Part shown: positions 1 through 64,000 of the stretch, one piece after another | Position numbering within the stretch: position 1 is the first letter of the stretch | How the letters are laid out: every line of letters starts with the position of its first letter | Assembly (NCBI GenBank): GCA_029254745.1 | Contig: JAQWWZ010000049.1 | Span: 1-64,000, forward strand | Direction of reading: 5' to 3' | DNA from: Opitutales bacterium | GTDB lineage: Bacteria; Verrucomicrobiota; Verrucomicrobiia; Opitutales; Seribacteraceae | DNA length: 64,000 nucleotides | Notes under the pieces: model-generated | What the model was told of the DNA's origin: nothing | Databases searched by the model: none | The model's input: only the letters and a program-made list of their open reading frames with translations | Made by a program: the position numbers and the translations under genes

Positions 1-141
1 CCCAAGGATTGGATGTGGTTCGACAACTACCCCTGGGTCTATTCCAGCGAGTTGCAGGAATGGCTCTATTTTTATCCCTCCGGTAGTAAGCTCCTGTATT
101 ACAGTAATAAGAACAAAGCATGGCGGGAATTTCAGCCGTAA
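1..141 (+). CDS. C-terminal fragment of a protein with an aromatic (W/Y/F-rich) tail domain, truncated by window start
   Basis: Frame 1 reads PKDWMWFDNYPWVYSSELQEWLYFYPSGSKLLYYSNKNKAWREFQP then TAA at 139-141; resembles the C-terminus of the 18022-18801 gene. Confidence 0.75.
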   Translation, partial: PKDWMWFDNYPWVYSSELQEWLYFYPSGSKLLYYSNKNKAWREFQP

Positions 142-236
142 AGTAGGCCTAAATTTTGGGATCCTACCAAATGCTGGTTAGTTAAAAAATCAGTCTTTGC
201 TTTGCATGTATGGTTTGATCAACTAAGATAAAAAGC

Positions 237-752
237 ATGCACTATTTACAATACGCATTATTGACTGTCGCCTGTTGGGGAACCTATGGGGTTTGTATGC
301 ACATTGGCTCCAGCAATATGGGAGATAAGGAAAACGGGAGAATCATGGCTTTTCTCTGGGTGGGCCTTGCCTATTTTCTGACCGCGGTAGTTGCCCCCCT
401 AATTATCCTAAAATTCAAGGGGGGGAATATTGCCTTTTGGACATTTCCGACCAAGGGATGGCAGTGGTCTTTATTCGCTGGCACCCTTGGAGCGATTGGT
501 GCGTTGGGTGTATTGCTGGCTTTTGGGAAAATGCCATCCCCTGCGTATGTGCCCGTAATCATGTCGGTTATTTTTGCTGGGGCTCCCATTGTGAATGCGA
601 TTGTAAGTACAACGAAAGAGGGTAACTGGTCGTTTGTAAAATTGCCTTTTGTCCTGGGTATCGCTCTGGCTGCAGTGGGGGGGTACTTGGCCACCAAGTA
701 TGCACCAAAGCCTCCAAATTCTCCTCCCCCGGTAGCTGTGTCTGATTCCTGA
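237..752 (+). CDS. Small DMT/EamA-like integral membrane protein
   Basis: 171 aa ORF with about 5 hydrophobic segments (LLTVACWGTYGVCMHIG, LWVGLAYFLTAVVAPLIIL, PFVLGIALAAVGGYLA). Confidence 0.6.
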   Translation: MHYLQYALLTVACWGTYGVCMHIGSSNMGDKENGRIMAFLWVGLAYFLTAVVAPLIILKFKGGNIAFWTFPTKGWQWSLFAGTLGAIGALGVLLAFGKMPSPAYVPVIMSVIFAGAPIVNAIVSTTKEGNWSFVKLPFVLGIALAAVGGYLATKYAPKPPNSPPPVAVSDS

Positions 753-774
753 ACTTCATCAAAAGGGGAGGGTG

Positions 775-2055
775 ATGATGGACTCGTCCGGGAACCAGGA
801 AGTGAGAGACAGATGGGAGCGTAAGCGTTGGGCAAGCTTTGCGGAAAATCTTGACCAAGTGGCCGCATCCAATCCTTTTCAGCAAGTACATGTTTCTTCT
901 CTTAGAGAACGTAATCAGTGGTTTGAATTTGGTGACTTTATCAATGCCTGCCCGTTTACAACCAAAGAAGACCTGGCCAGAGATCGGGAGGAAAATAATC
1001 CATATGGAACGAATTTAACTTTTCCTGTATCGGAGTATAAAAAATGTAATCAAACCAGTGGCACTCGTGGTCCCCCCATGACATGGATGGATACCATGGA
1101 TGATTGGCGTTGGATGTTGGGGAATTGGGACCAAGTCCTGGAAGCCGCCGGGGTACAGTCCGGGAGTCGTTGTTATTTTGCTTTTTCTTTTGGCCCATTC
1201 TTAGGTTTTTGGACCGCTTATGACGCGGCCACCCAGAGAGGTTGCATTTGTATCCCAGGTGGTGGTCAAAGTACGCAAAACCGTTTACATACAATATTAG
1301 ACCAACAGGCAGAATATTTATTTTGTACTCCCACTTATGCGAAGCGATTGACTGGTGTAGCCGAAGAGAATGGGGTAGATCTTTCGAGGCATGGACTCAA
1401 GGCAATGATTGTTGCGGGAGAAACTGGAGGTAGCGTTCTTCCTTTGCGGAAACAAATCATAGGAAGTTGGGGGAAGGGGCTGCAAATTCATGACCATTAT
1501 GGGATGACCGAAGTGGGGCCAGTTGCTTTTGAAACTCCAGGGTATGAAGGTGGATTACGAATTATATTGGATAGTTATTTACCCGAGGTCATTGATCCAG
1601 ATAGTACGGATCCAGTAGGGGAGGGAGAGCAGGGAGAATTGGTACTCACGACCTTGGGCCGAGTGGGTTGCCCCGTTTTTCGCTACCGTACAGGAGATTT
1701 GGTCCAGGCCAAGAGTGGAACCGATGAAATGGGATTGCCGACCTTTGATTTACTCGGGGGTATTTTAGGACGAGTGGATGATATGGTTGTGGTCCGTGGA
1801 GTGAATCTATATCCGTCTGCCATCGATGCCATACTGGCTGAATTTCCTGAGATCCTGGAGTATCAGGTGGTCTTCACCAATCATTCATCGATGGTAGAGG
1901 TAGAAATTAGGGTTGAGGTAAGGGTTGAAATTTCTCGCCAATTGGAACAAGTCTTACAGGAAGCATTTTCCCTTCGTATACCGGTAACTGTTATGGAAAA
2001 AGGGAGCCTGCCTCGCCCTGAGATGAAAGCAAACAGATGGATCAAACTGAAGTAA
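775..2055 (+). CDS. Phenylacetate-CoA ligase-like adenylate-forming enzyme (PaaK family)
   Basis: Motifs QTSGTRGPPMTW, HDHYGMTEVGPVAFE, YRTGDLV, GRVDDMVVVRGVNLYPSAID; purine-rich RBS upstream (aggggaggg). Confidence 0.88.
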   Translation: MMDSSGNQEVRDRWERKRWASFAENLDQVAASNPFQQVHVSSLRERNQWFEFGDFINACPFTTKEDLARDREENNPYGTNLTFPVSEYKKCNQTSGTRGPPMTWMDTMDDWRWMLGNWDQVLEAAGVQSGSRCYFAFSFGPFLGFWTAYDAATQRGCICIPGGGQSTQNRLHTILDQQAEYLFCTPTYAKRLTGVAEENGVDLSRHGLKAMIVAGETGGSVLPLRKQIIGSWGKGLQIHDHYGMTEVGPVAFETPGYEGGLRIILDSYLPEVIDPDSTDPVGEGEQGELVLTTLGRVGCPVFRYRTGDLVQAKSGTDEMGLPTFDLLGGILGRVDDMVVVRGVNLYPSAIDAILAEFPEILEYQVVFTNHSSMVEVEIRVEVRVEISRQLEQVLQEAFSLRIPVTVMEKGSLPRPEMKANRWIKLK

Positions 2056-2065
2056 ATTTTTGTGT

Positions 2066-2758
2066 ATGAAAAAAATGATCGAAATTTCTAATCTTTCAAA
2101 ATCATTTCCGTCCCCAGGTGGTGAAGAAAAAGTGAATGTATTTTGCGGGGTAAACTTCACACTTGAACAGGGAGAATCAGTTGCCATCTTGGGGCCATCA
2201 GGCTCGGGCAAGAGTACCTTGCTTAATTTGATTGGCCTGCTGGATAAGCCAACAAGCGGCAAGATTGTGGTCGGTGAAAAGGACCTATCTTCTTTATCGG
2301 ACCGAGAAGTGGCAGAATACAGAAATCAAAAAGTTGGTTTTGTTTTTCAGTCTCATCATTTGTTACCATCCTGCACGGTACTTGAGAATGTTATGATCCC
2401 TGCACTTGCGGGCTTTGGTAAACTTACCAAGGATGCCCTACGGAATCGGGCGGCTACACTTTTGGAGGAGGTGGGGCTCGGTCACAGGATGTCTCATTTA
2501 CCTAGCCAAATATCTGGCGGAGAAAGACAAAGAGTGGCAGTGGCAAGAGCCTTGATCAATGAACCATCTGTGTTGTTGGCCGATGAACCAACGGGTGCAT
2601 TGGATAAAAAAAACTCCGACAAATTGATGAACTTATTAAAGCAAGCGAATGAGGACAAAGGGGTAACCTTGTTGATGGTGACCCACTCGAACGATGGAGC
2701 AAATTTAATGAAGCAAGCGTATCATTTTAATGAGGGAAGTTTGTTGCAGGATAGATAA
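2066..2758 (+). CDS. ABC transporter ATP-binding protein, LolD/MacB type
   Basis: Walker A GPSGSGKST, signature ISGGERQRVAVARAL, Walker B VLLADEPTGALD. Confidence 0.93.
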   Translation: MKKMIEISNLSKSFPSPGGEEKVNVFCGVNFTLEQGESVAILGPSGSGKSTLLNLIGLLDKPTSGKIVVGEKDLSSLSDREVAEYRNQKVGFVFQSHHLLPSCTVLENVMIPALAGFGKLTKDALRNRAATLLEEVGLGHRMSHLPSQISGGERQRVAVARALINEPSVLLADEPTGALDKKNSDKLMNLLKQANEDKGVTLLMVTHSNDGANLMKQAYHFNEGSLLQDR

Positions 2759-5700
2759 TGAGCCTTTGGAGGATAATTTGTAGAAACCTACTTTTCTTTC
2801 GTCGGCATAATTTAGGTATCATACTGGCTGCTGCCTTGTGTGCAGTTGTGCTAACCGGTGCCTTGACTGTTGGCGATTCGGTAGGTTCTACTTTGCGTAA
2901 CATCGCAGAGAAGCGAGTTGGTAAGGGGGAAGTCGCCATACTTTCCCCCGACGGGTTTTTTCAGGAAAATTTGGCAGACAGAATACAGGGAAATCTCAAA
3001 AACAGGAAGGTTTCAGTGGCCCCACTAGTTTTAACCCGGGGTACACTTTCCAGTCCAGATGGTTCCATTCGAGTATCCAATGTTCAAGTACTTGGGGTTG
3101 ATGAAAGGTTTTGGAGACTAGCACCAAATTTGCAAGATACCCCGATTGGCAAAGAGGGTGACCAAATTAATTCTTCCTCGTGGAATCCTGATACTTTTTT
3201 TGTAAATCAAAGATTGGGTAAGAGATTAAACCATGCCAGTCAGGGTCGGCTTATTTTAAGAATGGAAGAACCCAGCCTGTTTTCAAGAGATGCCCCTTTA
3301 TCTGGAGAGAGGGATAATAAGTTTATTTCCATGAACCAAGAATTGGGGGAAATCATAGCGGCGGATGGATTTGGTAGTTTTGGCCTTCAGGGGAATCAGA
3401 ATGAGCCTCTTACTGTTTTTGTTTCCCTGCAAGCATTACAAAAGAAATTATTTAGATCCTTGGATGAAGTTAGCGGAAATGTCAGGTTCGCTAATTTCTT
3501 ATTGATAGGCGGAAGTGATCAGAGTGAGGTGGATATTATACTGGCAAAAGAGGTAATGGATAAATGCTGGTCCCTCAGCGATGCTGGCATCGAAATTAAA
3601 GAATTACCTGCCAGGGCTGAATGGAGCATCCGCACCCGTCAGGTTTTTCTTTCTGATCGATTAGTAAGCCAAGCAAAAAGAGTAAGTAAAAAATCCGCGG
3701 GTGTCTTAACTTATCTGGTCAATGCGATCGAAAAAAAGAAAGACAAGAATGAGAGTGCCTTGATTCCATACTCAATGATAAGTGCGGTGGAGCCCAAAAG
3801 TGTAGACTTTTTACAGAGTGATTGGGAAGACGATTCCATTGCCTTAAATCAATGGGCGGCTCATGACTTAAATGCGTCTCTTGGGGACTCTATAAGCTTG
3901 TCCTATTACACAGTTGGGGAAAGGCGAAAACTGGAGGAATCTTCCAGGGGATTTATTTTGAAAAAAATTCTGCCAATGCCAGATAGCATTTCAGAAAATC
4001 AGGAAAGTGGATGGACTCCGCGTTTCCCGGGTTTAAGTGATGCTGAGTCCTGTGGTGATTGGAATACAGGTATCCCAATCGTTCATGAGGTTCGGACAAA
4101 GGATGAAGATTATTGGGATGAGTACCGAGGTACGCCCAAGGGATTTATTTCCCTCCGGGCAGGCCAGGAAATGTGGGGAAACCGATGGGGATCATTAACA
4201 GGATTAAGGCTAAGTAAAAGTGAGGGATCACGGGAAGAAATTGCGGACCGTCTTCGAAAGTTTTTAGGACCAGAGGATGCGGGTCTGATCATTCGAGACA
4301 TCAAGGCAGATGCCACCGAGTCGACAGAATCTCCGGTTGACTTTGGGCAATTATTTATGGGTTTTAGTTTTTTTGTTATTCTTGCCGCATTGGCGATTAC
4401 AGGGATGATCTTTACCTTTTCCATGGAGCAGCGAAGCCAGCAAATTGGACTTTTCCGAGCACTTGGTTTACGAACGAAAGTAATTCGATTCATTTTTCTG
4501 GGAGAAGGCTTACTTGTTTCAATAATGGGGTCAGCTCTAGGGGTTCTATTAGCCTCTAGCTACGGTAAAATAATTTTAAATTTATTGAGCGGGCAATGGA
4601 GTGGTGCAGTTTCTGGTACCAGTTTTACATATGACGCCACCCTGATTTCTATGTTGAAGGGGGGGATGTTAGCCACCCTTATTTGTTTTCTTGCCATGGC
4701 AGGCGCAACCAAGAAATTGTTTAAACTTGAGCCGAGAGAGCTCTTACAGAGTGGGGGTCAAATCTTTCCTTTAAGCACGGTAGGGATTTCGGTTCGATGG
4801 AAAAAATATCGCTGGGCAGGTGTAATATGCCTGTTATGTTCCGTTTTCCTTATTTATAACATTGGCATCTCTAACGGGCTTTCTTCCCTTGCATTTTTTG
4901 GGGCCGGAGCCTTGGTTCTCGTTGGAGGCCTTTTCTTAATGAGTGCACAACTAGCCAGTGAGACTCAGGGTCAAAGAGAAATCTCAGAAATCTCTGACCT
5001 TAACCGTAGAAATATGGGCAGAAGAATGGGGCGCAGTCTTGTGACTGTGGGCTCTATGGCTGCAGGAACATTTCTTGTGGTAAGCACGGGTGCATTTCGC
5101 AAGCCTGGCAACATAGCGACCGAAGATTTTAGTTCAGGCACTGGAGGATTTGCATACTGGGGGGAAAGTGCTAGCCCCATTTATGATGACCTTAATGGAT
5201 TGGAAGCTATTGAGCTTTATGATTTGAACAAAAGTCTTGTAAGAAATACCAAAATTATTCCTCTTCGCTTGCGAGATGGTGATGATGCCAGCTGTCTCAA
5301 TTTAAACAAAGCACTGCGACCTAAGATCTTTGGAGTAAACTTAAGTGATTTCAAAAACCGCTTTCAATTTGTTGACGGAAATTGGTCAAGTTTGAATCGG
5401 CAAATAGGTGGCGGTGTAGTGCCAGCTGTCGTTGATCAAAATACATTGCTGTGGGCACTCAAAAAGAGCCTTGGCGATCGAATGCAATTTATGAATGGCG
5501 AAGGGATTTCCTTTGAGGTTGAACTGGTTGGCTCACTGAAAGGGTCTATGTTGCAAGGTGTGCTTCTCATAAAGGAAGAAGATTTCCTTAATAAATTTAG
5601 CCAGCAGGGGGGGTACCGAAGTTTCATGTTATCCGGCAAAAAAGAAGATGCACGAAAAGTAGCCCGTCATTTGGAGGATAGGATGTACCAATATGGTGTA

Positions 5701-6132
5701 GAGTTTTGTGATTCAGGAGAAAAGCTAGCAGAGTTACAGAAAGTGGAAAATACCTACCTTTCAATTTTTCAAGGTCTTGGTGGTCTAGGTATGCTCATTG
5801 GTACATGCGGCCTTGGTTTAGTAGTTGTACGAAATCTTATGGAAAGAACCCAGGAATTTGCACTTTTTGAAGCTCTCGGATATCAACTGACTGAGATTCG
5901 TAAACATGTATTTTGGGAGCATGCCAGACTTGCGTTTTGGGGGATTGCTCTTGGTTCACTTTCAGCGGTCACCGGGATCGCTCCTGCTTTAGTAGGCGAG
6001 GGAATGGGGGATTCGGGTTTAAGTTTTCTTTGGTTTTTTACCGCACTTGCATGTCTTGCTTTTTTATGGATCAGGGTGGCGGTTTTCTTACCCTTACGGG
6101 CAAGTCAGCTTCATTTTTTGAGAAATGAATAA
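2758..6132 (+). CDS. Large FtsX-like ABC transporter permease
   Basis: 1124 aa; start overlaps the ATPase stop; FtsX-like core segments (FTFSMEQRSQQIGLFRALGLRTKVIRFIFLGEGLL and VVVRNLMERTQEFALFEALGYQLTEIRKHVFWEH). Confidence 0.87.
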   Translation: MSLWRIICRNLLFFRRHNLGIILAAALCAVVLTGALTVGDSVGSTLRNIAEKRVGKGEVAILSPDGFFQENLADRIQGNLKNRKVSVAPLVLTRGTLSSPDGSIRVSNVQVLGVDERFWRLAPNLQDTPIGKEGDQINSSSWNPDTFFVNQRLGKRLNHASQGRLILRMEEPSLFSRDAPLSGERDNKFISMNQELGEIIAADGFGSFGLQGNQNEPLTVFVSLQALQKKLFRSLDEVSGNVRFANFLLIGGSDQSEVDIILAKEVMDKCWSLSDAGIEIKELPARAEWSIRTRQVFLSDRLVSQAKRVSKKSAGVLTYLVNAIEKKKDKNESALIPYSMISAVEPKSVDFLQSDWEDDSIALNQWAAHDLNASLGDSISLSYYTVGERRKLEESSRGFILKKILPMPDSISENQESGWTPRFPGLSDAESCGDWNTGIPIVHEVRTKDEDYWDEYRGTPKGFISLRAGQEMWGNRWGSLTGLRLSKSEGSREEIADRLRKFLGPEDAGLIIRDIKADATESTESPVDFGQLFMGFSFFVILAALAITGMIFTFSMEQRSQQIGLFRALGLRTKVIRFIFLGEGLLVSIMGSALGVLLASSYGKIILNLLSGQWSGAVSGTSFTYDATLISMLKGGMLATLICFLAMAGATKKLFKLEPRELLQSGGQIFPLSTVGISVRWKKYRWAGVICLLCSVFLIYNIGISNGLSSLAFFGAGALVLVGGLFLMSAQLASETQGQREISEISDLNRRNMGRRMGRSLVTVGSMAAGTFLVVSTGAFRKPGNIATEDFSSGTGGFAYWGESASPIYDDLNGLEAIELYDLNKSLVRNTKIIPLRLRDGDDASCLNLNKALRPKIFGVNLSDFKNRFQFVDGNWSSLNRQIGGGVVPAVVDQNTLLWALKKSLGDRMQFMNGEGISFEVELVGSLKGSMLQGVLLIKEEDFLNKFSQQGGYRSFMLSGKKEDARKVARHLEDRMYQYGVEFCDSGEKLAELQKVENTYLSIFQGLGGLGMLIGTCGLGLVVVRNLMERTQEFALFEALGYQLTEIRKHVFWEHARLAFWGIALGSLSAVTGIAPALVGEGMGDSGLSFLWFFTALACLAFLWIRVAVFLPLRASQLHFLRNE

Positions 6133-6874
6133 ATTTGGATTCCAGCGCTTTCTGAACGCAATGAGGTGTCTGTTCTTTGCCTTGTATTTATTGATTGGAC
6201 ATTCATGTCGTCAACCGGGTGAACGGGTTAAGAATTATCCGCCCAGCCCTGTACAAAATACCCCATTGATAGAAACAATACCGATTGTGGCTCAGGAAGA
6301 ATGGAAACTTGAATTTTCTGAGGAATTTTCTGATAGCATAATAGGGCAAGAGCCTGAAACACTATTTATTTTAGACGGAGCTTACACTGTTCAAGCCCAC
6401 AAGGAACGAGATAAAGTCTTGGCATTGCCAGGTACGCCCACGGGGGATTACGGTGTACTTTTCGGGCGAAAAATCAAAGAAAAAGCTCTTGAGTTGCGTT
6501 TTTCATTTTTTTCTACCTCACAAGGTCGTCGTATGCCTTCTGTGGCTGCAAGTATTGGCGGTGTTCGGGGGCTCCGACTCCGTCTTAACCCTGCCGCCCG
6601 CAACCTTGCTTTGTCCTTGGACGAAGTATTCCTTACAGAAATTCCATTTACTTGGAGGGGTAATCAGTGGTGGTCGGTTCGTTTTCAAGTCATCCCAGCT
6701 GGCGAAGTGCAGGCAAAAGTTAAGTTATGGCCATCGGCCGAACAAGAACCTGTAAGTTGGGCGTTTACTAAGTTTTTTAAGGTTGAGTATAAAGGTGGGA
6801 AATGCGCCTTATGGGGATTCCCCTATGCCGGTACATCCATTCTTTTTGACGACATCAGTATATTATCAAAGTAA
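6125..6874 (+). CDS. Putative lipoprotein/secreted protein, LamG/concanavalin-like fold suspected
   Basis: N-terminal hydrophobic segment with Cys (LYLLIGHSCRQ); overlaps the end of the upstream permease. Confidence 0.55.
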   Translation: MNKFGFQRFLNAMRCLFFALYLLIGHSCRQPGERVKNYPPSPVQNTPLIETIPIVAQEEWKLEFSEEFSDSIIGQEPETLFILDGAYTVQAHKERDKVLALPGTPTGDYGVLFGRKIKEKALELRFSFFSTSQGRRMPSVAASIGGVRGLRLRLNPAARNLALSLDEVFLTEIPFTWRGNQWWSVRFQVIPAGEVQAKVKLWPSAEQEPVSWAFTKFFKVEYKGGKCALWGFPYAGTSILFDDISILSK

Positions 6875-6905
6875 AAACTTTATAAGTTCAGAAATTTAGG
6901 ACTTA

Positions 6906-8000
6906 TTGTCACAAGATCTTTTTTGGCGTACTAAACTCCGTATTTATGCCATGTTTGGTAAGCATTTCTTGCTTTCTAAAATGAGTGGAATTTTGTATAA
7001 GGAAGAATTGCCCGTGTATAATCTAAACCGAGTTTTTTTACTATCATTCGGAATCATTTGTCTTATATTGATTCCGTTTTTTTGGGGAGCAGTTCATTTT
7101 TTAGATTATATTGCTTTTGAGAATTTCATTGTTCGACTTACTTCATCTAAATTTGTGGGTTACCCTATTCCTGAACTTGTTGGCTCTAGTAATCAGGTAC
7201 CCTTACAAGAAAATATTTCTCATTTCAAAAATATATTTGTTAGCCTTCTTTCTTTTTACGGTATTTTTCTAATTTCTATAAGTTATGTGCCGACATCAGG
7301 GAAAAGGTGGAAACTATTTTCACTATCTCTCGGCTTTCCTCTTTTATTTATCCTTTTTGGATTATGGCTAAAGTTCATCAATGATGATCACATTATTGGA
7401 ACATTCGAAAAACAACAACTTTTCCAATTTACTTACATTCTTATTATCGCGACAACCTGCTGTTTTTTTATTGGTTTCCGTAAACCTAGAATCAAAAATC
7501 GTAAAAAAGCTCAGGCTAAACCCTACATAACAATTGATAAAGTCTCCCCAGCCGAGAAAAGTCAGATAGTACCACCTTCTACGGATTTAACATTAAATGA
7601 TGATGAACCCTCTGGTGAGGAGGAATTGAAGCAAGAGTCTAAAGAAGTAAATGGGAGCGGACCTGAGGAAATTCCTATGACAGAAAATATGGCTGAACCT
7701 TTGAATGAAGAAGGAAATGGCAATCAATTAGATGGAGTTACACCCGAAGGCTTGCAGGAAGAATTGCAGGAAAGCTCAGACCAAATTGATGAGCTTGAAA
7801 ACAGTGTTGAAGTTAAGACTGAGGAAGAAGTGCAGCGAAATGTTGAAAATGTTTTACCACCCCAGGAAATTGTTCCCCCTGGTGAAAATATACTTCCTCC
7901 CCTGGAATCTTACGAACCAAGCGAAGAAGCTTTCCCTCAAGAAGAATCTGTCGGGGATGGGAGCAAGGTGGTTGCTGAGGCAGCCGGAAAACCTAATTAA
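6906..8000 (+). CDS. Hypothetical membrane protein with long acidic Glu/Pro-rich C-terminal tail (start uncertain; ATG at 6951 possible)
   Basis: Several hydrophobic segments followed by about 170 aa rich in E/P/Q/N. Confidence 0.6.
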   Translation: MSQDLFWRTKLRIYAMFGKHFLLSKMSGILYKEELPVYNLNRVFLLSFGIICLILIPFFWGAVHFLDYIAFENFIVRLTSSKFVGYPIPELVGSSNQVPLQENISHFKNIFVSLLSFYGIFLISISYVPTSGKRWKLFSLSLGFPLLFILFGLWLKFINDDHIIGTFEKQQLFQFTYILIIATTCCFFIGFRKPRIKNRKKAQAKPYITIDKVSPAEKSQIVPPSTDLTLNDDEPSGEEELKQESKEVNGSGPEEIPMTENMAEPLNEEGNGNQLDGVTPEGLQEELQESSDQIDELENSVEVKTEEEVQRNVENVLPPQEIVPPGENILPPLESYEPSEEAFPQEESVGDGSKVVAEAAGKPN

Positions 8001-8008
8001 TACTTGGA

Positions 8009-9385
8009 ATGAAATCGTTTATTTCTACCTTACTTGGATTAACTTTACTCGTTTTTACTTTAATTATTTTAGAGGGAGCCTGTTTTCGTCTCGTAGAGAA
8101 TTATGCAAACTCTAGGTTGGAATTTGCTTGGGGTAAACCGGGGCAGGGAATGTTTCATTCTGTCCTTAAAAAGCTTCCTTTAGATCATTTTATTCCTCCA
8201 CCCGGTCCACTTTTATCACCATCGGCAAGGATGCACTTAGAAGATCAGTATGCAACTTCCCTCATGAGCTTTGGTCGGGCGACACGCGATCGTTTGCAGG
8301 AAGAGCTTGAAACCTCAGTTGACCCCCTTGCCGCTTTTGAAATAAAAGATATTGGCGTCGCCAAACATGTTGTTTTACCGGGTCTGCAAATCTCAGCTAC
8401 CTTAAAAGAAGTAAAGATGAAGATGGCTCGAAGGGTTGGCGATCCAATGGAGTATGCCAAGGGTATGGTCATGCGGGTGGTTACCTCCAAAGAAAAACAC
8501 ATCTTAGAAGAAGAATTTGCCCGTTTAGAAACTGTTTTCAAATTTATCCTGGAAAAAGGACTTGCCTGTGCCGTGATCTCCGCTTCTTCACCCCAGGAAC
8601 TTGTGAGCATTTCGAGGAATTTAACTCGGCAAAACCCAATGATTGCTCGAGATTTATATGTATGGGGAGATGATGAAGCAGCCGATATTATTTTAGAGGT
8701 TGTGCAAGGAAATCCAGCCTTATTTCAAACGATAATGGCATGTAACCCGCAAGCCATTCCTGCTCCTCGTGTAAAAGGCATGCCTTGGATTCTTATGGGG
8801 ATTCCTTCAGCCAATGAATATAACGACGAAAAGCTTTTAGAGTTTCTTTCATGGGTGGATCGAGGACGTGATGCAGATAAGCTTTATCCATCAAGGCTTG
8901 GTGGATTACTCAGGGTTTATGAAAAAGAAAACAGATCCGACTTCGAGTCTTTTGCCATCCCTTACCTTTTTGAAAGTTTGGAATATTTTGATCACTCTGA
9001 ATCTCCTCGAGAGGCTCCCGTACAGTTGATCGAGGGAGTGACCGAAATAGACGGATCAACAGTGAATATCGCATTCGATGGTAAAGCAGAGCCTGCCTTT
9101 GATTTATTTTCATTGGAAGAGAAAATGCAGGACATGGAAGAGGGTGACGAAAGTTCACTTGTTAATTTTGCGACATTCGACTGTGAGATTATCCGTGGCT
9201 ATAGACTAATTCATGCAGATGATCGTAATCTTCAAAAGGTCTCAAATCGAGACCTCGTGCTTAAGCTAGGATTAGGTTTTGAACAAATGGGAGATGAAGT
9301 ACTCAAGAAAATTGGTAAGAAAGACCCTTTGTTTTTAAGATTTTATAACTCTTTAAGTGAGGTTCAAGAAACCCCTTTCAATTAA
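8009..9385 (+). CDS. Hypothetical protein with N-terminal membrane anchor; weak alpha/beta-hydrolase-like look
   Basis: 458 aa ORF with N-terminal TM (LLGLTLLVFTLIILEGACF). Confidence 0.6.
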   Translation: MKSFISTLLGLTLLVFTLIILEGACFRLVENYANSRLEFAWGKPGQGMFHSVLKKLPLDHFIPPPGPLLSPSARMHLEDQYATSLMSFGRATRDRLQEELETSVDPLAAFEIKDIGVAKHVVLPGLQISATLKEVKMKMARRVGDPMEYAKGMVMRVVTSKEKHILEEEFARLETVFKFILEKGLACAVISASSPQELVSISRNLTRQNPMIARDLYVWGDDEAADIILEVVQGNPALFQTIMACNPQAIPAPRVKGMPWILMGIPSANEYNDEKLLEFLSWVDRGRDADKLYPSRLGGLLRVYEKENRSDFESFAIPYLFESLEYFDHSESPREAPVQLIEGVTEIDGSTVNIAFDGKAEPAFDLFSLEEKMQDMEEGDESSLVNFATFDCEIIRGYRLIHADDRNLQKVSNRDLVLKLGLGFEQMGDEVLKKIGKKDPLFLRFYNSLSEVQETPFN

Positions 9386-9394
9386 GTCTAATCT

Positions 9395-10675
9395 TTAAAT
9401 GAATCTGCTAACTCCGGGGACAGGAGGGGGGGGTACACCTAAAGGTGTATCCCAATTAAAATGTGGGGGTGATAAGTCTTCTTTTGAATGAAGTGCATCT
9501 TGGTAGGTAATTTTCTGTCCAGTGTAAGCAACCATTCTTCCCATGATCGCAACCATTGTACTTTTGGCTGCCTTTTCACCATCATTAAAAGGAACACCAT
9601 CACGAATGGATTTGAATAAAGTATTATGTTCGGTTTGGTACATATCATTATTTTCACCGCGATATCTCCATGAATTTTCACCTGCCATTATCGCATGGCG
9701 ATTCTTGGCTGAACATGATCCTTTCGAACCAAAGATTTCAACTTCATAACTTGCGACGGCACCATTTTGTTGCCTTGAAAAATGATAGCCTCTCGCGCCT
9801 GTTTCCCATTGATAAACACAGGCAAAATGATCGTAAATATTTCCGTATTTATCTGGATCATTGTATACCTGTCTTCCACCTGAACCTTCTGCACTGGTGG
9901 GTGCTACATCTCCCATAGCCCATTGCATCATGTCGATACAATGAACAGCTTGCTCAACAATAGAATCACCAGACAGCCAAAGGTGTGCATTCCAGTTCCT
10001 TATCTGAGCTTCAAGGTCGCCCCATTCATTTTCCCGCTTTTTCTTCCAAATTTCACCACCATTGTAGGTGCTATACATGGAGCTCAAGTCTCCGGCATCA
10101 CCATCTAATATTCTTTTAAAAACTTCTTGCTTGGGGTTGTGGTGTCTCCAACAAAAACCAGACATGAAGCTCAAATTTTTATCCTTTGCTTTCTTGGCTA
10201 GTTTAATGACTTTTCGCACACCTGGGGCATCGACAGCAACTGGTTTTTCGAAGAAGCAATGAACACCTTTTTCAATCGCATATTCTAGGTGTTGGGGCCG
10301 GAAATTTGGTGGTGATGTTAAGATGACCACATCAACGCCGGAGTCTATAACTTTTTTGTAAGCATCAAACCCAACGAAAGTAGTCTCTGGCGTAACTTGG
10401 TACTTTTCCCGGCCGCGGGATTTTAAAATTCTACTTCTTAATTTAATCCTGTCTTCAAAAAGGTCACCAATGGCAGTTAGAGCAACATGAGGGTCAGCAT
10501 TCATCGCTTGTGCCGCTGCTCCGCTGCCTCTTCCACCAATTCCCACTAATCCAATTTTAATGGTCTTATTATTCGTTGCTGCTTTAGTTAAGTATGGAGC
10601 AGATATCATGGCTCCAGCGGATAATAGTGAACTGGATGTAACGAATCTTCTGCGGGTTTGAATTTCTGATTTCAT
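9395..10675 (-). CDS. Gfo/Idh/MocA family oxidoreductase with Tat-like signal
   Basis: TRRRFVTSSSLLSAG N-terminus; IKIGLVGIGGRGSGAA Rossmann motif; HCFFEKPVAVDAPG. Confidence 0.9.
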   Translation of the reverse strand: MKSEIQTRRRFVTSSSLLSAGAMISAPYLTKAATNNKTIKIGLVGIGGRGSGAAAQAMNADPHVALTAIGDLFEDRIKLRSRILKSRGREKYQVTPETTFVGFDAYKKVIDSGVDVVILTSPPNFRPQHLEYAIEKGVHCFFEKPVAVDAPGVRKVIKLAKKAKDKNLSFMSGFCWRHHNPKQEVFKRILDGDAGDLSSMYSTYNGGEIWKKKRENEWGDLEAQIRNWNAHLWLSGDSIVEQAVHCIDMMQWAMGDVAPTSAEGSGGRQVYNDPDKYGNIYDHFACVYQWETGARGYHFSRQQNGAVASYEVEIFGSKGSCSAKNRHAIMAGENSWRYRGENNDMYQTEHNTLFKSIRDGVPFNDGEKAAKSTMVAIMGRMVAYTGQKITYQDALHSKEDLSPPHFNWDTPLGVPPPPVPGVSRFI

Positions 10676-10993
10676 AATTTAGGATTAGAATTAATCCAAT
10701 GTTTTGGAAAGTATAATGAGTCATTAAGCAGAATTTTTTTCATACAAGTAAAATCTCGTTGTTATGCCGTATTTTGATCAAGTACCTTTTCTTGGATCTT
10801 CTTGAATGACTGTAGTGCACGCCTAAAATTTTGGATTTTATTTAAAATACTAGATCTAAACATCATACATAGTGAATAATTTCATTGAAATTGTAATGGA
10901 TATTATGAGATTATTTTTTTTTGCTTAGTTTAGTTGAAGTGGAAGTATTGCATTCAGCCATAATCAAAACCAAATTTTAAATATGTTAAACGA

Positions 10994-12139
10994 ATGAACA
11001 CTAAAATTCTTTGTGTAGATGACGAAGAGTCGATCCTTCGCGGGTTCCAATTAAATCTTAGAAAAGATTTTGAATTGCATATTGCTGCCAATGGAAGAGA
11101 GGGCTTAGAAGTTTTTCAGCAAGAAAAAGGTTTCGCAGTCGTTCTCTCTGACATGAGAATGCCAGAAATGGACGGTGCCACCATGCTGAGTAAAATCAAG
11201 GTAATCGATCCAGAAGTGGTAACAGTCCTCTTAACCGGACATACTGATTTCGAGTCTGCTATGGCAGCAGTTAATGATGGAAATGTTTTTCGGATGCTTT
11301 CCAAACCTTGTCCTCCTGAAACTTTGATAAAAGTTTTAAAGGATGCTTTGGCTCAACATGAATTAATAATCAACAAACGAATTTTATTAGACCAAACATT
11401 GCGTGGTGCGGTCGATGCACTAGCTCAATCATTAAGTACAGCTAAGCCGTTATTTTTTGGAAGAGCGCAAAGAGTAAAACGTATTGCCAAAGAAATTGGA
11501 GAAGAATTAAAAATACCAAATCTTTGGAGGTTAGATGTTGCTGCAGTTTTTTCTCAGCTCCCCTACATTTCGATTCCTGAAACTGTAAGCGAGGATGTCT
11601 ATCAAAACCGTAAGCTTAGTTCTGAGGTTAAGGAAATGGTAAAAAAACTTCCGGAAGACACACAAAAAATTATAAAAAAAATTCCGGGTCTCGAAGAAGT
11701 TGGGGAAATTCTAAATAAACTCGATATTCAATATCGATTTGAAACTGCTGATAGCGAAGGCATTCGATTATCGGCATCGATTTTAAAAGTTGCTCTTGAT
11801 TATGATTATTATGAGCAGCAGGGCCATGAAAAGAATTTAATCGTACAAACACTTGTAAGTCGTACGAACGATTACGATCCTGTTATTACGGAATCGCTTT
11901 CCAAACTTCTCTTAATTTCTGAACAGTCATACCGTTTGGAAGAGATCTCCACTAGAAAGTTAGAAATAGGAATGAGATTGGCTCAGGACTTAAAAGTGGA
12001 TGATGGATTTCTTGTTGCTTCCTCGGGAGCGGATATTGATGGACAATTGCTTAAGGTTATTCGAAATTACGATTCTTGTTATGAAGAAAGCCCATTCCCC
12101 AAGAAAATTCAAGTGACTGTACCATCATTAGCAGTCTGA
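10994..12139 (+). CDS. Response regulator: REC domain plus degenerate HD-like output domain
   Basis: ILCVDDEESILRGF, VVLSDMRMPEMDG, VLLTGHTDFESA, FRMLSKPCPPE; C-terminal helical domain resembles HD-GYP/HDOD but lacks an HD motif. Confidence 0.85.
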   Translation: MNTKILCVDDEESILRGFQLNLRKDFELHIAANGREGLEVFQQEKGFAVVLSDMRMPEMDGATMLSKIKVIDPEVVTVLLTGHTDFESAMAAVNDGNVFRMLSKPCPPETLIKVLKDALAQHELIINKRILLDQTLRGAVDALAQSLSTAKPLFFGRAQRVKRIAKEIGEELKIPNLWRLDVAAVFSQLPYISIPETVSEDVYQNRKLSSEVKEMVKKLPEDTQKIIKKIPGLEEVGEILNKLDIQYRFETADSEGIRLSASILKVALDYDYYEQQGHEKNLIVQTLVSRTNDYDPVITESLSKLLLISEQSYRLEEISTRKLEIGMRLAQDLKVDDGFLVASSGADIDGQLLKVIRNYDSCYEESPFPKKIQVTVPSLAV

Positions 12140-12149
12140 TCCTTACAGT

Positions 12150-13808
12150 TTGAAAGTACGGTCATATATAGCACTTCTTACTGCAGGAAGCCTGGGGGGG
12201 GCAATTTTTATTGCGTTACTTGGATGGTTTACATTTGCAGGATTAAACCAAGCAACGAGTGAATTACAGGAGGAATCAAAGAAAACTGGAGATTCCTCAG
12301 AGGAGTATTCCGATGTGCGGGCATTTTTGCAAACGACTCGAGGTATTTTCGTAGCCCTTGAGATTTACCCTAAGAACTACCCGGGTGTCTTTAATGTGGC
12401 GAAAGAAAATATGGTTGTGGCCAAGGAGGGGCTAAACAAAATTGGCCAATATCCCAATTATGAGAAGCAATTGTTGGAGCCGATCAAAAAAGACCTTCAG
12501 GAAATTGAGCAGAATATAGTACAAATGGAAAAACTTTCACCTTGGGTGCAAGACTCAGGCTGGACTCAGCGCAATATAAAAGCACGAGCTGCCTATGAGA
12601 AAACTAGGGATGAATTAAAAAGAAGTCTCGATAATCTCGAAGTGGTTGCGGAGGGAGTGAAAATTGAATCTGAACAAGCGATGTCTGCGAAGTGGGAAAA
12701 GTTAAGGTCCAGGGAAGATAGCGGGAAACTACTTCTCATTGTTACCGGATTCATATATTTTATATTTGTTTGTTTTTTAGCTTTCGTTACTTACAAGGGT
12801 TTTGCCAGTCCGATTAAAAAGTTAGAAGATGCAGCCAGGAGGTCGATTGAATTTCAAAAACCATTTACTCACAAAGAGTCTGGGCCTTATGAAGTTCGCT
12901 CAGTTACAAGACAGCTGAAGGGGCTCATTTCTGGCCTTGAAGGAACCGTTAGGCAAAGAACCGCTGCACTTGAATCAAGCAATCAAAAGCTACAGGCAGA
13001 AATGAAGCAGAGAATAGAGTTGGAGACGCAACTTGTTCATGCTCAAAAAATGGAAGCGGTAGGACAATTGGCTTCAGGTATAGCTCACGAAATTAATTCC
13101 CCTTCTCAATTTGCTAATGATAACATCCTTTTTTTAAAGGATGCGGTTGAGGGTTTTATTGCAAAAATTGATCAAACGGAAAATTCTCCAGATGAAAAAG
13201 AAATTTCTTTTCTGAAAGAAAATGCACCCGAAGCCGTTGCTCAAGCCAAAGAGGGTATTTCTCGAATTACGACCATCGTAAAATCAATGAAGAATTTTGC
13301 ATATCGTGATGCTGAGTCTGCAAAAAGACCAAACGACCTTAACCAAGCAATAAAATCTACAACCGTGGTGGCAACTAATGAATGGAAGTATCATGCCGAT
13401 TTACAACTTCAATTGGATGAGGATTTGCCACTCGTACCATGTAATGTAGGGGAAATTAATCAAGTAGTTTTAAACTTGATCGTGAATGGAGCGCATGCCA
13501 TCAGAGATCGTTTCCAGGAAGGTCAAAAGGGAACACTGATTGTTAAAAGCCAGTATTATCCTGATGCGAATTGTGTCATTATTTCCATTGCTGATAATGG
13601 AGGGGGAATTCCGGAGAAAGTAAAAACCAGGATATTTGAGCCTTTTTTTACGACAAAAGAAGTTGGAGTTGGCACAGGGCAGGGGCTAGCTATTGCCCAT
13701 AATGTGATCGTTAAATCTCACAAAGGACAACTGTGGTTTGACACGCAGGATGGGCAAGGCACAATTTTCTATATCAAATTGCCAATGGAGCAAGAAGTTG
13801 CGAGCTAA
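12150..13808 (+). CDS. Membrane sensor histidine kinase
   Basis: Two TM segments, HAMP-like linker, H-box [18 protein letters not shown]-box [11 protein letters not shown]-boxes DNGGGIPE and [12 protein letters not shown]. Confidence 0.93.
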
Positions 13809-13820
13809 GGAATACTTACC

Positions 13821-15035
13821 GTGTTTCTTTCTATTTTACATTTATTGATTTGGGTTTTTATAAGCTTTTTTTTGCTAGCCTGCTCAGAGTCCGTGGAAAA
13901 AGAAGAGAACCCTGTACCATACCTTGCTTTTACGCCTTATTTACCTCCTGTTCTTACCCAAAAAGACGAAAAAAAAATTGATCTAAATTATTTCGCGAAA
14001 GTTAAACCCGGCGAATTTATTATGGGTAGTCCTGTAAATGAAATAGGGAGAAAAAAAAATGAGAAACAACACCGCGTTCAAATAACAAAAGAGTTTTTTA
14101 TTTCAAAATTTGAAATTACTATCCGGGAATGGAATGAGATTTTAGGGGAGTACCACCGAAGAGAAGCACAGTTTTTTGTGCCTGACGAACATGACCATCT
14201 TCTCGAATGGTTTTATAACAATAGAAAAAATAATCCATTGAGGGATTTGATATTAGATAAAGTTACAAAGGTTGAGGAAATTGACAGCTTTATTTCAAAA
14301 TTTTAGGTATACAGGAAAAATCGAGAAAATAAAATGATACTTGATCTAGGAGAACTAGGGTCAGTGATAAAGGTCTTTGACCAACTTCAGCCGCAAGAGA
14401 TACAGATTCGTGCTTTATCTAAACAGGAAATAACCTATAAATTGCAAATTTTAAAAACATTGTGGGTAAACCATATCAATCTACCTGTGACGGACATCTC
14501 TTACACCCAAGCCCTTCAGTATTGTTACAAGAAAACTTCACTGGCTCGTGAGCAGGGTACACTTCCCCATCAGTTAATCTTTCGCCTTCCGACCGAGGCC
14601 GAATGGGAATACGCATGCCGTGCCGGCAACAAGGGAGTGAGCGGATTGGAAGAAGGAAATCAATTGTCAGGCTTGATTGCCAATATTAACGGGGGGAGCC
14701 CAAGTGCCAATATCGGTAGGGTAACCGCTTTTATCAACCGAAATAAACTTACTCCAATCTTACCAAGCAACCCTAAGTTTTCTCCCAATGCGTGGGGCAT
14801 TTACGACATGCATGGAAATGTCAAAGAATGGTGCTATGATTTTTATGCTGATTACCCAGCAGAAACCGTACTTGACCCAATCGGTCCAATTCGTGGAGTT
14901 AATCGTGTCATACGAAGTGGTAGTTTTTTGCGTACTGCTATCTCTGCACGCTCAGCTTGCAGAGAAAGCCTAGAGCCTTCCTGGAGGGGTTCTGAAATAG
15001 GGTTCCGCGTAGTCTTAGGGTATCCCCTTAGATAA
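13821..15035 (+). pseudogene. SUMF1/FGE-sulfatase-domain lipoprotein interrupted by a single in-frame TAG (14304-14306)
   Basis: ORFs 13821-14306 and 14334-15035 are in the same frame, separated by one TAG; N-half has PGEFIMGSPVNEIGR, C-half has FRLPTEAEWEYACRAG, WGIYDMHGNVKEWCYD, GSEIGFRVVLG. Confidence 0.82.
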
Positions 15036-16052
15036 TGTTTTGTCCAGAGTGGGGAGCCACTTTTTTAGATATGGCTTTATAGTTTCTACGGGCAGGGCAA
15101 AAGTGCTGACCCGGTCTACTCTGGCAATATTGATACCGATACATTTTCCTTTTAAGTTGAACAAAGGACCACCCATCCCTTCTTTGGGGAGGGGAAGATC
15201 ATGTTGAAGAATGAGGGGGAAATTATCTTTTCTTTTTGATACAGGCCCGCTCATTTGAAGGTTTCGATTAAATAATTCAAAAGTTACCGAGTTATGTCCC
15301 AGCGTTACCTTTAGTTGCTTCTTTTTGTTATTTCGCAAAATTTCTAAGGTAATCATATCTCCTGGATCCTTAGACGAAACAATTTGGATCACTTGATTTT
15401 TTCTTAGTACTCTTCTACCATCGACAGAAAGGATGAGATCCTGTGCCAGTAAGCCAGCACGGTCGGCTGCTGCTTGGGGGACAACCTCATTAATTTCTAT
15501 ACCCCCGTTTTCTTTCCCGTCTCTTCCCAGCATCACACCCATGACGCCTCCCTCTCGACCTATAGTGCGAGGGTTTCCGCTTGTTATACCAATTCGAATT
15601 TCTTGAAGTCCGGGGTAGGGAGAGAAAACCCAAGAGGCAGGGGAGGTTTGATTTCCTTCTTCCCATTCTACGCAATCAAACTCTACTTGTTGTGAAATCA
15701 ATTGATATAAAGCCAAATCAATTTCTTCAAATCGCTTACGTATTTTTAGTGGAAATGATTCTCCGTTGTGCATAGTGGCTTCTCTTGCCCCAACGCAAGA
15801 GCTCGCTTTAGTAATGATGTAACCTTCTGCATTGATTAAAGTACCAAGAGCAATCAGTTTGTTGTTACGCATTAATCTGACCGTAGAATGGAGAGCTTTT
15901 GATTTCCCTGGACCAAACGCATCTTGAGTTTTGATTCCGTTGAGCCGAAAAGCTGGTTCGAGGGAATTGGTTTGGTTTTGATCTTCGCAAAAAGCTGGAG
16001 TATTCCAAGTCACAAAAAAGAGCAGGGCTATATGTATCAGATTAAAATGCAT
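15015..16052 (-). CDS. Trypsin-like (DegP/HtrA-related) pseudoprotease with an internal PDZ domain
   Basis: GTLINAEGYIITKASSCVG (His lost), EIDLALYQL (Asp kept), PDZ GGIEINEVVPQAAADRAGLLAQDLILSVDGRRV, then EGMGGPLFNLKGKCIGIN (Ser lost). Confidence 0.78.
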   Translation of the reverse strand: MHFNLIHIALLFFVTWNTPAFCEDQNQTNSLEPAFRLNGIKTQDAFGPGKSKALHSTVRLMRNNKLIALGTLINAEGYIITKASSCVGAREATMHNGESFPLKIRKRFEEIDLALYQLISQQVEFDCVEWEEGNQTSPASWVFSPYPGLQEIRIGITSGNPRTIGREGGVMGVMLGRDGKENGGIEINEVVPQAAADRAGLLAQDLILSVDGRRVLRKNQVIQIVSSKDPGDMITLEILRNNKKKQLKVTLGHNSVTFELFNRNLQMSGPVSKRKDNFPLILQHDLPLPKEGMGGPLFNLKGKCIGINIARVDRVSTFALPVETIKPYLKKWLPTLDKTLSKGIP

Positions 16053-16056
16053 CGAA

Positions 16057-17031
16057 TTATTCAAACCTAGAGCCAAGTTTGAGTTTGAGTGTAGCTGTCG
16101 ACATCTGACGCTGATACTCGATTTTAATTTCATCCTCTGGCTCTTTGCCCGAAATAAAAATGGTTAGTTTTTCTCTGTTTCTTATAACTTCATCATCGAT
16201 TTTTAAGATGATGTCATTTTCTTGAAAGCCAGCCTTTTCAGCAGCAGTTCCCGGAATAACAGATTGGATTACAAGGCCCTGGTCACTTTCTTCGCAAGCA
16301 ATACCGAGAAATCCTCCTTGCTCAATATTTTCGAAAGTGAGCAAGTCCTGCTCGCGAAAAAACTCCCAATTTTCTTGGAACGACTCAATTGGAACATGAA
16401 AATTTTGGTCAGGTTCATTGGAGATTCGACTATGAATGGCGATAACTTTTCCCTCGAAGTTAAATAAAGGTCCACCTGAATCGCCTCCAAGTAATCGGCT
16501 ATCAGTCTGCATGGTTTCATCTTTTTTTTCGATAATACGACCGATCCTAACAACCAGACCTCTTTCAATATCAAACCCACCAGGATGGCCTAGGCCGAAA
16601 CACCAATCTCCGACTTTTGAGGAGTGAAGCTTTGGGATTTTTACATAAGGCCAAGGCCCAGGTTCCTTAATTTGGAGCATACCGGCATCTGAAATCTCTG
16701 AGCCGCCTAAGCTGACCGCGTTAGTCCGTCTTCCATCAAGCAGTCGGACTTCCATATTAACTCCGGTTCGGCCAATGACATGTGCCGCAGATAAAATGAG
16801 ACCATCAGGAGAAACAATCACCCCACTACCAGCTCCATCATTTGCTTCAATCGAAACTAAAGCTTTTTGAGTCACCGGTATGAGCTCTTGCAATCTTGCC
16901 TGAATGGCAGCTAGGTCGGCCCTGTTTTCCGGTACTTTTTTTTCCCAAGCCTGTTGATCAACAACCTCAGAAAATCCAATAACTCCGGAAAAAAAGAAAG
17001 TAAGCAGGATGCGTTGGAAGGGAAGGGGCAT
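16057..17031 (-). CDS. HtrA/DegP-like serine protease with C-terminal PDZ domain
   Basis: Signal peptide; ILSAAHVIG, SDAGMLQI, LLGGDSGGPLFNFEGKVIAIH; PDZ GLVIQSVIPGTAAEKAGFQENDIILKIDDEVI. Confidence 0.9.
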   Translation of the reverse strand: MPLPFQRILLTFFFSGVIGFSEVVDQQAWEKKVPENRADLAAIQARLQELIPVTQKALVSIEANDGAGSGVIVSPDGLILSAAHVIGRTGVNMEVRLLDGRRTNAVSLGGSEISDAGMLQIKEPGPWPYVKIPKLHSSKVGDWCFGLGHPGGFDIERGLVVRIGRIIEKKDETMQTDSRLLGGDSGGPLFNFEGKVIAIHSRISNEPDQNFHVPIESFQENWEFFREQDLLTFENIEQGGFLGIACEESDQGLVIQSVIPGTAAEKAGFQENDIILKIDDEVIRNREKLTIFISGKEPEDEIKIEYQRQMSTATLKLKLGSRFE

Positions 17032-17077
17032 GGTACCAAATAAGTCACCAATGGAATAACTCGCAAATTTTATTATT

Positions 17078-17971
17078 TCAGGGTTTTAATTTGAGAGTGG
17101 AAAGTGTTCGTTCACACAAGTGGGAACTTGTTCCTTTTGATAGATAATAAAGTCGTAAATTTGCTTCATTTATTGAATGGAGATTATATATGTTTCGAGG
17201 AAGTAGTAGAGGGACTTGACTAATTATAATATCGGGAAGGTATTGCTTTGCTTGGCCTTCGTTCAAGATAGCTAGCGAACTTTCGATTTCTTTGGGTTTT
17301 TGAAAATTGATATCGTAAGTTGCGCCTTCTCTTGCTCTAAGTGACTGTAAAGAGGGTGTTATCCTAGATTTGAATTGTGTGTCGCAAAGGATTTTAATTT
17401 CTGGAGTTGCTCTCCATTTATCCCCATCTACTCCAATCCACTTATCTTGAGCAAAATAAAACTGTCCACGGCTAGGGGCAGCAAGAAAGCGAGCAAAGCG
17501 AATAGTATCGATCGGTCTTTTAGATAATTTACTTACTTGGGCATGGATTGCGGATCTTGAGAAAATTTTGTTAAGACCTGAACGATTTGGGTGATAAGCA
17601 AGGGGGATTTTTTCTGCAGATAAACTTGAAATCATTTTGTTATATGAATGGTTGGAATCTGTGGATAAAAAAAGATCAGGCCAAGGTTCTGAGTTACTGG
17701 TCAAAATTTCATCCATTTTATAAACGGAAAAGTATTGAATCTTTACCGATGTTTTCATTTCTAGTTCATAGTCATTTTTAGCTAAATCAAGAGCATTCCT
17801 CATACAGTCTTCGGCCCAAACCTGAAGAGGTTGACCAGAAGAGAAGTCTTTTTTCTGGGGCATCTTTTCCCAAACCACAAACATGGAAGCTAAGACAAAC
17901 ATAGACAGCAGCGAAAGGGAAATTCCTGTGTACTTTGGTGTTTTAAAAATCTTTTGAAAATCTTGAGACAT
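17078..17971 (-). CDS. Putative periplasmic substrate-binding-like protein (ModA-like, divergent)
   Basis: N-terminal TM after MSQDFQKIF; PLQVWAEDCMRNAL, DLFLSTDSNH and RPIDTIRFARFLAAPSRGQFYF resemble molybdate-binding-type SBPs. Confidence 0.5.
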   Translation of the reverse strand: MSQDFQKIFKTPKYTGISLSLLSMFVLASMFVVWEKMPQKKDFSSGQPLQVWAEDCMRNALDLAKNDYELEMKTSVKIQYFSVYKMDEILTSNSEPWPDLFLSTDSNHSYNKMISSLSAEKIPLAYHPNRSGLNKIFSRSAIHAQVSKLSKRPIDTIRFARFLAAPSRGQFYFAQDKWIGVDGDKWRATPEIKILCDTQFKSRITPSLQSLRAREGATYDINFQKPKEIESSLAILNEGQAKQYLPDIIISQVPLLLPRNIYNLHSINEANLRLYYLSKGTSSHLCERTLSTLKLKP

Positions 17972-18021
17972 TTGGTTGTTTATCCATTTTTTGCCCTGAG
18001 TTGAGGACCATGTAAACAAAG

Positions 18022-18801
18022 CTAGTGAACTTTTATTTTCGAAGAGTAATCCCAAAAGCGATAACTTGATGAATCCTGTATGTGGTAAAGCCAGCTTTGG
18101 GTATAATTTCGAAAAAAGTAAGGGTATAATTCTTTGGTTGTGTAAAGCCACTGGAGCTCTGAATCATAAAACCAAATGGTGTCTACTTCGTTGGATTCTC
18201 CATATAACCACCCCAATTTTTGGTGGTACAACCAGGGAGAGTTTTCTGGGTTATAAAACAAGCCAAACCAGGTAGATTCATACCAAGCATTACCTAGATC
18301 ATTTAACTCATTTGGAGTAAAATACGATGGGATGGATGCTTCCTTTGCTTCTACATTTACAATTAATGTATAAGTCGGAGTTGCACTGCCTGCGTAGCCT
18401 TGGTACCGGAAGCCTGTAATTTCAATAGTATAATTTCCAGCTTGAGAGACTTTACCCGATACTCGACCTGATCCGTAACTTAGGTCTGTACTAAGACCCT
18501 CAGGTAAGCCCTCAATTTCAAAACTTTGTGCAGAGTATCTGGATGTATAGAACTGGTAGTCGAGCTCTTCTCCAACTTTTAAAGTAATTGAACTTCCTAA
18601 ATTAGATTGTACTTCGGTTGTGGCACCAGATAATGCATGAGTTACCATCACTCCTGTTGTCGCAGGGAGCCATGCATGGATTGATTTCATTAAGCAGGGG
18701 ACTGGTTGTAGTAAAACCCCGGAAAACGAAACAAGTTTTGGCAAGACAGATCGGGTTTCAACCAAAACAAGAAAGGAAATAAACAGCCTGATTTTTTTCA
18801 T
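18022..18801 (-). CDS. Secreted protein with putative Ig-like (He_PIG) domain and W/Y-rich C-terminal domain
   Basis: YQFYTSRYSAQSFEIEGLPEGLSTDLSYGSGRVSGKVSQAGNYTIEITG; C-term WLYHQKLGWLYGESNEVDTIWFYDSELQWLYTT. Confidence 0.7.
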   Translation of the reverse strand: MKKIRLFISFLVLVETRSVLPKLVSFSGVLLQPVPCLMKSIHAWLPATTGVMVTHALSGATTEVQSNLGSSITLKVGEELDYQFYTSRYSAQSFEIEGLPEGLSTDLSYGSGRVSGKVSQAGNYTIEITGFRYQGYAGSATPTYTLIVNVEAKEASIPSYFTPNELNDLGNAWYESTWFGLFYNPENSPWLYHQKLGWLYGESNEVDTIWFYDSELQWLYTTKELYPYFFRNYTQSWLYHIQDSSSYRFWDYSSKIKVH

Positions 18802-18802
18802 C

Positions 18803-19024
18803 TTAATTACACCCACATCCACTGCCGCCTGCTCCTCTTCCCCCCCTTGATGCTTCTCTTGAAAAGTAGGCATGATCGTTCATTTTTATCGAGAGCGGGT
18901 CGCGATCTGTCTTCATAACAAAATCCGCATGATGGTACCTATCCAGTGGGCTAACAGTAACTTTGGGTGAACAACCGATAAACAGGAGGTAAGCTACAGG
19001 TGCTAGGTTAAGCGCTCTTTTCAT
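18803..19024 (-). CDS. DUF4266-like small lipoprotein ending in Gly/Cys-rich tail
   Basis: MKRALNLAPVAYLLFIGC lipobox-like; DPLSIKMNDHAYFSREASRGGRGAGGSGCGCN terminus. Confidence 0.78.
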   Translation of the reverse strand: MKRALNLAPVAYLLFIGCSPKVTVSPLDRYHHADFVMKTDRDPLSIKMNDHAYFSREASRGGRGAGGSGCGCN

Positions 19025-19991
19025 AGATGACATAATCATAAAATCTGTTGCTGGTACAGGAGGAATTAACTGATTGGATACAGCCCTCTGTATCCCATTC
19101 CGCTTCAATCATTCGCATTCCTGCTTCAATACCACTCAGTAAACAGGTTGTTGAAAGAATACCAGATTTCAGACAGCTCGGGCTGATAATAGATGCGCTA
19201 AGATCAGAATGAATAGTGGGGTAGCCAGTACGGGGGTCCAAAGTATGACCATAGCGCTTTTTACTCATATCGAAAAATTTACGGTAATTTCCTGACGATG
19301 CCAGGGCATGGTTTTTGAGCTTCAACACATAAGCAGGTTGACCCTCTTCGTTGGGCTTTTCAATACCTACCCTCCAAGCTTCATTTTTATCTGCCTCCCC
19401 TGAAGCAAAAATATCTCCACCAAAGTTGATGAGAAAACGTTGATAACCCTGGTTTTTTAAAAGCTCAGCTACTTTATCGACAGCCAATTCTTTACCAAAG
19501 CCGCCAAAATCGAGGCCCATGCCTGGCTGGGCAAGAAAAATCTTGGTTTTTGTGAATTCTACCCATTCCCAGTTTACAAGATTACGGGCTTCAAGGATTT
19601 GGTTTTCATTTGGTACACTCTTGATGGCTTTTGCTTTTTGCCATAACTGAGTAAGTGGCAGACAAGAGGGGTCAACAGCCTGCTTGCTTTGAAAGAAAGT
19701 AAAAGTGGCAGCTCTCAATACTTCATAGTCTTCTGTGGTAATAGAAACCTCATTCTTTCCTGCTGAGAGATTTACTTTAGTGACCCAGCTATTTTCAAGA
19801 TAGCGAGAATAGCGCTGTTCGAAATTATTAACCCATAAGACTACTTGTTCGGAGATAAAGTCCAGGTTCTGATTTTCAGAATATGGAAGTAGGAGGCTGC
19901 AATTCGTACCAAATGCTTGAAAGCACAGTTGTGCACATTGTTCATCTTTTCTCAGGCTGTAAGGCTTGGTATTTTCTCCTAATACTGCCAT
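19008..19991 (-). CDS. apbE: FAD:protein FMN transferase (ApbE family)
   Basis: PGMGLDFGGFGKELAVDKVAELLKNQGYQRFLINFGGDIFASGE, RYGHTLDPRTGYPT. Confidence 0.9.
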   Translation of the reverse strand: MAVLGENTKPYSLRKDEQCAQLCFQAFGTNCSLLLPYSENQNLDFISEQVVLWVNNFEQRYSRYLENSWVTKVNLSAGKNEVSITTEDYEVLRAATFTFFQSKQAVDPSCLPLTQLWQKAKAIKSVPNENQILEARNLVNWEWVEFTKTKIFLAQPGMGLDFGGFGKELAVDKVAELLKNQGYQRFLINFGGDIFASGEADKNEAWRVGIEKPNEEGQPAYVLKLKNHALASSGNYRKFFDMSKKRYGHTLDPRTGYPTIHSDLSASIISPSCLKSGILSTTCLLSGIEAGMRMIEAEWDTEGCIQSVNSSCTSNRFYDYVIYEKSA

Positions 19992-21133
19992 TGAAAGCCG
20001 AGTGTGAAGACATTTGCATCCGGATAAACTTTTTGATCAGTAACCCCATCTTTTCCCTGCGTAAAATACCGATCGAATCCGGCATCGATGATCATGTCAT
20101 CTTGGAGGAAATAAGAGAGTTTGAGGGAGACAGTTTGAGATTCAAAAGAAGACAATCGATGGTCTGCGGAATAGTATGGCCCAGTGGTTGGATTGGGGGA
20201 GATCATATATGTTTCAAATTTTTGAACTTGTGGGTTGTAAAAGAATGCCTGCTTCTGGCAGTAGAAGCGGTAACTGGTGGAGTATGCCCAATGGTCTCCC
20301 CATTTTTTGATTCCTTCAAACTCAAGGGTATGTCCGCTCAAGTCATGGTTATCTTCGAAATACCTGTAACGCATATGAACACCCGCTTTAATCCAATCCA
20401 GGTATCTTGAGATTTCAGAATAAAAAACAAAAATTTCTCTTTCATCTGGTCTGTTTTCAGGTTCTAGGTTGATAATGGGTACTGGAGACATGTCCACTGG
20501 AATCCTTTTATACGGATCACTGAGATATCCACTTGGAAAAGAATATGATAAATTGAAGGCTATCGATGTAAATTTATCTAAAACACGTTGAATACCTAGT
20601 GAGAGAGTTGGATTATTTTTGCCCACAAAATCCCCATTTATATTTTTGACTGAATCATCCTGGAGAGAAAATCCGGAATTTATAATCAGGGTATCAGCTG
20701 CCAATTTGTGGGCATATTGGAGGGCGTAACTTCTGGAAAAATAATCAGGTTCATCACTGATGCCATACTCAAAGCTCAGGGAGTAGTTTTCTGTATTTTT
20801 ACTACATGTAAATAGACCAGCCTTTCTTACTTCCTCTGAAACAATGTTGAGCCATTCGTTGGGATCGCTGGCCTTGCTTTTTTCCGGAGGTAATCCGTTT
20901 GGTGTTGCCCCAGACCAGGAATCAATTGTGCCCAGAAATTCGATCGACCATCCTTCCTGTAGTGCCATTTCAGTCTCGGCATACCATGACCTTACCTCGA
21001 CCCGATCGTCATCCTCCAGCCATTCCCGATATTTTGCCCGTAATGCATTTTGTCCGTTCCCTTTATCTGTAAACAGATGAAAAGATAATAAAGTACATAC
21101 CCAAAGCTCACGCATTGCCTTATTCTTGATCAA
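19979..21133 (-). CDS. DUF3570-like outer-membrane beta-barrel protein
   Basis: Signal peptide, alternating beta-strand pattern, SDEPDYFSRSYALQYAHKLAADTLIINSGFSLQDD, C-terminal aromatic residue (QWQY); adjacent ApbE and DUF4266. Confidence 0.78.
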   Translation of the reverse strand: MIKNKAMRELWVCTLLSFHLFTDKGNGQNALRAKYREWLEDDDRVEVRSWYAETEMALQEGWSIEFLGTIDSWSGATPNGLPPEKSKASDPNEWLNIVSEEVRKAGLFTCSKNTENYSLSFEYGISDEPDYFSRSYALQYAHKLAADTLIINSGFSLQDDSVKNINGDFVGKNNPTLSLGIQRVLDKFTSIAFNLSYSFPSGYLSDPYKRIPVDMSPVPIINLEPENRPDEREIFVFYSEISRYLDWIKAGVHMRYRYFEDNHDLSGHTLEFEGIKKWGDHWAYSTSYRFYCQKQAFFYNPQVQKFETYMISPNPTTGPYYSADHRLSSFESQTVSLKLSYFLQDDMIIDAGFDRYFTQGKDGVTDQKVYPDANVFTLGFQWQY

Positions 21134-21202
21134 AAATTAAGGTGGTCAACCTTTCAACCCATAGAACCAAATAATTTTCAATTCCATAAAGGATAAATCA
21201 GC

Positions 21203-21589
21203 CTAGACAAGTTCGATTGTTGCTGTTTTGAGCATTTGCTTAAAGGGTCTCCTTTTTAGGTATTGTAGTGCCTCTTTGGGTCGCACCCACTTTCTTGCTC
21301 TAAAGGTAGACTCAGGCCAATCCTTAAATACCTTGGATACTTGGAGAGGATAGAAGAAGAACTTGGTGGTTCCCACTTTTATGGCGTAGGGAGTGGGAGA
21401 AATGTCACCTGCTATGCCTGCCTCTTCATAGGCTTCAACTTGAGCGGTTCGAGTGGGGCCAAGCCGTTTGATTAAATTGCCTTTTGGAAATACCCATTTT
21501 CCTCCTGATGTGGATACGATCAAGAATTCAACTTTTCCTTGTGAATTTTGTCTGTAGGGGATTACTCCCCATTTTTTTGTTACTTTCAT
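21203..21589 (-). CDS. NUDIX hydrolase
   Basis: WVFPKGNLIKRLGPTRTAQVEAYEEAGIAG matches a Nudix box (divergent REXXEE: QVEAYEEAG). Confidence 0.82.
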   Translation of the reverse strand: MKVTKKWGVIPYRQNSQGKVEFLIVSTSGGKWVFPKGNLIKRLGPTRTAQVEAYEEAGIAGDISPTPYAIKVGTTKFFFYPLQVSKVFKDWPESTFRARKWVRPKEALQYLKRRPFKQMLKTATIELV

Positions 21590-21752
21590 CCCGCTTTTTG
21601 AAATTCCAACACCATATCAAAAACTAGCCGTTACACTCTTGGAAACAAGGAAATTCAAAATAGAAGAAAGGACTAACCAGAAAAAAAAGTATTTCGAAAA
21701 ATTAGTACTTCTTGCTCTTATTTTAAATTGAAGTAACCATAAAAGCCGGAAA

Positions 21753-22430
21753 ATGTTACATATATCTAATCTAAAGAAGGGCTTTCAGCGGACCGGTGAA
21801 ATTTTTTTGCCTGTGGTAAGTATTGATGAGCTTGTATTAGAAAAGAGTAAGATGGTTGCAATACACGGAGAAAGCGGTTCAGGAAAAACAACATTTTTAA
21901 ATTTGATTGCCGGCCTCTTAGTTCCAGATGAAGGAAAAATTTACTTAGACGGCATTGCATTGCATGAATTGACAGAAAGTAAGAGAGACTTTCTTCGGGC
22001 AACATCTATTGGTTATATCTTTCAATCTTTTCATTTGTTACAAAGTTGTTCCGCTCTGGAAAATTTATTGATTGCAATGAGTTTTGGCGGCCAAGCAAAT
22101 CAAGCAAAAGCCAAAGAAATGCTAGATCTGGTCGGATTAAAAGACCGCATGAGCCACAAGCCGGGAGATATGTCGGTTGGCCAACAACAAAGAGTTGCCC
22201 TTGCCCGTGCCTTAATTAACCAGCCATCCTTATTGCTCGCCGATGAACCTACAGGTAATTTGGACGCCCAAAATGCCCAAAATTCATTGAATCTTATGAA
22301 GGAGTTGTGTGCTTCCACGGGAGCTAGCATGATGATTGTGAGTCATGATCCGTATGTGATCCATGCCTTTGATCATCAAGTTGCGTGGGATGACTTAAAC
22401 CTAGTTTCCAAGCACCAAACATGTTCATGA
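21753..22430 (+). CDS. ABC transporter ATP-binding protein, LolD/MacB type
   Basis: HGESGSGKTTFLNLIAGL, MSVGQQQRVALARAL, LLLADEPTGNLD. Confidence 0.93.
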   Translation: MLHISNLKKGFQRTGEIFLPVVSIDELVLEKSKMVAIHGESGSGKTTFLNLIAGLLVPDEGKIYLDGIALHELTESKRDFLRATSIGYIFQSFHLLQSCSALENLLIAMSFGGQANQAKAKEMLDLVGLKDRMSHKPGDMSVGQQQRVALARALINQPSLLLADEPTGNLDAQNAQNSLNLMKELCASTGASMMIVSHDPYVIHAFDHQVAWDDLNLVSKHQTCS

Positions 22431-23647
22431 TAAGGCCGGGCTTGAGCATTGTGTTATTTCTTGCCTTACGGGGTGTTCGTAAACATGCGTTTTCTTCTTT
22501 TCTTGCAATCTTTACTATCGCTATGGCAGCCGGGCTTTTTTTAAGCACCTGGAAAATAAATGACGAAACCAGGCGTGCATTTAATCACTCATCAAGTGGC
22601 TTTGACGCCGTGCTAGGAGCGAGGGGTTCCAAGCTCCAGATAATTCTTAATTCACTTTTTCATATAGAAGCTTCTCCTGGTAATCTTCCTTGGGAGCAAT
22701 ATGAAATTATTAAAAATACTAAGGGAGTAAAAGAGGCGTATCCTATTGCCGTGGGAGATAATTACCTAGGCTATCGTTTGGTCGGAACCGAACCAGAACT
22801 ATTAACACACCACGAGTGGAAATCAGGTCATCTCTATGAAATCCAAGCCGGGGGACGGGTATTTTCTCCTTTAGCTAAAGAAGCAGTTGTCGGTTCATTT
22901 GTTGCAGGTAAAATCGGTTTACAGGTTGGGGATCAGTTTCATCCCTACCATGGCTTAAACTTTAAAGAAGAAAATAAACATCGTGACATTTATGTGGTTG
23001 TGGGGATTTTGGAGGCTACAGGTACACCAGCCGACCGGGTCATATGGGTCCCAATCAAAGGGATTCAATTAATGGACGGACATGATAAGTCTATGTCGCA
23101 TTCCCTTAGTGCCGTTCTTTTATCGCTTAAAGGGGCAGCGGGATTTTCATTGGATATGAAATACAATAAGCAGGGAAACGTAGCCACTATGGCCTGGCCG
23201 GTTGCGTCTACATTAAGTAGTTTTTTTGACAAGTTTAGTTGGTTCCAAAAAGTGCTGGAATTGGTTGCTGGAATGATTGCCATTGTGGGGGCATTGATCA
23301 TTGTTCTCACTTTAAGAAGTTCGATGAATGAACGAAGAAGAGAATTTGCAATTTTGAGGTGTTTGGGAGCAAGCCGTCAGGTAATATCAAGTGTTATAGT
23401 CTTACAATCTCTTATACTTGCCTGTTTCGGTGCTTTTTCTGGCTTTCTATTCCAATATATAATTCATTTTTTTGTTTCTTATATCATCCGAGAAAACACC
23501 GGTGTGTTGATGCATGATTTTTCCGTTGGTATCATGGGGGCTTATGTTTTCGGGGCTGTGTTATTGATCGGACTTGCCAGTGGTGTTTTGCCGGCCCTAC
23601 AAGTTTACAAAGCAGAATTGTCTGAAAATTTGAAACAAAACACGTAA
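22421..23647 (+). CDS. FtsX-like ABC transporter permease
   Basis: N-terminal TM, MacB-like periplasmic domain, C-terminal RSSMNERRREFAILRCLGASRQVISSVIVLQSLIL; overlaps ATPase gene. Confidence 0.9.
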   Translation: MFMIRPGLSIVLFLALRGVRKHAFSSFLAIFTIAMAAGLFLSTWKINDETRRAFNHSSSGFDAVLGARGSKLQIILNSLFHIEASPGNLPWEQYEIIKNTKGVKEAYPIAVGDNYLGYRLVGTEPELLTHHEWKSGHLYEIQAGGRVFSPLAKEAVVGSFVAGKIGLQVGDQFHPYHGLNFKEENKHRDIYVVVGILEATGTPADRVIWVPIKGIQLMDGHDKSMSHSLSAVLLSLKGAAGFSLDMKYNKQGNVATMAWPVASTLSSFFDKFSWFQKVLELVAGMIAIVGALIIVLTLRSSMNERRREFAILRCLGASRQVISSVIVLQSLILACFGAFSGFLFQYIIHFFVSYIIRENTGVLMHDFSVGIMGAYVFGAVLLIGLASGVLPALQVYKAELSENLKQNT

Positions 23648-23656
23648 ATGTAAGAA

Positions 23657-24427
23657 ATGTATGGTACCATCCCGATGAATAAAACTTTTCTTCACCTACA
23701 GCTAAGTATCGTGGTTTTTTTATCAACCTTAACAACGAGTTGTGATAATTCCACTTCGCCACCCCATAAGGTTGATGCATCATCCATTGTGGGAGAGCCT
23801 ATCATTGACCGTCTAAATCCTAGTTCTGATGAGCAAAACACTTCTCTTGTGATAACTCAGAAAAGACTGGAAGGAAACAGTTCAAATGTTGATCGTAATC
23901 AAACTGCAGTAAGGGAAGGGTTGATCGTAAATGGAAAAGTTATCGACGAGAATGACCAAAATACATCCTCGGCAACCGATTATGGGGTACTGCCCCCAAT
24001 GGATGAAGATAGTGAATATACACCTGTTGCTTTTCGCAAGTTAACCCAATTTAAGTACGAAGTTGATTGGGAAACAGACGGACTGAACTTTAATTTCCCT
24101 GCCTATTGCCAACGAGTGCCCAAAGAGTTGAGGGGCCTAACTGCAAGTAAGGTTGGGATCGAGGGCTTCATGATCCCAACAATAGTGGATGAAAATAATG
24201 AAGTGAAAGAATTTCTCCTGTTACCAGATCAAATGAGCTGTTGTTTTGGTCAAACCCCTGAAGCTAATGGCTGGATTGTGGTTACAGCAAACGAAGGTGT
24301 GGAAGTTCTCATGGATCGAGTTATCCGAGTGTCTGGAGAACTAACAGTAGAAGAAAGGTGGGATGAAGAGTTTTTCGTGGGTCTATACCATCTAACCTGT
24401 GAAGAAATTACCGGACCATCTTTGTGA
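23657..24427 (+). CDS. DUF3299-like lipoprotein
   Basis: Lipobox-like LTTSC; VGIEGFMIPTIVDENNEVKEFLLLPDQMSCCFGQTPEANGWIVV. Confidence 0.75.
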   Translation: MYGTIPMNKTFLHLQLSIVVFLSTLTTSCDNSTSPPHKVDASSIVGEPIIDRLNPSSDEQNTSLVITQKRLEGNSSNVDRNQTAVREGLIVNGKVIDENDQNTSSATDYGVLPPMDEDSEYTPVAFRKLTQFKYEVDWETDGLNFNFPAYCQRVPKELRGLTASKVGIEGFMIPTIVDENNEVKEFLLLPDQMSCCFGQTPEANGWIVVTANEGVEVLMDRVIRVSGELTVEERWDEEFFVGLYHLTCEEITGPSL

Positions 24428-24445
24428 TGATCTGTGGGCAAAGAA

Positions 24446-25045
24446 TTACTTCTTGTCAGCAGGCTTAGTCTTTTTCTCTGGCTTGGCCCCAGCTGAAACT
24501 TTTTCCATAAAATCAGGATCTTTGACGGAACCATTATTTCCAGACGAACCTAATTTAATTTTATCCACGAATTCCATGCCTTTTATGACTTGACCCCAGA
24601 CCGTGTATTGGCCGTCCAGGAAAGGAGAAGGTTCAAAGCAGATAAAGAACTGACTGTTTGCACTATTAGGGCTAGCAGCACGTGCCATAGAGCAAGTACC
24701 TTTTACATGCTTGGTATCATTAAACTCTTCCTTTAAGTCCGGGAGATCCGAGCCTCCTGTACCAACTCGGCCTGGGTTAAAATCTTTTTGATTACCGTAT
24801 TCTATATCACCTGTCTGGGCCATAAACCCTTCGATAACACGGTGGAAAGCAACACCATCGTACTTGCCGGACGCTGCTAGTTTTTTGATTCGCTCAACAT
24901 GCTTGGGTGCTTTGTCGGAAAAGAGTTCAATCACGACAGGTCCATCTTTCAAGGTAATGGTAAGTGTGTCTTCAGGCTTGGGTGATTTAGCTTCGGTCAT
25001 AGCAATAGGAAGCAAGAGCAAAATAAACGCAAAATACTTCATCAT
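24446..25045 (-). CDS. Cyclophilin-type peptidyl-prolyl cis-trans isomerase, secreted
   Basis: YDGVAFHRVIEGFMAQTGD, SQFFICFEPSPFLDGQYTVWGQVIKGMEFVDKI. Confidence 0.93.
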   Translation of the reverse strand: MMKYFAFILLLLPIAMTEAKSPKPEDTLTITLKDGPVVIELFSDKAPKHVERIKKLAASGKYDGVAFHRVIEGFMAQTGDIEYGNQKDFNPGRVGTGGSDLPDLKEEFNDTKHVKGTCSMARAASPNSANSQFFICFEPSPFLDGQYTVWGQVIKGMEFVDKIKLGSSGNNGSVKDPDFMEKVSAGAKPEKKTKPADKK

Positions 25046-25147
25046 AATTGTAGTGGGTAAGGTGGGTTAAAAAAACAAATTATCATCGACTCTTATGACG
25101 AGGTCGACAAAAAAAAATCACAGAATTCTAAAAGCGAACTGTTAGTT

Positions 25148-26449
25148 TCACATAAGCCTTACAAGTGGCTGCCCTTTATCTGCTAAAGTAAAAGGTCTTC
25201 TCGTGGGAGAATAAACAATCTTATCAAGGGGCAATCCAAGTGCGTAAGCAATGGTTGCATTAAGGTCAGGAATCTCAACTCTCTGGTTGCTTACTTCTTT
25301 GCCCTCTTTATCAGTTTGGCCCCAAACTTGACCACCTTGAATACCTCCCCCTGCAAGCATGCATGAGAAAGCTTTGGGGTAGTGGTCTCTTCCTTCATTA
25401 ATATTTATATTTGGAGTTCGCCCAAATTCGGTGGCGAGGACAATTAGAGTTTCTTCGAGCAAGCCCCTTTTATAAAGGTCATCGATTAAGGCTGAAAGGG
25501 CTTGGTCCAAAATTGCACTTCTTTCTTGAACTCTTGAGAAGTTATTTTGATGAGTATCCCAACCACCCAATTGAACTTCAACAAAGCGAACCTGTCTTTC
25601 TACAAGTCTTCTTGCCAGCAAAACCCCCTGTCCAAAATTATCATCCCCGTAAGCTTCCCGAGTGGATACAGACTCCTCCTTGAGGTCAAAGGCTTGCAAA
25701 TCATGACTTTTCATAAGCCGTACGGCATCGTCATACATATCGGAGTAGGCATTTACTTTATCAAAATTATACTTTTGCAAAAAGGTATGGTCCAATTTTT
25801 TAGATAAAGATAAGCCATCCAAAAGTTTTTCATCTGTCATACCCCAAAGCATTTCGCAATTCTTGAGACCTTCGTTCGGATTACCAACAGTAAGTGGTTG
25901 GTGGGATGTGGGCAGGAATCCAGATAACGGATGACGGCTTCCTCCGCCGACAACAACAGCCCCAGGTAAAGTTGGGTTGAACCGATCATCCAGCTTGGTC
26001 ACCCATGCTCCCATACTCGGATGCACGATAGTGGCACGCTGAGCATAACTGGTATGCATAAAATAATTTCCTTGCTGGTGGGCTCCTTTGGTTGAAGTCA
26101 TCCCCCGAATCAAAGCAATTTTATCGCTATGATTAGCAAGAAGGGGAAGATTGTTGGCTAGTTGTATCCCGTCGGTCTTGGTCCTAATTGCAGTGGTTGA
26201 ACCACTTGCTTCGGTCAAAGGTTTTGGATCTAATGTATCTAAATGGCTCATGCCACCAGACATATACAGATAAATTACATTTTTGGCTTTAGGTGCGGGA
26301 TTTAGGGGGCGGTTTAAACCAAGCCCGGCAGCCTGAGAGGATAGGGGAGATACCCATGGTAGAATGCTAAGTCCCAGAAAGCTTTTGGCTGCCAAGCTAA
26401 CAAAACGTCGACGACTTTGCTCGTTTGAAAAAAGTAATGGTTTATTCAT
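25148..26449 (-). CDS. DUF1501 family protein (Tat-exported sulfatase-like)
   Basis: RRRFVSLAAKSFLG; NVIYLYMSGGMSHLDTLDPKP; VQLGGWDTHQNNF; LIVLATEFGRTPNIN. Confidence 0.93.
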   Translation of the reverse strand: MNKPLLFSNEQSRRRFVSLAAKSFLGLSILPWVSPLSSQAAGLGLNRPLNPAPKAKNVIYLYMSGGMSHLDTLDPKPLTEASGSTTAIRTKTDGIQLANNLPLLANHSDKIALIRGMTSTKGAHQQGNYFMHTSYAQRATIVHPSMGAWVTKLDDRFNPTLPGAVVVGGGSRHPLSGFLPTSHQPLTVGNPNEGLKNCEMLWGMTDEKLLDGLSLSKKLDHTFLQKYNFDKVNAYSDMYDDAVRLMKSHDLQAFDLKEESVSTREAYGDDNFGQGVLLARRLVERQVRFVEVQLGGWDTHQNNFSRVQERSAILDQALSALIDDLYKRGLLEETLIVLATEFGRTPNININEGRDHYPKAFSCMLAGGGIQGGQVWGQTDKEGKEVSNQRVEIPDLNATIAYALGLPLDKIVYSPTRRPFTLADKGQPLVRLM

Positions 26450-26474
26450 GGGCCTTATTTCCTTTTGTCTCTTG

Positions 26475-28628
26475 TTAGTGGATAAATGAAAACTGTCGGG
26501 TATTCATAAGAGACCATGCAATAGCAATATACTCTTTCTTAGCTTTAAATTGAGTGTATTTCTTCTTTTTTCTGAATGCGTCTTGCGTACTTTTCTTTTG
26601 TTTTGGCGATATATCTTTAGCGAAGATCGGCTTAGAATGTGTACCCTCCATTGATTTGGCTGACAGGGTGGCTAAGCACATTTCCAGTTCTTTTTCCGTG
26701 GGTAGTCTATTCAAAATAGACAAGAATAAACATATAACTTTTTCATTTGGTTTTTCTGCCGCCTGTAGATTGACCATTAAAGGTGAGTGTTTATTAAAAA
26801 GAGCCATGTAGAATTTGCCGTTTAGTAAGCTGAGAGCTTGGGGGACCGAGGCGTCTCGATTTGCATTATCAATAATTTCCCGGTCAGATTGCCCAAATTC
26901 CTGCAGGAAGTGGCCAGGTGGTGCAGGAGATGCAAGTTCGGATGCTCGATACAAATGAGAACCAAACCCTTTCCACCTTTCGCTTTCATCAGTGAGTTTA
27001 CTGCGATATTTGTAGAGGGAAGTTGCATCAAAATCTGGACCCATAATTAGTTGAGCAAAAATTGACTTCTTCTGGTTTTGAGCACTGAAATATTTCTTTC
27101 TCAAGTGAGCAACCGACTTGCGGTCATCGGCTTTTTGTGCCTCTTGGAGTAACTTTTGTATATTCTCCATTTCGTTGTTTATGGCTTTGCTTTCATTCCC
27201 TCCTTTTCGGGCGAGGAGAAGCAATGTGGCTCCATCCATGGAATTAAGCCTCTTCTGGTATGCTTCAAATTTATTTAATCTTTGCTCGACCAGAAGGCTA
27301 TTCGCTTTTCTTTCATCTGCATCAGGGACGGATAGGGAGACAAGTGAATCCCAGATTTGCTCAGCAGACATTCTTTCAAGTAAAGGTGCTTCAAAGTAAT
27401 AAGGGGACTCAGAATCCGGGAGGTAATGTGAGGCGGAATTTTCAAAGGCATCTACTCGAAATAAAACTCTTTGAAATTCTTTAAGGTCATAACCTACGCG
27501 AACCATTAGGCCTTCCAAGTGGTCAAGCAGTTCTGGTACAGAGACGATAGTATCATCCCGCCAATCATCAAGGGGTTCCACTAACCCTCGACCAAAAACC
27601 TTTTTCCAAATACGGTTTGCAATTACTTTGGTAAACCTAGGGTTTTCCGGAGTAGTAAGCCACTTTCCGTAAGATTGGACTGGAGAATCTTCCTGTGGAA
27701 AATTGATTATTTTCCCGAAAATAGGGGAAGGTATGACCTTTGATTTAGGTTTTGCATCATCGTATTGGTAATCATGGGGGAGAGCTAATTTTCGCTTGCT
27801 ATGGGTAGCACCATATCGCAGGGGCTGGATCATCTCCATAATTGATCGCCTAAGAGCCTGAGCTTCTTTTGAATGTTGTAATTCCTTTTTCTTTTTCAAG
27901 GTCAAATGCCTCGCTTGCTCTTTGATGCTTTGCTTGATTCTGCTTTGCAATTCTCCCCCCTTTGAAGAAGTAATGCCGTAAGTGTATGCTGCCATCTTGT
28001 AATAATCCATTTGGGTCCATCGGTCGAAAGGGTGATTGTGGCATTGGGCGCATACCATTTGTGTGCCCAAAAATGCCTGGGTTGTATTGGACATATTATC
28101 GAGGGGCATCCCGGCATCCCTCAGGTAATAACCAACGGCACCGTTTTCCCATGGATAGCCTTCGGCTGTGATGAGATTGAATACCATTTGATCGAAAGGA
28201 ACATTTTTCCCGACCTGCTCTTTTACCCAGTGCACATAAAATTGCCCTGCACCAATTTGGTTACCGCCAGGCATTTTAGTTTTTAGCCTGAGTAAATCTG
28301 CCCACCAATTAAACATTTGGCTATCATATGCAGTTGATTGTGACAGGCTGTCGACGAGTCTATCTTTTTTATTGATAGAATCGTCTGCCAAGTAGGAGGT
28401 GATTTCTTTGTAGGAAGGTGTGCGCCCGGCAAGCTTGAGATAAATCCTGCGAGCTACTTGCTCGCCACTAACTTTTTCAGGTATCGAAACATTTTTGGCT
28501 TTAAAGAGTGTTTCAAGTATGGAGTTAATGTCTTTGGCTTCTTTATTTATGAATTCTGCTGGTAAAGGTGAGCTGTTTGCGGTCCCAAAGAACATCCCCG
28601 TCAGAAAAATAAAAATGAACAATTTCAT
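26475..28628 (-). CDS. DUF1549/DUF1553 family protein
   Basis: ARRIYLKLAGRTPSYKEI, FLGTQMVCAQCHNHPFDRWTQMDYYKMAAY, FTKVIANRIWKKVFGRGLVEPLDDWR. Confidence 0.92.
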   Translation of the reverse strand: MKLFIFIFLTGMFFGTANSSPLPAEFINKEAKDINSILETLFKAKNVSIPEKVSGEQVARRIYLKLAGRTPSYKEITSYLADDSINKKDRLVDSLSQSTAYDSQMFNWWADLLRLKTKMPGGNQIGAGQFYVHWVKEQVGKNVPFDQMVFNLITAEGYPWENGAVGYYLRDAGMPLDNMSNTTQAFLGTQMVCAQCHNHPFDRWTQMDYYKMAAYTYGITSSKGGELQSRIKQSIKEQARHLTLKKKKELQHSKEAQALRRSIMEMIQPLRYGATHSKRKLALPHDYQYDDAKPKSKVIPSPIFGKIINFPQEDSPVQSYGKWLTTPENPRFTKVIANRIWKKVFGRGLVEPLDDWRDDTIVSVPELLDHLEGLMVRVGYDLKEFQRVLFRVDAFENSASHYLPDSESPYYFEAPLLERMSAEQIWDSLVSLSVPDADERKANSLLVEQRLNKFEAYQKRLNSMDGATLLLLARKGGNESKAINNEMENIQKLLQEAQKADDRKSVAHLRKKYFSAQNQKKSIFAQLIMGPDFDATSLYKYRSKLTDESERWKGFGSHLYRASELASPAPPGHFLQEFGQSDREIIDNANRDASVPQALSLLNGKFYMALFNKHSPLMVNLQAAEKPNEKVICLFLSILNRLPTEKELEMCLATLSAKSMEGTHSKPIFAKDISPKQKKSTQDAFRKKKKYTQFKAKKEYIAIAWSLMNTRQFSFIH

Positions 28629-28720
28629 AAAACCTAGTACTACAAATATCGCACAAAAGTTACAGATAAAATTCCGCAATGGAGTCATTGCAGAATTGTA
28701 AGCTTTTAAGTACAGGGGTC

Positions 28721-30913
28721 TTAAAATGAACTTAAAATCGATAGGATAAAGTTTCTACCCGCCCCATTGAGCCCAGACCCATGTACCCGATAGTCTTCAT
28801 CTGCTAAGTTTTCAATTTCAAGAGAAAGCTCGGTGCTCTCCGATAAGGTCTTGGCCAAACTCAATCCAAAAACTAGGTAAGAGGGGGTTCCCTGAGTCGG
28901 AATTCTCGATTTGTCAGATTCATCTTTGAGGGATAACTCATCGGCTTTCCCCACTGCTAAAATAGAAAGTTTACTTTCCCAACTCGATAAGGGGGGAGCA
29001 TATCGGGTAATGAACTGTGTCTGCACTGGCATCAGACGACTGGTTGCCCGTTCTACAATTTGAAAGCGCTTATGAATTTTGGCCGTGGATTCATCATTAT
29101 CGTGATCGATGAGCTTCATCTTTGGACCCAATGCATGTGGCTGTAACTGCTCCACTTCCGCAGCCATCCAGGAAAATGAAAGATTGGATTGCCAAGAGGG
29201 GGACCAATCATATTGCAATTCGATCTCCAAACCCTGAATAAAACCATCACCATTCGACTTTATTGCTTTGGTTTTACCGTCGGTTGCCGTGAAGGGGGAT
29301 CGTATGATCATGTCATCAATCCATGTGTGGTACGCAAAAAACTGCCACTCGAGTGCAGAGGATAAGCCTCGTAGACCAATTTCAGCTTGGATAAATTTTT
29401 CAGGTGATATCCTAGTATCGGGTGTCTCAGCAATGCTGGTTTCGTCTGTGGAGGTTAAATCATAGAGACTGGGAGGGCGGAAGCCTTGAGATAGCCCGGT
29501 AAAGAGAAGTAGGTTGTCAGTGATCTCAGTACTTGCCCGTAATGAGCCAGTAAACTTCTGGTATTTTTGAACGCTTGGTGCTTCAAGTGTGGCAACATCG
29601 TCATTACTTAGGTAGTATCGATGGAGATCGGCTTGAATCGATGAGTATCTAATACCAGATTCAAAAGTGCACCCAAATTGTGTTTCGAGGTTGTGGTTGA
29701 GGTAAAGCCCGAAGCGATCATAATCTGCATCAGCGGCCAATGGGCCTTGGGCAAAATCGGCTATTTTGATTTGATTGTCGTTAAAAGAATGACCGCCAGA
29801 CTGTAGTGATTCCTGATGCCATTCAGTCCCATATGCGAAGGTTCCACCCCAAACTTCTTCCGCTTCAAATCTTGCCGAAATTCCAAAGTCGTCCAAGTCA
29901 AAGAATTGATAATCTCCACCTTTTGTCGGCTTCATCATTCGGTTCCTTTCCTGACTGTGCTGATGCAAGCTAACGGTGATAACCCCCTTATCCATCAGTC
30001 CACCTTGATTTCCCCAGGATAACTTGCTGTAATACAGTTGTCGTTCCTGATCGAGTTTACGCCAAAGTTCAGAGCCGGGAGTCAGTCCTTCCCAGGTCAT
30101 GCTATGAATGGTTTTATGCGTACGGGGAACATCATCCAGCAATGTATTTTGAAAGCCGAGCATGAGCTGGGCATCATCACCTAGTTTATGATGAATCTGT
30201 ACTTCTGAGGCATGGGAATCGTAACCAGTATAAAATTGTCTTCCAATATTCCTTCCAGCCTCAAGATCTCCAAATGAGCGCGAGATGTGAGAAAGTTTCA
30301 CCTCCCACTCTGAGGAAGAAATATAAGAATGTATTCCAGCTGCCCATGAGTTCTCAGCTGAGGAGATACGCCCTAGAGCTTGCCCTCCCTGGTGTAAGCC
30401 AGAGGAGGAAAATTTTGCAGGCTTGGGGGTTATATTGACTACCCCGCCAATGGCATCAGCTCCATAGGTAACACCCTGGATTCCACGAACAACTTCCAGT
30501 TCCCTAGTCCCAAATGTTTCAACCGTACTCCAATATTGATTGGGGCCGGACCGCATAGCTGCGTGATTCAAACGGATTCCATCCACTAACAAAAGATTAT
30601 GATAACCAGTTAACCCTCGGATATAAGGTGAGGATTGTCCAAGCGAGGTTTTCTGGATCATAACCGAGGGAACTCCGGTAAGGGCTTCAGGCATGGATCT
30701 TGAAAACTTTAAGGTCTCATCGTAAGCCAAGACTTGATGGGCCCATAAAGATGAATACGAAGGCTCGCTAAAGTTGCCTTCGGTGGTGATCACTACAGGG
30801 CTTAAGGTGTTATATCTGACCAGCTCATTTCCGTGAGTAGGCAGGCTTAAAGCAAAGAAGCAAAGAAAAAAATTAGATCTATAGATAGCTTTGTAAAAGT
30901 TTTTTTTGATCAT
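28721..30913 (-). CDS. TonB-dependent outer-membrane receptor
   Basis: Plug motifs SMPEALTGVPSVMIQKTSLGQSSPYIRGLTGYHNLLLVDGIRLN, GADAIGGVVNI; C-terminal beta-barrel ending ILSSF. Confidence 0.93.
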   Translation of the reverse strand: MIKKNFYKAIYRSNFFLCFFALSLPTHGNELVRYNTLSPVVITTEGNFSEPSYSSLWAHQVLAYDETLKFSRSMPEALTGVPSVMIQKTSLGQSSPYIRGLTGYHNLLLVDGIRLNHAAMRSGPNQYWSTVETFGTRELEVVRGIQGVTYGADAIGGVVNITPKPAKFSSSGLHQGGQALGRISSAENSWAAGIHSYISSSEWEVKLSHISRSFGDLEAGRNIGRQFYTGYDSHASEVQIHHKLGDDAQLMLGFQNTLLDDVPRTHKTIHSMTWEGLTPGSELWRKLDQERQLYYSKLSWGNQGGLMDKGVITVSLHQHSQERNRMMKPTKGGDYQFFDLDDFGISARFEAEEVWGGTFAYGTEWHQESLQSGGHSFNDNQIKIADFAQGPLAADADYDRFGLYLNHNLETQFGCTFESGIRYSSIQADLHRYYLSNDDVATLEAPSVQKYQKFTGSLRASTEITDNLLLFTGLSQGFRPPSLYDLTSTDETSIAETPDTRISPEKFIQAEIGLRGLSSALEWQFFAYHTWIDDMIIRSPFTATDGKTKAIKSNGDGFIQGLEIELQYDWSPSWQSNLSFSWMAAEVEQLQPHALGPKMKLIDHDNDESTAKIHKRFQIVERATSRLMPVQTQFITRYAPPLSSWESKLSILAVGKADELSLKDESDKSRIPTQGTPSYLVFGLSLAKTLSESTELSLEIENLADEDYRVHGSGLNGAGRNFILSILSSF

Positions 30914-30996
30914 AATTCAGCCTGCTATGAGTAAGTGTATTAAGGAGATAAAAGCTTGGGTAATCAATGAAAGACATCTACGGTTATTCCTGACAC

Positions 30997-31029
30997 AAAA
31001 AAGCCTGACTCAGTCGAAGAGTCAGGCTT
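30997..31029 (-). terminator. Rho-independent terminator downstream of 31054-32052
   Basis: 11-bp perfect stem AAGCCTGACTC / GAGTCAGGCTT (31001-31011, 31019-31029), 7-nt loop, U-tract on minus strand. Confidence 0.85.
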
Positions 31030-31053
31030 CGGGAAATAATAGTCTAAAATCAT

Positions 31054-32052
31054 TTACCAGGCATACTGCCAGCCAAATGTCCATGTGGAATCCAGTTCTA
31101 ACTGGACACCATTTACTTTTTGATCGAGTGGCGTTTCCCATTCAGCAGCAAGTCGGTGACCCCTGAGCCCGCCGTTTTGGAAATAGTAATTTAAACCTAC
31201 ACCTAAAGTGGTTATGTCACGGCCCTGAGAAGTAGCTGATAGTGCAGGAGACATCATTCCGTTCATTCTAGGGTCTTCTCCGTCAACTTCATTTTGACTT
31301 GTGTAATCAAATTTCGCAGATGCACTTAAAGAATCTGTAATCTTTCTGGCTCCCCATAATGTTCCCTCAACCTTATTTCCGAGTGTATATTTCCGGTCAT
31401 TTTCCCCGGTGCGTAAGATTCCCCCTAGCTGGGCTCCATAGGAATAGTTTTTTGTTTGGGCCAAATAGGTAATGGCAGGATTAAAGTCCCAGGTTCCAGA
31501 TCCTAATTGCATACCGTAACCGAGTGTATCATTGCCTGACTTTTTATCAATGGAACCGGTTGGCAGGCTTAGTCCAATCGTAAGATGGATACGCCGACCT
31601 GAGTCCCAGCGAGCTAGATCATATAATCCCGCTATTTTTAAGTCACTCACACCGTCAGATTTCATTGATTTATTATTCTGCATAGTCATTTCATTATCCA
31701 AATAGTTGAGCATGCACATTAATGTCCATTTATTTGAAATTGCATGCATTGCCCCGAGCATGTGCATGTCCATAGACATAGCCTTTGGTAGCATCATGCC
31801 CCCCATACTCATTGGATAAGATGTTGTTGCTTGGGTTCTAGAGATATTATCAGAACCCTTCATTAGACCCTCCATTTCCATGGTCATGTAGCGATAGGAC
31901 ACCATCCATTCACCCATGGCGTGCATGTGGTCACCCATTACGGAAATCGGGGCATGTCCGTCAGGTCGGGCTGCTGTCCAAGGTTTGTCATGTGCATAAG
32001 AAGGAGATGAAAGAATAAGGGATAAAAGAATGGTATAAATTGTTGTTTTCAT
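31054..32052 (-). CDS. Met-rich outer-membrane/transporter-like protein (phenol MetA-degradation family-like)
   Basis: Signal peptide; Met/His-rich N-half; beta-barrel-like C-half ending FGWQYAW. Confidence 0.65.
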   Translation of the reverse strand: MKTTIYTILLSLILSSPSYAHDKPWTAARPDGHAPISVMGDHMHAMGEWMVSYRYMTMEMEGLMKGSDNISRTQATTSYPMSMGGMMLPKAMSMDMHMLGAMHAISNKWTLMCMLNYLDNEMTMQNNKSMKSDGVSDLKIAGLYDLARWDSGRRIHLTIGLSLPTGSIDKKSGNDTLGYGMQLGSGTWDFNPAITYLAQTKNYSYGAQLGGILRTGENDRKYTLGNKVEGTLWGARKITDSLSASAKFDYTSQNEVDGEDPRMNGMMSPALSATSQGRDITTLGVGLNYYFQNGGLRGHRLAAEWETPLDQKVNGVQLELDSTWTFGWQYAW

Positions 32053-32185
32053 AAAATAAGTATAATTAAAAATGGAGTTGGAGATTCGCTAAAATAAAAA
32101 TCACTAGCTAAGCATCTTTGGGTGAATACCCCAAAAAACTCCCAGCCAATAAAGATGGCTGTGGAAATTTAGTGCCAGTAATTAT

Positions 32186-32569
32186 CTAGGCTGCGATTTG
32201 AGGGGGAGGCAATTCAACGCGGTTGTAAAAATACTCGAATAATTTACTTTCAAATATTCCGTGTTTGGAAGAGTAGGATTGCGTAGAAATGAAATTGTCT
32301 GCTTCCATCAATGTATGCAGAGAATCTTTTTTTAAAGCCTCCTGTAGAAGCAGGTTTTCGGTTCCAGAAGCAACCCCATTCACTAAATCACACCCTTCGC
32401 ACCTGTGTTGTCCGTCAAAAGTCCATCGGGCTGATACAGCAACAGACTGTGTTTCATTGTAAAACTCTTCAAACATACTGACCCATACACCAACCTGTAA
32501 TAAAGCGACGGGGAGGTGACTCATAGTTACCGCAACAAACAGGAAAAGTATCTGGTGTAATTTAGTCAT
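32186..32569 (-). CDS. Small exported protein with HxCxxC motif, possibly metal-related
   Basis: N-terminal hydrophobic segment; DGQHRCEGCDLVNG. Confidence 0.5.
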   Translation of the reverse strand: MTKLHQILFLFVAVTMSHLPVALLQVGVWVSMFEEFYNETQSVAVSARWTFDGQHRCEGCDLVNGVASGTENLLLQEALKKDSLHTLMEADNFISTQSYSSKHGIFESKLFEYFYNRVELPPPQIAA

Positions 32570-32631
32570 ACGATGAGTAAACCACTCAACATACCAAAAT
32601 CAGTTGTTCAAGATAAAATAAACAATTTTGA

Positions 32632-33822
32632 TTAAAGAAATACGCGCTCAATCGTCCAATAGATTCCTGTAATTCCAATTATGCAGGAAATTGGAATGAC
32701 GATAAACTTTCGATATTTCACTTTATCAGTGATCCAAAAAGTGGCTAGGTAAACCAAGGTAATCACCGCGATTTGCCCAAGTTCAACCCCTAAATTGAAC
32801 CCGAGTAATCCAACGGCAAGAGAAGCTGGTTGAAGATTGAATGCGGAGAGCGCACCGGCAAAACCAAGGCCATGAATGAGCCCAAAAACAAAAACGATAA
32901 CCAAGCGGGAATTTCGGTAGCCTGGAAAGAAAATGTTTTCAAGGGCGACGATCGCAATGCTCGCCGCAATCATAGGTTCGACCACATGAGATGGTGCGGA
33001 TACTAAATCTAAGGTCCCAAGCCCAAGGGTGATGGTATGTGCCAGGGTAAAGATGGATACCTGATAAAGAATAGGTTTCCACTGCCGGGATAATAAGAAG
33101 ATACCAATTACAAATAGAATGTGATCCAAGCCCAAGGGCAGGACATGAACAAATCCTTGCCTTGCAAAAGATGAAAATGTGCTTTGTGCATCTTCTCTGC
33201 TTTGCCTTTTTTCTTTTTCATATTGGGTTAATTCAAGTCGATTGACGGCAGCTTTTGTGCCGGGTGGTGATTCTTCTATAAACCCTAAATCAAAACGAAA
33301 ACTTTCTTCGGATGGGAATAAAACGTTTACTCGGCGCTGGGGTTTGCCATCAATTTGATTGGTGAAAATTAGGTCGTAAGGTGCTTGATCCTTTGAGCGA
33401 ATTTGGTAGAAGCCTGAATCTGAATTTAAACGGGTGGCATATTTGCCTTCAATGAATACAAGTTGTTCTTCGCTGAGTTTCCCCCCATCACGGTTTGTAA
33501 ATTTCATTTTGAATTCCGGGGAAAACCACTTTTGATTACTGAACCGCAATTCAAGTGATTGCTGAAGCATGTTTCTGGCTTGTAATACCAACTGGTTTTT
33601 CGCTGATGCGTTAAGTTCGTTAAATTTTCCAATGGTAAAAAATGGCATTTTTTCCGGGTCTTCAGCAAAGCAGCGGGTGTCAATTTCTACGGAAATGATA
33701 GCATTTCCATTGGATTGAAACTTTCCAAAAACCGGTAGGTCCGGAATGGGGTGGGCATTGATATAGCTATAAAAGCAGAGTAAGGCAGTTGAAAAAAACT
33801 TAGCCATATTTGGGTGATTCAT
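32632..33822 (-). CDS. HupE/UreJ-2-like membrane protein
   Basis: FVHVLPLGLDHILFVIGIFLLSRQWKPILYQVSIFTLAHTITLGLG, VFGLIHGLGFAGAL, NLGVELGQIAVI. Confidence 0.88.
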   Translation of the reverse strand: MNHPNMAKFFSTALLCFYSYINAHPIPDLPVFGKFQSNGNAIISVEIDTRCFAEDPEKMPFFTIGKFNELNASAKNQLVLQARNMLQQSLELRFSNQKWFSPEFKMKFTNRDGGKLSEEQLVFIEGKYATRLNSDSGFYQIRSKDQAPYDLIFTNQIDGKPQRRVNVLFPSEESFRFDLGFIEESPPGTKAAVNRLELTQYEKEKRQSREDAQSTFSSFARQGFVHVLPLGLDHILFVIGIFLLSRQWKPILYQVSIFTLAHTITLGLGTLDLVSAPSHVVEPMIAASIAIVALENIFFPGYRNSRLVIVFVFGLIHGLGFAGALSAFNLQPASLAVGLLGFNLGVELGQIAVITLVYLATFWITDKVKYRKFIVIPISCIIGITGIYWTIERVFL

Positions 33823-33928
33823 GAGGAAAACGCATACGAAAGTTGAGGTTTTATATCAATTAAAACTTGTGAAATTTTAAAATCGCGATTGCATAATGAT
33901 TTATTACAAACCCAAAACACACCACATT

Positions 33929-34228
33929 ATGAAAATTATAATTACATCTATCTTCTCTTTACTTTTTGCTGCGTCTGTTTTTGCTGGCTGCCCATCAAAA
34001 GCCATCAACGGAAAAGTAGTGGGCTTTGATTCTGAGTCTAAGACACTTACAATTGCCCAAGGAAAAAAGCAAAAGAAAATCAAAGTAGGCAGTAAAACAG
34101 AAATGGTTGGTTTTGATTGTCCCACCAAGCTGTCAGAAAATGCACGTGTCTCCATCGAAGGCTGCAACTGCAGTAATAAAACTGCAGCTAAAGTATCCTT
34201 GAAAAAGGGTAAGAAGAAAGCTAGCTGA
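33929..34228 (+). CDS. Small secreted Lys-rich protein
   Basis: MKIIITSIFSLLFAASVFAGC signal; two beta-rich segments with KKQKKIKVG; followed by terminator. Confidence 0.6.
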   Translation: MKIIITSIFSLLFAASVFAGCPSKAINGKVVGFDSESKTLTIAQGKKQKKIKVGSKTEMVGFDCPTKLSENARVSIEGCNCSNKTAAKVSLKKGKKKAS

Positions 34229-34246
34229 GTTTCTTTATCTATTATT

Positions 34247-34275
34247 AAGGCCCTCTTCTTGAGGGCCTTTTTTTT
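34247..34275 (+). terminator. Rho-independent terminator
   Basis: AAGGCCCTC-ttctt-GAGGGCCTT stem-loop followed by T-run. Confidence 0.9.
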
Positions 34276-34293
34276 GGCTCATAAATAAGGTGG

Positions 34294-35226
34294 CTAGCGG
34301 TGCATAAAACGAGAGCACACTCCTCCGTTAGGACCAAGCAAGCAGGCAGGGATAAATAATAAGGTCGCAGTCACCGCAATAGCTCCGGCTATGGAGCAGT
34401 CCAGCCAATGAGCCAAATGAAATCCACCCAAGGTGTAAAGAATACCGAGCGGAAAGGATGAAAGTAAGATAAAGGACAATCGATTGAAGAAAAAAGAGGC
34501 GGTGACAGATGGAAATACAAACATTGCAACCACCAAAATGACACCTACAGCTTCTAGGCTTGCAACCGTAGCCAATGCAAGTGTGAGCATTAAGCCCAAA
34601 TGAATAACCTTAACAGGCATACCAATAGATTTCGCCAGTGTGGAGTCAAAGCTGGAGATTAAAAGTTGTCTATAAAATACTATAGCCCCAGTTACTACGC
34701 ATATAAAAACTACACCCATAGTCCAAATGGCACGGTTTCCAAAAAGGGTGCCATTTATTTCAACTTTTTCTGCTAGGGGAATGAGCCCGAGTTCACCGTA
34801 AAGTATGCAGCCTGGATCTAGGTCGATATTTCCGGCATTTCCACTGATAAGGGTTACTCCAAGTGCAAAAAAAGAAGTAAAAACAAGACCCATTGCGGCA
34901 TCCTCCCGAATCTTGGTATTGGTATGCAACCATTCTATACAAAAGTTGCATGTCAGTCCGGCAAGGCAGGCACCAATAAACATTGTCCCTATGCCAAGGC
35001 TTCCAACGGTGATAAAGGCAATAGCTAGACCTGGGAGGATGCCATGGCTAATGGCATCACCCATTAATGCCATGCGGCGAATGACAATGAAAGAACCCAC
35101 AAGCCCGCATGTCCAGCAAACTAACAGCCCCATCAATATAATTTGCAAGTTCCATGTAATCAGTTGGGTAGTGCTCCAGGGTTGAGTAAAAACCTGGTTG
35201 ATAGTGAAGTCGGGAATCAAAGGCAT
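34294..35226 (-). CDS. Mn/Zn/Fe ABC transporter permease (ABC-3 family, YtgD-like)
   Basis: GSFIVIRRMALMGDAISHGILPGLAIAF; LASVASLEAVGVILVVAMF-type TM core; operon context. Confidence 0.88.
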   Translation of the reverse strand: MPLIPDFTINQVFTQPWSTTQLITWNLQIILMGLLVCWTCGLVGSFIVIRRMALMGDAISHGILPGLAIAFITVGSLGIGTMFIGACLAGLTCNFCIEWLHTNTKIREDAAMGLVFTSFFALGVTLISGNAGNIDLDPGCILYGELGLIPLAEKVEINGTLFGNRAIWTMGVVFICVVTGAIVFYRQLLISSFDSTLAKSIGMPVKVIHLGLMLTLALATVASLEAVGVILVVAMFVFPSVTASFFFNRLSFILLSSFPLGILYTLGGFHLAHWLDCSIAGAIAVTATLLFIPACLLGPNGGVCSRFMHR

Positions 35227-35241
35227 ATCAGCAGTGCAAAG

Positions 35242-36717
35242 CTAGGATGATGGAGAGCTTTCGATATTGCCCATTTCCATGTCAGTAAGGCTTGGGATCA
35301 ATTTCCCATGCGGGTCTTTTCTTGGGTTGGAAAGAATGTGCTCGAGTTGTCGAATAGTGTCATCTCCTAAAACATGTTCAATTTTTTCTGCATCATCATG
35401 AACATGGTCCGGTGCATATTTAGCCTCATTTGTAAGATACAACTCCCAAAGCCTATGATTCCTGACGATTTTGCATGCGTATTCCCAGCCCATTGGAGTG
35501 AGGGATAAAATGGACTGGCCGGGGATAGAAAGTTTCGGGCTTCGGGGCTCTGTGGTCGCAAGCCCTGCGTTTATAAGTTGTTGAATTTCAATTTCGCATT
35601 TTACAATATCTATTCCACGCTTGGACATTAAGGCTTGGGTGTTGATCGTCTGATGTTGGAAATCGTGGCTTTCTAGAATTTGGTATACTGCTTTAAGGGT
35701 ATCTTCTCTATGAATTCTCAAGGTATTTTTTCGCGAAAAAAACCATTTTATGAGTAAACCATCGGTGGGCCTTAGGCATAGCACAAAAATAAAAATTCCC
35801 GCGGATACCAGGACAATTAAAGGTCCAGTGGGCATACCTTGTCCGAGAAAGGAAAAAAAGCTTCCACCTAGTCCCGCAAACGCCCCCAGTGTCGCAGAAA
35901 TGAGGAGGTAAGCATTCATCCGCTTCACTAACAGTGAAGCGGTAACCGCGGGAATGATCAGCAGTGCAGATGCAAGGATGACCCCAATAGCTTGGAGTGA
36001 GGTAATGATACAAAATGCAAGTAATAACCAGAGTACATATTGCAAGCTATCGGCCCGAATTCCAATGGACCGGGAAAAAGACAAATCAAACCCGGTAATA
36101 AGCAATTTTTTGTGTGCAGTAAGAATAAATAAAGAAATAATGAATAGCGTGCACCCAATCCCCCAAAGATCTTCGACGGATAGGGCTGAGGCTTGACCGA
36201 ACAAGAAGGAGTCCAGTCCTGACTGATTGCCAAATTCCATCTTCTGAATTCGGGTAAGGAGGCAAATACCAACGGCGTAAAACCCTGAAAGCACTATACC
36301 TAAGGCACTATCTTGGCGCACATGAGTACATTTCTGTAAAAAAGTTAAGCAAGAAACACCAAGAAATCCGGCTCCGGTGGCACCAACCATTAAAGCGATA
36401 TTATCCTTTGATTCAGCCCAGAGAAAGCCAATCGCAATACCGGGTAGTACAGCATGCGAAAGAGTGTCCCCAAAAAGAGAAAGTTTCCGGGTCACGACAT
36501 AACTCCCGATTAAGCCACATGAAATTCCTATTAGAGTTGATCCGAGCACAACAATTTGAACGGATGTATCCTGAAGGAGAAAAAATCTCACTGTGCGTTC
36601 CCAGAACTTTTCCTCACCTTGCATACCCACTTGTTTCGCCATAAGCTCAGGGATTCCAATGGCTAGTAAGGCTACCAAAAGAAGTAGGCCGGGGCATAAT
36701 TTTAGAAATATTCGCAC
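35242..36717 (-). CDS. Mn/Zn/Fe ABC permease fused to a C-terminal DtxR-type wHTH/dimerisation domain (YtgCR-like)
   Basis: N-half GSYVVTRKLSLFGDTLSHAVLPGIAIGF; C-terminal about 156 aa has RNHRLWELYLTNEAKYAPDHVHDDAEKIEHVLGDDTIRQLEHILSNPRKDPHGKLIP. Confidence 0.88.
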   Translation of the reverse strand: MRIFLKLCPGLLLLVALLAIGIPELMAKQVGMQGEEKFWERTVRFFLLQDTSVQIVVLGSTLIGISCGLIGSYVVTRKLSLFGDTLSHAVLPGIAIGFLWAESKDNIALMVGATGAGFLGVSCLTFLQKCTHVRQDSALGIVLSGFYAVGICLLTRIQKMEFGNQSGLDSFLFGQASALSVEDLWGIGCTLFIISLFILTAHKKLLITGFDLSFSRSIGIRADSLQYVLWLLLAFCIITSLQAIGVILASALLIIPAVTASLLVKRMNAYLLISATLGAFAGLGGSFFSFLGQGMPTGPLIVLVSAGIFIFVLCLRPTDGLLIKWFFSRKNTLRIHREDTLKAVYQILESHDFQHQTINTQALMSKRGIDIVKCEIEIQQLINAGLATTEPRSPKLSIPGQSILSLTPMGWEYACKIVRNHRLWELYLTNEAKYAPDHVHDDAEKIEHVLGDDTIRQLEHILSNPRKDPHGKLIPSLTDMEMGNIESSPSS

Positions 36718-36745
36718 CGGTTATGTTTGTCGCTTAATTTTACTA

Positions 36746-37540
36746 TTATTCACCGATGGTTTTTGCCGTCTCTATTTCCGGTTGCTTAGCTGCCTGAGAG
36801 GCCATTTCTGAGAATACAGTCAGGCGGCCACCATATGTTTTTTGGAGCAGTTCTTCGGTGAATACTTTGGGGGTGGGGCCGTAGGCAATTTTCCTCATGT
36901 TCAACAGGAGTAAATGATCAAAGTAATTTTTGGCTGTTGCTAAATCGTGATGTACAATAACCAAAGTTTTCCCACTTTGTTGCATACTTTTAAGAATGGA
37001 CACGATTGTTTTCTCGGTAACGGCATCCACTCCAACAAAGGGTTCGTCCATTAGATAAATGGAACTTTCCTGGGCTAGAGCCCGAGCTAAAAAAACACGC
37101 TGCTGTTGTCCGCCTGAAAGGTTTCCAATTTGACGGTTTGCATAGGATAGCATGTCTACTTTTTCTAGACACTCATGAGCCATTTTTTTATCAGCTTTAC
37201 TAATCCTACCAAACCACCCTAAATGACCATATCTCCCCATGAGGACAACATCCATTACGGTCACTGGGAATTCCCAGTCTACCGATTCTCTTTGAGGTAC
37301 ATATCCTATGTGCTTTGTGCCGGCTTTTGGGCTTTTCCCTAAAATTTTAACAAAGCCACCATTCGGTCGAACCATATTCATGATGGTTTTGATCAAGGTT
37401 GATTTGCCTGCCCCGTTCGGGCCGATGACTCCGACTAGAGACCCCGCTTCAATTTCAAGGTCAACCCCGTATAAAACTGGTTTTCGCTGATACGAAACAG
37501 TAAGGTCATGGACCTGAATAGGGTAGGGGAGAGAATTCAT
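36746..37540 (-). CDS. Mn/Zn/Fe ABC transporter ATP-binding protein (YtgB-like)
   Basis: GPNGAGKSTLIKTIM, LSGGQQQRVFLARALAQ, IYLMDEPFVGVD. Confidence 0.92.
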   Translation of the reverse strand: MNSLPYPIQVHDLTVSYQRKPVLYGVDLEIEAGSLVGVIGPNGAGKSTLIKTIMNMVRPNGGFVKILGKSPKAGTKHIGYVPQRESVDWEFPVTVMDVVLMGRYGHLGWFGRISKADKKMAHECLEKVDMLSYANRQIGNLSGGQQQRVFLARALAQESSIYLMDEPFVGVDAVTEKTIVSILKSMQQSGKTLVIVHHDLATAKNYFDHLLLLNMRKIAYGPTPKVFTEELLQKTYGGRLTVFSEMASQAAKQPEIETAKTIGE

Positions 37541-37542
37541 AA

Positions 37543-38526
37543 TTAGTTAGGGTTCAAGCCATTCACAATCGCTTCTGTATTGTAAATCATCATACCTGGC
37601 CATGTTGAAAGCGAATATTCTTGGCCATTGGGTCCAGTGACCGTGTCTTGGGAGGACCCTAGGGCGTCAGAAAAGAGGGGTTTCCCTATCTTGACTTTTG
37701 CTTCTCGTGCAATTTCTTGAATTGCTTTTGGGTTCACGCTGCTTTCGACAAATATGCATGGTATATTATGATTTTTAATAAAATCTACAAGGTTCGCCCG
37801 ATCTCCAAGTCCAGCTTCAGTAGCTGTAGAAATTCCCTGTAGAGCAATCACTTCAAGATGAAAAAAGTTTCCGAAGTACTGAAAAGCGTCATGACTGGTT
37901 ATAAGCTTTCTTTTGTTAAGTGGAATTTTGGTAAGAGCCGTAGAAGCAAATTCTTGAATTTCTTTATATTGGCGAGAGATCTCTTTTGCTCTTGCTTCGA
38001 TTAAAGCCGAGTCATCGGGCATTAATACAGCCAAGTGCCGGGAAAGGCCCATCAGGCATTGTGTCCATATTTTCGGATCAAACCAAATGTGAGGATCGAA
38101 ATGCCCATCTTTTTCATCTGATGCTAGAAGAAAACTTGGATCGATAGGCGAATGAATGGGGTAAGTTTTATCTTTTGTTAATGCTGCTTGGTTGAAGGCG
38201 GAAGCTAGTTTTCCTTCAAATTTAAGACCGTGATAGATAATTGCATCAGCGGTACTCAAAGACATGATGTCATGGGCCGTAGGTTTATAAAGATGCGGGT
38301 CAACACCAGGGCCCATCATGGAGCGAATATTGCAGCGATCTCCCGCGAGTTGATTAACTAAGTCAGTAATCTGAGTAGTCGTAGTTACAATGTTCAGGCG
38401 AGAAGCTAAGTTGTGATCTTGTTTGTGATCTTGCCTGGAATTCTCGCTGCAACCAAGCTGACATGTAAAAAAAATCCCCAATAAGAGCACGGTTTTTAAA
38501 TGATTATTACCTTCTGATTTTTTCAT
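37543..38526 (-). CDS. Metal ABC transporter substrate-binding lipoprotein (ZnuA/TroA/YtgA family)
   Basis: Lipobox TCQLGC; IVTTTTQITDLVNQLAGDRCNIRSMMGPGVDPHLYKPT; DPHIWFDPKIW; LITSHDAFQYFGNFF. Confidence 0.92.
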   Translation of the reverse strand: MKKSEGNNHLKTVLLLGIFFTCQLGCSENSRQDHKQDHNLASRLNIVTTTTQITDLVNQLAGDRCNIRSMMGPGVDPHLYKPTAHDIMSLSTADAIIYHGLKFEGKLASAFNQAALTKDKTYPIHSPIDPSFLLASDEKDGHFDPHIWFDPKIWTQCLMGLSRHLAVLMPDDSALIEARAKEISRQYKEIQEFASTALTKIPLNKRKLITSHDAFQYFGNFFHLEVIALQGISTATEAGLGDRANLVDFIKNHNIPCIFVESSVNPKAIQEIAREAKVKIGKPLFSDALGSSQDTVTGPNGQEYSLSTWPGMMIYNTEAIVNGLNPN

Positions 38527-38566
38527 AGTCCTTAGGTTTATTTTATTGATGAAGCAAAATATATAC

Positions 38567-38580
38567 TTTGATTGATCAAA
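38567..38580. promoter_or_regulatory. Candidate operator in the divergent intergenic region between the SBP gene and dtxR-like gene
   Basis: Inverted repeat TTTGAT-TG-ATCAAA in an AT-rich divergent promoter region. Confidence 0.4.
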
Positions 38581-38635
38581 ATAGTAAAGTAGAATTATCT
38601 TGTGTCAACTTTCGATAAGTCTAAGAAATATTTTT

Positions 38636-39292
38636 GTGCCATCTCCAACCGTTGAAAACTATTTAAAGCAAATCCTTATGGTAACCTTGGAAGAAAATGG
38701 ATCTAAGGTAGCAATGGGTAAAGTTTCGGCTGAACTGGCAGTAACTCCAGGAACAGCCACTTCAATGGTGAAAAATATGGAACGTGATGGGTGGCTGAAG
38801 TATTATCCGCGACAGGGTGTTTCATTAACACGAAAAGGAAAAAAGGTTGCGATGAATATGCTTCGGCGTCACCGATTATTAGAGACATTCCTTGTTGAAA
38901 CATTAGGATTAGATTGGAGTGAAATTCATATTGAAGCAGAAGAATTAGAGCATGCAATTTCTGAAAAAGTCCTTGAAAAACTTGATGAATTTCTAGGGAG
39001 TCCGAGGTATGATCCACATGGGCACCCTATTCCCAGCAAAGGAGGAACCATACAGCGCCCAAGTTCTCAAACATTACAAAACTGTGATGCGGGGATCACT
39101 GTGCGTGTCGAATCGATTTTAGATCAGGACAGTGATTTTCTGAAATTTGCTCGTGAAAAAGAATTGTTACCCGGTAAAGCAGTATCGGTAATAAAATCGG
39201 AAAAATTGGCTGATGTAATCACCTTGAAGATTGATGGCAGGGAGCCATTTTCTATGGGTTTTCGCTCAGCGGAGAAAATACTTGTCGTCTAG
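38636..39292 (+). CDS. DtxR/MntR-family metalloregulator with C-terminal FeoA/SH3-like domain
   Basis: VENYLKQILMVTLEENGSKVAMGKVSAELAVTPGTATSMVKNMERDGWLKYYPRQGVSLT; RRHRLLETFLVETLGLDWSEIHIEAEELEHAISE; PRYDPHGHPIP; likely GTG start. Confidence 0.92.
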   Translation: MPSPTVENYLKQILMVTLEENGSKVAMGKVSAELAVTPGTATSMVKNMERDGWLKYYPRQGVSLTRKGKKVAMNMLRRHRLLETFLVETLGLDWSEIHIEAEELEHAISEKVLEKLDEFLGSPRYDPHGHPIPSKGGTIQRPSSQTLQNCDAGITVRVESILDQDSDFLKFAREKELLPGKAVSVIKSEKLADVITLKIDGREPFSMGFRSAEKILVV

Positions 39293-39405
39293 GAAGACTA
39301 AAGTTTGGATTATATTTTTAAAAAAGGTTGCATTCTTCACCTTGCTTACCAAGTAATTAATTTTTCTCTTATCTTAAAAATATCCAACCCCGTTATCCAT
39401 TAATT

Positions 39406-40449
39406 ATGTCAAGATTCGTTACCTTATTCACCGGTCAGTGGGCTGATTTAACTCTTCCTGATCTTGCAGCGCAGGCCTCCGCAATGGGGTATGATGGACT
39501 CGAGCTTGCTTGCTGGGGAGATCATTTCGATGTCGATAAGGCTGCTGTTTCAAAAAAATACTGCCAGGAGCGATGGGAGATTCTTGCAGACCATGGTTTA
39601 ACGGCCTTTGCCATTTCCAGCCATTTGGTTGGTCAGGCAGTATGTGATTTGATTGATGAAAGGCATAAATCTATTTTACCCCCTGATGTTTGGGGCGAGG
39701 GAGACCCTGAAAAAGTCCGTAAGCGAGCCGCCCGCAAGCTTGCGAAAACCGCGAAAGCTTGCCGGAATTTTGTCAATGCCAAGCCAGGGCGAGCAAAAAA
39801 AGACGACTTTCCTGCTGTGGTTAATGGATTTACTGGCTCAAGTATATGGCACTCTATCTATGCCTTCCCTCCCACTGATCAAGCTTATTGGGACAAAGGT
39901 TATGCAGACTTTGCGAAAAGATTTGGGCCTATTTTGGAAGAGTTTGAAAAACAGAATGTAAATTTTGCCTTGGAAGTTCATCCTACGGAAATTGCCTTTG
40001 ATATTGCCAGCGCAGAGCGGGCATTGGCTGCGGTCAAGGGTCATAAAAGATTTGGTTTTAACTATGACCCTTCGCACCTTGGCTACCAAGGTGTTGATTA
40101 TGTTAAATTCATTCGGACTTTTTCAGATCGTATATATCACGCCCACATGAAGGACGCTTGGTGGGGCCATGGGGACGGAACCGTTGGCGTTTTTGGAGGT
40201 CATACTACTTTTGCGGATCCACGTCGCCAATGGGATTTTCGCTCGGTTGGTCGGGGTGATGTAAATTTTGAGGAAATCATTGTAGCCCTGAATGACATTG
40301 GGTATCGAGGGCCACTTTCTGTGGAATGGGAAGATAGTCGCATGGATCGGTTGCATGGTGCGAAAGAATCTTGTGAATTTGTAAAAGACCTAGATTTCGA
40401 GTCTAACCAAATTGCCTTTGATTCAGCTTTTGATAAGGAAAACCAGTAA
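39406..40449 (+). CDS. Sugar phosphate isomerase/epimerase (xylose isomerase-like TIM barrel)
   Basis: [70 protein letters not shown]. Confidence 0.92.
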
Positions 40450-40453
40450 AGAT

Positions 40454-41620
40454 ATGAAAAGAAAATTGCGTATGGGTATGGTCGGTGGAGGCCGAGGTGC
40501 ATTTATAGGAGGGGTACATCGCAGGGCTGCGGCCTTGGATGGAAATATTGAATTGGTTGCTGGAGCGTTTTCCTCGGATCCAAAAAAATCGGCACTTTCT
40601 GGAAAAGACTTTTATTTAGATTCTTCCAGGGTGTATGGTTCTTATCAAGAAATGGCAGATAAAGAGAAAGCTTTGCCAGAGGGAGAACGAATTGATTTCG
40701 TAACCATTGTCGTTCAGAATTATTTGCATTTTGAGGTGGCCAAAACTTTTCTGGAAGCTGGGTTTAATGTTATTTGTGACAAACCAGTTACTTATGACTT
40801 GGCTCAGGCAAGAGAACTCCGGAAAATCATAAACAAAACTAAAAAAGTTTTTGCTTTAACCCACAATTATACTGGTTACCCCATGGTCAAGCTTGCCAAG
40901 CAAATGGTTCGAAAAGGTGAGCTCGGAAAGATCATTAAGGTAGTCTGCGAGTACCCGCAGGGATATGCCATTACTGCGTTGACCGGGGAAGATAAAGCCA
41001 TTTCCAATTGGCGGGCAAATCCAGAAATTGCAGGAATTTCAAATTGCATGGGTGATATCGGTACCCATGCTGAGAACCTTGTTCATTACATTACTGGTCT
41101 AGAAATTGACAAAATGTGTGCAGATCTTTCTGTGAATATTCCCGGTCGTAAACTCGATGATGACGGCAATGTTCTAATCCGATTCAAAGGGGGTGCACGG
41201 GGAATTATTTATGCGTCTCAAGTGTCCAATGGAGATGAAAATGATTTGAATATACGGGTTTACGGAACAAAAAAGTCTCTCGAATGGCATCAGGAGGATC
41301 CCAATGATTTGCTTGTAAAAGATGCTCGTAGTCCAAGGCAAGTGTATCGACGAGGCAATAATTATGTTACTGGAGCGGCAGCCGAACATACTCGTATTCC
41401 TTTTGGGCACCCCGAGGGTTTTATCGAAGCCTTTGCCAATGTCTATAACTGTGCTTCGGTAGCGATTCGTGACCAGCTGGCTGGGAAATACCCTAGGAAA
41501 TCAGGTTATGATTTTCCTGACATTCGGGATGGTATGATTGGTATGGCTTTTATAGAGACTGTGGTTAAAAGTTCTAGTTCCAATGAAAAGTGGACTAAAT
41601 TCCCTTCTATTTCCAAGTAA
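40454..41620 (+). CDS. Gfo/Idh/MocA family oxidoreductase
   Basis: LRMGMVGGGRGAFIG; FNVICDKPVTYDLAQA; FALTHNYTGYPM. Confidence 0.93.
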   Translation: MKRKLRMGMVGGGRGAFIGGVHRRAAALDGNIELVAGAFSSDPKKSALSGKDFYLDSSRVYGSYQEMADKEKALPEGERIDFVTIVVQNYLHFEVAKTFLEAGFNVICDKPVTYDLAQARELRKIINKTKKVFALTHNYTGYPMVKLAKQMVRKGELGKIIKVVCEYPQGYAITALTGEDKAISNWRANPEIAGISNCMGDIGTHAENLVHYITGLEIDKMCADLSVNIPGRKLDDDGNVLIRFKGGARGIIYASQVSNGDENDLNIRVYGTKKSLEWHQEDPNDLLVKDARSPRQVYRRGNNYVTGAAAEHTRIPFGHPEGFIEAFANVYNCASVAIRDQLAGKYPRKSGYDFPDIRDGMIGMAFIETVVKSSSSNEKWTKFPSISK

Positions 41621-41625
41621 TTTTT

Positions 41626-42711
41626 ATGAGTATTAAAATAGGGGTTATTGGTGCCGGCGGCATGCTTCAATATCATGCAGCAGGCTTTAAGGCAGCAGGT
41701 GCAGAATTGCTCGCAGTATGCGACATGAACCAAGCGTCTGGTCAAGCAGCAGCGGATCTTTATGGGATTCCTCATGTTTATTCTGATTCGCAGAAGATGT
41801 TGGATGAACTCAGCAATCTTGATGCTGTCAGTATCATCACACCAAATCGTACACACAGGCCCTTGGCTATACAGGTCCTGAATGCAGGAAGGCATGTTTT
41901 CTGCGAAAAACCACCAGCTCTTTCAGCCCCCGAAGTGGCTGAGATGAAAAAGGCAGCCGAAAAGTCCGGTAAGATTTTGATGTTCAATTTCAATAATCGG
42001 GCACGCCCTGAATCTTATGCACTCCGAGATTATATTAAAGCCGGTGAAGTGGGGCGTATTAATTCAGCCCAGGCCAAATGGATCCGCCGTACTGGTATTC
42101 CAGGGTTTGGGGGATGGTTTACCAACAAAGAACTCTCTGGTGGAGGTCCTTTGATTGATCTACTGCACATGGTGGATCTGGCAATGTTTTATATGGACTA
42201 TCCCCAGCCTACCTGTGTGCTTGCCCAAACATTCAATGACTTCATTGAAGATAAAAGTTTTAAAGGCCCTTGGGGAATACCCGATGTGCAAGATGGAATC
42301 ACAGATGTGGAAAGTGCAGCCCATGGTTTTGTTCGTTTCGAAACCGGCCAAGTTTTAAATTTCCAGGTATCCTGGGCGGAGATGAACAAAAGAGAAGAAG
42401 TTTCAGTTACCTTTCAGGGACAAAAAGCAGGGGGAATGATTCGTCGCTTATTTGGTTCAGATGGTCTCGATGAAACTGCTATAGATGATTGTGAGTTGTA
42501 CGTTCAGGAACATGGCAGGTCTGTTAACCGGTCTATCCTAACCGATGAAAGTGAGGATATGGGGCGAATAAGGTCTGCAGAAAATTTTATACGTGCCATT
42601 AATGGGGAAGAAAGTCCCCTTAATACACCTGATCAAGCCCTCAAACTCATGAGGATTATCGACGCCACATACGAATCTGCAAAGACGGGTCGACCCATTG
42701 ATATCGCTTGA
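41626..42711 (+). CDS. Gfo/Idh/MocA family oxidoreductase
   Basis: IKIGVIGAGGMLQYHAAGF; HVFCEKPPALSAPEVAEMKKAAEKSGKILMFNFNNR. Confidence 0.93.
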   Translation: MSIKIGVIGAGGMLQYHAAGFKAAGAELLAVCDMNQASGQAAADLYGIPHVYSDSQKMLDELSNLDAVSIITPNRTHRPLAIQVLNAGRHVFCEKPPALSAPEVAEMKKAAEKSGKILMFNFNNRARPESYALRDYIKAGEVGRINSAQAKWIRRTGIPGFGGWFTNKELSGGGPLIDLLHMVDLAMFYMDYPQPTCVLAQTFNDFIEDKSFKGPWGIPDVQDGITDVESAAHGFVRFETGQVLNFQVSWAEMNKREEVSVTFQGQKAGGMIRRLFGSDGLDETAIDDCELYVQEHGRSVNRSILTDESEDMGRIRSAENFIRAINGEESPLNTPDQALKLMRIIDATYESAKTGRPIDIA

Positions 42712-42756
42712 GGCTTGCAAGAAGTCACAGATTTAGCATCATATTTACCTTATCCT

Positions 42757-43059
42757 ATGGGCAAACAATACAACAAACGAATTAAAAGAAGACGCCGCAC
42801 TGCTTATTTGGCTCGCCAAAAGGCTGCATTGCTTACACAGAAAGCTAGTGCAGGCAAGAAGACGGTCAAGGCAACAGCAGTCAAAGCTAAACCTGCAACT
42901 CGAAAAAAAGCAGCCACAAAAGCAGCCACAAAACCTGCTCCTAAGGCAGTTAAAAAGGAAGTGGCTGAAAAAGCTAATCCCGATGATGTTTTGGGACCAG
43001 ACGAAGCTGCAGCGAAAGCTCCAGCTAAGAAAAAGCCTGCTGATTCTGCTGAAAAGTGA
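42757..43059 (+). CDS. Histone H1/AlgP-like Lys/Ala-rich small basic protein
   Basis: MGKQYNKRIKRRRRTAYLARQKAALLTQKASAGKKTVKATAVKAKPATRKKAATKAATKPAPKAVKK low-complexity basic tail. Confidence 0.7.
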   Translation: MGKQYNKRIKRRRRTAYLARQKAALLTQKASAGKKTVKATAVKAKPATRKKAATKAATKPAPKAVKKEVAEKANPDDVLGPDEAAAKAPAKKKPADSAEK

Positions 43060-43080
43060 AGGTGAGGTGGGGATAAATCT

Positions 43081-43566
43081 GTGATTTCTCCCAACCAATT
43101 TCTTTTTTTCCTTTCCTTTTTTTTGCCCTGTTCTTCCTGGGCTGAGTCTCGGGTAAATCTTGTTACCCACTCCTTTTTTACTCACTATGATTTTGTTCGT
43201 GTGAGTGAATACATCACTGGAAAAGAGAACACCAGTGGGCGAGTTATTTTAAGGACGCATGATGGAAAAAGGGATGGACTGTATTTATTGGTAGATCTTG
43301 GATTTAAAGAAAAAAATACCCCTTTCCGACCTAAACCACACAAGTTACAACTTCAGATTCTTGATTCTCAATCTCTAGATCCTGTTACTTACTCTTTTGT
43401 ACTTTCTGAGCAAGCGATTACCAACGGAGAAGTTTGGCTAGGTCTTACAGGCGAGGATTGGCCAACCCCCAAGAAAAAAATAATGGCGTGGCACATTTCT
43501 ATCGAAGCGGAAGATGATTCAATATTGACCAATAACCAGAGTTATCTTTGGTCGCACAAGAAATAA
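43081..43566 (+). CDS. Hypothetical secreted protein
   Basis: Signal peptide-like N-terminus (FLFFLSFFLPCSSWAES); 3' end overlaps next gene. Confidence 0.55.
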   Translation: MISPNQFLFFLSFFLPCSSWAESRVNLVTHSFFTHYDFVRVSEYITGKENTSGRVILRTHDGKRDGLYLLVDLGFKEKNTPFRPKPHKLQLQILDSQSLDPVTYSFVLSEQAITNGEVWLGLTGEDWPTPKKKIMAWHISIEAEDDSILTNNQSYLWSHKK

Positions 43567-44432
43567 ATAAAGGAAGCCCGCAAACCTGGAATATATTGGA
43601 GGGCCATGGGTTTACTACACTAAGCCTAGCTGAAACCTTAGGAGGAGGACAGTCGTTTGTTTGGGACCAAGATGCAACCGGAGTTTGGCATGGTGTGATC
43701 AACCAAGTTATGATTAGGCTTCGGATCGATGGTAGCTTATTAGAGTGGCAAACAAATAATCCCCGGTGTTTTTCAAAAAAAGCTTTGCTTCATTATTTAT
43801 GGATAGATGCAACTTATCAAGATGCGATCGATACATTACCATGGCGGTCAGATTTAATTCTAGCAAAGTGTATGGACTCTTTATCAGGCCTGAGAATCCT
43901 CAGGCAGCCATTAGACGAGACATTATTTTATTTTCTATTAAGTCCAGTAAAAAGTATTCCTCAAATCAAAGAAACTGGGAGAAAGGTTTCCGAAACCTTT
44001 GGGCCTTCTTTGGGTTCTGGCAGGCATGGATTCCCAGGTTGGACAAGATTGTCCGAAGTTTCAGAAAAAGAACTTCGTGATTTCAAAATGGGGTACCGGG
44101 CTAAAAATGTAGCCGGTACTGCTCAGTTTATAAAAAACCACCCAAATTGGTTAGAGAGTCTTCAGGAATTATCATATAACGATGCCCGGACGGAGATTAT
44201 GACTTTACCTGGAGTCGGAGGTAAGATTGCTGACTGTGTTCTTTTATTCGGTGCAGGTATGCTCCAAGCTTTCCCGATTGATACATGGATTGATAAAGTC
44301 TTAACCCAAAGGTATCACCTAGATGATTGGAGCCTAAAGCAGAAACTTTCTTTTGCTCATCTTCATTTCGGAGATTTTGCTGGGTTGGCTCAACAATTCT
44401 TTTTTTCATCTGAGCGCCTCAGGCTTTTATGA
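43548..44432 (+). CDS. OGG1-like 8-oxoguanine DNA glycosylase/AP lyase (HhH-GPD)
   Basis: LSLAETLGGGQSFVWDQ; GYRAKNVAGTAQFI; MTLPGVGGKIADCVLLFGAGMLQAFPIDTWIDKVL (catalytic Lys and Asp). Confidence 0.85.
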   Translation: MVAQEINKGSPQTWNILEGHGFTTLSLAETLGGGQSFVWDQDATGVWHGVINQVMIRLRIDGSLLEWQTNNPRCFSKKALLHYLWIDATYQDAIDTLPWRSDLILAKCMDSLSGLRILRQPLDETLFYFLLSPVKSIPQIKETGRKVSETFGPSLGSGRHGFPGWTRLSEVSEKELRDFKMGYRAKNVAGTAQFIKNHPNWLESLQELSYNDARTEIMTLPGVGGKIADCVLLFGAGMLQAFPIDTWIDKVLTQRYHLDDWSLKQKLSFAHLHFGDFAGLAQQFFFSSERLRLL

Positions 44433-44595
44433 GCCGGTTTAAACACAAAAATTTCATCCGGCCTTTCTAGATAAATGGTATGGAACTTGGCATTTAAAGG
44501 ATGGCTGGTTGATATCGAATAGAAACCTCTTTCGGGGAATTCCCGAAGGTAGGCTGGTTTATGTGAGCGTAATAAAGATTAGATCAATCAACAGA

Positions 44596-46278
44596 TTAAA
44601 AGGTGCCAGTGACACTCGTCCTCGGAATAGAATCCATTAATTCCTGAGTGTATGGTTTTTGTGGGTTTAGGCATATATTTTCTGCTTTTCCAAATTCTTC
44701 AATTTGCCCTGCACGCATCACCGCAATCTCATCAGCAATATGTTTTACAACACAGAGGTCATGGGAAATAAAAAGGTAGGTTAAATTTCGAGCCGTCTGC
44801 AACTGATGGAGCAAATTTAATACCTGCGCCTGTACCGATACATCCATGGCACTTACGCATTCATCGCAGACAATGAACTCTGGCTCAGTCGAAAGGGCGC
44901 GAGCCACGCAAATCCTTTGTCGTTGGCCCCCTGAAAACTCGTGCGGATATCTACGCAGGTAAGAGGATGCCAGGCCAACTTCTTCCAGCAAGGAAACAAC
45001 TCGATCAATCCGTTCCTTGGGGTTTTTACCGATCCTATGAACCAGCATAGGTTCCAGTAGAGTTTGTTCAATCGTAAGCCTTGGGTTCAAGGAGGCGTAG
45101 GGGTCCTGAAAGATAATCTGCATCTTTTTGCGAAAGGCCAACAGTCCATTTTCTTTAACCAAAGCAATATCCTGATCATGCCAATGTACAGTTCCTGATG
45201 TAATAGGCGTCAATCGAAGGATTGCTCGACCAAGGGTTGTTTTGCCCGAACCTGACTCGCCCACAATCCCAAGAGTCTTACCTTTCGGAATCGTGAGGGT
45301 TACGCGATCGACGGCCTTTACGACCTTATCATGGTTTGCCTGCTGGAAATGAACAGATAATTCATTTACCTTTAACCATTTTTTATCTTCTTCGGAAATA
45401 GGTTTGTTCTGTTCTTTGAGTTTCTTTTTTGAAGGTGCGTAGGGTTTGTTATCTATAAAATCTTCCACGGTAGGAAGAATCTCAAAATTTCCCTCAAAAG
45501 TAGGTCTGCAAGCAATCAGGGCCTTTACATATGGATGGGTAGGGGAACGAAACAACTCTCGCGTGGTGTTTTGTTCAACAACCTTGCCGCGATACATTAC
45601 GACCACGCGGTCGGCGATTTCAGCAACTACCCCTAAGTCATGGCTAACAAATAAAATACTGCTACCAATTTCGGCACAAAGTTTTTTGAGAAGTTTTAAA
45701 ATCTTCGCCTGCACGGTGACATCAAGTGCGGTTGTCGGTTCATCTGCAAGAAGCAGCTCAGGTTTAGTGATCAGCGCCATGGCAATCATTACCCGCTGCC
45801 GCATACCACCGGAGAATTCATGAGGGTAAGCATTCACACGGTCTTTGATTTTATCAACACCTACCCGCAAAAGCATATCCACTGCCTCTTGTTTTGCTTT
45901 ATCCTCACCTGCCATGCCGTGAATAAGTAATGGTTCCGCTACTTGCTCGATTACAGTCATGTAGGGGTTGAGGCAACTCATGGGGTCCTGAAAGATCATG
46001 GAAATAGATTTACCCCGTAGGGTTCTCATTTTCTGGTTGTTTACGCCTAAAAGATCTTCTCCTTGAAAAATAATTTCGCCACCTTCAATTTTGGCTGGTG
46101 GGGTTGGAAGTAATTGTAAAAGGGAATGACAGGTAACAGATTTCCCTGATCCTGATTCGCCAACTAAGCCGACTACTTCGCCGGAAGGAATCGAAAAATT
46201 TATATCATTCACTGCCTTTACCACTCCCCCACGGGTATGGAAAAAAGTTTTTAGCCCATGGACTTTTACATCATTCAT
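44596..46278 (-). CDS. Dipeptide/oligopeptide ABC transporter, two fused ATP-binding domains
   Basis: Two complete NBDs: [40 protein letters not shown] and GESGSGKTTLGRAIL/FSGGQRQRICVARAL/FIVCDECVSAMD. Confidence 0.93.
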   Translation of the reverse strand: MNDVKVHGLKTFFHTRGGVVKAVNDINFSIPSGEVVGLVGESGSGKSVTCHSLLQLLPTPPAKIEGGEIIFQGEDLLGVNNQKMRTLRGKSISMIFQDPMSCLNPYMTVIEQVAEPLLIHGMAGEDKAKQEAVDMLLRVGVDKIKDRVNAYPHEFSGGMRQRVMIAMALITKPELLLADEPTTALDVTVQAKILKLLKKLCAEIGSSILFVSHDLGVVAEIADRVVVMYRGKVVEQNTTRELFRSPTHPYVKALIACRPTFEGNFEILPTVEDFIDNKPYAPSKKKLKEQNKPISEEDKKWLKVNELSVHFQQANHDKVVKAVDRVTLTIPKGKTLGIVGESGSGKTTLGRAILRLTPITSGTVHWHDQDIALVKENGLLAFRKKMQIIFQDPYASLNPRLTIEQTLLEPMLVHRIGKNPKERIDRVVSLLEEVGLASSYLRRYPHEFSGGQRQRICVARALSTEPEFIVCDECVSAMDVSVQAQVLNLLHQLQTARNLTYLFISHDLCVVKHIADEIAVMRAGQIEEFGKAENICLNPQKPYTQELMDSIPRTSVTGTF

Positions 46279-47138
46279 TAATCTTTGGAACTTTTTGGGT
46301 CTAGGGCATCCCTCAACCCGTCCCCGATAAAATTAAGGCAAAATAAGCTGAGGCAAAAGAATATACCCGGAAAGATGATGAGCCATGGAGCCACATCCAT
46401 TTTTTCGGCACCTTCTTTGATCAGGCTGCCCCATGAGGCCATGGGTGCTTGCACGCCAAGACCGAGGAAGCTGAGCCCTGCTTCGAGAAGCATGACAGCG
46501 GGAACTGTGAGGGTAGCGTAGACAATAATTGGGCCGAGCAGGTTCGGAAGAATGTGATGAAAAAGTATTCGGGAATGAGAAAAGCCGAGTGCTCGGGCTG
46601 CTTCGATAAACTCTGCCCTTTTTAGATTCAAGGTTTGAGCCCTGGTAATTCGTGCCATGGTAAGCCATTCTACTGCCCCAATTGCAAGAAAAAGAAGGAG
46701 GAAATTTCTTCCAAAAAGGACCATCAATAAAATAACAAAAATGGTAAAAGGGAGGGAGTAAAGTATATCCACAATACGCATTAAAATCGCATCTGTTTTC
46801 CCTCCGGCATAGCCCGCAACCATTCCATAACTGACGCCAATGAGCAGGGAAACTGTGGTAGCCAAAAAGCCAACCGCCAAAGAAATTCTCCCCCCATAAC
46901 TTGTTCGAGCAAATAAATCTCTACCCAAGCTGTCGGTACCAAACCAATGTTGCTTATTGGGCCCCATAAATTGCTCATCCAAGTTTTGCTCATCATATTG
47001 ATATTCACATAAAATGGGTCCAATGAAGGAGAAACTCACGATGATCGCTAAAATAATTAAACTCGCCAGTGCCATCCGGTTAGAGCGTAATCGTATCCAG
47101 GCATCTTTGGCCAAAGAGGCACCTTGGGCTTCATTCAT
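46278..47138 (-). CDS. Peptide ABC transporter permease, DppC/OppC type
   Basis: HWFGTDSLGRDLFARTSYGGRISLAVG; LEAGLSFLGLGVQAPMASWGSLIKEG. Confidence 0.93.
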   Translation of the reverse strand: MNEAQGASLAKDAWIRLRSNRMALASLIILAIIVSFSFIGPILCEYQYDEQNLDEQFMGPNKQHWFGTDSLGRDLFARTSYGGRISLAVGFLATTVSLLIGVSYGMVAGYAGGKTDAILMRIVDILYSLPFTIFVILLMVLFGRNFLLLFLAIGAVEWLTMARITRAQTLNLKRAEFIEAARALGFSHSRILFHHILPNLLGPIIVYATLTVPAVMLLEAGLSFLGLGVQAPMASWGSLIKEGAEKMDVAPWLIIFPGIFFCLSLFCLNFIGDGLRDALDPKSSKD

Positions 47139-48055
47139 TGTTGTTCCCTCGCTTTCGGGTCCAACCAGGCCTGGAGGAAATCTACAAACAAATTGAGGAT
47201 GATGATCAAGGTTGCATAAAACAAAACAGTTCCCAGGACCACGGTATAATCTCGATTAAAAGCTGCAGTGACAAAAAACTTACCGAGTCCAGGGATAAAG
47301 AAAATACTTTCAATAATAAAAGAACCACTTACAAGCCCGGCAAAGGCAGGACCTAAGTAGGTAACTACGGGCAATAGGCCCCCTCGGATTGCATGCTTCA
47401 GGAGTACTCTACTGGGCGATGCTCCCTTGGCCCGGGCAGTCCTAATATAATCCTGCTTAAGTGTTTCCAGCATCCCTGCTCTTGTCAGACGGGCCACATA
47501 GGCTGCATAGAATAAACCCAGGGTTAAGGAGGGTAAAATGAGATCCGACCATGAGTACCACCCCAGAGCGGGAAGCCACTTGAGTTCTGTGGAAAAAACC
47601 ATAATCAATACTGGCCCGAGTACAAAAGAGGGCAGACATATCCCGACCATTGCAATACCCATAGGCAAATAGTCCCAGAGAGTATTTTTTCGCAGAGCTG
47701 CTAGCATACCAGCTGGCAAACCAATAAGAAGGGCAATCAACAGGGCGGAGATGCCGAGGCTGAGGGAAACTGGAAAAGAAAGGCTAATGAGCTCAGATAC
47801 ATCCCACCCGACATATTTAAAAGAAGGCCCAAGATCACCCGCGAGCAAATTCTTCATGTAGAGCAGGTACTGGTCGAAGAGGGGGAGGTTTAGACCAAAA
47901 TGGCTTTGTAATTTAATTTTAATTTCTTCAGGGATTGCTTTGTCGGAGTCAAAAGGGCCTCCGGGAGCAAACCGGGTCATGAAGAAGGTCAAAGTTGCGA
48001 TCACCAAAAGAGTGGGAATGGCTTGGAGCAACCTCGAGATAAAAAAAGATTTCAC
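47135..48055 (-). CDS. Peptide ABC transporter permease, DppB/OppB type
   Basis: RLLQAIPTLLVIATLTFFMTRFAPGGPFD; DYIRTARAKGASPSRVLLKHAIRGGLLPVVTYLGP. Confidence 0.93.
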   Translation of the reverse strand: MKSFFISRLLQAIPTLLVIATLTFFMTRFAPGGPFDSDKAIPEEIKIKLQSHFGLNLPLFDQYLLYMKNLLAGDLGPSFKYVGWDVSELISLSFPVSLSLGISALLIALLIGLPAGMLAALRKNTLWDYLPMGIAMVGICLPSFVLGPVLIMVFSTELKWLPALGWYSWSDLILPSLTLGLFYAAYVARLTRAGMLETLKQDYIRTARAKGASPSRVLLKHAIRGGLLPVVTYLGPAFAGLVSGSFIIESIFFIPGLGKFFVTAAFNRDYTVVLGTVLFYATLIIILNLFVDFLQAWLDPKAREQQ

Positions 48056-49692
48056 TCCTTAATCCGCCTTTCTAAATAAATATGTTTATAGGGGTGATGG
48101 TCTAAAAGAGTCGGGTGCCAACCCTGGACTGTCGGATGCCGAAGAGAAACATGAACATAAAAATATAGGGGCAAAATCGGAATTTCCTGGGCTAGCAAAT
48201 CTTCGCATTTTTGAAAATGAGTAAACCGTTCCTGAGGGCTAAGTGATTGTTCCGCGAGCGCGAGCGAATGGTCGTATTCTTGATTAGACCAACCAGTCAG
48301 GTTGTTACCATCTTTACTTCTCCAAAGATGAAGGAAAGTGTTTGCGTCTACATAATCCCCGATCCATCCGGCACGGGCCAATGAATAGTCACCCTTAGAT
48401 ATCGAGGATAAGAAGACTTTCCATTCCATGTTCAGCAATTTAATTTCAACACCCAAACTTGTTTTCCACATGGACTGGAGTGCTTCGGCAACTTTCTTGT
48501 GAGCCTCCGATGTGTTATAATTAAGTTCGATGGGTGGCAGTGAGAGGATACCTTTTTCATTCAAATAGGAATCTAGTAATGCTTTTGCTTCCTCCGGGTT
48601 ATAGGTGTAGCCTTCCTTGGCTGTAAAGCCACCAGTATCAGGCGGAGTAAAGCAATAAGCAGGCAGTTGACCTCCCTTGAGCACTTTTTCTACCAATACT
48701 TTACGATTTACTGACAAACTCAGTGCTTTTCTTACACGGAGATCATCAAATGGCGGGGTTGTAACATTAAACCGATAATAATAAGTTCCAAGGTAAGGTT
48801 CGAAATGAATCCATTCCGGATGTTTTTGTTGCAAGTATTCAATCCGGTCTGATGAGACAGACTGTGTAACATGTAAAAAACCGGAACGAAAGGCCCTTTC
48901 TTCAGTATCGGTGGTTTCGATTGGATAAAATCTTATTCCAGAAAGCTTGGTTTGGTTTGCATCCCAGTAATGCGGGTCGGCCCGGACCTCTATAACCGAG
49001 TTGATCCGATGATCCGAAAGGCTGAAGGGTCCATTCCCTACAAAGTTTGCTGGCTTGGTCCACGGCGTTCCAATCTGTTCGAAAGCCCCAAACATTTCAA
49101 TAGTTGGGGGATGCACGGGGAACCATGAATAATGGTTGATGAGCTCAAGGAAATAAGGTGTTTGGTTTTCGAGAGTCAATTGTAGGGTAAGGTCGTCAAT
49201 GGCTGTAACCCCTACGTTTGCTTCTTTCCAAGTTTTTGCTCCTGAATGATACACCTTTGCATTTTTTAGAACATGAAGCATCGAAGCATATTGGGCTCCC
49301 AATGATGGATTCAATATCCGCCTGTAGGAGTAGGCAAAGTCATGAGCTGTGACCGGATCTCCATTGTGCCACTTTGCGTTGTTACGAAGATAAAAGGTGT
49401 AGGTTTTTTTATCATTCGAGACAGCCCACCTTTCTGCGACACCCGGAACGGGCTTTAATGTTTTAGGGTCTTCCCCTATCAGTCCTTCTAACAAAGCAGA
49501 GAGAATATTATGAGCGGCAACACTGGTGGCTAAGTGGGGGTCAAGGTGTTGAGGTTCAGCCCCGAGGCCGAAGTGCAAAACTTGTTCATCAATGGCTTTT
49601 TCTACATTGGATGGAGCCGAGCAAGACACAAGAAAGCTACAAGCCAAAAAGCAAGTGAGGAGAAGAGATCTTTTTTTTCTTATGAAACGCAT
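48052..49692 (-). CDS. Peptide ABC transporter substrate-binding lipoprotein (SBP family 5, OppA-like)
   Basis: Lipobox FLVSCSAPS; LHFGLGAEPQHLDPHLA; WAVSNDKKTYTFYLRNNAKWHNGDPVTAHDFAYSYRRILNP. Confidence 0.94.
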   Translation of the reverse strand: MRFIRKKRSLLLTCFLACSFLVSCSAPSNVEKAIDEQVLHFGLGAEPQHLDPHLATSVAAHNILSALLEGLIGEDPKTLKPVPGVAERWAVSNDKKTYTFYLRNNAKWHNGDPVTAHDFAYSYRRILNPSLGAQYASMLHVLKNAKVYHSGAKTWKEANVGVTAIDDLTLQLTLENQTPYFLELINHYSWFPVHPPTIEMFGAFEQIGTPWTKPANFVGNGPFSLSDHRINSVIEVRADPHYWDANQTKLSGIRFYPIETTDTEERAFRSGFLHVTQSVSSDRIEYLQQKHPEWIHFEPYLGTYYYRFNVTTPPFDDLRVRKALSLSVNRKVLVEKVLKGGQLPAYCFTPPDTGGFTAKEGYTYNPEEAKALLDSYLNEKGILSLPPIELNYNTSEAHKKVAEALQSMWKTSLGVEIKLLNMEWKVFLSSISKGDYSLARAGWIGDYVDANTFLHLWRSKDGNNLTGWSNQEYDHSLALAEQSLSPQERFTHFQKCEDLLAQEIPILPLYFYVHVSLRHPTVQGWHPTLLDHHPYKHIYLERRIKE

Positions 49693-49819
49693 TGAGTTTT
49701 CAGATATTTTGAAACTGAACAGGGTGGGGAACTTGGCAAGTAAAAGGATAAATAAAATGACATTTTTGAATTTCTTTTCTTTGCTCCCTCCAGGTAAGTC
49801 CTTACAAAGAAAGAGTTTG

Positions 49820-51241
49820 ATGCGAGATTATTTTCTAAGAAGGTTCCTGTTGATACCCCCTACATTGTTCGGGATAAGTATCATGGTCTTTGCTATAACC
49901 CGGTTGGCACCTGGTGGTCCGCTTGAGCAAGCAATGATGCAGATGCAACAAGTGTCGGAAGGTGCAGGGGCTGGGAATGCACAGGGAAATCAAGCTTTAT
50001 CACAAGACCAGTTGGATCAAATGAAAAGGCTATACGGCTTTGATAAACCGCACTGGGAGGCTTATTTGGTTTGGTTGGGCATTCTGCCCCGCGAAACTGA
50101 ATTCAGGCAAATTCGTTTTCTGCAAAACGAAACCCAGCTGACGGAACGTGTGAGTTTACCTAAATTTCACATTTCTGAACTGGATTGGAATGCAGATGGA
50201 TATTTGCAGTCAAGTGAGTTCCCTGATCACCTTTCCGCCTATTTTTCTTTTGCTATGTTTGATAGGAACGGAGATGGAGAAATTGATGCGATCGAGGCAA
50301 GCCAACCATCGGCTTGGGTAGATAGTGCTCGTGAAAAAATTGTCCTTCAGAGAGATGGGAGGCAAAATATTCGTATTCTAAACTTATCTGACTTACTTGG
50401 AAATTGGCAGATTCGTATGCGGAAGATGCCCAATGAGTCCGAAAATACCAAGCCGGTAGCTGAGCTTTACATGACGAAACATGACGGTGTCATGCAGGGA
50501 AACTTTGGTGTTTCTACCCGCTACGGAGAACCGGTTGTTCAAGTGATTATGGACCGCCTGCCGGTTTCATCTTATTTTGGGCTTTTAACTTTTATTTTCA
50601 CCTATGCGGTTTGTATTCCCTTGGGTGTATTCAAAGCAATGAAGCATAACAGTTTATCAGATGACCTGAGCTCAATTATTATATTTTTTGGATATGCTGT
50701 TCCCGGTTATGCTTTGGGTTCGTTGTTACTTCTTTTCTTTTCGGTTCGACTTGATTGGCTGCCTATGGGCGGTCTAACAAGTGATGGTTTTGAGCAACTT
50801 ACTGGATGGGAGCAATTGTTGGATTTGGCCGCTCACACCTTTCAGCCACTCTGCTGCTATTTGGTGGGCGGTTTTGCTTTTCTGACAATGCTTATGAAAA
50901 ATCACCTCATGGATAATTTAGCTGCGGATTATGTGAGGACTGCTATGGCCAAGGGCGTGTCATTTGGGAATTCGGTCAAATATCATGCACTGAGAAATTC
51001 CTTCGTACCCATAGCCACAAATGTAGGTCACCAGGTTACTTTATTTGTATCGGGTTCCTTTTTAGTGGAAACTATTTTTGATATTGATGGCTTTGGGTTG
51101 CTCGGCTTTAACTCTGTTATTGACCGCGATTATCCAGTTGTAATGGGGGTTTTAACCCTGTCTGCGTTTCTTATGCTGGTGGGAAATGTTCTTTCGGATG
51201 CATTAGTTGCATGGGTGGATCCAAGAGTACGCTTTGAGTAA
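49820..51241 (+). CDS. Peptide ABC transporter permease (YejB/OppB type) with inserted periplasmic domain carrying two EF-hand-like loops
   Basis: RRFLLIPPTLFGISIMVFAITRLAPGGPLEQ; DYVRTAMAKGVSFGNSVKYHALRNSFVPIATNVG; insertion with DWNADGYLQSSE and DRNGDGEIDAIE. Confidence 0.9.
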   Translation: MRDYFLRRFLLIPPTLFGISIMVFAITRLAPGGPLEQAMMQMQQVSEGAGAGNAQGNQALSQDQLDQMKRLYGFDKPHWEAYLVWLGILPRETEFRQIRFLQNETQLTERVSLPKFHISELDWNADGYLQSSEFPDHLSAYFSFAMFDRNGDGEIDAIEASQPSAWVDSAREKIVLQRDGRQNIRILNLSDLLGNWQIRMRKMPNESENTKPVAELYMTKHDGVMQGNFGVSTRYGEPVVQVIMDRLPVSSYFGLLTFIFTYAVCIPLGVFKAMKHNSLSDDLSSIIIFFGYAVPGYALGSLLLLFFSVRLDWLPMGGLTSDGFEQLTGWEQLLDLAAHTFQPLCCYLVGGFAFLTMLMKNHLMDNLAADYVRTAMAKGVSFGNSVKYHALRNSFVPIATNVGHQVTLFVSGSFLVETIFDIDGFGLLGFNSVIDRDYPVVMGVLTLSAFLMLVGNVLSDALVAWVDPRVRFE

Positions 51242-51248
51242 AGGTGGA

Positions 51249-52325
51249 ATGATTCGATTGAAACTAAATCCACTGACACGTAAGAAACTTTCCCGGTTTC
51301 GATCCATCAAGCGTGGGTATTGGTCTTTACTTTTTTTGCTCTCTGTTTACCTCGTGAGTTTAGGGGCAGAACTTTTTGTAAACAAGAAAGCATTGGTTGT
51401 ATTTTATGAGGGAAATTTTTTCTTCCCCACCTATGCTGATCAAATAAGTGGCACTCGTTTTGGGTTGGATTATTCCTATGAAACAAATTATCGAGATTTA
51501 AAAAATAAATTTAAAGAAAGCCAAAGCGGAAATTGGGTAATTTTACCGATTGTACCTTACGACCCTTATGAAATGGACTACGGGGAAGAAGAGGCTACTG
51601 GTTTTTCTTCACCCAATTTCGAGAAGAGTCACTTTCTAGGTACAGATAAGACTGAAAGAGATGTTCTCGCCCGCTTACTTTATGGGTTTCGGATAGCCAT
51701 GACATTTGCAATTTCCTACCTTCTGCTCACTTACCTGCTTGCCATGGGTGTTGGAAGTCTCATGGGTTATGCTGGGGGGAAGATCGATATGGTTGGCCTT
51801 CGTTTTGTGGAAATTTGGTCAAATGTACCCTTTCTTTATATGGTCATTATTTTGGTGTCGGTAATGCCTGGGTGGTGGGGAGTAGGTTGGCAAGTATCTT
51901 CTTTACTATTTATCATGGTGCTCTTTTCTTGGACGGGGATGACTTACTATGTGAGAGCCTCCATTTATAAGGAAAAGGCAAGAGAGTATGTGGCAGCAGC
52001 TCGAGTGATCGGAGCAAGTCCAACCAGGATTGTCTTTCGCCACCTTCTTCCCAATGTAATCTCCACATTGGTGACTTTTGCACCTTTTACGATCGCAGCA
52101 GCAATATCTTCGGTGACGGCACTAGATTTTCTCGGTTATGGCTTACCTCCTCCTACACCAAGCTGGGGTGAGCTTTTGAAGCAAGGGGTAAACAATTTAC
52201 GAATCGCCCCTTGGATTGTAACCTCTACGGTTTCTGCTCTTGTGCTGACATTAACTCTCGTGACATTTGTGGGCGAAGCGGTTCGCGAGGCTTTTGATCC
52301 AAAGAAATTTTCCACCTATGAATAA
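51249..52325 (+). CDS. Peptide ABC transporter permease (YejE/OppC type)
   Basis: HFLGTDKTERDVLARLLYGFRIAMTFA; YVAAARVIGASPTRIVFRHLLPNVISTLVTFAP; LDFLGYGLPPPTPSWGELL. Confidence 0.92.
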   Translation: MIRLKLNPLTRKKLSRFRSIKRGYWSLLFLLSVYLVSLGAELFVNKKALVVFYEGNFFFPTYADQISGTRFGLDYSYETNYRDLKNKFKESQSGNWVILPIVPYDPYEMDYGEEEATGFSSPNFEKSHFLGTDKTERDVLARLLYGFRIAMTFAISYLLLTYLLAMGVGSLMGYAGGKIDMVGLRFVEIWSNVPFLYMVIILVSVMPGWWGVGWQVSSLLFIMVLFSWTGMTYYVRASIYKEKAREYVAAARVIGASPTRIVFRHLLPNVISTLVTFAPFTIAAAISSVTALDFLGYGLPPPTPSWGELLKQGVNNLRIAPWIVTSTVSALVLTLTLVTFVGEAVREAFDPKKFSTYE

Positions 52326-54534
52326 TACACAAAATCTTAAACTTAAAAAAGTCTCTGTTATATCCTTATTTCTTTCACTTTTTCTATTTAGTGCCTGTGA
52401 CAGTAACCAATTGAAACCTCCTAGGGATAATTCTTCTGCCGCAGATGAATCGGAGCCAAGCCATAAGTTTTTAATAGACCGAAAACTAGCCCGAGAACTT
52501 GCCCGAGAATTTGGGAAAGAATTTGCTCAGGAGTTTGTTCGTCAAATGCAAGAATCGAACACCTCACTTGCTTTTCCTATTCAGGAAAAGGCAAATAATC
52601 AATCTGGGACCTCGGTACCCGGTATTGTAGATCAAGAAGGCAAGCCTCACCCCTTACTGGAGCACTGTGCTGAGGATGTTATCGAATATTATAAAAAAAA
52701 CGCAGATTGCTTTATTATGGCAACCCCCGAGGATATACCTGCTGGCCTGAACTGGCAAGATGGTACCAAGGAACGAGAGTTTGCATCTCCGGCTGCAAAA
52801 AAAGGGGGTACTTGGCAAGTCTACATGCGAGACTTTCCCAGGACACTTCGCACGATTGGCCCGGATGCAAATGGTGCCTTTCGGAGTTACCTTCTTGACT
52901 ACAATGCATTGGGTCTGGTACACGCCCACCCCAATACCGATGGGTATTACCCAGGATTGGCCAAGTCTTGGGCAGTTGCCGAAGATGGAGCAACCGTGTT
53001 CTATCGCCTAGACCCCAATGCCAGATATAGTGATGGCAATAAAGTCCGTGTCAGTGATTATTTCTTCTTTTTGTATTTCATGAGGAATAAGCATATACAG
53101 GCTCCCTGGTACAATGATTTCTACGGAAAAGATAAGTTCAAAAAAGTTACGATTTACAATCATGACACCCTGTCAGTTTCCTTCTACAAGGCGAAGCCTG
53201 ATATAGTCGAGAGGGCTTCTATTCGTCCCAAGCCTGAGCATTTTTACTTTGAGTTGGATGGTGAATTCCTAAGGAAATATCAATGGAAACCTGAACCTAC
53301 TACGGGTGCCTATGTGGTGTACCCTCGTAATGTGGATAAAGGGAAATCAGTCACTCTGGTTCGGCAAAAAGATTGGTGGGCGGATTCAAAAAAGTTCTTT
53401 CGTTATCGCTTTAATCCAGACCAAATTAAAGTCAGCGTTATTCGAGATTACAACAAAGCATTTGAAGTGTTTCTCAAAGGAGACTTGGATATGTTTGGTT
53501 TATCTAAATCCGAGTTTTGGTATAAAAAACTTCCTCATGAGCATCCTCTGGTTGCCAATGGATACCTGACAAAGGTTACATTCTATAATCAAACACCCCC
53601 GCCATCTTATGCCTTAAGAATAAATTCTCAGCAACCTCCCTTAGATAATTTAAACATTCGCAAAGGGTTTCATCATGCTATCAACTTTGACCTTGTTTTA
53701 GAAAAAGTTTTCAGGGGTGATTTTATACGAATGAATTCGGTTGCCGATGGTTATGGAGCCCGATCTCACCCTTCGATCAGAGCGCGGGAATTTTCCGTGG
53801 AAAAGGCCAAGAGTTGTTTCGCAAGAGCAGGATACTCGAAGCTCGGGCCTGATGGGATATTGATCAATGCCGTGGGCCAGAAATTATCGATAGAAGTTTT
53901 GACTAGTTATAAGCACTTTGAAGATGTACTCGTGGTGCTTAAGGAGCAGGCAAAAAAAGCTGGATTGGAGATCAAATTAAAAATGTTAGAGCCAACAGCA
54001 GCCTGGAAGGTCGCCAATGAAAAAAATCACCAAGTATTTTTTTCGGCCTTTAATTCTTTTGTAGAACTATTTCCACGATTTTGGGAACCCTTTCACTCAG
54101 ATAATGCGTATGAAGAAGCAGGCAATTCCAAGTACACCGATGATGGTTTACTTAAGAAAGGATTAACCACAAAGGTGAGCACTAATAATTTTACTCAAAC
54201 GGCAGATAAGGAAATTGATAACCTTATAGTCTTGTACCGGGAAGAAGAAGATTTGGCTCGTATTACGGAAATGTCCCACCAACTCATTGAAAAAATACAT
54301 GAACATGCAGCTTGGGTGCCTGGCTGGAAAAAGCCCTGGCTTAGACTCGGGCATTGGAACTGGATCAAATTCCCTGAAAACTGGGGGCCAAAAGAATCGA
54401 GAGACTATGAAGAATTTCATGTTTTCTGGATAGAACCGAAGGAAAAGCAACGGATTATAAATGCCAAGAAGGAAGGGAAACCCATTTCAACAGAGCCAAG
54501 TGTGAAAATCTATGACCGTTACCTTCCGAAGTAA
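52318..54534 (+). CDS. Extracellular solute-binding lipoprotein, SBP family 5 (YejA-like)
   Basis: Lipobox LFLFSAC; KKGGTWQVYMRDFPRTLRTIGPDANGAFRSYLLDYN; WAVAEDGATVFYRLDPNARYSDGNKVRVSDYFF. Confidence 0.93.
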   Translation: MNNTQNLKLKKVSVISLFLSLFLFSACDSNQLKPPRDNSSAADESEPSHKFLIDRKLARELAREFGKEFAQEFVRQMQESNTSLAFPIQEKANNQSGTSVPGIVDQEGKPHPLLEHCAEDVIEYYKKNADCFIMATPEDIPAGLNWQDGTKEREFASPAAKKGGTWQVYMRDFPRTLRTIGPDANGAFRSYLLDYNALGLVHAHPNTDGYYPGLAKSWAVAEDGATVFYRLDPNARYSDGNKVRVSDYFFFLYFMRNKHIQAPWYNDFYGKDKFKKVTIYNHDTLSVSFYKAKPDIVERASIRPKPEHFYFELDGEFLRKYQWKPEPTTGAYVVYPRNVDKGKSVTLVRQKDWWADSKKFFRYRFNPDQIKVSVIRDYNKAFEVFLKGDLDMFGLSKSEFWYKKLPHEHPLVANGYLTKVTFYNQTPPPSYALRINSQQPPLDNLNIRKGFHHAINFDLVLEKVFRGDFIRMNSVADGYGARSHPSIRAREFSVEKAKSCFARAGYSKLGPDGILINAVGQKLSIEVLTSYKHFEDVLVVLKEQAKKAGLEIKLKMLEPTAAWKVANEKNHQVFFSAFNSFVELFPRFWEPFHSDNAYEEAGNSKYTDDGLLKKGLTTKVSTNNFTQTADKEIDNLIVLYREEEDLARITEMSHQLIEKIHEHAAWVPGWKKPWLRLGHWNWIKFPENWGPKESRDYEEFHVFWIEPKEKQRIINAKKEGKPISTEPSVKIYDRYLPK

Positions 54535-54546
54535 TTTACTTTCGAG

Positions 54547-55545
54547 ATGAGACATAAAGAAAACAGTCAGACTTTACTACAGGTTAGGGATCTTTCCGTT
54601 TCATTTACCACAGACGAAGGAGAAGTTGAGGCTTTAGATCATGTAAGTTTTGATGTCGCCCAAGGGGAGATACTCGGTCTTGTCGGAGAGTCTGGATGTG
54701 GAAAAAGTGTAAGTGCTTTTTCAGTTATGCGTTTATTGCCTCGGCCAATGGGTAGGATAACCAATGGACAAATACTTTTGGAATCTCAGGATTTACTTAC
54801 TTTAACGACGGAGGAAATGAGAAAGGTCAGGGGGAATGAGATCGGAATGATTTTTCAAGAACCAATGAATGCCCTTAATCCGGTAAAAAAAATTGGTGAC
54901 CAGATTGCTGAAGTCTTCTTGTTACATCAAGATGTCTCTCCACGCCAAGCATCGGATTTGGCTGTGGGGATGCTCGCCGAAGTCGGTATCCCGGATCCGG
55001 CAAACCGGGCATTGGAGTACCCTCACCAATTGTCAGGAGGCATGAGGCAACGTGTGGTTATTGCCATGGCCCTTGCTTGCAAACCAAAACTCATCATTGC
55101 CGACGAGCCAACAACTGCCCTAGATGTGACTGTTCAGGCTCAGATTTTGGATTTACTGCAGAATCTTCAAAGAAAGAACGGTTCATCAGTTTTACTTATT
55201 ACCCATGATCTTGGAGTTATAGCCGAGAACTGTGATCAGGTTTGCGTCATGTATGCGGGTCGAATTGTTGAGCGGGCTTCCACTCAAGCCTTGTTTGAAA
55301 ATCCGATCCATGCCTACACCCGTGGACTTTTGGCTTCTATTCCAAGGATGGATGGGGTTCCCAAGAATAAGTTGACGACAATCCCAGGAATTGTACCCGC
55401 TTTATCTCAGCTTGTTCAGGGATGCCGCTTTGCCCAGCGCAGTGGACGGCCGCACCCAGCAAGTACATTACAGTGCCGCCCGCCTTTCAAGGAAGTTACT
55501 TCCGGGCATTGGGTGGAAGCATGCCCCGTTTGCACAAAAATATGA
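54547..55545 (+). CDS. Peptide ABC transporter ATP-binding protein (DppD/OppD-like)
   Basis: [56 protein letters not shown]. Confidence 0.93.
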
Positions 55546-56522
55546 AGCAGAAGCAAGAAGTTTTAAAGCTTGATCAGCTTTGCGTGCATTTTCCTGTTAG
55601 GGGAGGAGTTTTTCGGCGAGCGGTTGGATCATGTCGAGCCGTGGATGGAGTTAGTTTATCCATCACGCGTGGGCAGACTTTTGGCCTGGTAGGGGAGTCT
55701 GGATGCGGGAAGTCAACTTTAGCTAAATCAATTGTAGGCTTAGTGACCCCAACAAGTGGATCTATTTTCTTCCAAGGCAATCAAATAAAATCCAAGCTTT
55801 TAACCGCGGAATACCGAAAGTCGGTTCAAATGGTCTTTCAGGACCCCGTCGAGTCTCTTAACGCAAGAATGACGGTGGGGGCCATCCTCGAAGAGCCTCT
55901 GATTATACATCGACTATGTAGGAAAGATGAACGGAGTAAACGGGTGGCAAAACTATTGGACCAAGTCGGCCTGCCCGAAAGTGCAGCCAAACGCTACCCT
56001 TTTGAGTTTTCTGGAGGGCAAAGGCAGCGAATTGGAGTAGCCCGCGCTCTTGCTCTTGAGCCAGAATTACTGGTTTTAGATGAACCTGTCTCTGCCTTGG
56101 ATGTTTCTGTACAAAGCCAAGTATTAAACTTATTGATGGATCTTCAGGCGCAATTAGGTCTGACTTATTTCCTGATCGCTCATGACTTAGCGGTGGTGCG
56201 GCATATTTCTGATGTGATTGCGGTCATGTATTTGGGTAAGATTGTGGAAATAGGGGCCGCAACTGACATTTATGCCAATCCTAAGCATGCCTACACCAAA
56301 GCATTGCTTTCTTCCATTCCTATTCCCGATCCCAGTGTTAAAAAGAAAAGAATCCTGATCCCTGGAGATGTACCTTCTCCCATTAATCCACCTCAAGGCT
56401 GTGCCTTTGGGAATCGAATGAATGCACCTGATTATCCAAAGAGTATAGAACAAGAACTTAAGATGGAAAAAGTTGGGGTAGGGCATTGGGTCCTCGCTTG
56501 TCCCTGCTGTGTGCATATGTGA
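55542..56522 (+). CDS. Peptide ABC transporter ATP-binding protein (DppF/OppF-like)
   Basis: [55 protein letters not shown]; start overlaps upstream stop (ATGA). Confidence 0.93.
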   Translation: MKQKQEVLKLDQLCVHFPVRGGVFRRAVGSCRAVDGVSLSITRGQTFGLVGESGCGKSTLAKSIVGLVTPTSGSIFFQGNQIKSKLLTAEYRKSVQMVFQDPVESLNARMTVGAILEEPLIIHRLCRKDERSKRVAKLLDQVGLPESAAKRYPFEFSGGQRQRIGVARALALEPELLVLDEPVSALDVSVQSQVLNLLMDLQAQLGLTYFLIAHDLAVVRHISDVIAVMYLGKIVEIGAATDIYANPKHAYTKALLSSIPIPDPSVKKKRILIPGDVPSPINPPQGCAFGNRMNAPDYPKSIEQELKMEKVGVGHWVLACPCCVHM

Positions 56523-56590
56523 AACTAAAAAAGGCTTGCGAGATGTTTGCACTCCTCTTTTATCTACTATCTTACCCTACCTGATCTGAT

Positions 56591-58342
56591 ATGTTGCTTT
56601 TTTTAAATCGAACCATTGGTTCTATCGCCCTTAGCCTCTGCCTCGGTTGCCTCGCTTGGGGCCAAGACCCCGGAGCCATGCCCCTTCGCCAAGTTATTTC
56701 CGAAGCACAAACTCTTGTAGGACAAGGTGATTTTGCTGGAGCCTCCCCTTATCTTGATGAATTGGAGATTCGCTTCCAAGATGAAAAGGACCCAAAAGTT
56801 GAAGTTATTTTGCAGCAATTTGGTTTTGTTCGTGGGGTTGGATACCTGCAAACATATGCAGAAACTGGAGAAATTGAATATCTGACTAAGGCCGCCCAAG
56901 CCTTTGGGAAATTTGCAGATAAATTTCCCAAAGACCCCAAGGCAGTAACGGCCCTCCAGAAGAGAACGGATTGTTTGCGATCTGATCAACAATGGAGTGA
57001 AGCAGCCGATGTAATCAGCAAACTTTTGGACCCCAATCAACCGTTTAGAAAGCAGATTTTAAAAAGAAGTGAATTGCTGAACCTATACTACGGGAAAGCC
57101 CAGTGTTACCATATGCTTCAGGATTGGGCCAAAGGTGAGCCTGCATTTCGAGAACTTTTAAAGTTTGCCGATGCGGCCAAGGATGAGGACCGGGCAGCTT
57201 ATGCGATTTCATGTCTCACGGAAATGTTTGTTCAAACAAAAAGAGTGGATGAGGTTTTTCCCATGCTTCCTCGCTTATCTGGCGATACTCCTGCTCGATA
57301 CGATCTGAGGCTTAATGTCAACTTAATGCAGGGGGGGAACCAGTTACAGGACGCAGAGAGATATGTAGAAGCTTCTCTTTTGTACGCCCTGACCATGACC
57401 GCAGAGGAAATTAAGAATTATTATAATGAAAGAGCTTCTCGATTAGAGAATGAAAGAAATCGACTGGCTGTATTCCTGAATAAACCGGGCATGCCCAAAA
57501 GACGATTGGAAATATTACGTGACCGTGACAATCAACTTGCGATGAAATTAATCACCGCAAAAAGTCATTTAGCCGTGGCAAAAAAAACCGCATCCTTTAC
57601 TGCCATTCTGAGATGGAGAAAGGCCAGTAATTTTCAGGATACCAAGAGATTTTGGGAGTCATTCTGGGGGTTTTATTGGCTCTTTAAGGATGATCCTGAA
57701 AATGAATCTGCAGAAGATTTTATCTACGCTGCCTTTGCTTCTGCAAATACAGTCAAATTTGCAGATAAATCGATTGAGCTTGGGGAAGAATACTTAGCAA
57801 GCGACAAATGGGATAAATACCGTGCTGATGTTACTAATATCATGGCTAACGCCTACCGAAAAGAAGCTGAATACCAAGCTTCTATTGCTGAGAGTTTGCA
57901 GACAGCAATGTCAACCATCGATAAGGAACGAGGGGTAACGGCAAAAAAGAGTTCTCAGGAAAAATATCAGCGCTTTTTTGAACTTTGTAATCAGTTCTTG
58001 AGAAAACAACCCGGTGACAAATACGCAACGAGTTTCATAAATATGATGGGTTCCGTTTATTTCAAACAGAGACAGTTTGATCAATTACTCGAAAAATTTG
58101 CAGGATATGAGGCAGGAGTTCCCAATAGTAAAAAAGGCTACATCAATGATAAAGAATTTGCTAAAGGCCCAGCGATGCCATCTGCTTTATATCTTAGCGG
58201 AATAGGATTGCTTGCTAGCGGAAAATTTGATGAAGCAAAACCATTACTTGCTCCAATAGTTGGGGTTTATGTGCAGGGCTTAGCTCTAGCGGATGGTACG
58301 CTTTCTGAAATGTCTCAAGATAGGGGAGGGGCCAATGAATAA
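56591..58342 (+). CDS. Secreted TPR-like repeat protein
   Basis: Signal peptide (IALSLCLGCLAWGQ); helical TPR-type segments. Confidence 0.7.
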   Translation: MLLFLNRTIGSIALSLCLGCLAWGQDPGAMPLRQVISEAQTLVGQGDFAGASPYLDELEIRFQDEKDPKVEVILQQFGFVRGVGYLQTYAETGEIEYLTKAAQAFGKFADKFPKDPKAVTALQKRTDCLRSDQQWSEAADVISKLLDPNQPFRKQILKRSELLNLYYGKAQCYHMLQDWAKGEPAFRELLKFADAAKDEDRAAYAISCLTEMFVQTKRVDEVFPMLPRLSGDTPARYDLRLNVNLMQGGNQLQDAERYVEASLLYALTMTAEEIKNYYNERASRLENERNRLAVFLNKPGMPKRRLEILRDRDNQLAMKLITAKSHLAVAKKTASFTAILRWRKASNFQDTKRFWESFWGFYWLFKDDPENESAEDFIYAAFASANTVKFADKSIELGEEYLASDKWDKYRADVTNIMANAYRKEAEYQASIAESLQTAMSTIDKERGVTAKKSSQEKYQRFFELCNQFLRKQPGDKYATSFINMMGSVYFKQRQFDQLLEKFAGYEAGVPNSKKGYINDKEFAKGPAMPSALYLSGIGLLASGKFDEAKPLLAPIVGVYVQGLALADGTLSEMSQDRGGANE

Positions 58343-60509
58343 GATTATTACCTGGGTCTTCCTTCTATCTTATTCCATTTTTTTACTTTCCTGTGGTGGC
58401 GATGAGAAAGCTCCAGTACAAGAGACAACTCCTAAGAAAGTAAGTGTTAGCAAACCGGATTCTGTTGTAGCAGAGGCGGATGAACCTAATGATATGGGTC
58501 TACCTGAACCATCCAAGGCAGAGGTGAAGATTCCGGATCCCAACGGGGTTTATTTGCCCTCAGGTGAAAGCAAAAATGGAAAGCCCGTTTACGCGAATGC
58601 TGATGGTTTTACAATGTGGTTTAACGGTTCTGCTTGGAGAATTACTGATCGTACCGGTGGGGGGAACCTGATTGCTTCCGGAAAAGCTGATTTAAATGAA
58701 GAGTGGTCCAAGGGGGGGGAAGTGCGCCATTATCCAGATGATCAATATGCCAAAGACGCTTTATTCCGCTTGGCCGTAGCCTACCAAGGTTCACAGGATA
58801 ACAAAAATGCGGCCCGTTTATTTAAGCAATTTATTCAAGAATATCCCGAAGATAAAAATGTGGCCGCGTCTTACCTCAGTTTGGGGGATATTGTATTGAG
58901 TCAGGTTAAGCCAGATGAACAGCCAACTTTCGAACAATTCTCCGAAGCACGAAAGAATTACGCCTTAGTTCGTGCCTCCACCCAGGACATTGCCCTAACC
59001 TCAGACGCTACCTTTAATGAGGGTGGGGTTTTGGAAAGGGCAGCTGAAAATCCTGAAGGACTAATCAATTACTATTTTACTTTCGATAAGAACAAAAACG
59101 ATGCCCTGAGCTCAGGGGAGTTCAATGCCATCGGATTAAAAGGAGCCAAAGCATTTTCCGAGTACGATCTCAATGGGGATAAGTCCTTGGATTTCGGGGA
59201 AATTGCAGAACTTGCCATTATGTTCTCTTACGCCGAACTCGAGAATTTATACCGCATGTACAACGAAAAATTCGCCTCCACTGCAGGAGCGAGAATTTCA
59301 GAGGCTACTCAAAAAATTGGTTTTGCTTGTGAAAAACAAGGAAGGCCATCCGAAATGCTTACAATGTATTTTGAGGACATCAAAAAATTTGGAAATGATC
59401 CATCTCGGGTTGGAGTTGATGGTATTCTTGCTAAGTACACGGAAAAGTACAATGAATATGAAACCTTGTACGGCAAAACACTGGACCTCTTAGAAAAAAT
59501 ACAGAACCCAGATGAAGTAATCTCTTTCACTTTTAGAAACCGCAAAGGAATAGAGGATACCATTTCGGGAACGGTTAAAGAAATTTTAAATGATCGTAGA
59601 AAACTTTTACCCTATTTGGCTTCAGAATATAAAGGGATGGACCAAAGCATTTACCGAGAAGTAGCGAAGCTCAAAGGTGCGATTTATGTAAACCCAAAGT
59701 ACACTTCAAAATTTAAAGGTTATCACACCAAATACAAAAAACTTAATGATTCTTTCCCCACCGACCTATCCCCTGCAAAGGCATACGCCAGGCTCTTAGA
59801 TGAAGCGATTGAGGCAGGCACAAAGACTCTTGAACTTCGTATGCGAGCTGGCCTTGCATCGGTTGGTTCAAAAGCTGGTGGTAGTTATAACCCAGAGAGA
59901 AGAGATTTTCCGGCAGCCAGTCCAGGAGTGTTAGTTTGGATGGCCAAAACTATGCTTGCCCAAAATTCAACCGAAGATGCAATGGCCGCGATGGATCAAC
60001 TTCTTCAAATTTACGGCAGTAATGGCGGGGATTTTCTTTTTGATGCAAACTTTATTTTAGGTCAGGCCAATGAGAAAAATCGTGATCACCAGGCAGCGGC
60101 AGTTAGTTATGAAAATGCTCTAACTAATTCTTCATGGCATCCGCTCGCGAACACAGCCCGCATGCGTTTGGGGTCTTCTCTTTTTGAAGTGGCTTCCTCC
60201 TCCAGGGACTCAACTACCTTTGAAAAAGCGATAAGTAACTTCAAAGAAGTTAGGGCTGACACCGATGCAAGTTTGGATGAAAGAGCGGAATCTGCGTTTA
60301 TGATGGGCGAATGTAAACGGGCACAAAAAGATTATGCAGGGGCAGCTTTTCTTTTCCTTGAAACGACCCTTAATTTTGCAGGTTCTTTAAAATGGGCACC
60401 TAAATCATATGAAAAAGCCATCACAAGTTACGAGCAGGCAGGTGCCTCGGACCAAGTTAGTAGAGTGGAGAAACAATACATGGATTGGCAGAGGAAGTTT
60501 TTAAAATGA
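58335..60509 (+). CDS. Lipoprotein with TPR-type repeats and an embedded EF-hand pair
   Basis: Lipobox FLLSCGGDE; YPDDQYAKDALFRLAVAYQGSQDNKNAARLFKQFIQEYPEDKNVAASYLSLGDI; DKNKNDALSSGE and DLNGDKSLDFGE. Confidence 0.8.
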   Translation: MNKIITWVFLLSYSIFLLSCGGDEKAPVQETTPKKVSVSKPDSVVAEADEPNDMGLPEPSKAEVKIPDPNGVYLPSGESKNGKPVYANADGFTMWFNGSAWRITDRTGGGNLIASGKADLNEEWSKGGEVRHYPDDQYAKDALFRLAVAYQGSQDNKNAARLFKQFIQEYPEDKNVAASYLSLGDIVLSQVKPDEQPTFEQFSEARKNYALVRASTQDIALTSDATFNEGGVLERAAENPEGLINYYFTFDKNKNDALSSGEFNAIGLKGAKAFSEYDLNGDKSLDFGEIAELAIMFSYAELENLYRMYNEKFASTAGARISEATQKIGFACEKQGRPSEMLTMYFEDIKKFGNDPSRVGVDGILAKYTEKYNEYETLYGKTLDLLEKIQNPDEVISFTFRNRKGIEDTISGTVKEILNDRRKLLPYLASEYKGMDQSIYREVAKLKGAIYVNPKYTSKFKGYHTKYKKLNDSFPTDLSPAKAYARLLDEAIEAGTKTLELRMRAGLASVGSKAGGSYNPERRDFPAASPGVLVWMAKTMLAQNSTEDAMAAMDQLLQIYGSNGGDFLFDANFILGQANEKNRDHQAAAVSYENALTNSSWHPLANTARMRLGSSLFEVASSSRDSTTFEKAISNFKEVRADTDASLDERAESAFMMGECKRAQKDYAGAAFLFLETTLNFAGSLKWAPKSYEKAITSYEQAGASDQVSRVEKQYMDWQRKFLK

Positions 60510-61813
60510 GTACCCCAATGTTTAGAATTTTATTATTTTGGCTGAGTTCAATATGTGTTCTTTCGGGGCAGCAGGAGGACTACTTCCGTAAATACGCAGG
60601 TCCCATACCAGGGAAAGTACATTACCTAAGTGGAATAAATCCCAAAGAGATTTCCCTCAAGGGAGTTGATGCTTCCAAGGGTATTATTTATGGGGCCATT
60701 AAAATGGATGGGAAGTTTTTGGGAATGGAGCTGGAACTTCGAGGTTTGTCTAAACAAAATATAAAAGGTTTTGAATTCACTGGCTTCCAGCAGAATATAA
60801 CGAACCCACTTCTATCGAAAGCACAGTTAGCTTCGGCAAAACTTCAAAAAAGAGATAAAATTACCTTGGCTCGATTGATACAGTATCTTGAAAACGAGCA
60901 GTATAGTATGCCTATAATCGAAGCAGTACGTCCGACGATTTATAAGCTCATGTTATTTTTACCGATGTCCCCGGATACTATACTTATTCATGGACCCTGT
61001 CTTACTTATGTAAAATCTCTTATTGAGCTCCAACAATATTCGGAAGCTTTTTACATTCTTTCTCGATTAAATTTAAGCCAGCTTGACGAGTTCGGGTACA
61101 GGGAGTTCTCCGACTCAGCGTTGGATTTAGCCGGGAAAATGATCCAAGCAAACCCAAAGTCGGCTAAGGTCTCTTTAGCCTTACTGAAAAGGGTAAATAT
61201 ACGCGATGACAGTGGTGATCATGAAGCTTACTTGCGTCTTGCCAACTCGCTGCGCTTACAGGGACTTTATAAGGAAGCTATTGATGAATATGCTCGGTTG
61301 GGCCCAGTAGTTCAAAAATCGGCAAAAAGCCCGTTTAAAACCATTCTTAAGATTTGGCCCGTTTATTGTTATGTCAAAAACTACGAACTTTACTCCGCTT
61401 ATGCAGCCCGAGACAAACGATATGCTCAGTATGCGTCTCAATATTTTAATGCGGCTTTGCAGGGTGTAAAAACTTTAGACGAGAACCCTCCTGCCCGTCA
61501 GACAAATGAGTATTCTCTCTACAAGTTGGTAAGGGCATTGGTACGCGTTCAGTATGCGAGAAGATGGGAAGCTGGAGGGGACAAGGTGAAATCTGATGAA
61601 TATTATAGGCAGTCGGTAGTTGAGGTAACGGAAGGAATTGTTTCTGCTCGCGTGGGTCTGGATTGGTTGCCTGAATCTCTTCTCATGGCTGGAGATGCGT
61701 ATGAAAAACTTGAGCAAGTAAAGGCAGCCAAAAATGTTTACGAACAAATCACTCGATTCTTTCCTGGTTCCAAGTGGGAAACTGTGAGCAGGAAGAGAAT
61801 GGAAGCTTTGTAA
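60506..61813 (+). CDS. Secreted TPR-like protein
   Basis: Signal peptide-like N-terminus; C-terminal LLMAGDAYEKLEQVKAAKNVYEQITRFFPGSKWETVSRKRMEAL; ATGA overlap with upstream gene. Confidence 0.75.
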   Translation: MSTPMFRILLFWLSSICVLSGQQEDYFRKYAGPIPGKVHYLSGINPKEISLKGVDASKGIIYGAIKMDGKFLGMELELRGLSKQNIKGFEFTGFQQNITNPLLSKAQLASAKLQKRDKITLARLIQYLENEQYSMPIIEAVRPTIYKLMLFLPMSPDTILIHGPCLTYVKSLIELQQYSEAFYILSRLNLSQLDEFGYREFSDSALDLAGKMIQANPKSAKVSLALLKRVNIRDDSGDHEAYLRLANSLRLQGLYKEAIDEYARLGPVVQKSAKSPFKTILKIWPVYCYVKNYELYSAYAARDKRYAQYASQYFNAALQGVKTLDENPPARQTNEYSLYKLVRALVRVQYARRWEAGGDKVKSDEYYRQSVVEVTEGIVSARVGLDWLPESLLMAGDAYEKLEQVKAAKNVYEQITRFFPGSKWETVSRKRMEAL

Positions 61814-61868
61814 TCCTGCATTGACCCCACACCAAAATAGATTCTAAATAACCAAAACTATAAATATT

Positions 61869-62729
61869 ATGAAATTTGGATTTACCAGACTCCTCTTTGT
61901 TCTAGCGCTGACCTTCACCGTCCTGTATCCCGAGATGCTCGTGTCTGTTGCGGTTGCTCAAGATGCAGCCCCCACTACGTTTGGCGGGAAGATGGTAGCG
62001 GCCTTAGGAATTTTTCTGTATCCATTCATTATTATGGTAGTTGGAGGTTTTACTCTGATTATTTACAACGGTATAGCTGTACGAAAAAAAGCATTCATCA
62101 AGGATGATGTGGTGGCACCGATCATGCAGGAGGTACAAAACTTAAACATTCCTGGTGCACTTTCATTATGTGATCAGTACAAAATTCCGGTAACATCGGT
62201 TCTTAAAGGTGGTCTTTCCCGTATACAGGACGATGAGCTCGATATTGAGCAAATCGAAAAAGGATTAGAAGAGTCCTCGGGAATTGCCTTATCTAAACCT
62301 TTTACTTGGATCAATATGCTCAACACCATCGGCTCAATCGCACCGATGATTGGTCTTTTGGGAACCGTAACCGGTATGATTGGGGCGTTTAACGTGTTAA
62401 CCGAGTCAGGAATGGGTGGTGAATCAAGTCAGAAAATGGCTGGAAACATTGGTAGTGCGCTTTGGACAACTGCTGCCGGTCTTGTTGTCGCTATTCCTAC
62501 ACTCATTGCATACTTTCTTTATAAGACAAAATTTGGAAACATTGTCGCAGAAGTTAACCAAGTGGCTGGTGAGATGGTCTTTACATTAGTTCGTGCAGCC
62601 CGTGGTGGTTTTGATGGAGAAGAGGCTGAGGGAGAAGAAGAAGAGTATTACGAAGAAGCCGCCACCTCCGTTGCTCCTCCCCTTGCGGAAGGGCTTCCTC
62701 CATCACCTGACCTACCGCCATCCCCATAA
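61869..62729 (+). CDS. exbB: ExbB/TolQ/MotA family proton-channel protein
   Basis: INMLNTIGSIAPMIGLLGTVTGMIGAFNVL; GNIGSALWTTAAGLVVAIPTLIAYFLY. Confidence 0.93.
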   Translation: MKFGFTRLLFVLALTFTVLYPEMLVSVAVAQDAAPTTFGGKMVAALGIFLYPFIIMVVGGFTLIIYNGIAVRKKAFIKDDVVAPIMQEVQNLNIPGALSLCDQYKIPVTSVLKGGLSRIQDDELDIEQIEKGLEESSGIALSKPFTWINMLNTIGSIAPMIGLLGTVTGMIGAFNVLTESGMGGESSQKMAGNIGSALWTTAAGLVVAIPTLIAYFLYKTKFGNIVAEVNQVAGEMVFTLVRAARGGFDGEEAEGEEEEYYEEAATSVAPPLAEGLPPSPDLPPSP

Positions 62730-62767
62730 GTCCAAAGATTCTCATTATTTTTTCGTAACAGAAAGAA

Positions 62768-63181
62768 ATGGCAAAATATAAGGCACCTGAGTCCAATGAC
62801 TCTCCTGATCTGACTCCCATGATTGATGTGGTGTTTTTATTGATCGTATTTTTTATGGTCGTTGCCCAACAAATGTCGGAACAATATATAGAGCTTTCCA
62901 AGTTGGCGGTCGCCAGCAATTCACAAGTAAGGGAAAGTCCCCCTTCCCGGACAATAATTAGTATTGATGAAACCCCAGAAGGGCAGAAGTTTTATTGGGG
63001 TGAAGCCGAGATTGACCTTACCCAAATACCGTACTGCATTAAAAAAAATTCTGACTGGAAGGTTTTCCTTCGTGTTCACCCTGACGTTCAGCATTCGGTT
63101 GTGCAGGATGTAATGAGGGAAATTGGAAATGCTGGGCAAGCCGATGTCATATTTGGTACATGGCAGGTAGCTGCAGGTTAA
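62768..63181 (+). CDS. exbD: ExbD/TolR family protein (1)
   Basis: PDLTPMIDVVFLLIVFFMVVAQ single TM with conserved Asp. Confidence 0.92.
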   Translation: MAKYKAPESNDSPDLTPMIDVVFLLIVFFMVVAQQMSEQYIELSKLAVASNSQVRESPPSRTIISIDETPEGQKFYWGEAEIDLTQIPYCIKKNSDWKVFLRVHPDVQHSVVQDVMREIGNAGQADVIFGTWQVAAG

Positions 63182-63187
63182 TATCCC

Positions 63188-63646
63188 ATGAATGCACTCA
63201 AGAAAATTTTAGATGATATCGATGAGGTTGACCTCACTCCTATGATTGATGTCACCTTTCTCTTACTCATTTACTTCATGGTTACTACCATGCTGAAACA
63301 GCCAGAAGCAGAACTCTCTATTCAATTACCTGGCAAGCCCCAAAGTAGTGATGTTACGCCCATGGAACTCCTTAATGTACGAATTGGAGAAGAGGGGCAG
63401 GTATATCTAAACGGTTCTGAAATTGAAGATGGATATGATTTAGAAATGCCAGATTTAGTTGCTAATTTAAAGACTCAAAAGAATATGCGAGATCAGTTGA
63501 TTAGTAGTGGAGCTAAAACGAAAGCTGAAGCAGAGCTGAAAGTACAGATTGAGTCCTCTACTCTCGCTTTGCATCAGGCATCGATAAGTGTCCTTAATGC
63601 TTGTTCAACCGCTGGGGTTAATAAAGTAACCTTTTCCTTTCAATAA
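63188..63646 (+). CDS. exbD: ExbD/TolR family protein (2)
   Basis: VDLTPMIDVTFLLLIYFMVTTML single TM with conserved Asp. Confidence 0.92.
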   Translation: MNALKKILDDIDEVDLTPMIDVTFLLLIYFMVTTMLKQPEAELSIQLPGKPQSSDVTPMELLNVRIGEEGQVYLNGSEIEDGYDLEMPDLVANLKTQKNMRDQLISSGAKTKAEAELKVQIESSTLALHQASISVLNACSTAGVNKVTFSFQ

Positions 63647-63676
63647 TCTTTTTTTGGCCCCGGCCCAGGAGGAAAT

Positions 63677-64000
63677 ATGAGTACCCTTATCAAAAAATTT
63701 CTGCATACGCGCATGCGTGTTAATGACTTGGAAAAAACCTTGGAATTCTACACCAAAGTTTTTGGTTTTGAAATTACCCGAAGGCATGAATCCCCTCGAG
63801 GTTCAAAACTAGCTTTTCTTGCGGTGCCCAATAGTGAAGAAGAGATTGAAATCACCTATTACCCCGGTTCTGGTTCGGTTAAAGTACAGGAAGATCTCAT
63901 GCACTTAGCTTTTGAAGTTGAAAGTATGGATGGTTTTGTAGAGCATTTGAACTCCATCGGATACAAGTTGAGCGATGGCCCAACCAATAGTTCTACAGGT
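63677..64000 (+). CDS. Glyoxalase/VOC family protein (lactoylglutathione lyase-like), truncated by window end
   Basis: Translation MSTLIKKFLHTRMRVNDLEKTLEFYTKVFGFEITRRHESPRGSKLAFLAVPNSEEEIEITYYPG...HLAFEV; RBS AGGAGGA upstream. Confidence 0.88.
   Translation, partial: MSTLIKKFLHTRMRVNDLEKTLEFYTKVFGFEITRRHESPRGSKLAFLAVPNSEEEIEITYYPGSGSVKVQEDLMHLAFEVESMDGFVEHLNSIGYKLSDGPTNSSTG

Follow-up and report, generated by a model that had tools for sequence, protein, structure and literature searches.

In the HtrA proteases DegP and DegS, loop L3 relays the signal of the PDZ domain to LD of the next subunit, and Thr176, Arg187 and Gln200 (DegP numbers) mediate this activation between monomers (PMC5666011). 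HtrA activation has so far been understood for homotrimers, in which every subunit both senses and cuts. A pair made of a protease and a pseudoprotease is also of a known kind, since MamO, whose own triad is lost, activates MamE noncatalytically (PMC4794232).

The gene pair and its genome

The window, the whole stretch of 64,000 nucleotides that was analyzed, comes from an Opitutales genome assembly of 2.45 Mb (97% complete) whose named relatives are MAGs and single-cell genomes of Opitutales/Opitutia. It contains a pair of minus-strand open reading frames, the pseudoprotease P0001 (15015–16052, hereafter P) and the protease P0002 (16057–17031, hereafter A); all features of the two genes given below lie on this strand. 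A is encoded just upstream of P, which starts 4 bases past the P0002 stop codon. Both frames had been placed correctly in the initial annotation, which left the strand unstated, and the stretches that it had picked out in P (ITKASSCVG, DLALYQL, a PDZ stretch and EGMGGPL) were all confirmed, in the order it gave. P is 344 residues long; its N-terminus is a hydrophobic, signal-like segment, and its domains run from barrel 1 through the start of barrel 2 and a PDZ domain to the remainder of barrel 2.

Fold of P and position of its PDZ domain

Pfam matches P to Trypsin_2 (residues 70–166, 9e-7) and PDZ_2 (residues 171–251, 4e-14). When the family profile was aligned with PDB sequences, P residues 62–169 aligned with DegP-like residues 93–200, ending in GIVSAKGRSLPNE, residues 283–338 aligned with DegP-like residues 205–265 (FIQTDVAINPGNAGGPL...AIP), and residues 185–255 aligned with the DegP-like PDZ1. 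The alignment to the DegP-like sequence is split, and the PDZ domain therefore interrupts barrel 2 between its strands 8 and 9, which is loop L3. Residues 57–165 (15558–15884) comprise barrel 1 and barrel 2 strands 7–8 (Trypsin_2, DegP-like alignment, AF2), and residues 166–252 (15297–15557) are the PDZ domain (PDZ_2, profile alignment). A conserved linker, VTFELFNRNLQMSGPVSKRKDN (residues 256–277; 15222–15287), modeled by AF2 with low confidence, returns to barrel 2, and residues 281–332 (15057–15212) supply its strands 9–12 and a C-terminal helix (AF2, hhalign, profile alignment). Comparisons with the adjacent A by hhalign show the split as well, the P profile with its PDZ excised matching at 98.7% (E 2.2e-16) and the C-terminal piece alone at 96.4% (E 1.1e-9).

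The AF2 model of P (mean pLDDT 80.4, pTM 0.62) has strands in residues 57–165 (pLDDT mostly 85–97) and places barrel 2 strands around the PDZ; the flanking strands are 141–145, 152–157, 282–284, 296–298, 304–311 and 317–321. Its top Foldseek matches are DegS, DegP and DegQ, with E values of about 1e-15 to 1e-14 (best DegS 3gdv, 2.6e-15). The TM score is only 0.28–0.33, as expected because the domain order is changed and the Foldseek alignment is sequential, for which reason this comparison cannot confirm barrel closure.

By Pfam, hhalign, profile alignment and Foldseek, P is thus homologous to the chymotrypsin-like two-barrel fold of HtrA/Do (S1C). The initial annotation had proposed a PDZ inside the trypsin fold, with the order H-D-PDZ-S, and had assigned the C-terminal GGPL segment to the second protease barrel; the order is borne out by Pfam, profile alignment and hhalign, and the last two also identify the GGPL segment as belonging to that barrel. 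The PDZ domain retains a conserved GGVxGV stretch, which by sequence is the expected ligand loop.

Loss of catalysis in P and its retention in A

The counts of catalytic and relay residues come from an alignment-based census of 84 non-redundant P homologues from four Verrucomicrobiota families. The position of the catalytic His, in the motif TKAS (residues 81–84; 15801–15812), is occupied by Ser84; among the homologues it is Ser in 81, Glu in two and Thr in one, and never His. At the position of the catalytic Ser, in the motif GMGG (residues 292–295; 15168–15179), P has Met293, and the homologues have Met (54), Cys (11), Val (8), Ala (5), Ile (3) or, once each, Thr, Leu and Ser. The single Ser stands in STSPI, not SGG, and a catalytic SGG serine occurs in 0 of the 84. 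The catalytic Asp (Asp112 in P) is retained in 82/84, and no intact triad was found elsewhere in P. The earlier reading of P as a pseudoprotease that has lost His and Ser and kept Asp is therefore correct. P does not have the His-Asp-Ser triad and GxSGG of S1C peptidases, and its PDZ lies between residues 162 and 283, not C-terminal to a continuous protease domain; it is an HtrA homologue and by definition not an HtrA peptidase, on grounds of both triad and domain order. As judged from the aligned sequences, its degeneracy is conserved, not random. That P might be a one-off decayed gene is ruled out by conservation across the 84 sequences.

A subgroup of homologues (L130–L133, L135 and L137–L142) has Cys at the former catalytic Ser, in CGGPV/I, and no catalytic His. 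Several other positions of P are near-invariant, namely Arg314 (83/84), Lys82 (82/84) and Asp285 (81/84). Together with the conserved Ser84 and Asp112, these might mark a new catalytic or ligand site of P's own (Lys82/Ser84/Asp112, or the Cys in 11 members), with A maturing P or sharing a pathway with it, and the comparable pseudoprotease MamO has indeed gained metal binding (PMC4794232). We consider this improbable, as L133 has neither Lys82 nor Ser84, the Cys variants are also without His, and fusions of the two genes in both orders (see below) favor constant association over simple processing.

The neighbor A (324 residues; 16057–17031) is, as the initial annotation had it, a canonical HtrA-like protease. 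Its triad is intact, with His84 (16780–16782) and Asp115 (16687–16689) each conserved in 83/83 and Ser185 (16477–16479) in 84/84 sequences of the census, and Pfam finds one C-terminal PDZ at residues 240–319 (16075–16314). A is DegS-like and has the HtrA/Do order of triad then PDZ; it lies outside the curated Do subfamily TIGR02037, because its 132.9 bits fall under the 416-bit cut-off.

Pairing, fusion and joint inheritance of P and A

Partnership of P with the adjacent protease is the best supported of the earlier claims, by adjacency, gene overlap, fusions of either order, duplication as a pair and trees that match, and we regard the pairing as strongly supported. In the window's family all 27 of 27 intact A/P pairs are adjacent and co-directional. 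A is intact beside P in 34 of the 36 named loci, while the remaining two run into a contig end, and the genes overlap by 4 bp at 21 of the 34, typically as ATGA in the window's family. Outside that family A and P are adjacent or fused in 28/29 loci, and the same is true of all second-copy loci (16/16). There are eight A/P fusions, two in P-A order (L101 and L102) and six in A-P order (L124 and L130–L134). The fused proteins of L130–L134 are about 650–850 residues long, some with a long linker joining the halves.

The A and P trees have the same main clades, two paralogous pair lineages included, and are correlated with r = 0.92 over 82 pairs, a value that partly reflects shared species history; the matched paralogues do not follow from that history. 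Paralogous P copies each keep their own A partner, and the pair has been duplicated jointly. In genus g85 (genomes of 2.7–3.5 Mb) the first-copy A is typically 246–249 residues long and without a PDZ, so that P carries the sole PDZ of that pair. Most A partners, however, have a PDZ of their own and do not depend on P for one.

Two exceptions were seen. In genome G399 no A lies next to P, and a 36% identical A is on a different contig. In genome G017 (locus L086), a close relative, A is intact and 89% identical to P0002, and the P beside it is frame-broken; sequencing error and recent loss cannot be told apart as causes. This P gene (L086 5230–6260) is broken by several small indels that cluster within about 400 bases. 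In genomes of the window's genus where P was not found, the A orthologue is mostly also absent or cut by a contig end, and several of these assemblies are incomplete.

Conservation of the flanking genes is confined to the window's family, where they encode a hypothetical exported protein, an FGE-sulfatase domain protein, a histidine kinase and a response regulator. Outside it they are unrelated between genomes, and so A is the only constant neighbor of P. In the window the FGE-sulfatase domain gene (13821–15035, plus strand) is convergent with P and interrupted by an in-frame TAG at 14304–14306; its relatives are one open frame (e.g., L063:6296–7516), and the closest one, in L086, is also in two pieces. 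The gene at 17078–18151 (minus strand) encodes a protein without a Pfam match and is an apparent conserved upstream neighbor (cluster 2, 29/38 loci, window's family) whose relatives resemble exported solute-binding proteins. Farther upstream, at 18803–21133 (minus strand), ApbE, DUF3570 and a small Cys/Gly-rich protein with the C-terminus GGAGGSGCGCN lie together, and the ApbE and DUF3570 order is repeated in several relatives.

Relay residues

Arg162 of P (15567–15569) corresponds to the arginine of sensor loop L3 (DegP Arg187, DegS Arg178) and Gln283 (15204–15206) to DegP Gln200, and both are invariant (84/84). The spacer between them is 111–133 residues in P homologues vs. 8–10 in the active partner. 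The equivalents in A are less strictly conserved by the same census, Arg165 in 76/84 and Gln175 in 57/84. A loss of the L3 arginine from A is ruled out by the HMMER alignment and the census, in which Arg165 aligns with the relay Arg. The DegP Thr176 equivalent (the Glu151 position) is variable among P homologues, and the receiving-side Thr is absent. Because the Arg and Gln are invariant, the Thr is absent and the PDZ follows right after the Arg, P appears to be a subunit retained for signal sending, not for cutting.

An adaptor or chaperone, whose PDZ and dead cleft hand unfolded proteins to A without any L3 allostery, would fit the pairing, the fusions and the PDZ-less partner equally well, and the GGVxGV stretch of the PDZ would suit it too. 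It would leave unexplained both the invariance of Arg162 and Gln283 when the protein has no active site and the placing of the PDZ exactly in L3, and we think it unlikely as an account of what P does; a chaperone role as such, which the initial annotation had raised beside a regulatory one, is neither supported nor excluded.

Distribution

P occurs in most genomes of the window's family; the genomes sampled elsewhere in the order yielded no full-length relative. Across the phylum sample, P was also present in families f29, f33 and f59, making four Verrucomicrobiota families in all; nearly all f29 genomes with a match have two P copies, usually as two pairs per genome. In the other Verrucomicrobiota families sampled P was not found at the thresholds used among the five candidates scored per genome, which is not proof of absence because only those five were scored. 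Plasmids gave only ordinary Do/DegQ-like matches and viral contigs gave no matches. Planctomycetota presumably carry P-like sequences of the CGGPL type, which we note as a lead only. We found no description of the P family in the open-access papers searched on HtrA pseudoproteases with PDZ domains, Akkermansia HtrA and Verrucomicrobia HtrA, and automatic annotation probably labels P as a trypsin-like or PDZ protein and misses its status as an inactive partner.

A proposed working of the pair

We propose that P is probably an obligate noncatalytic subunit of a hetero-oligomeric HtrA, in which it would sense peptides through its PDZ and so set how active its partner is. Both proteins would be exported to the periplasm, where they would most likely assemble as one mixed HtrA oligomer. 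The PDZ of P, in L3 right after the relay Arg, would bind a peptide signal or substrate tail; the resulting change would travel via Arg162 and Gln283 to the activation loop of the neighboring A subunit, and the signal from P would thereby set the proteolytic activity of that A, either up or down. Against this reading stand the relay Thr176, which is not conserved in P, the exceptions in G399 and G017, and the PDZ that most A partners carry themselves.

An AF2 model was made of locus L063 as one linked chain (A, a read-through stop and P; 673 residues), using a P-only plus read-through alignment; a mixed MAFFT alignment stacked P on A and was dropped. Its pTM is a modest 0.63, and its active half matches MucD and DegS normally (Foldseek, TM by target 0.62–0.71). 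This model is weakly suggestive of a fixed A/P arrangement.

Dead subunits in a trimeric HtrA protease can hold their neighbors inactive. P could accordingly be a dominant-negative or decoy inhibitor that holds A off until it is removed, and the same pairing evidence fits such a role. The data do not separate inhibition from activation, and a permanent inhibitor would need neither a conserved PDZ nor conserved relay residues; we give this explanation little credence.

If P is instead the sensing subunit proposed above, the pair may represent a division of labor, tentatively one in which one subunit lineage is catalytic and a paralogous dead lineage, with its PDZ in L3, is only the sender of the allosteric signal. 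It is conceivable, on the same footing, that several Verrucomicrobiota families have maintained this split and that gene fusion has repeatedly turned it into a single-chain enzyme. With sensing placed in a subunit that is permanently dead, the end of the L3-to-LD path that sends and the end that receives could be mutated separately.

Comparison with known systems

Like the DegS/DegP-type HtrA proteases (MEROPS S1C), the pair has the two-barrel fold, PDZ domains and the L3 relay Arg and Gln. Within this group A is an ordinary member, a protease domain followed by a PDZ, whereas P lacks the catalytic His and Ser and carries its PDZ inside barrel 2, in L3, rather than after it.

The Csp proteins are subtilases. 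C. difficile CspC and CspA resemble P in that they are pseudoproteases of a serine protease family acting as signal sensors (PMC12880746), and they differ from it in fold and process. Arabidopsis Deg5 and Deg8 resemble the g85 pair in combining one HtrA without a PDZ and one with a single PDZ; unlike P, both have full triads and the canonical domain order (PMC3640471).

The closest known case is that of MamE and MamO from magnetotactic bacteria, which are like A and P in being an HtrA protease and a triad-defective HtrA-like relative encoded in one gene cluster (PMC4794232). P is not a member of the MamO family, as it scores 26 bits against the MamO model NF040961 (cut-off 800) over residues 46–143 only. 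MamO needs its transporter domain for activation and has a metal site, and its interaction with MamE was not detected (PMC4794232); P has an inserted PDZ and no TauE-like transporter domain by Pfam, and its gene overlaps or fuses with that of its partner. What is new relative to MamE/MamO is thus the PDZ inserted in L3, the gene overlap and fusion, the PDZ-less partner and the spread of the pair over several families.
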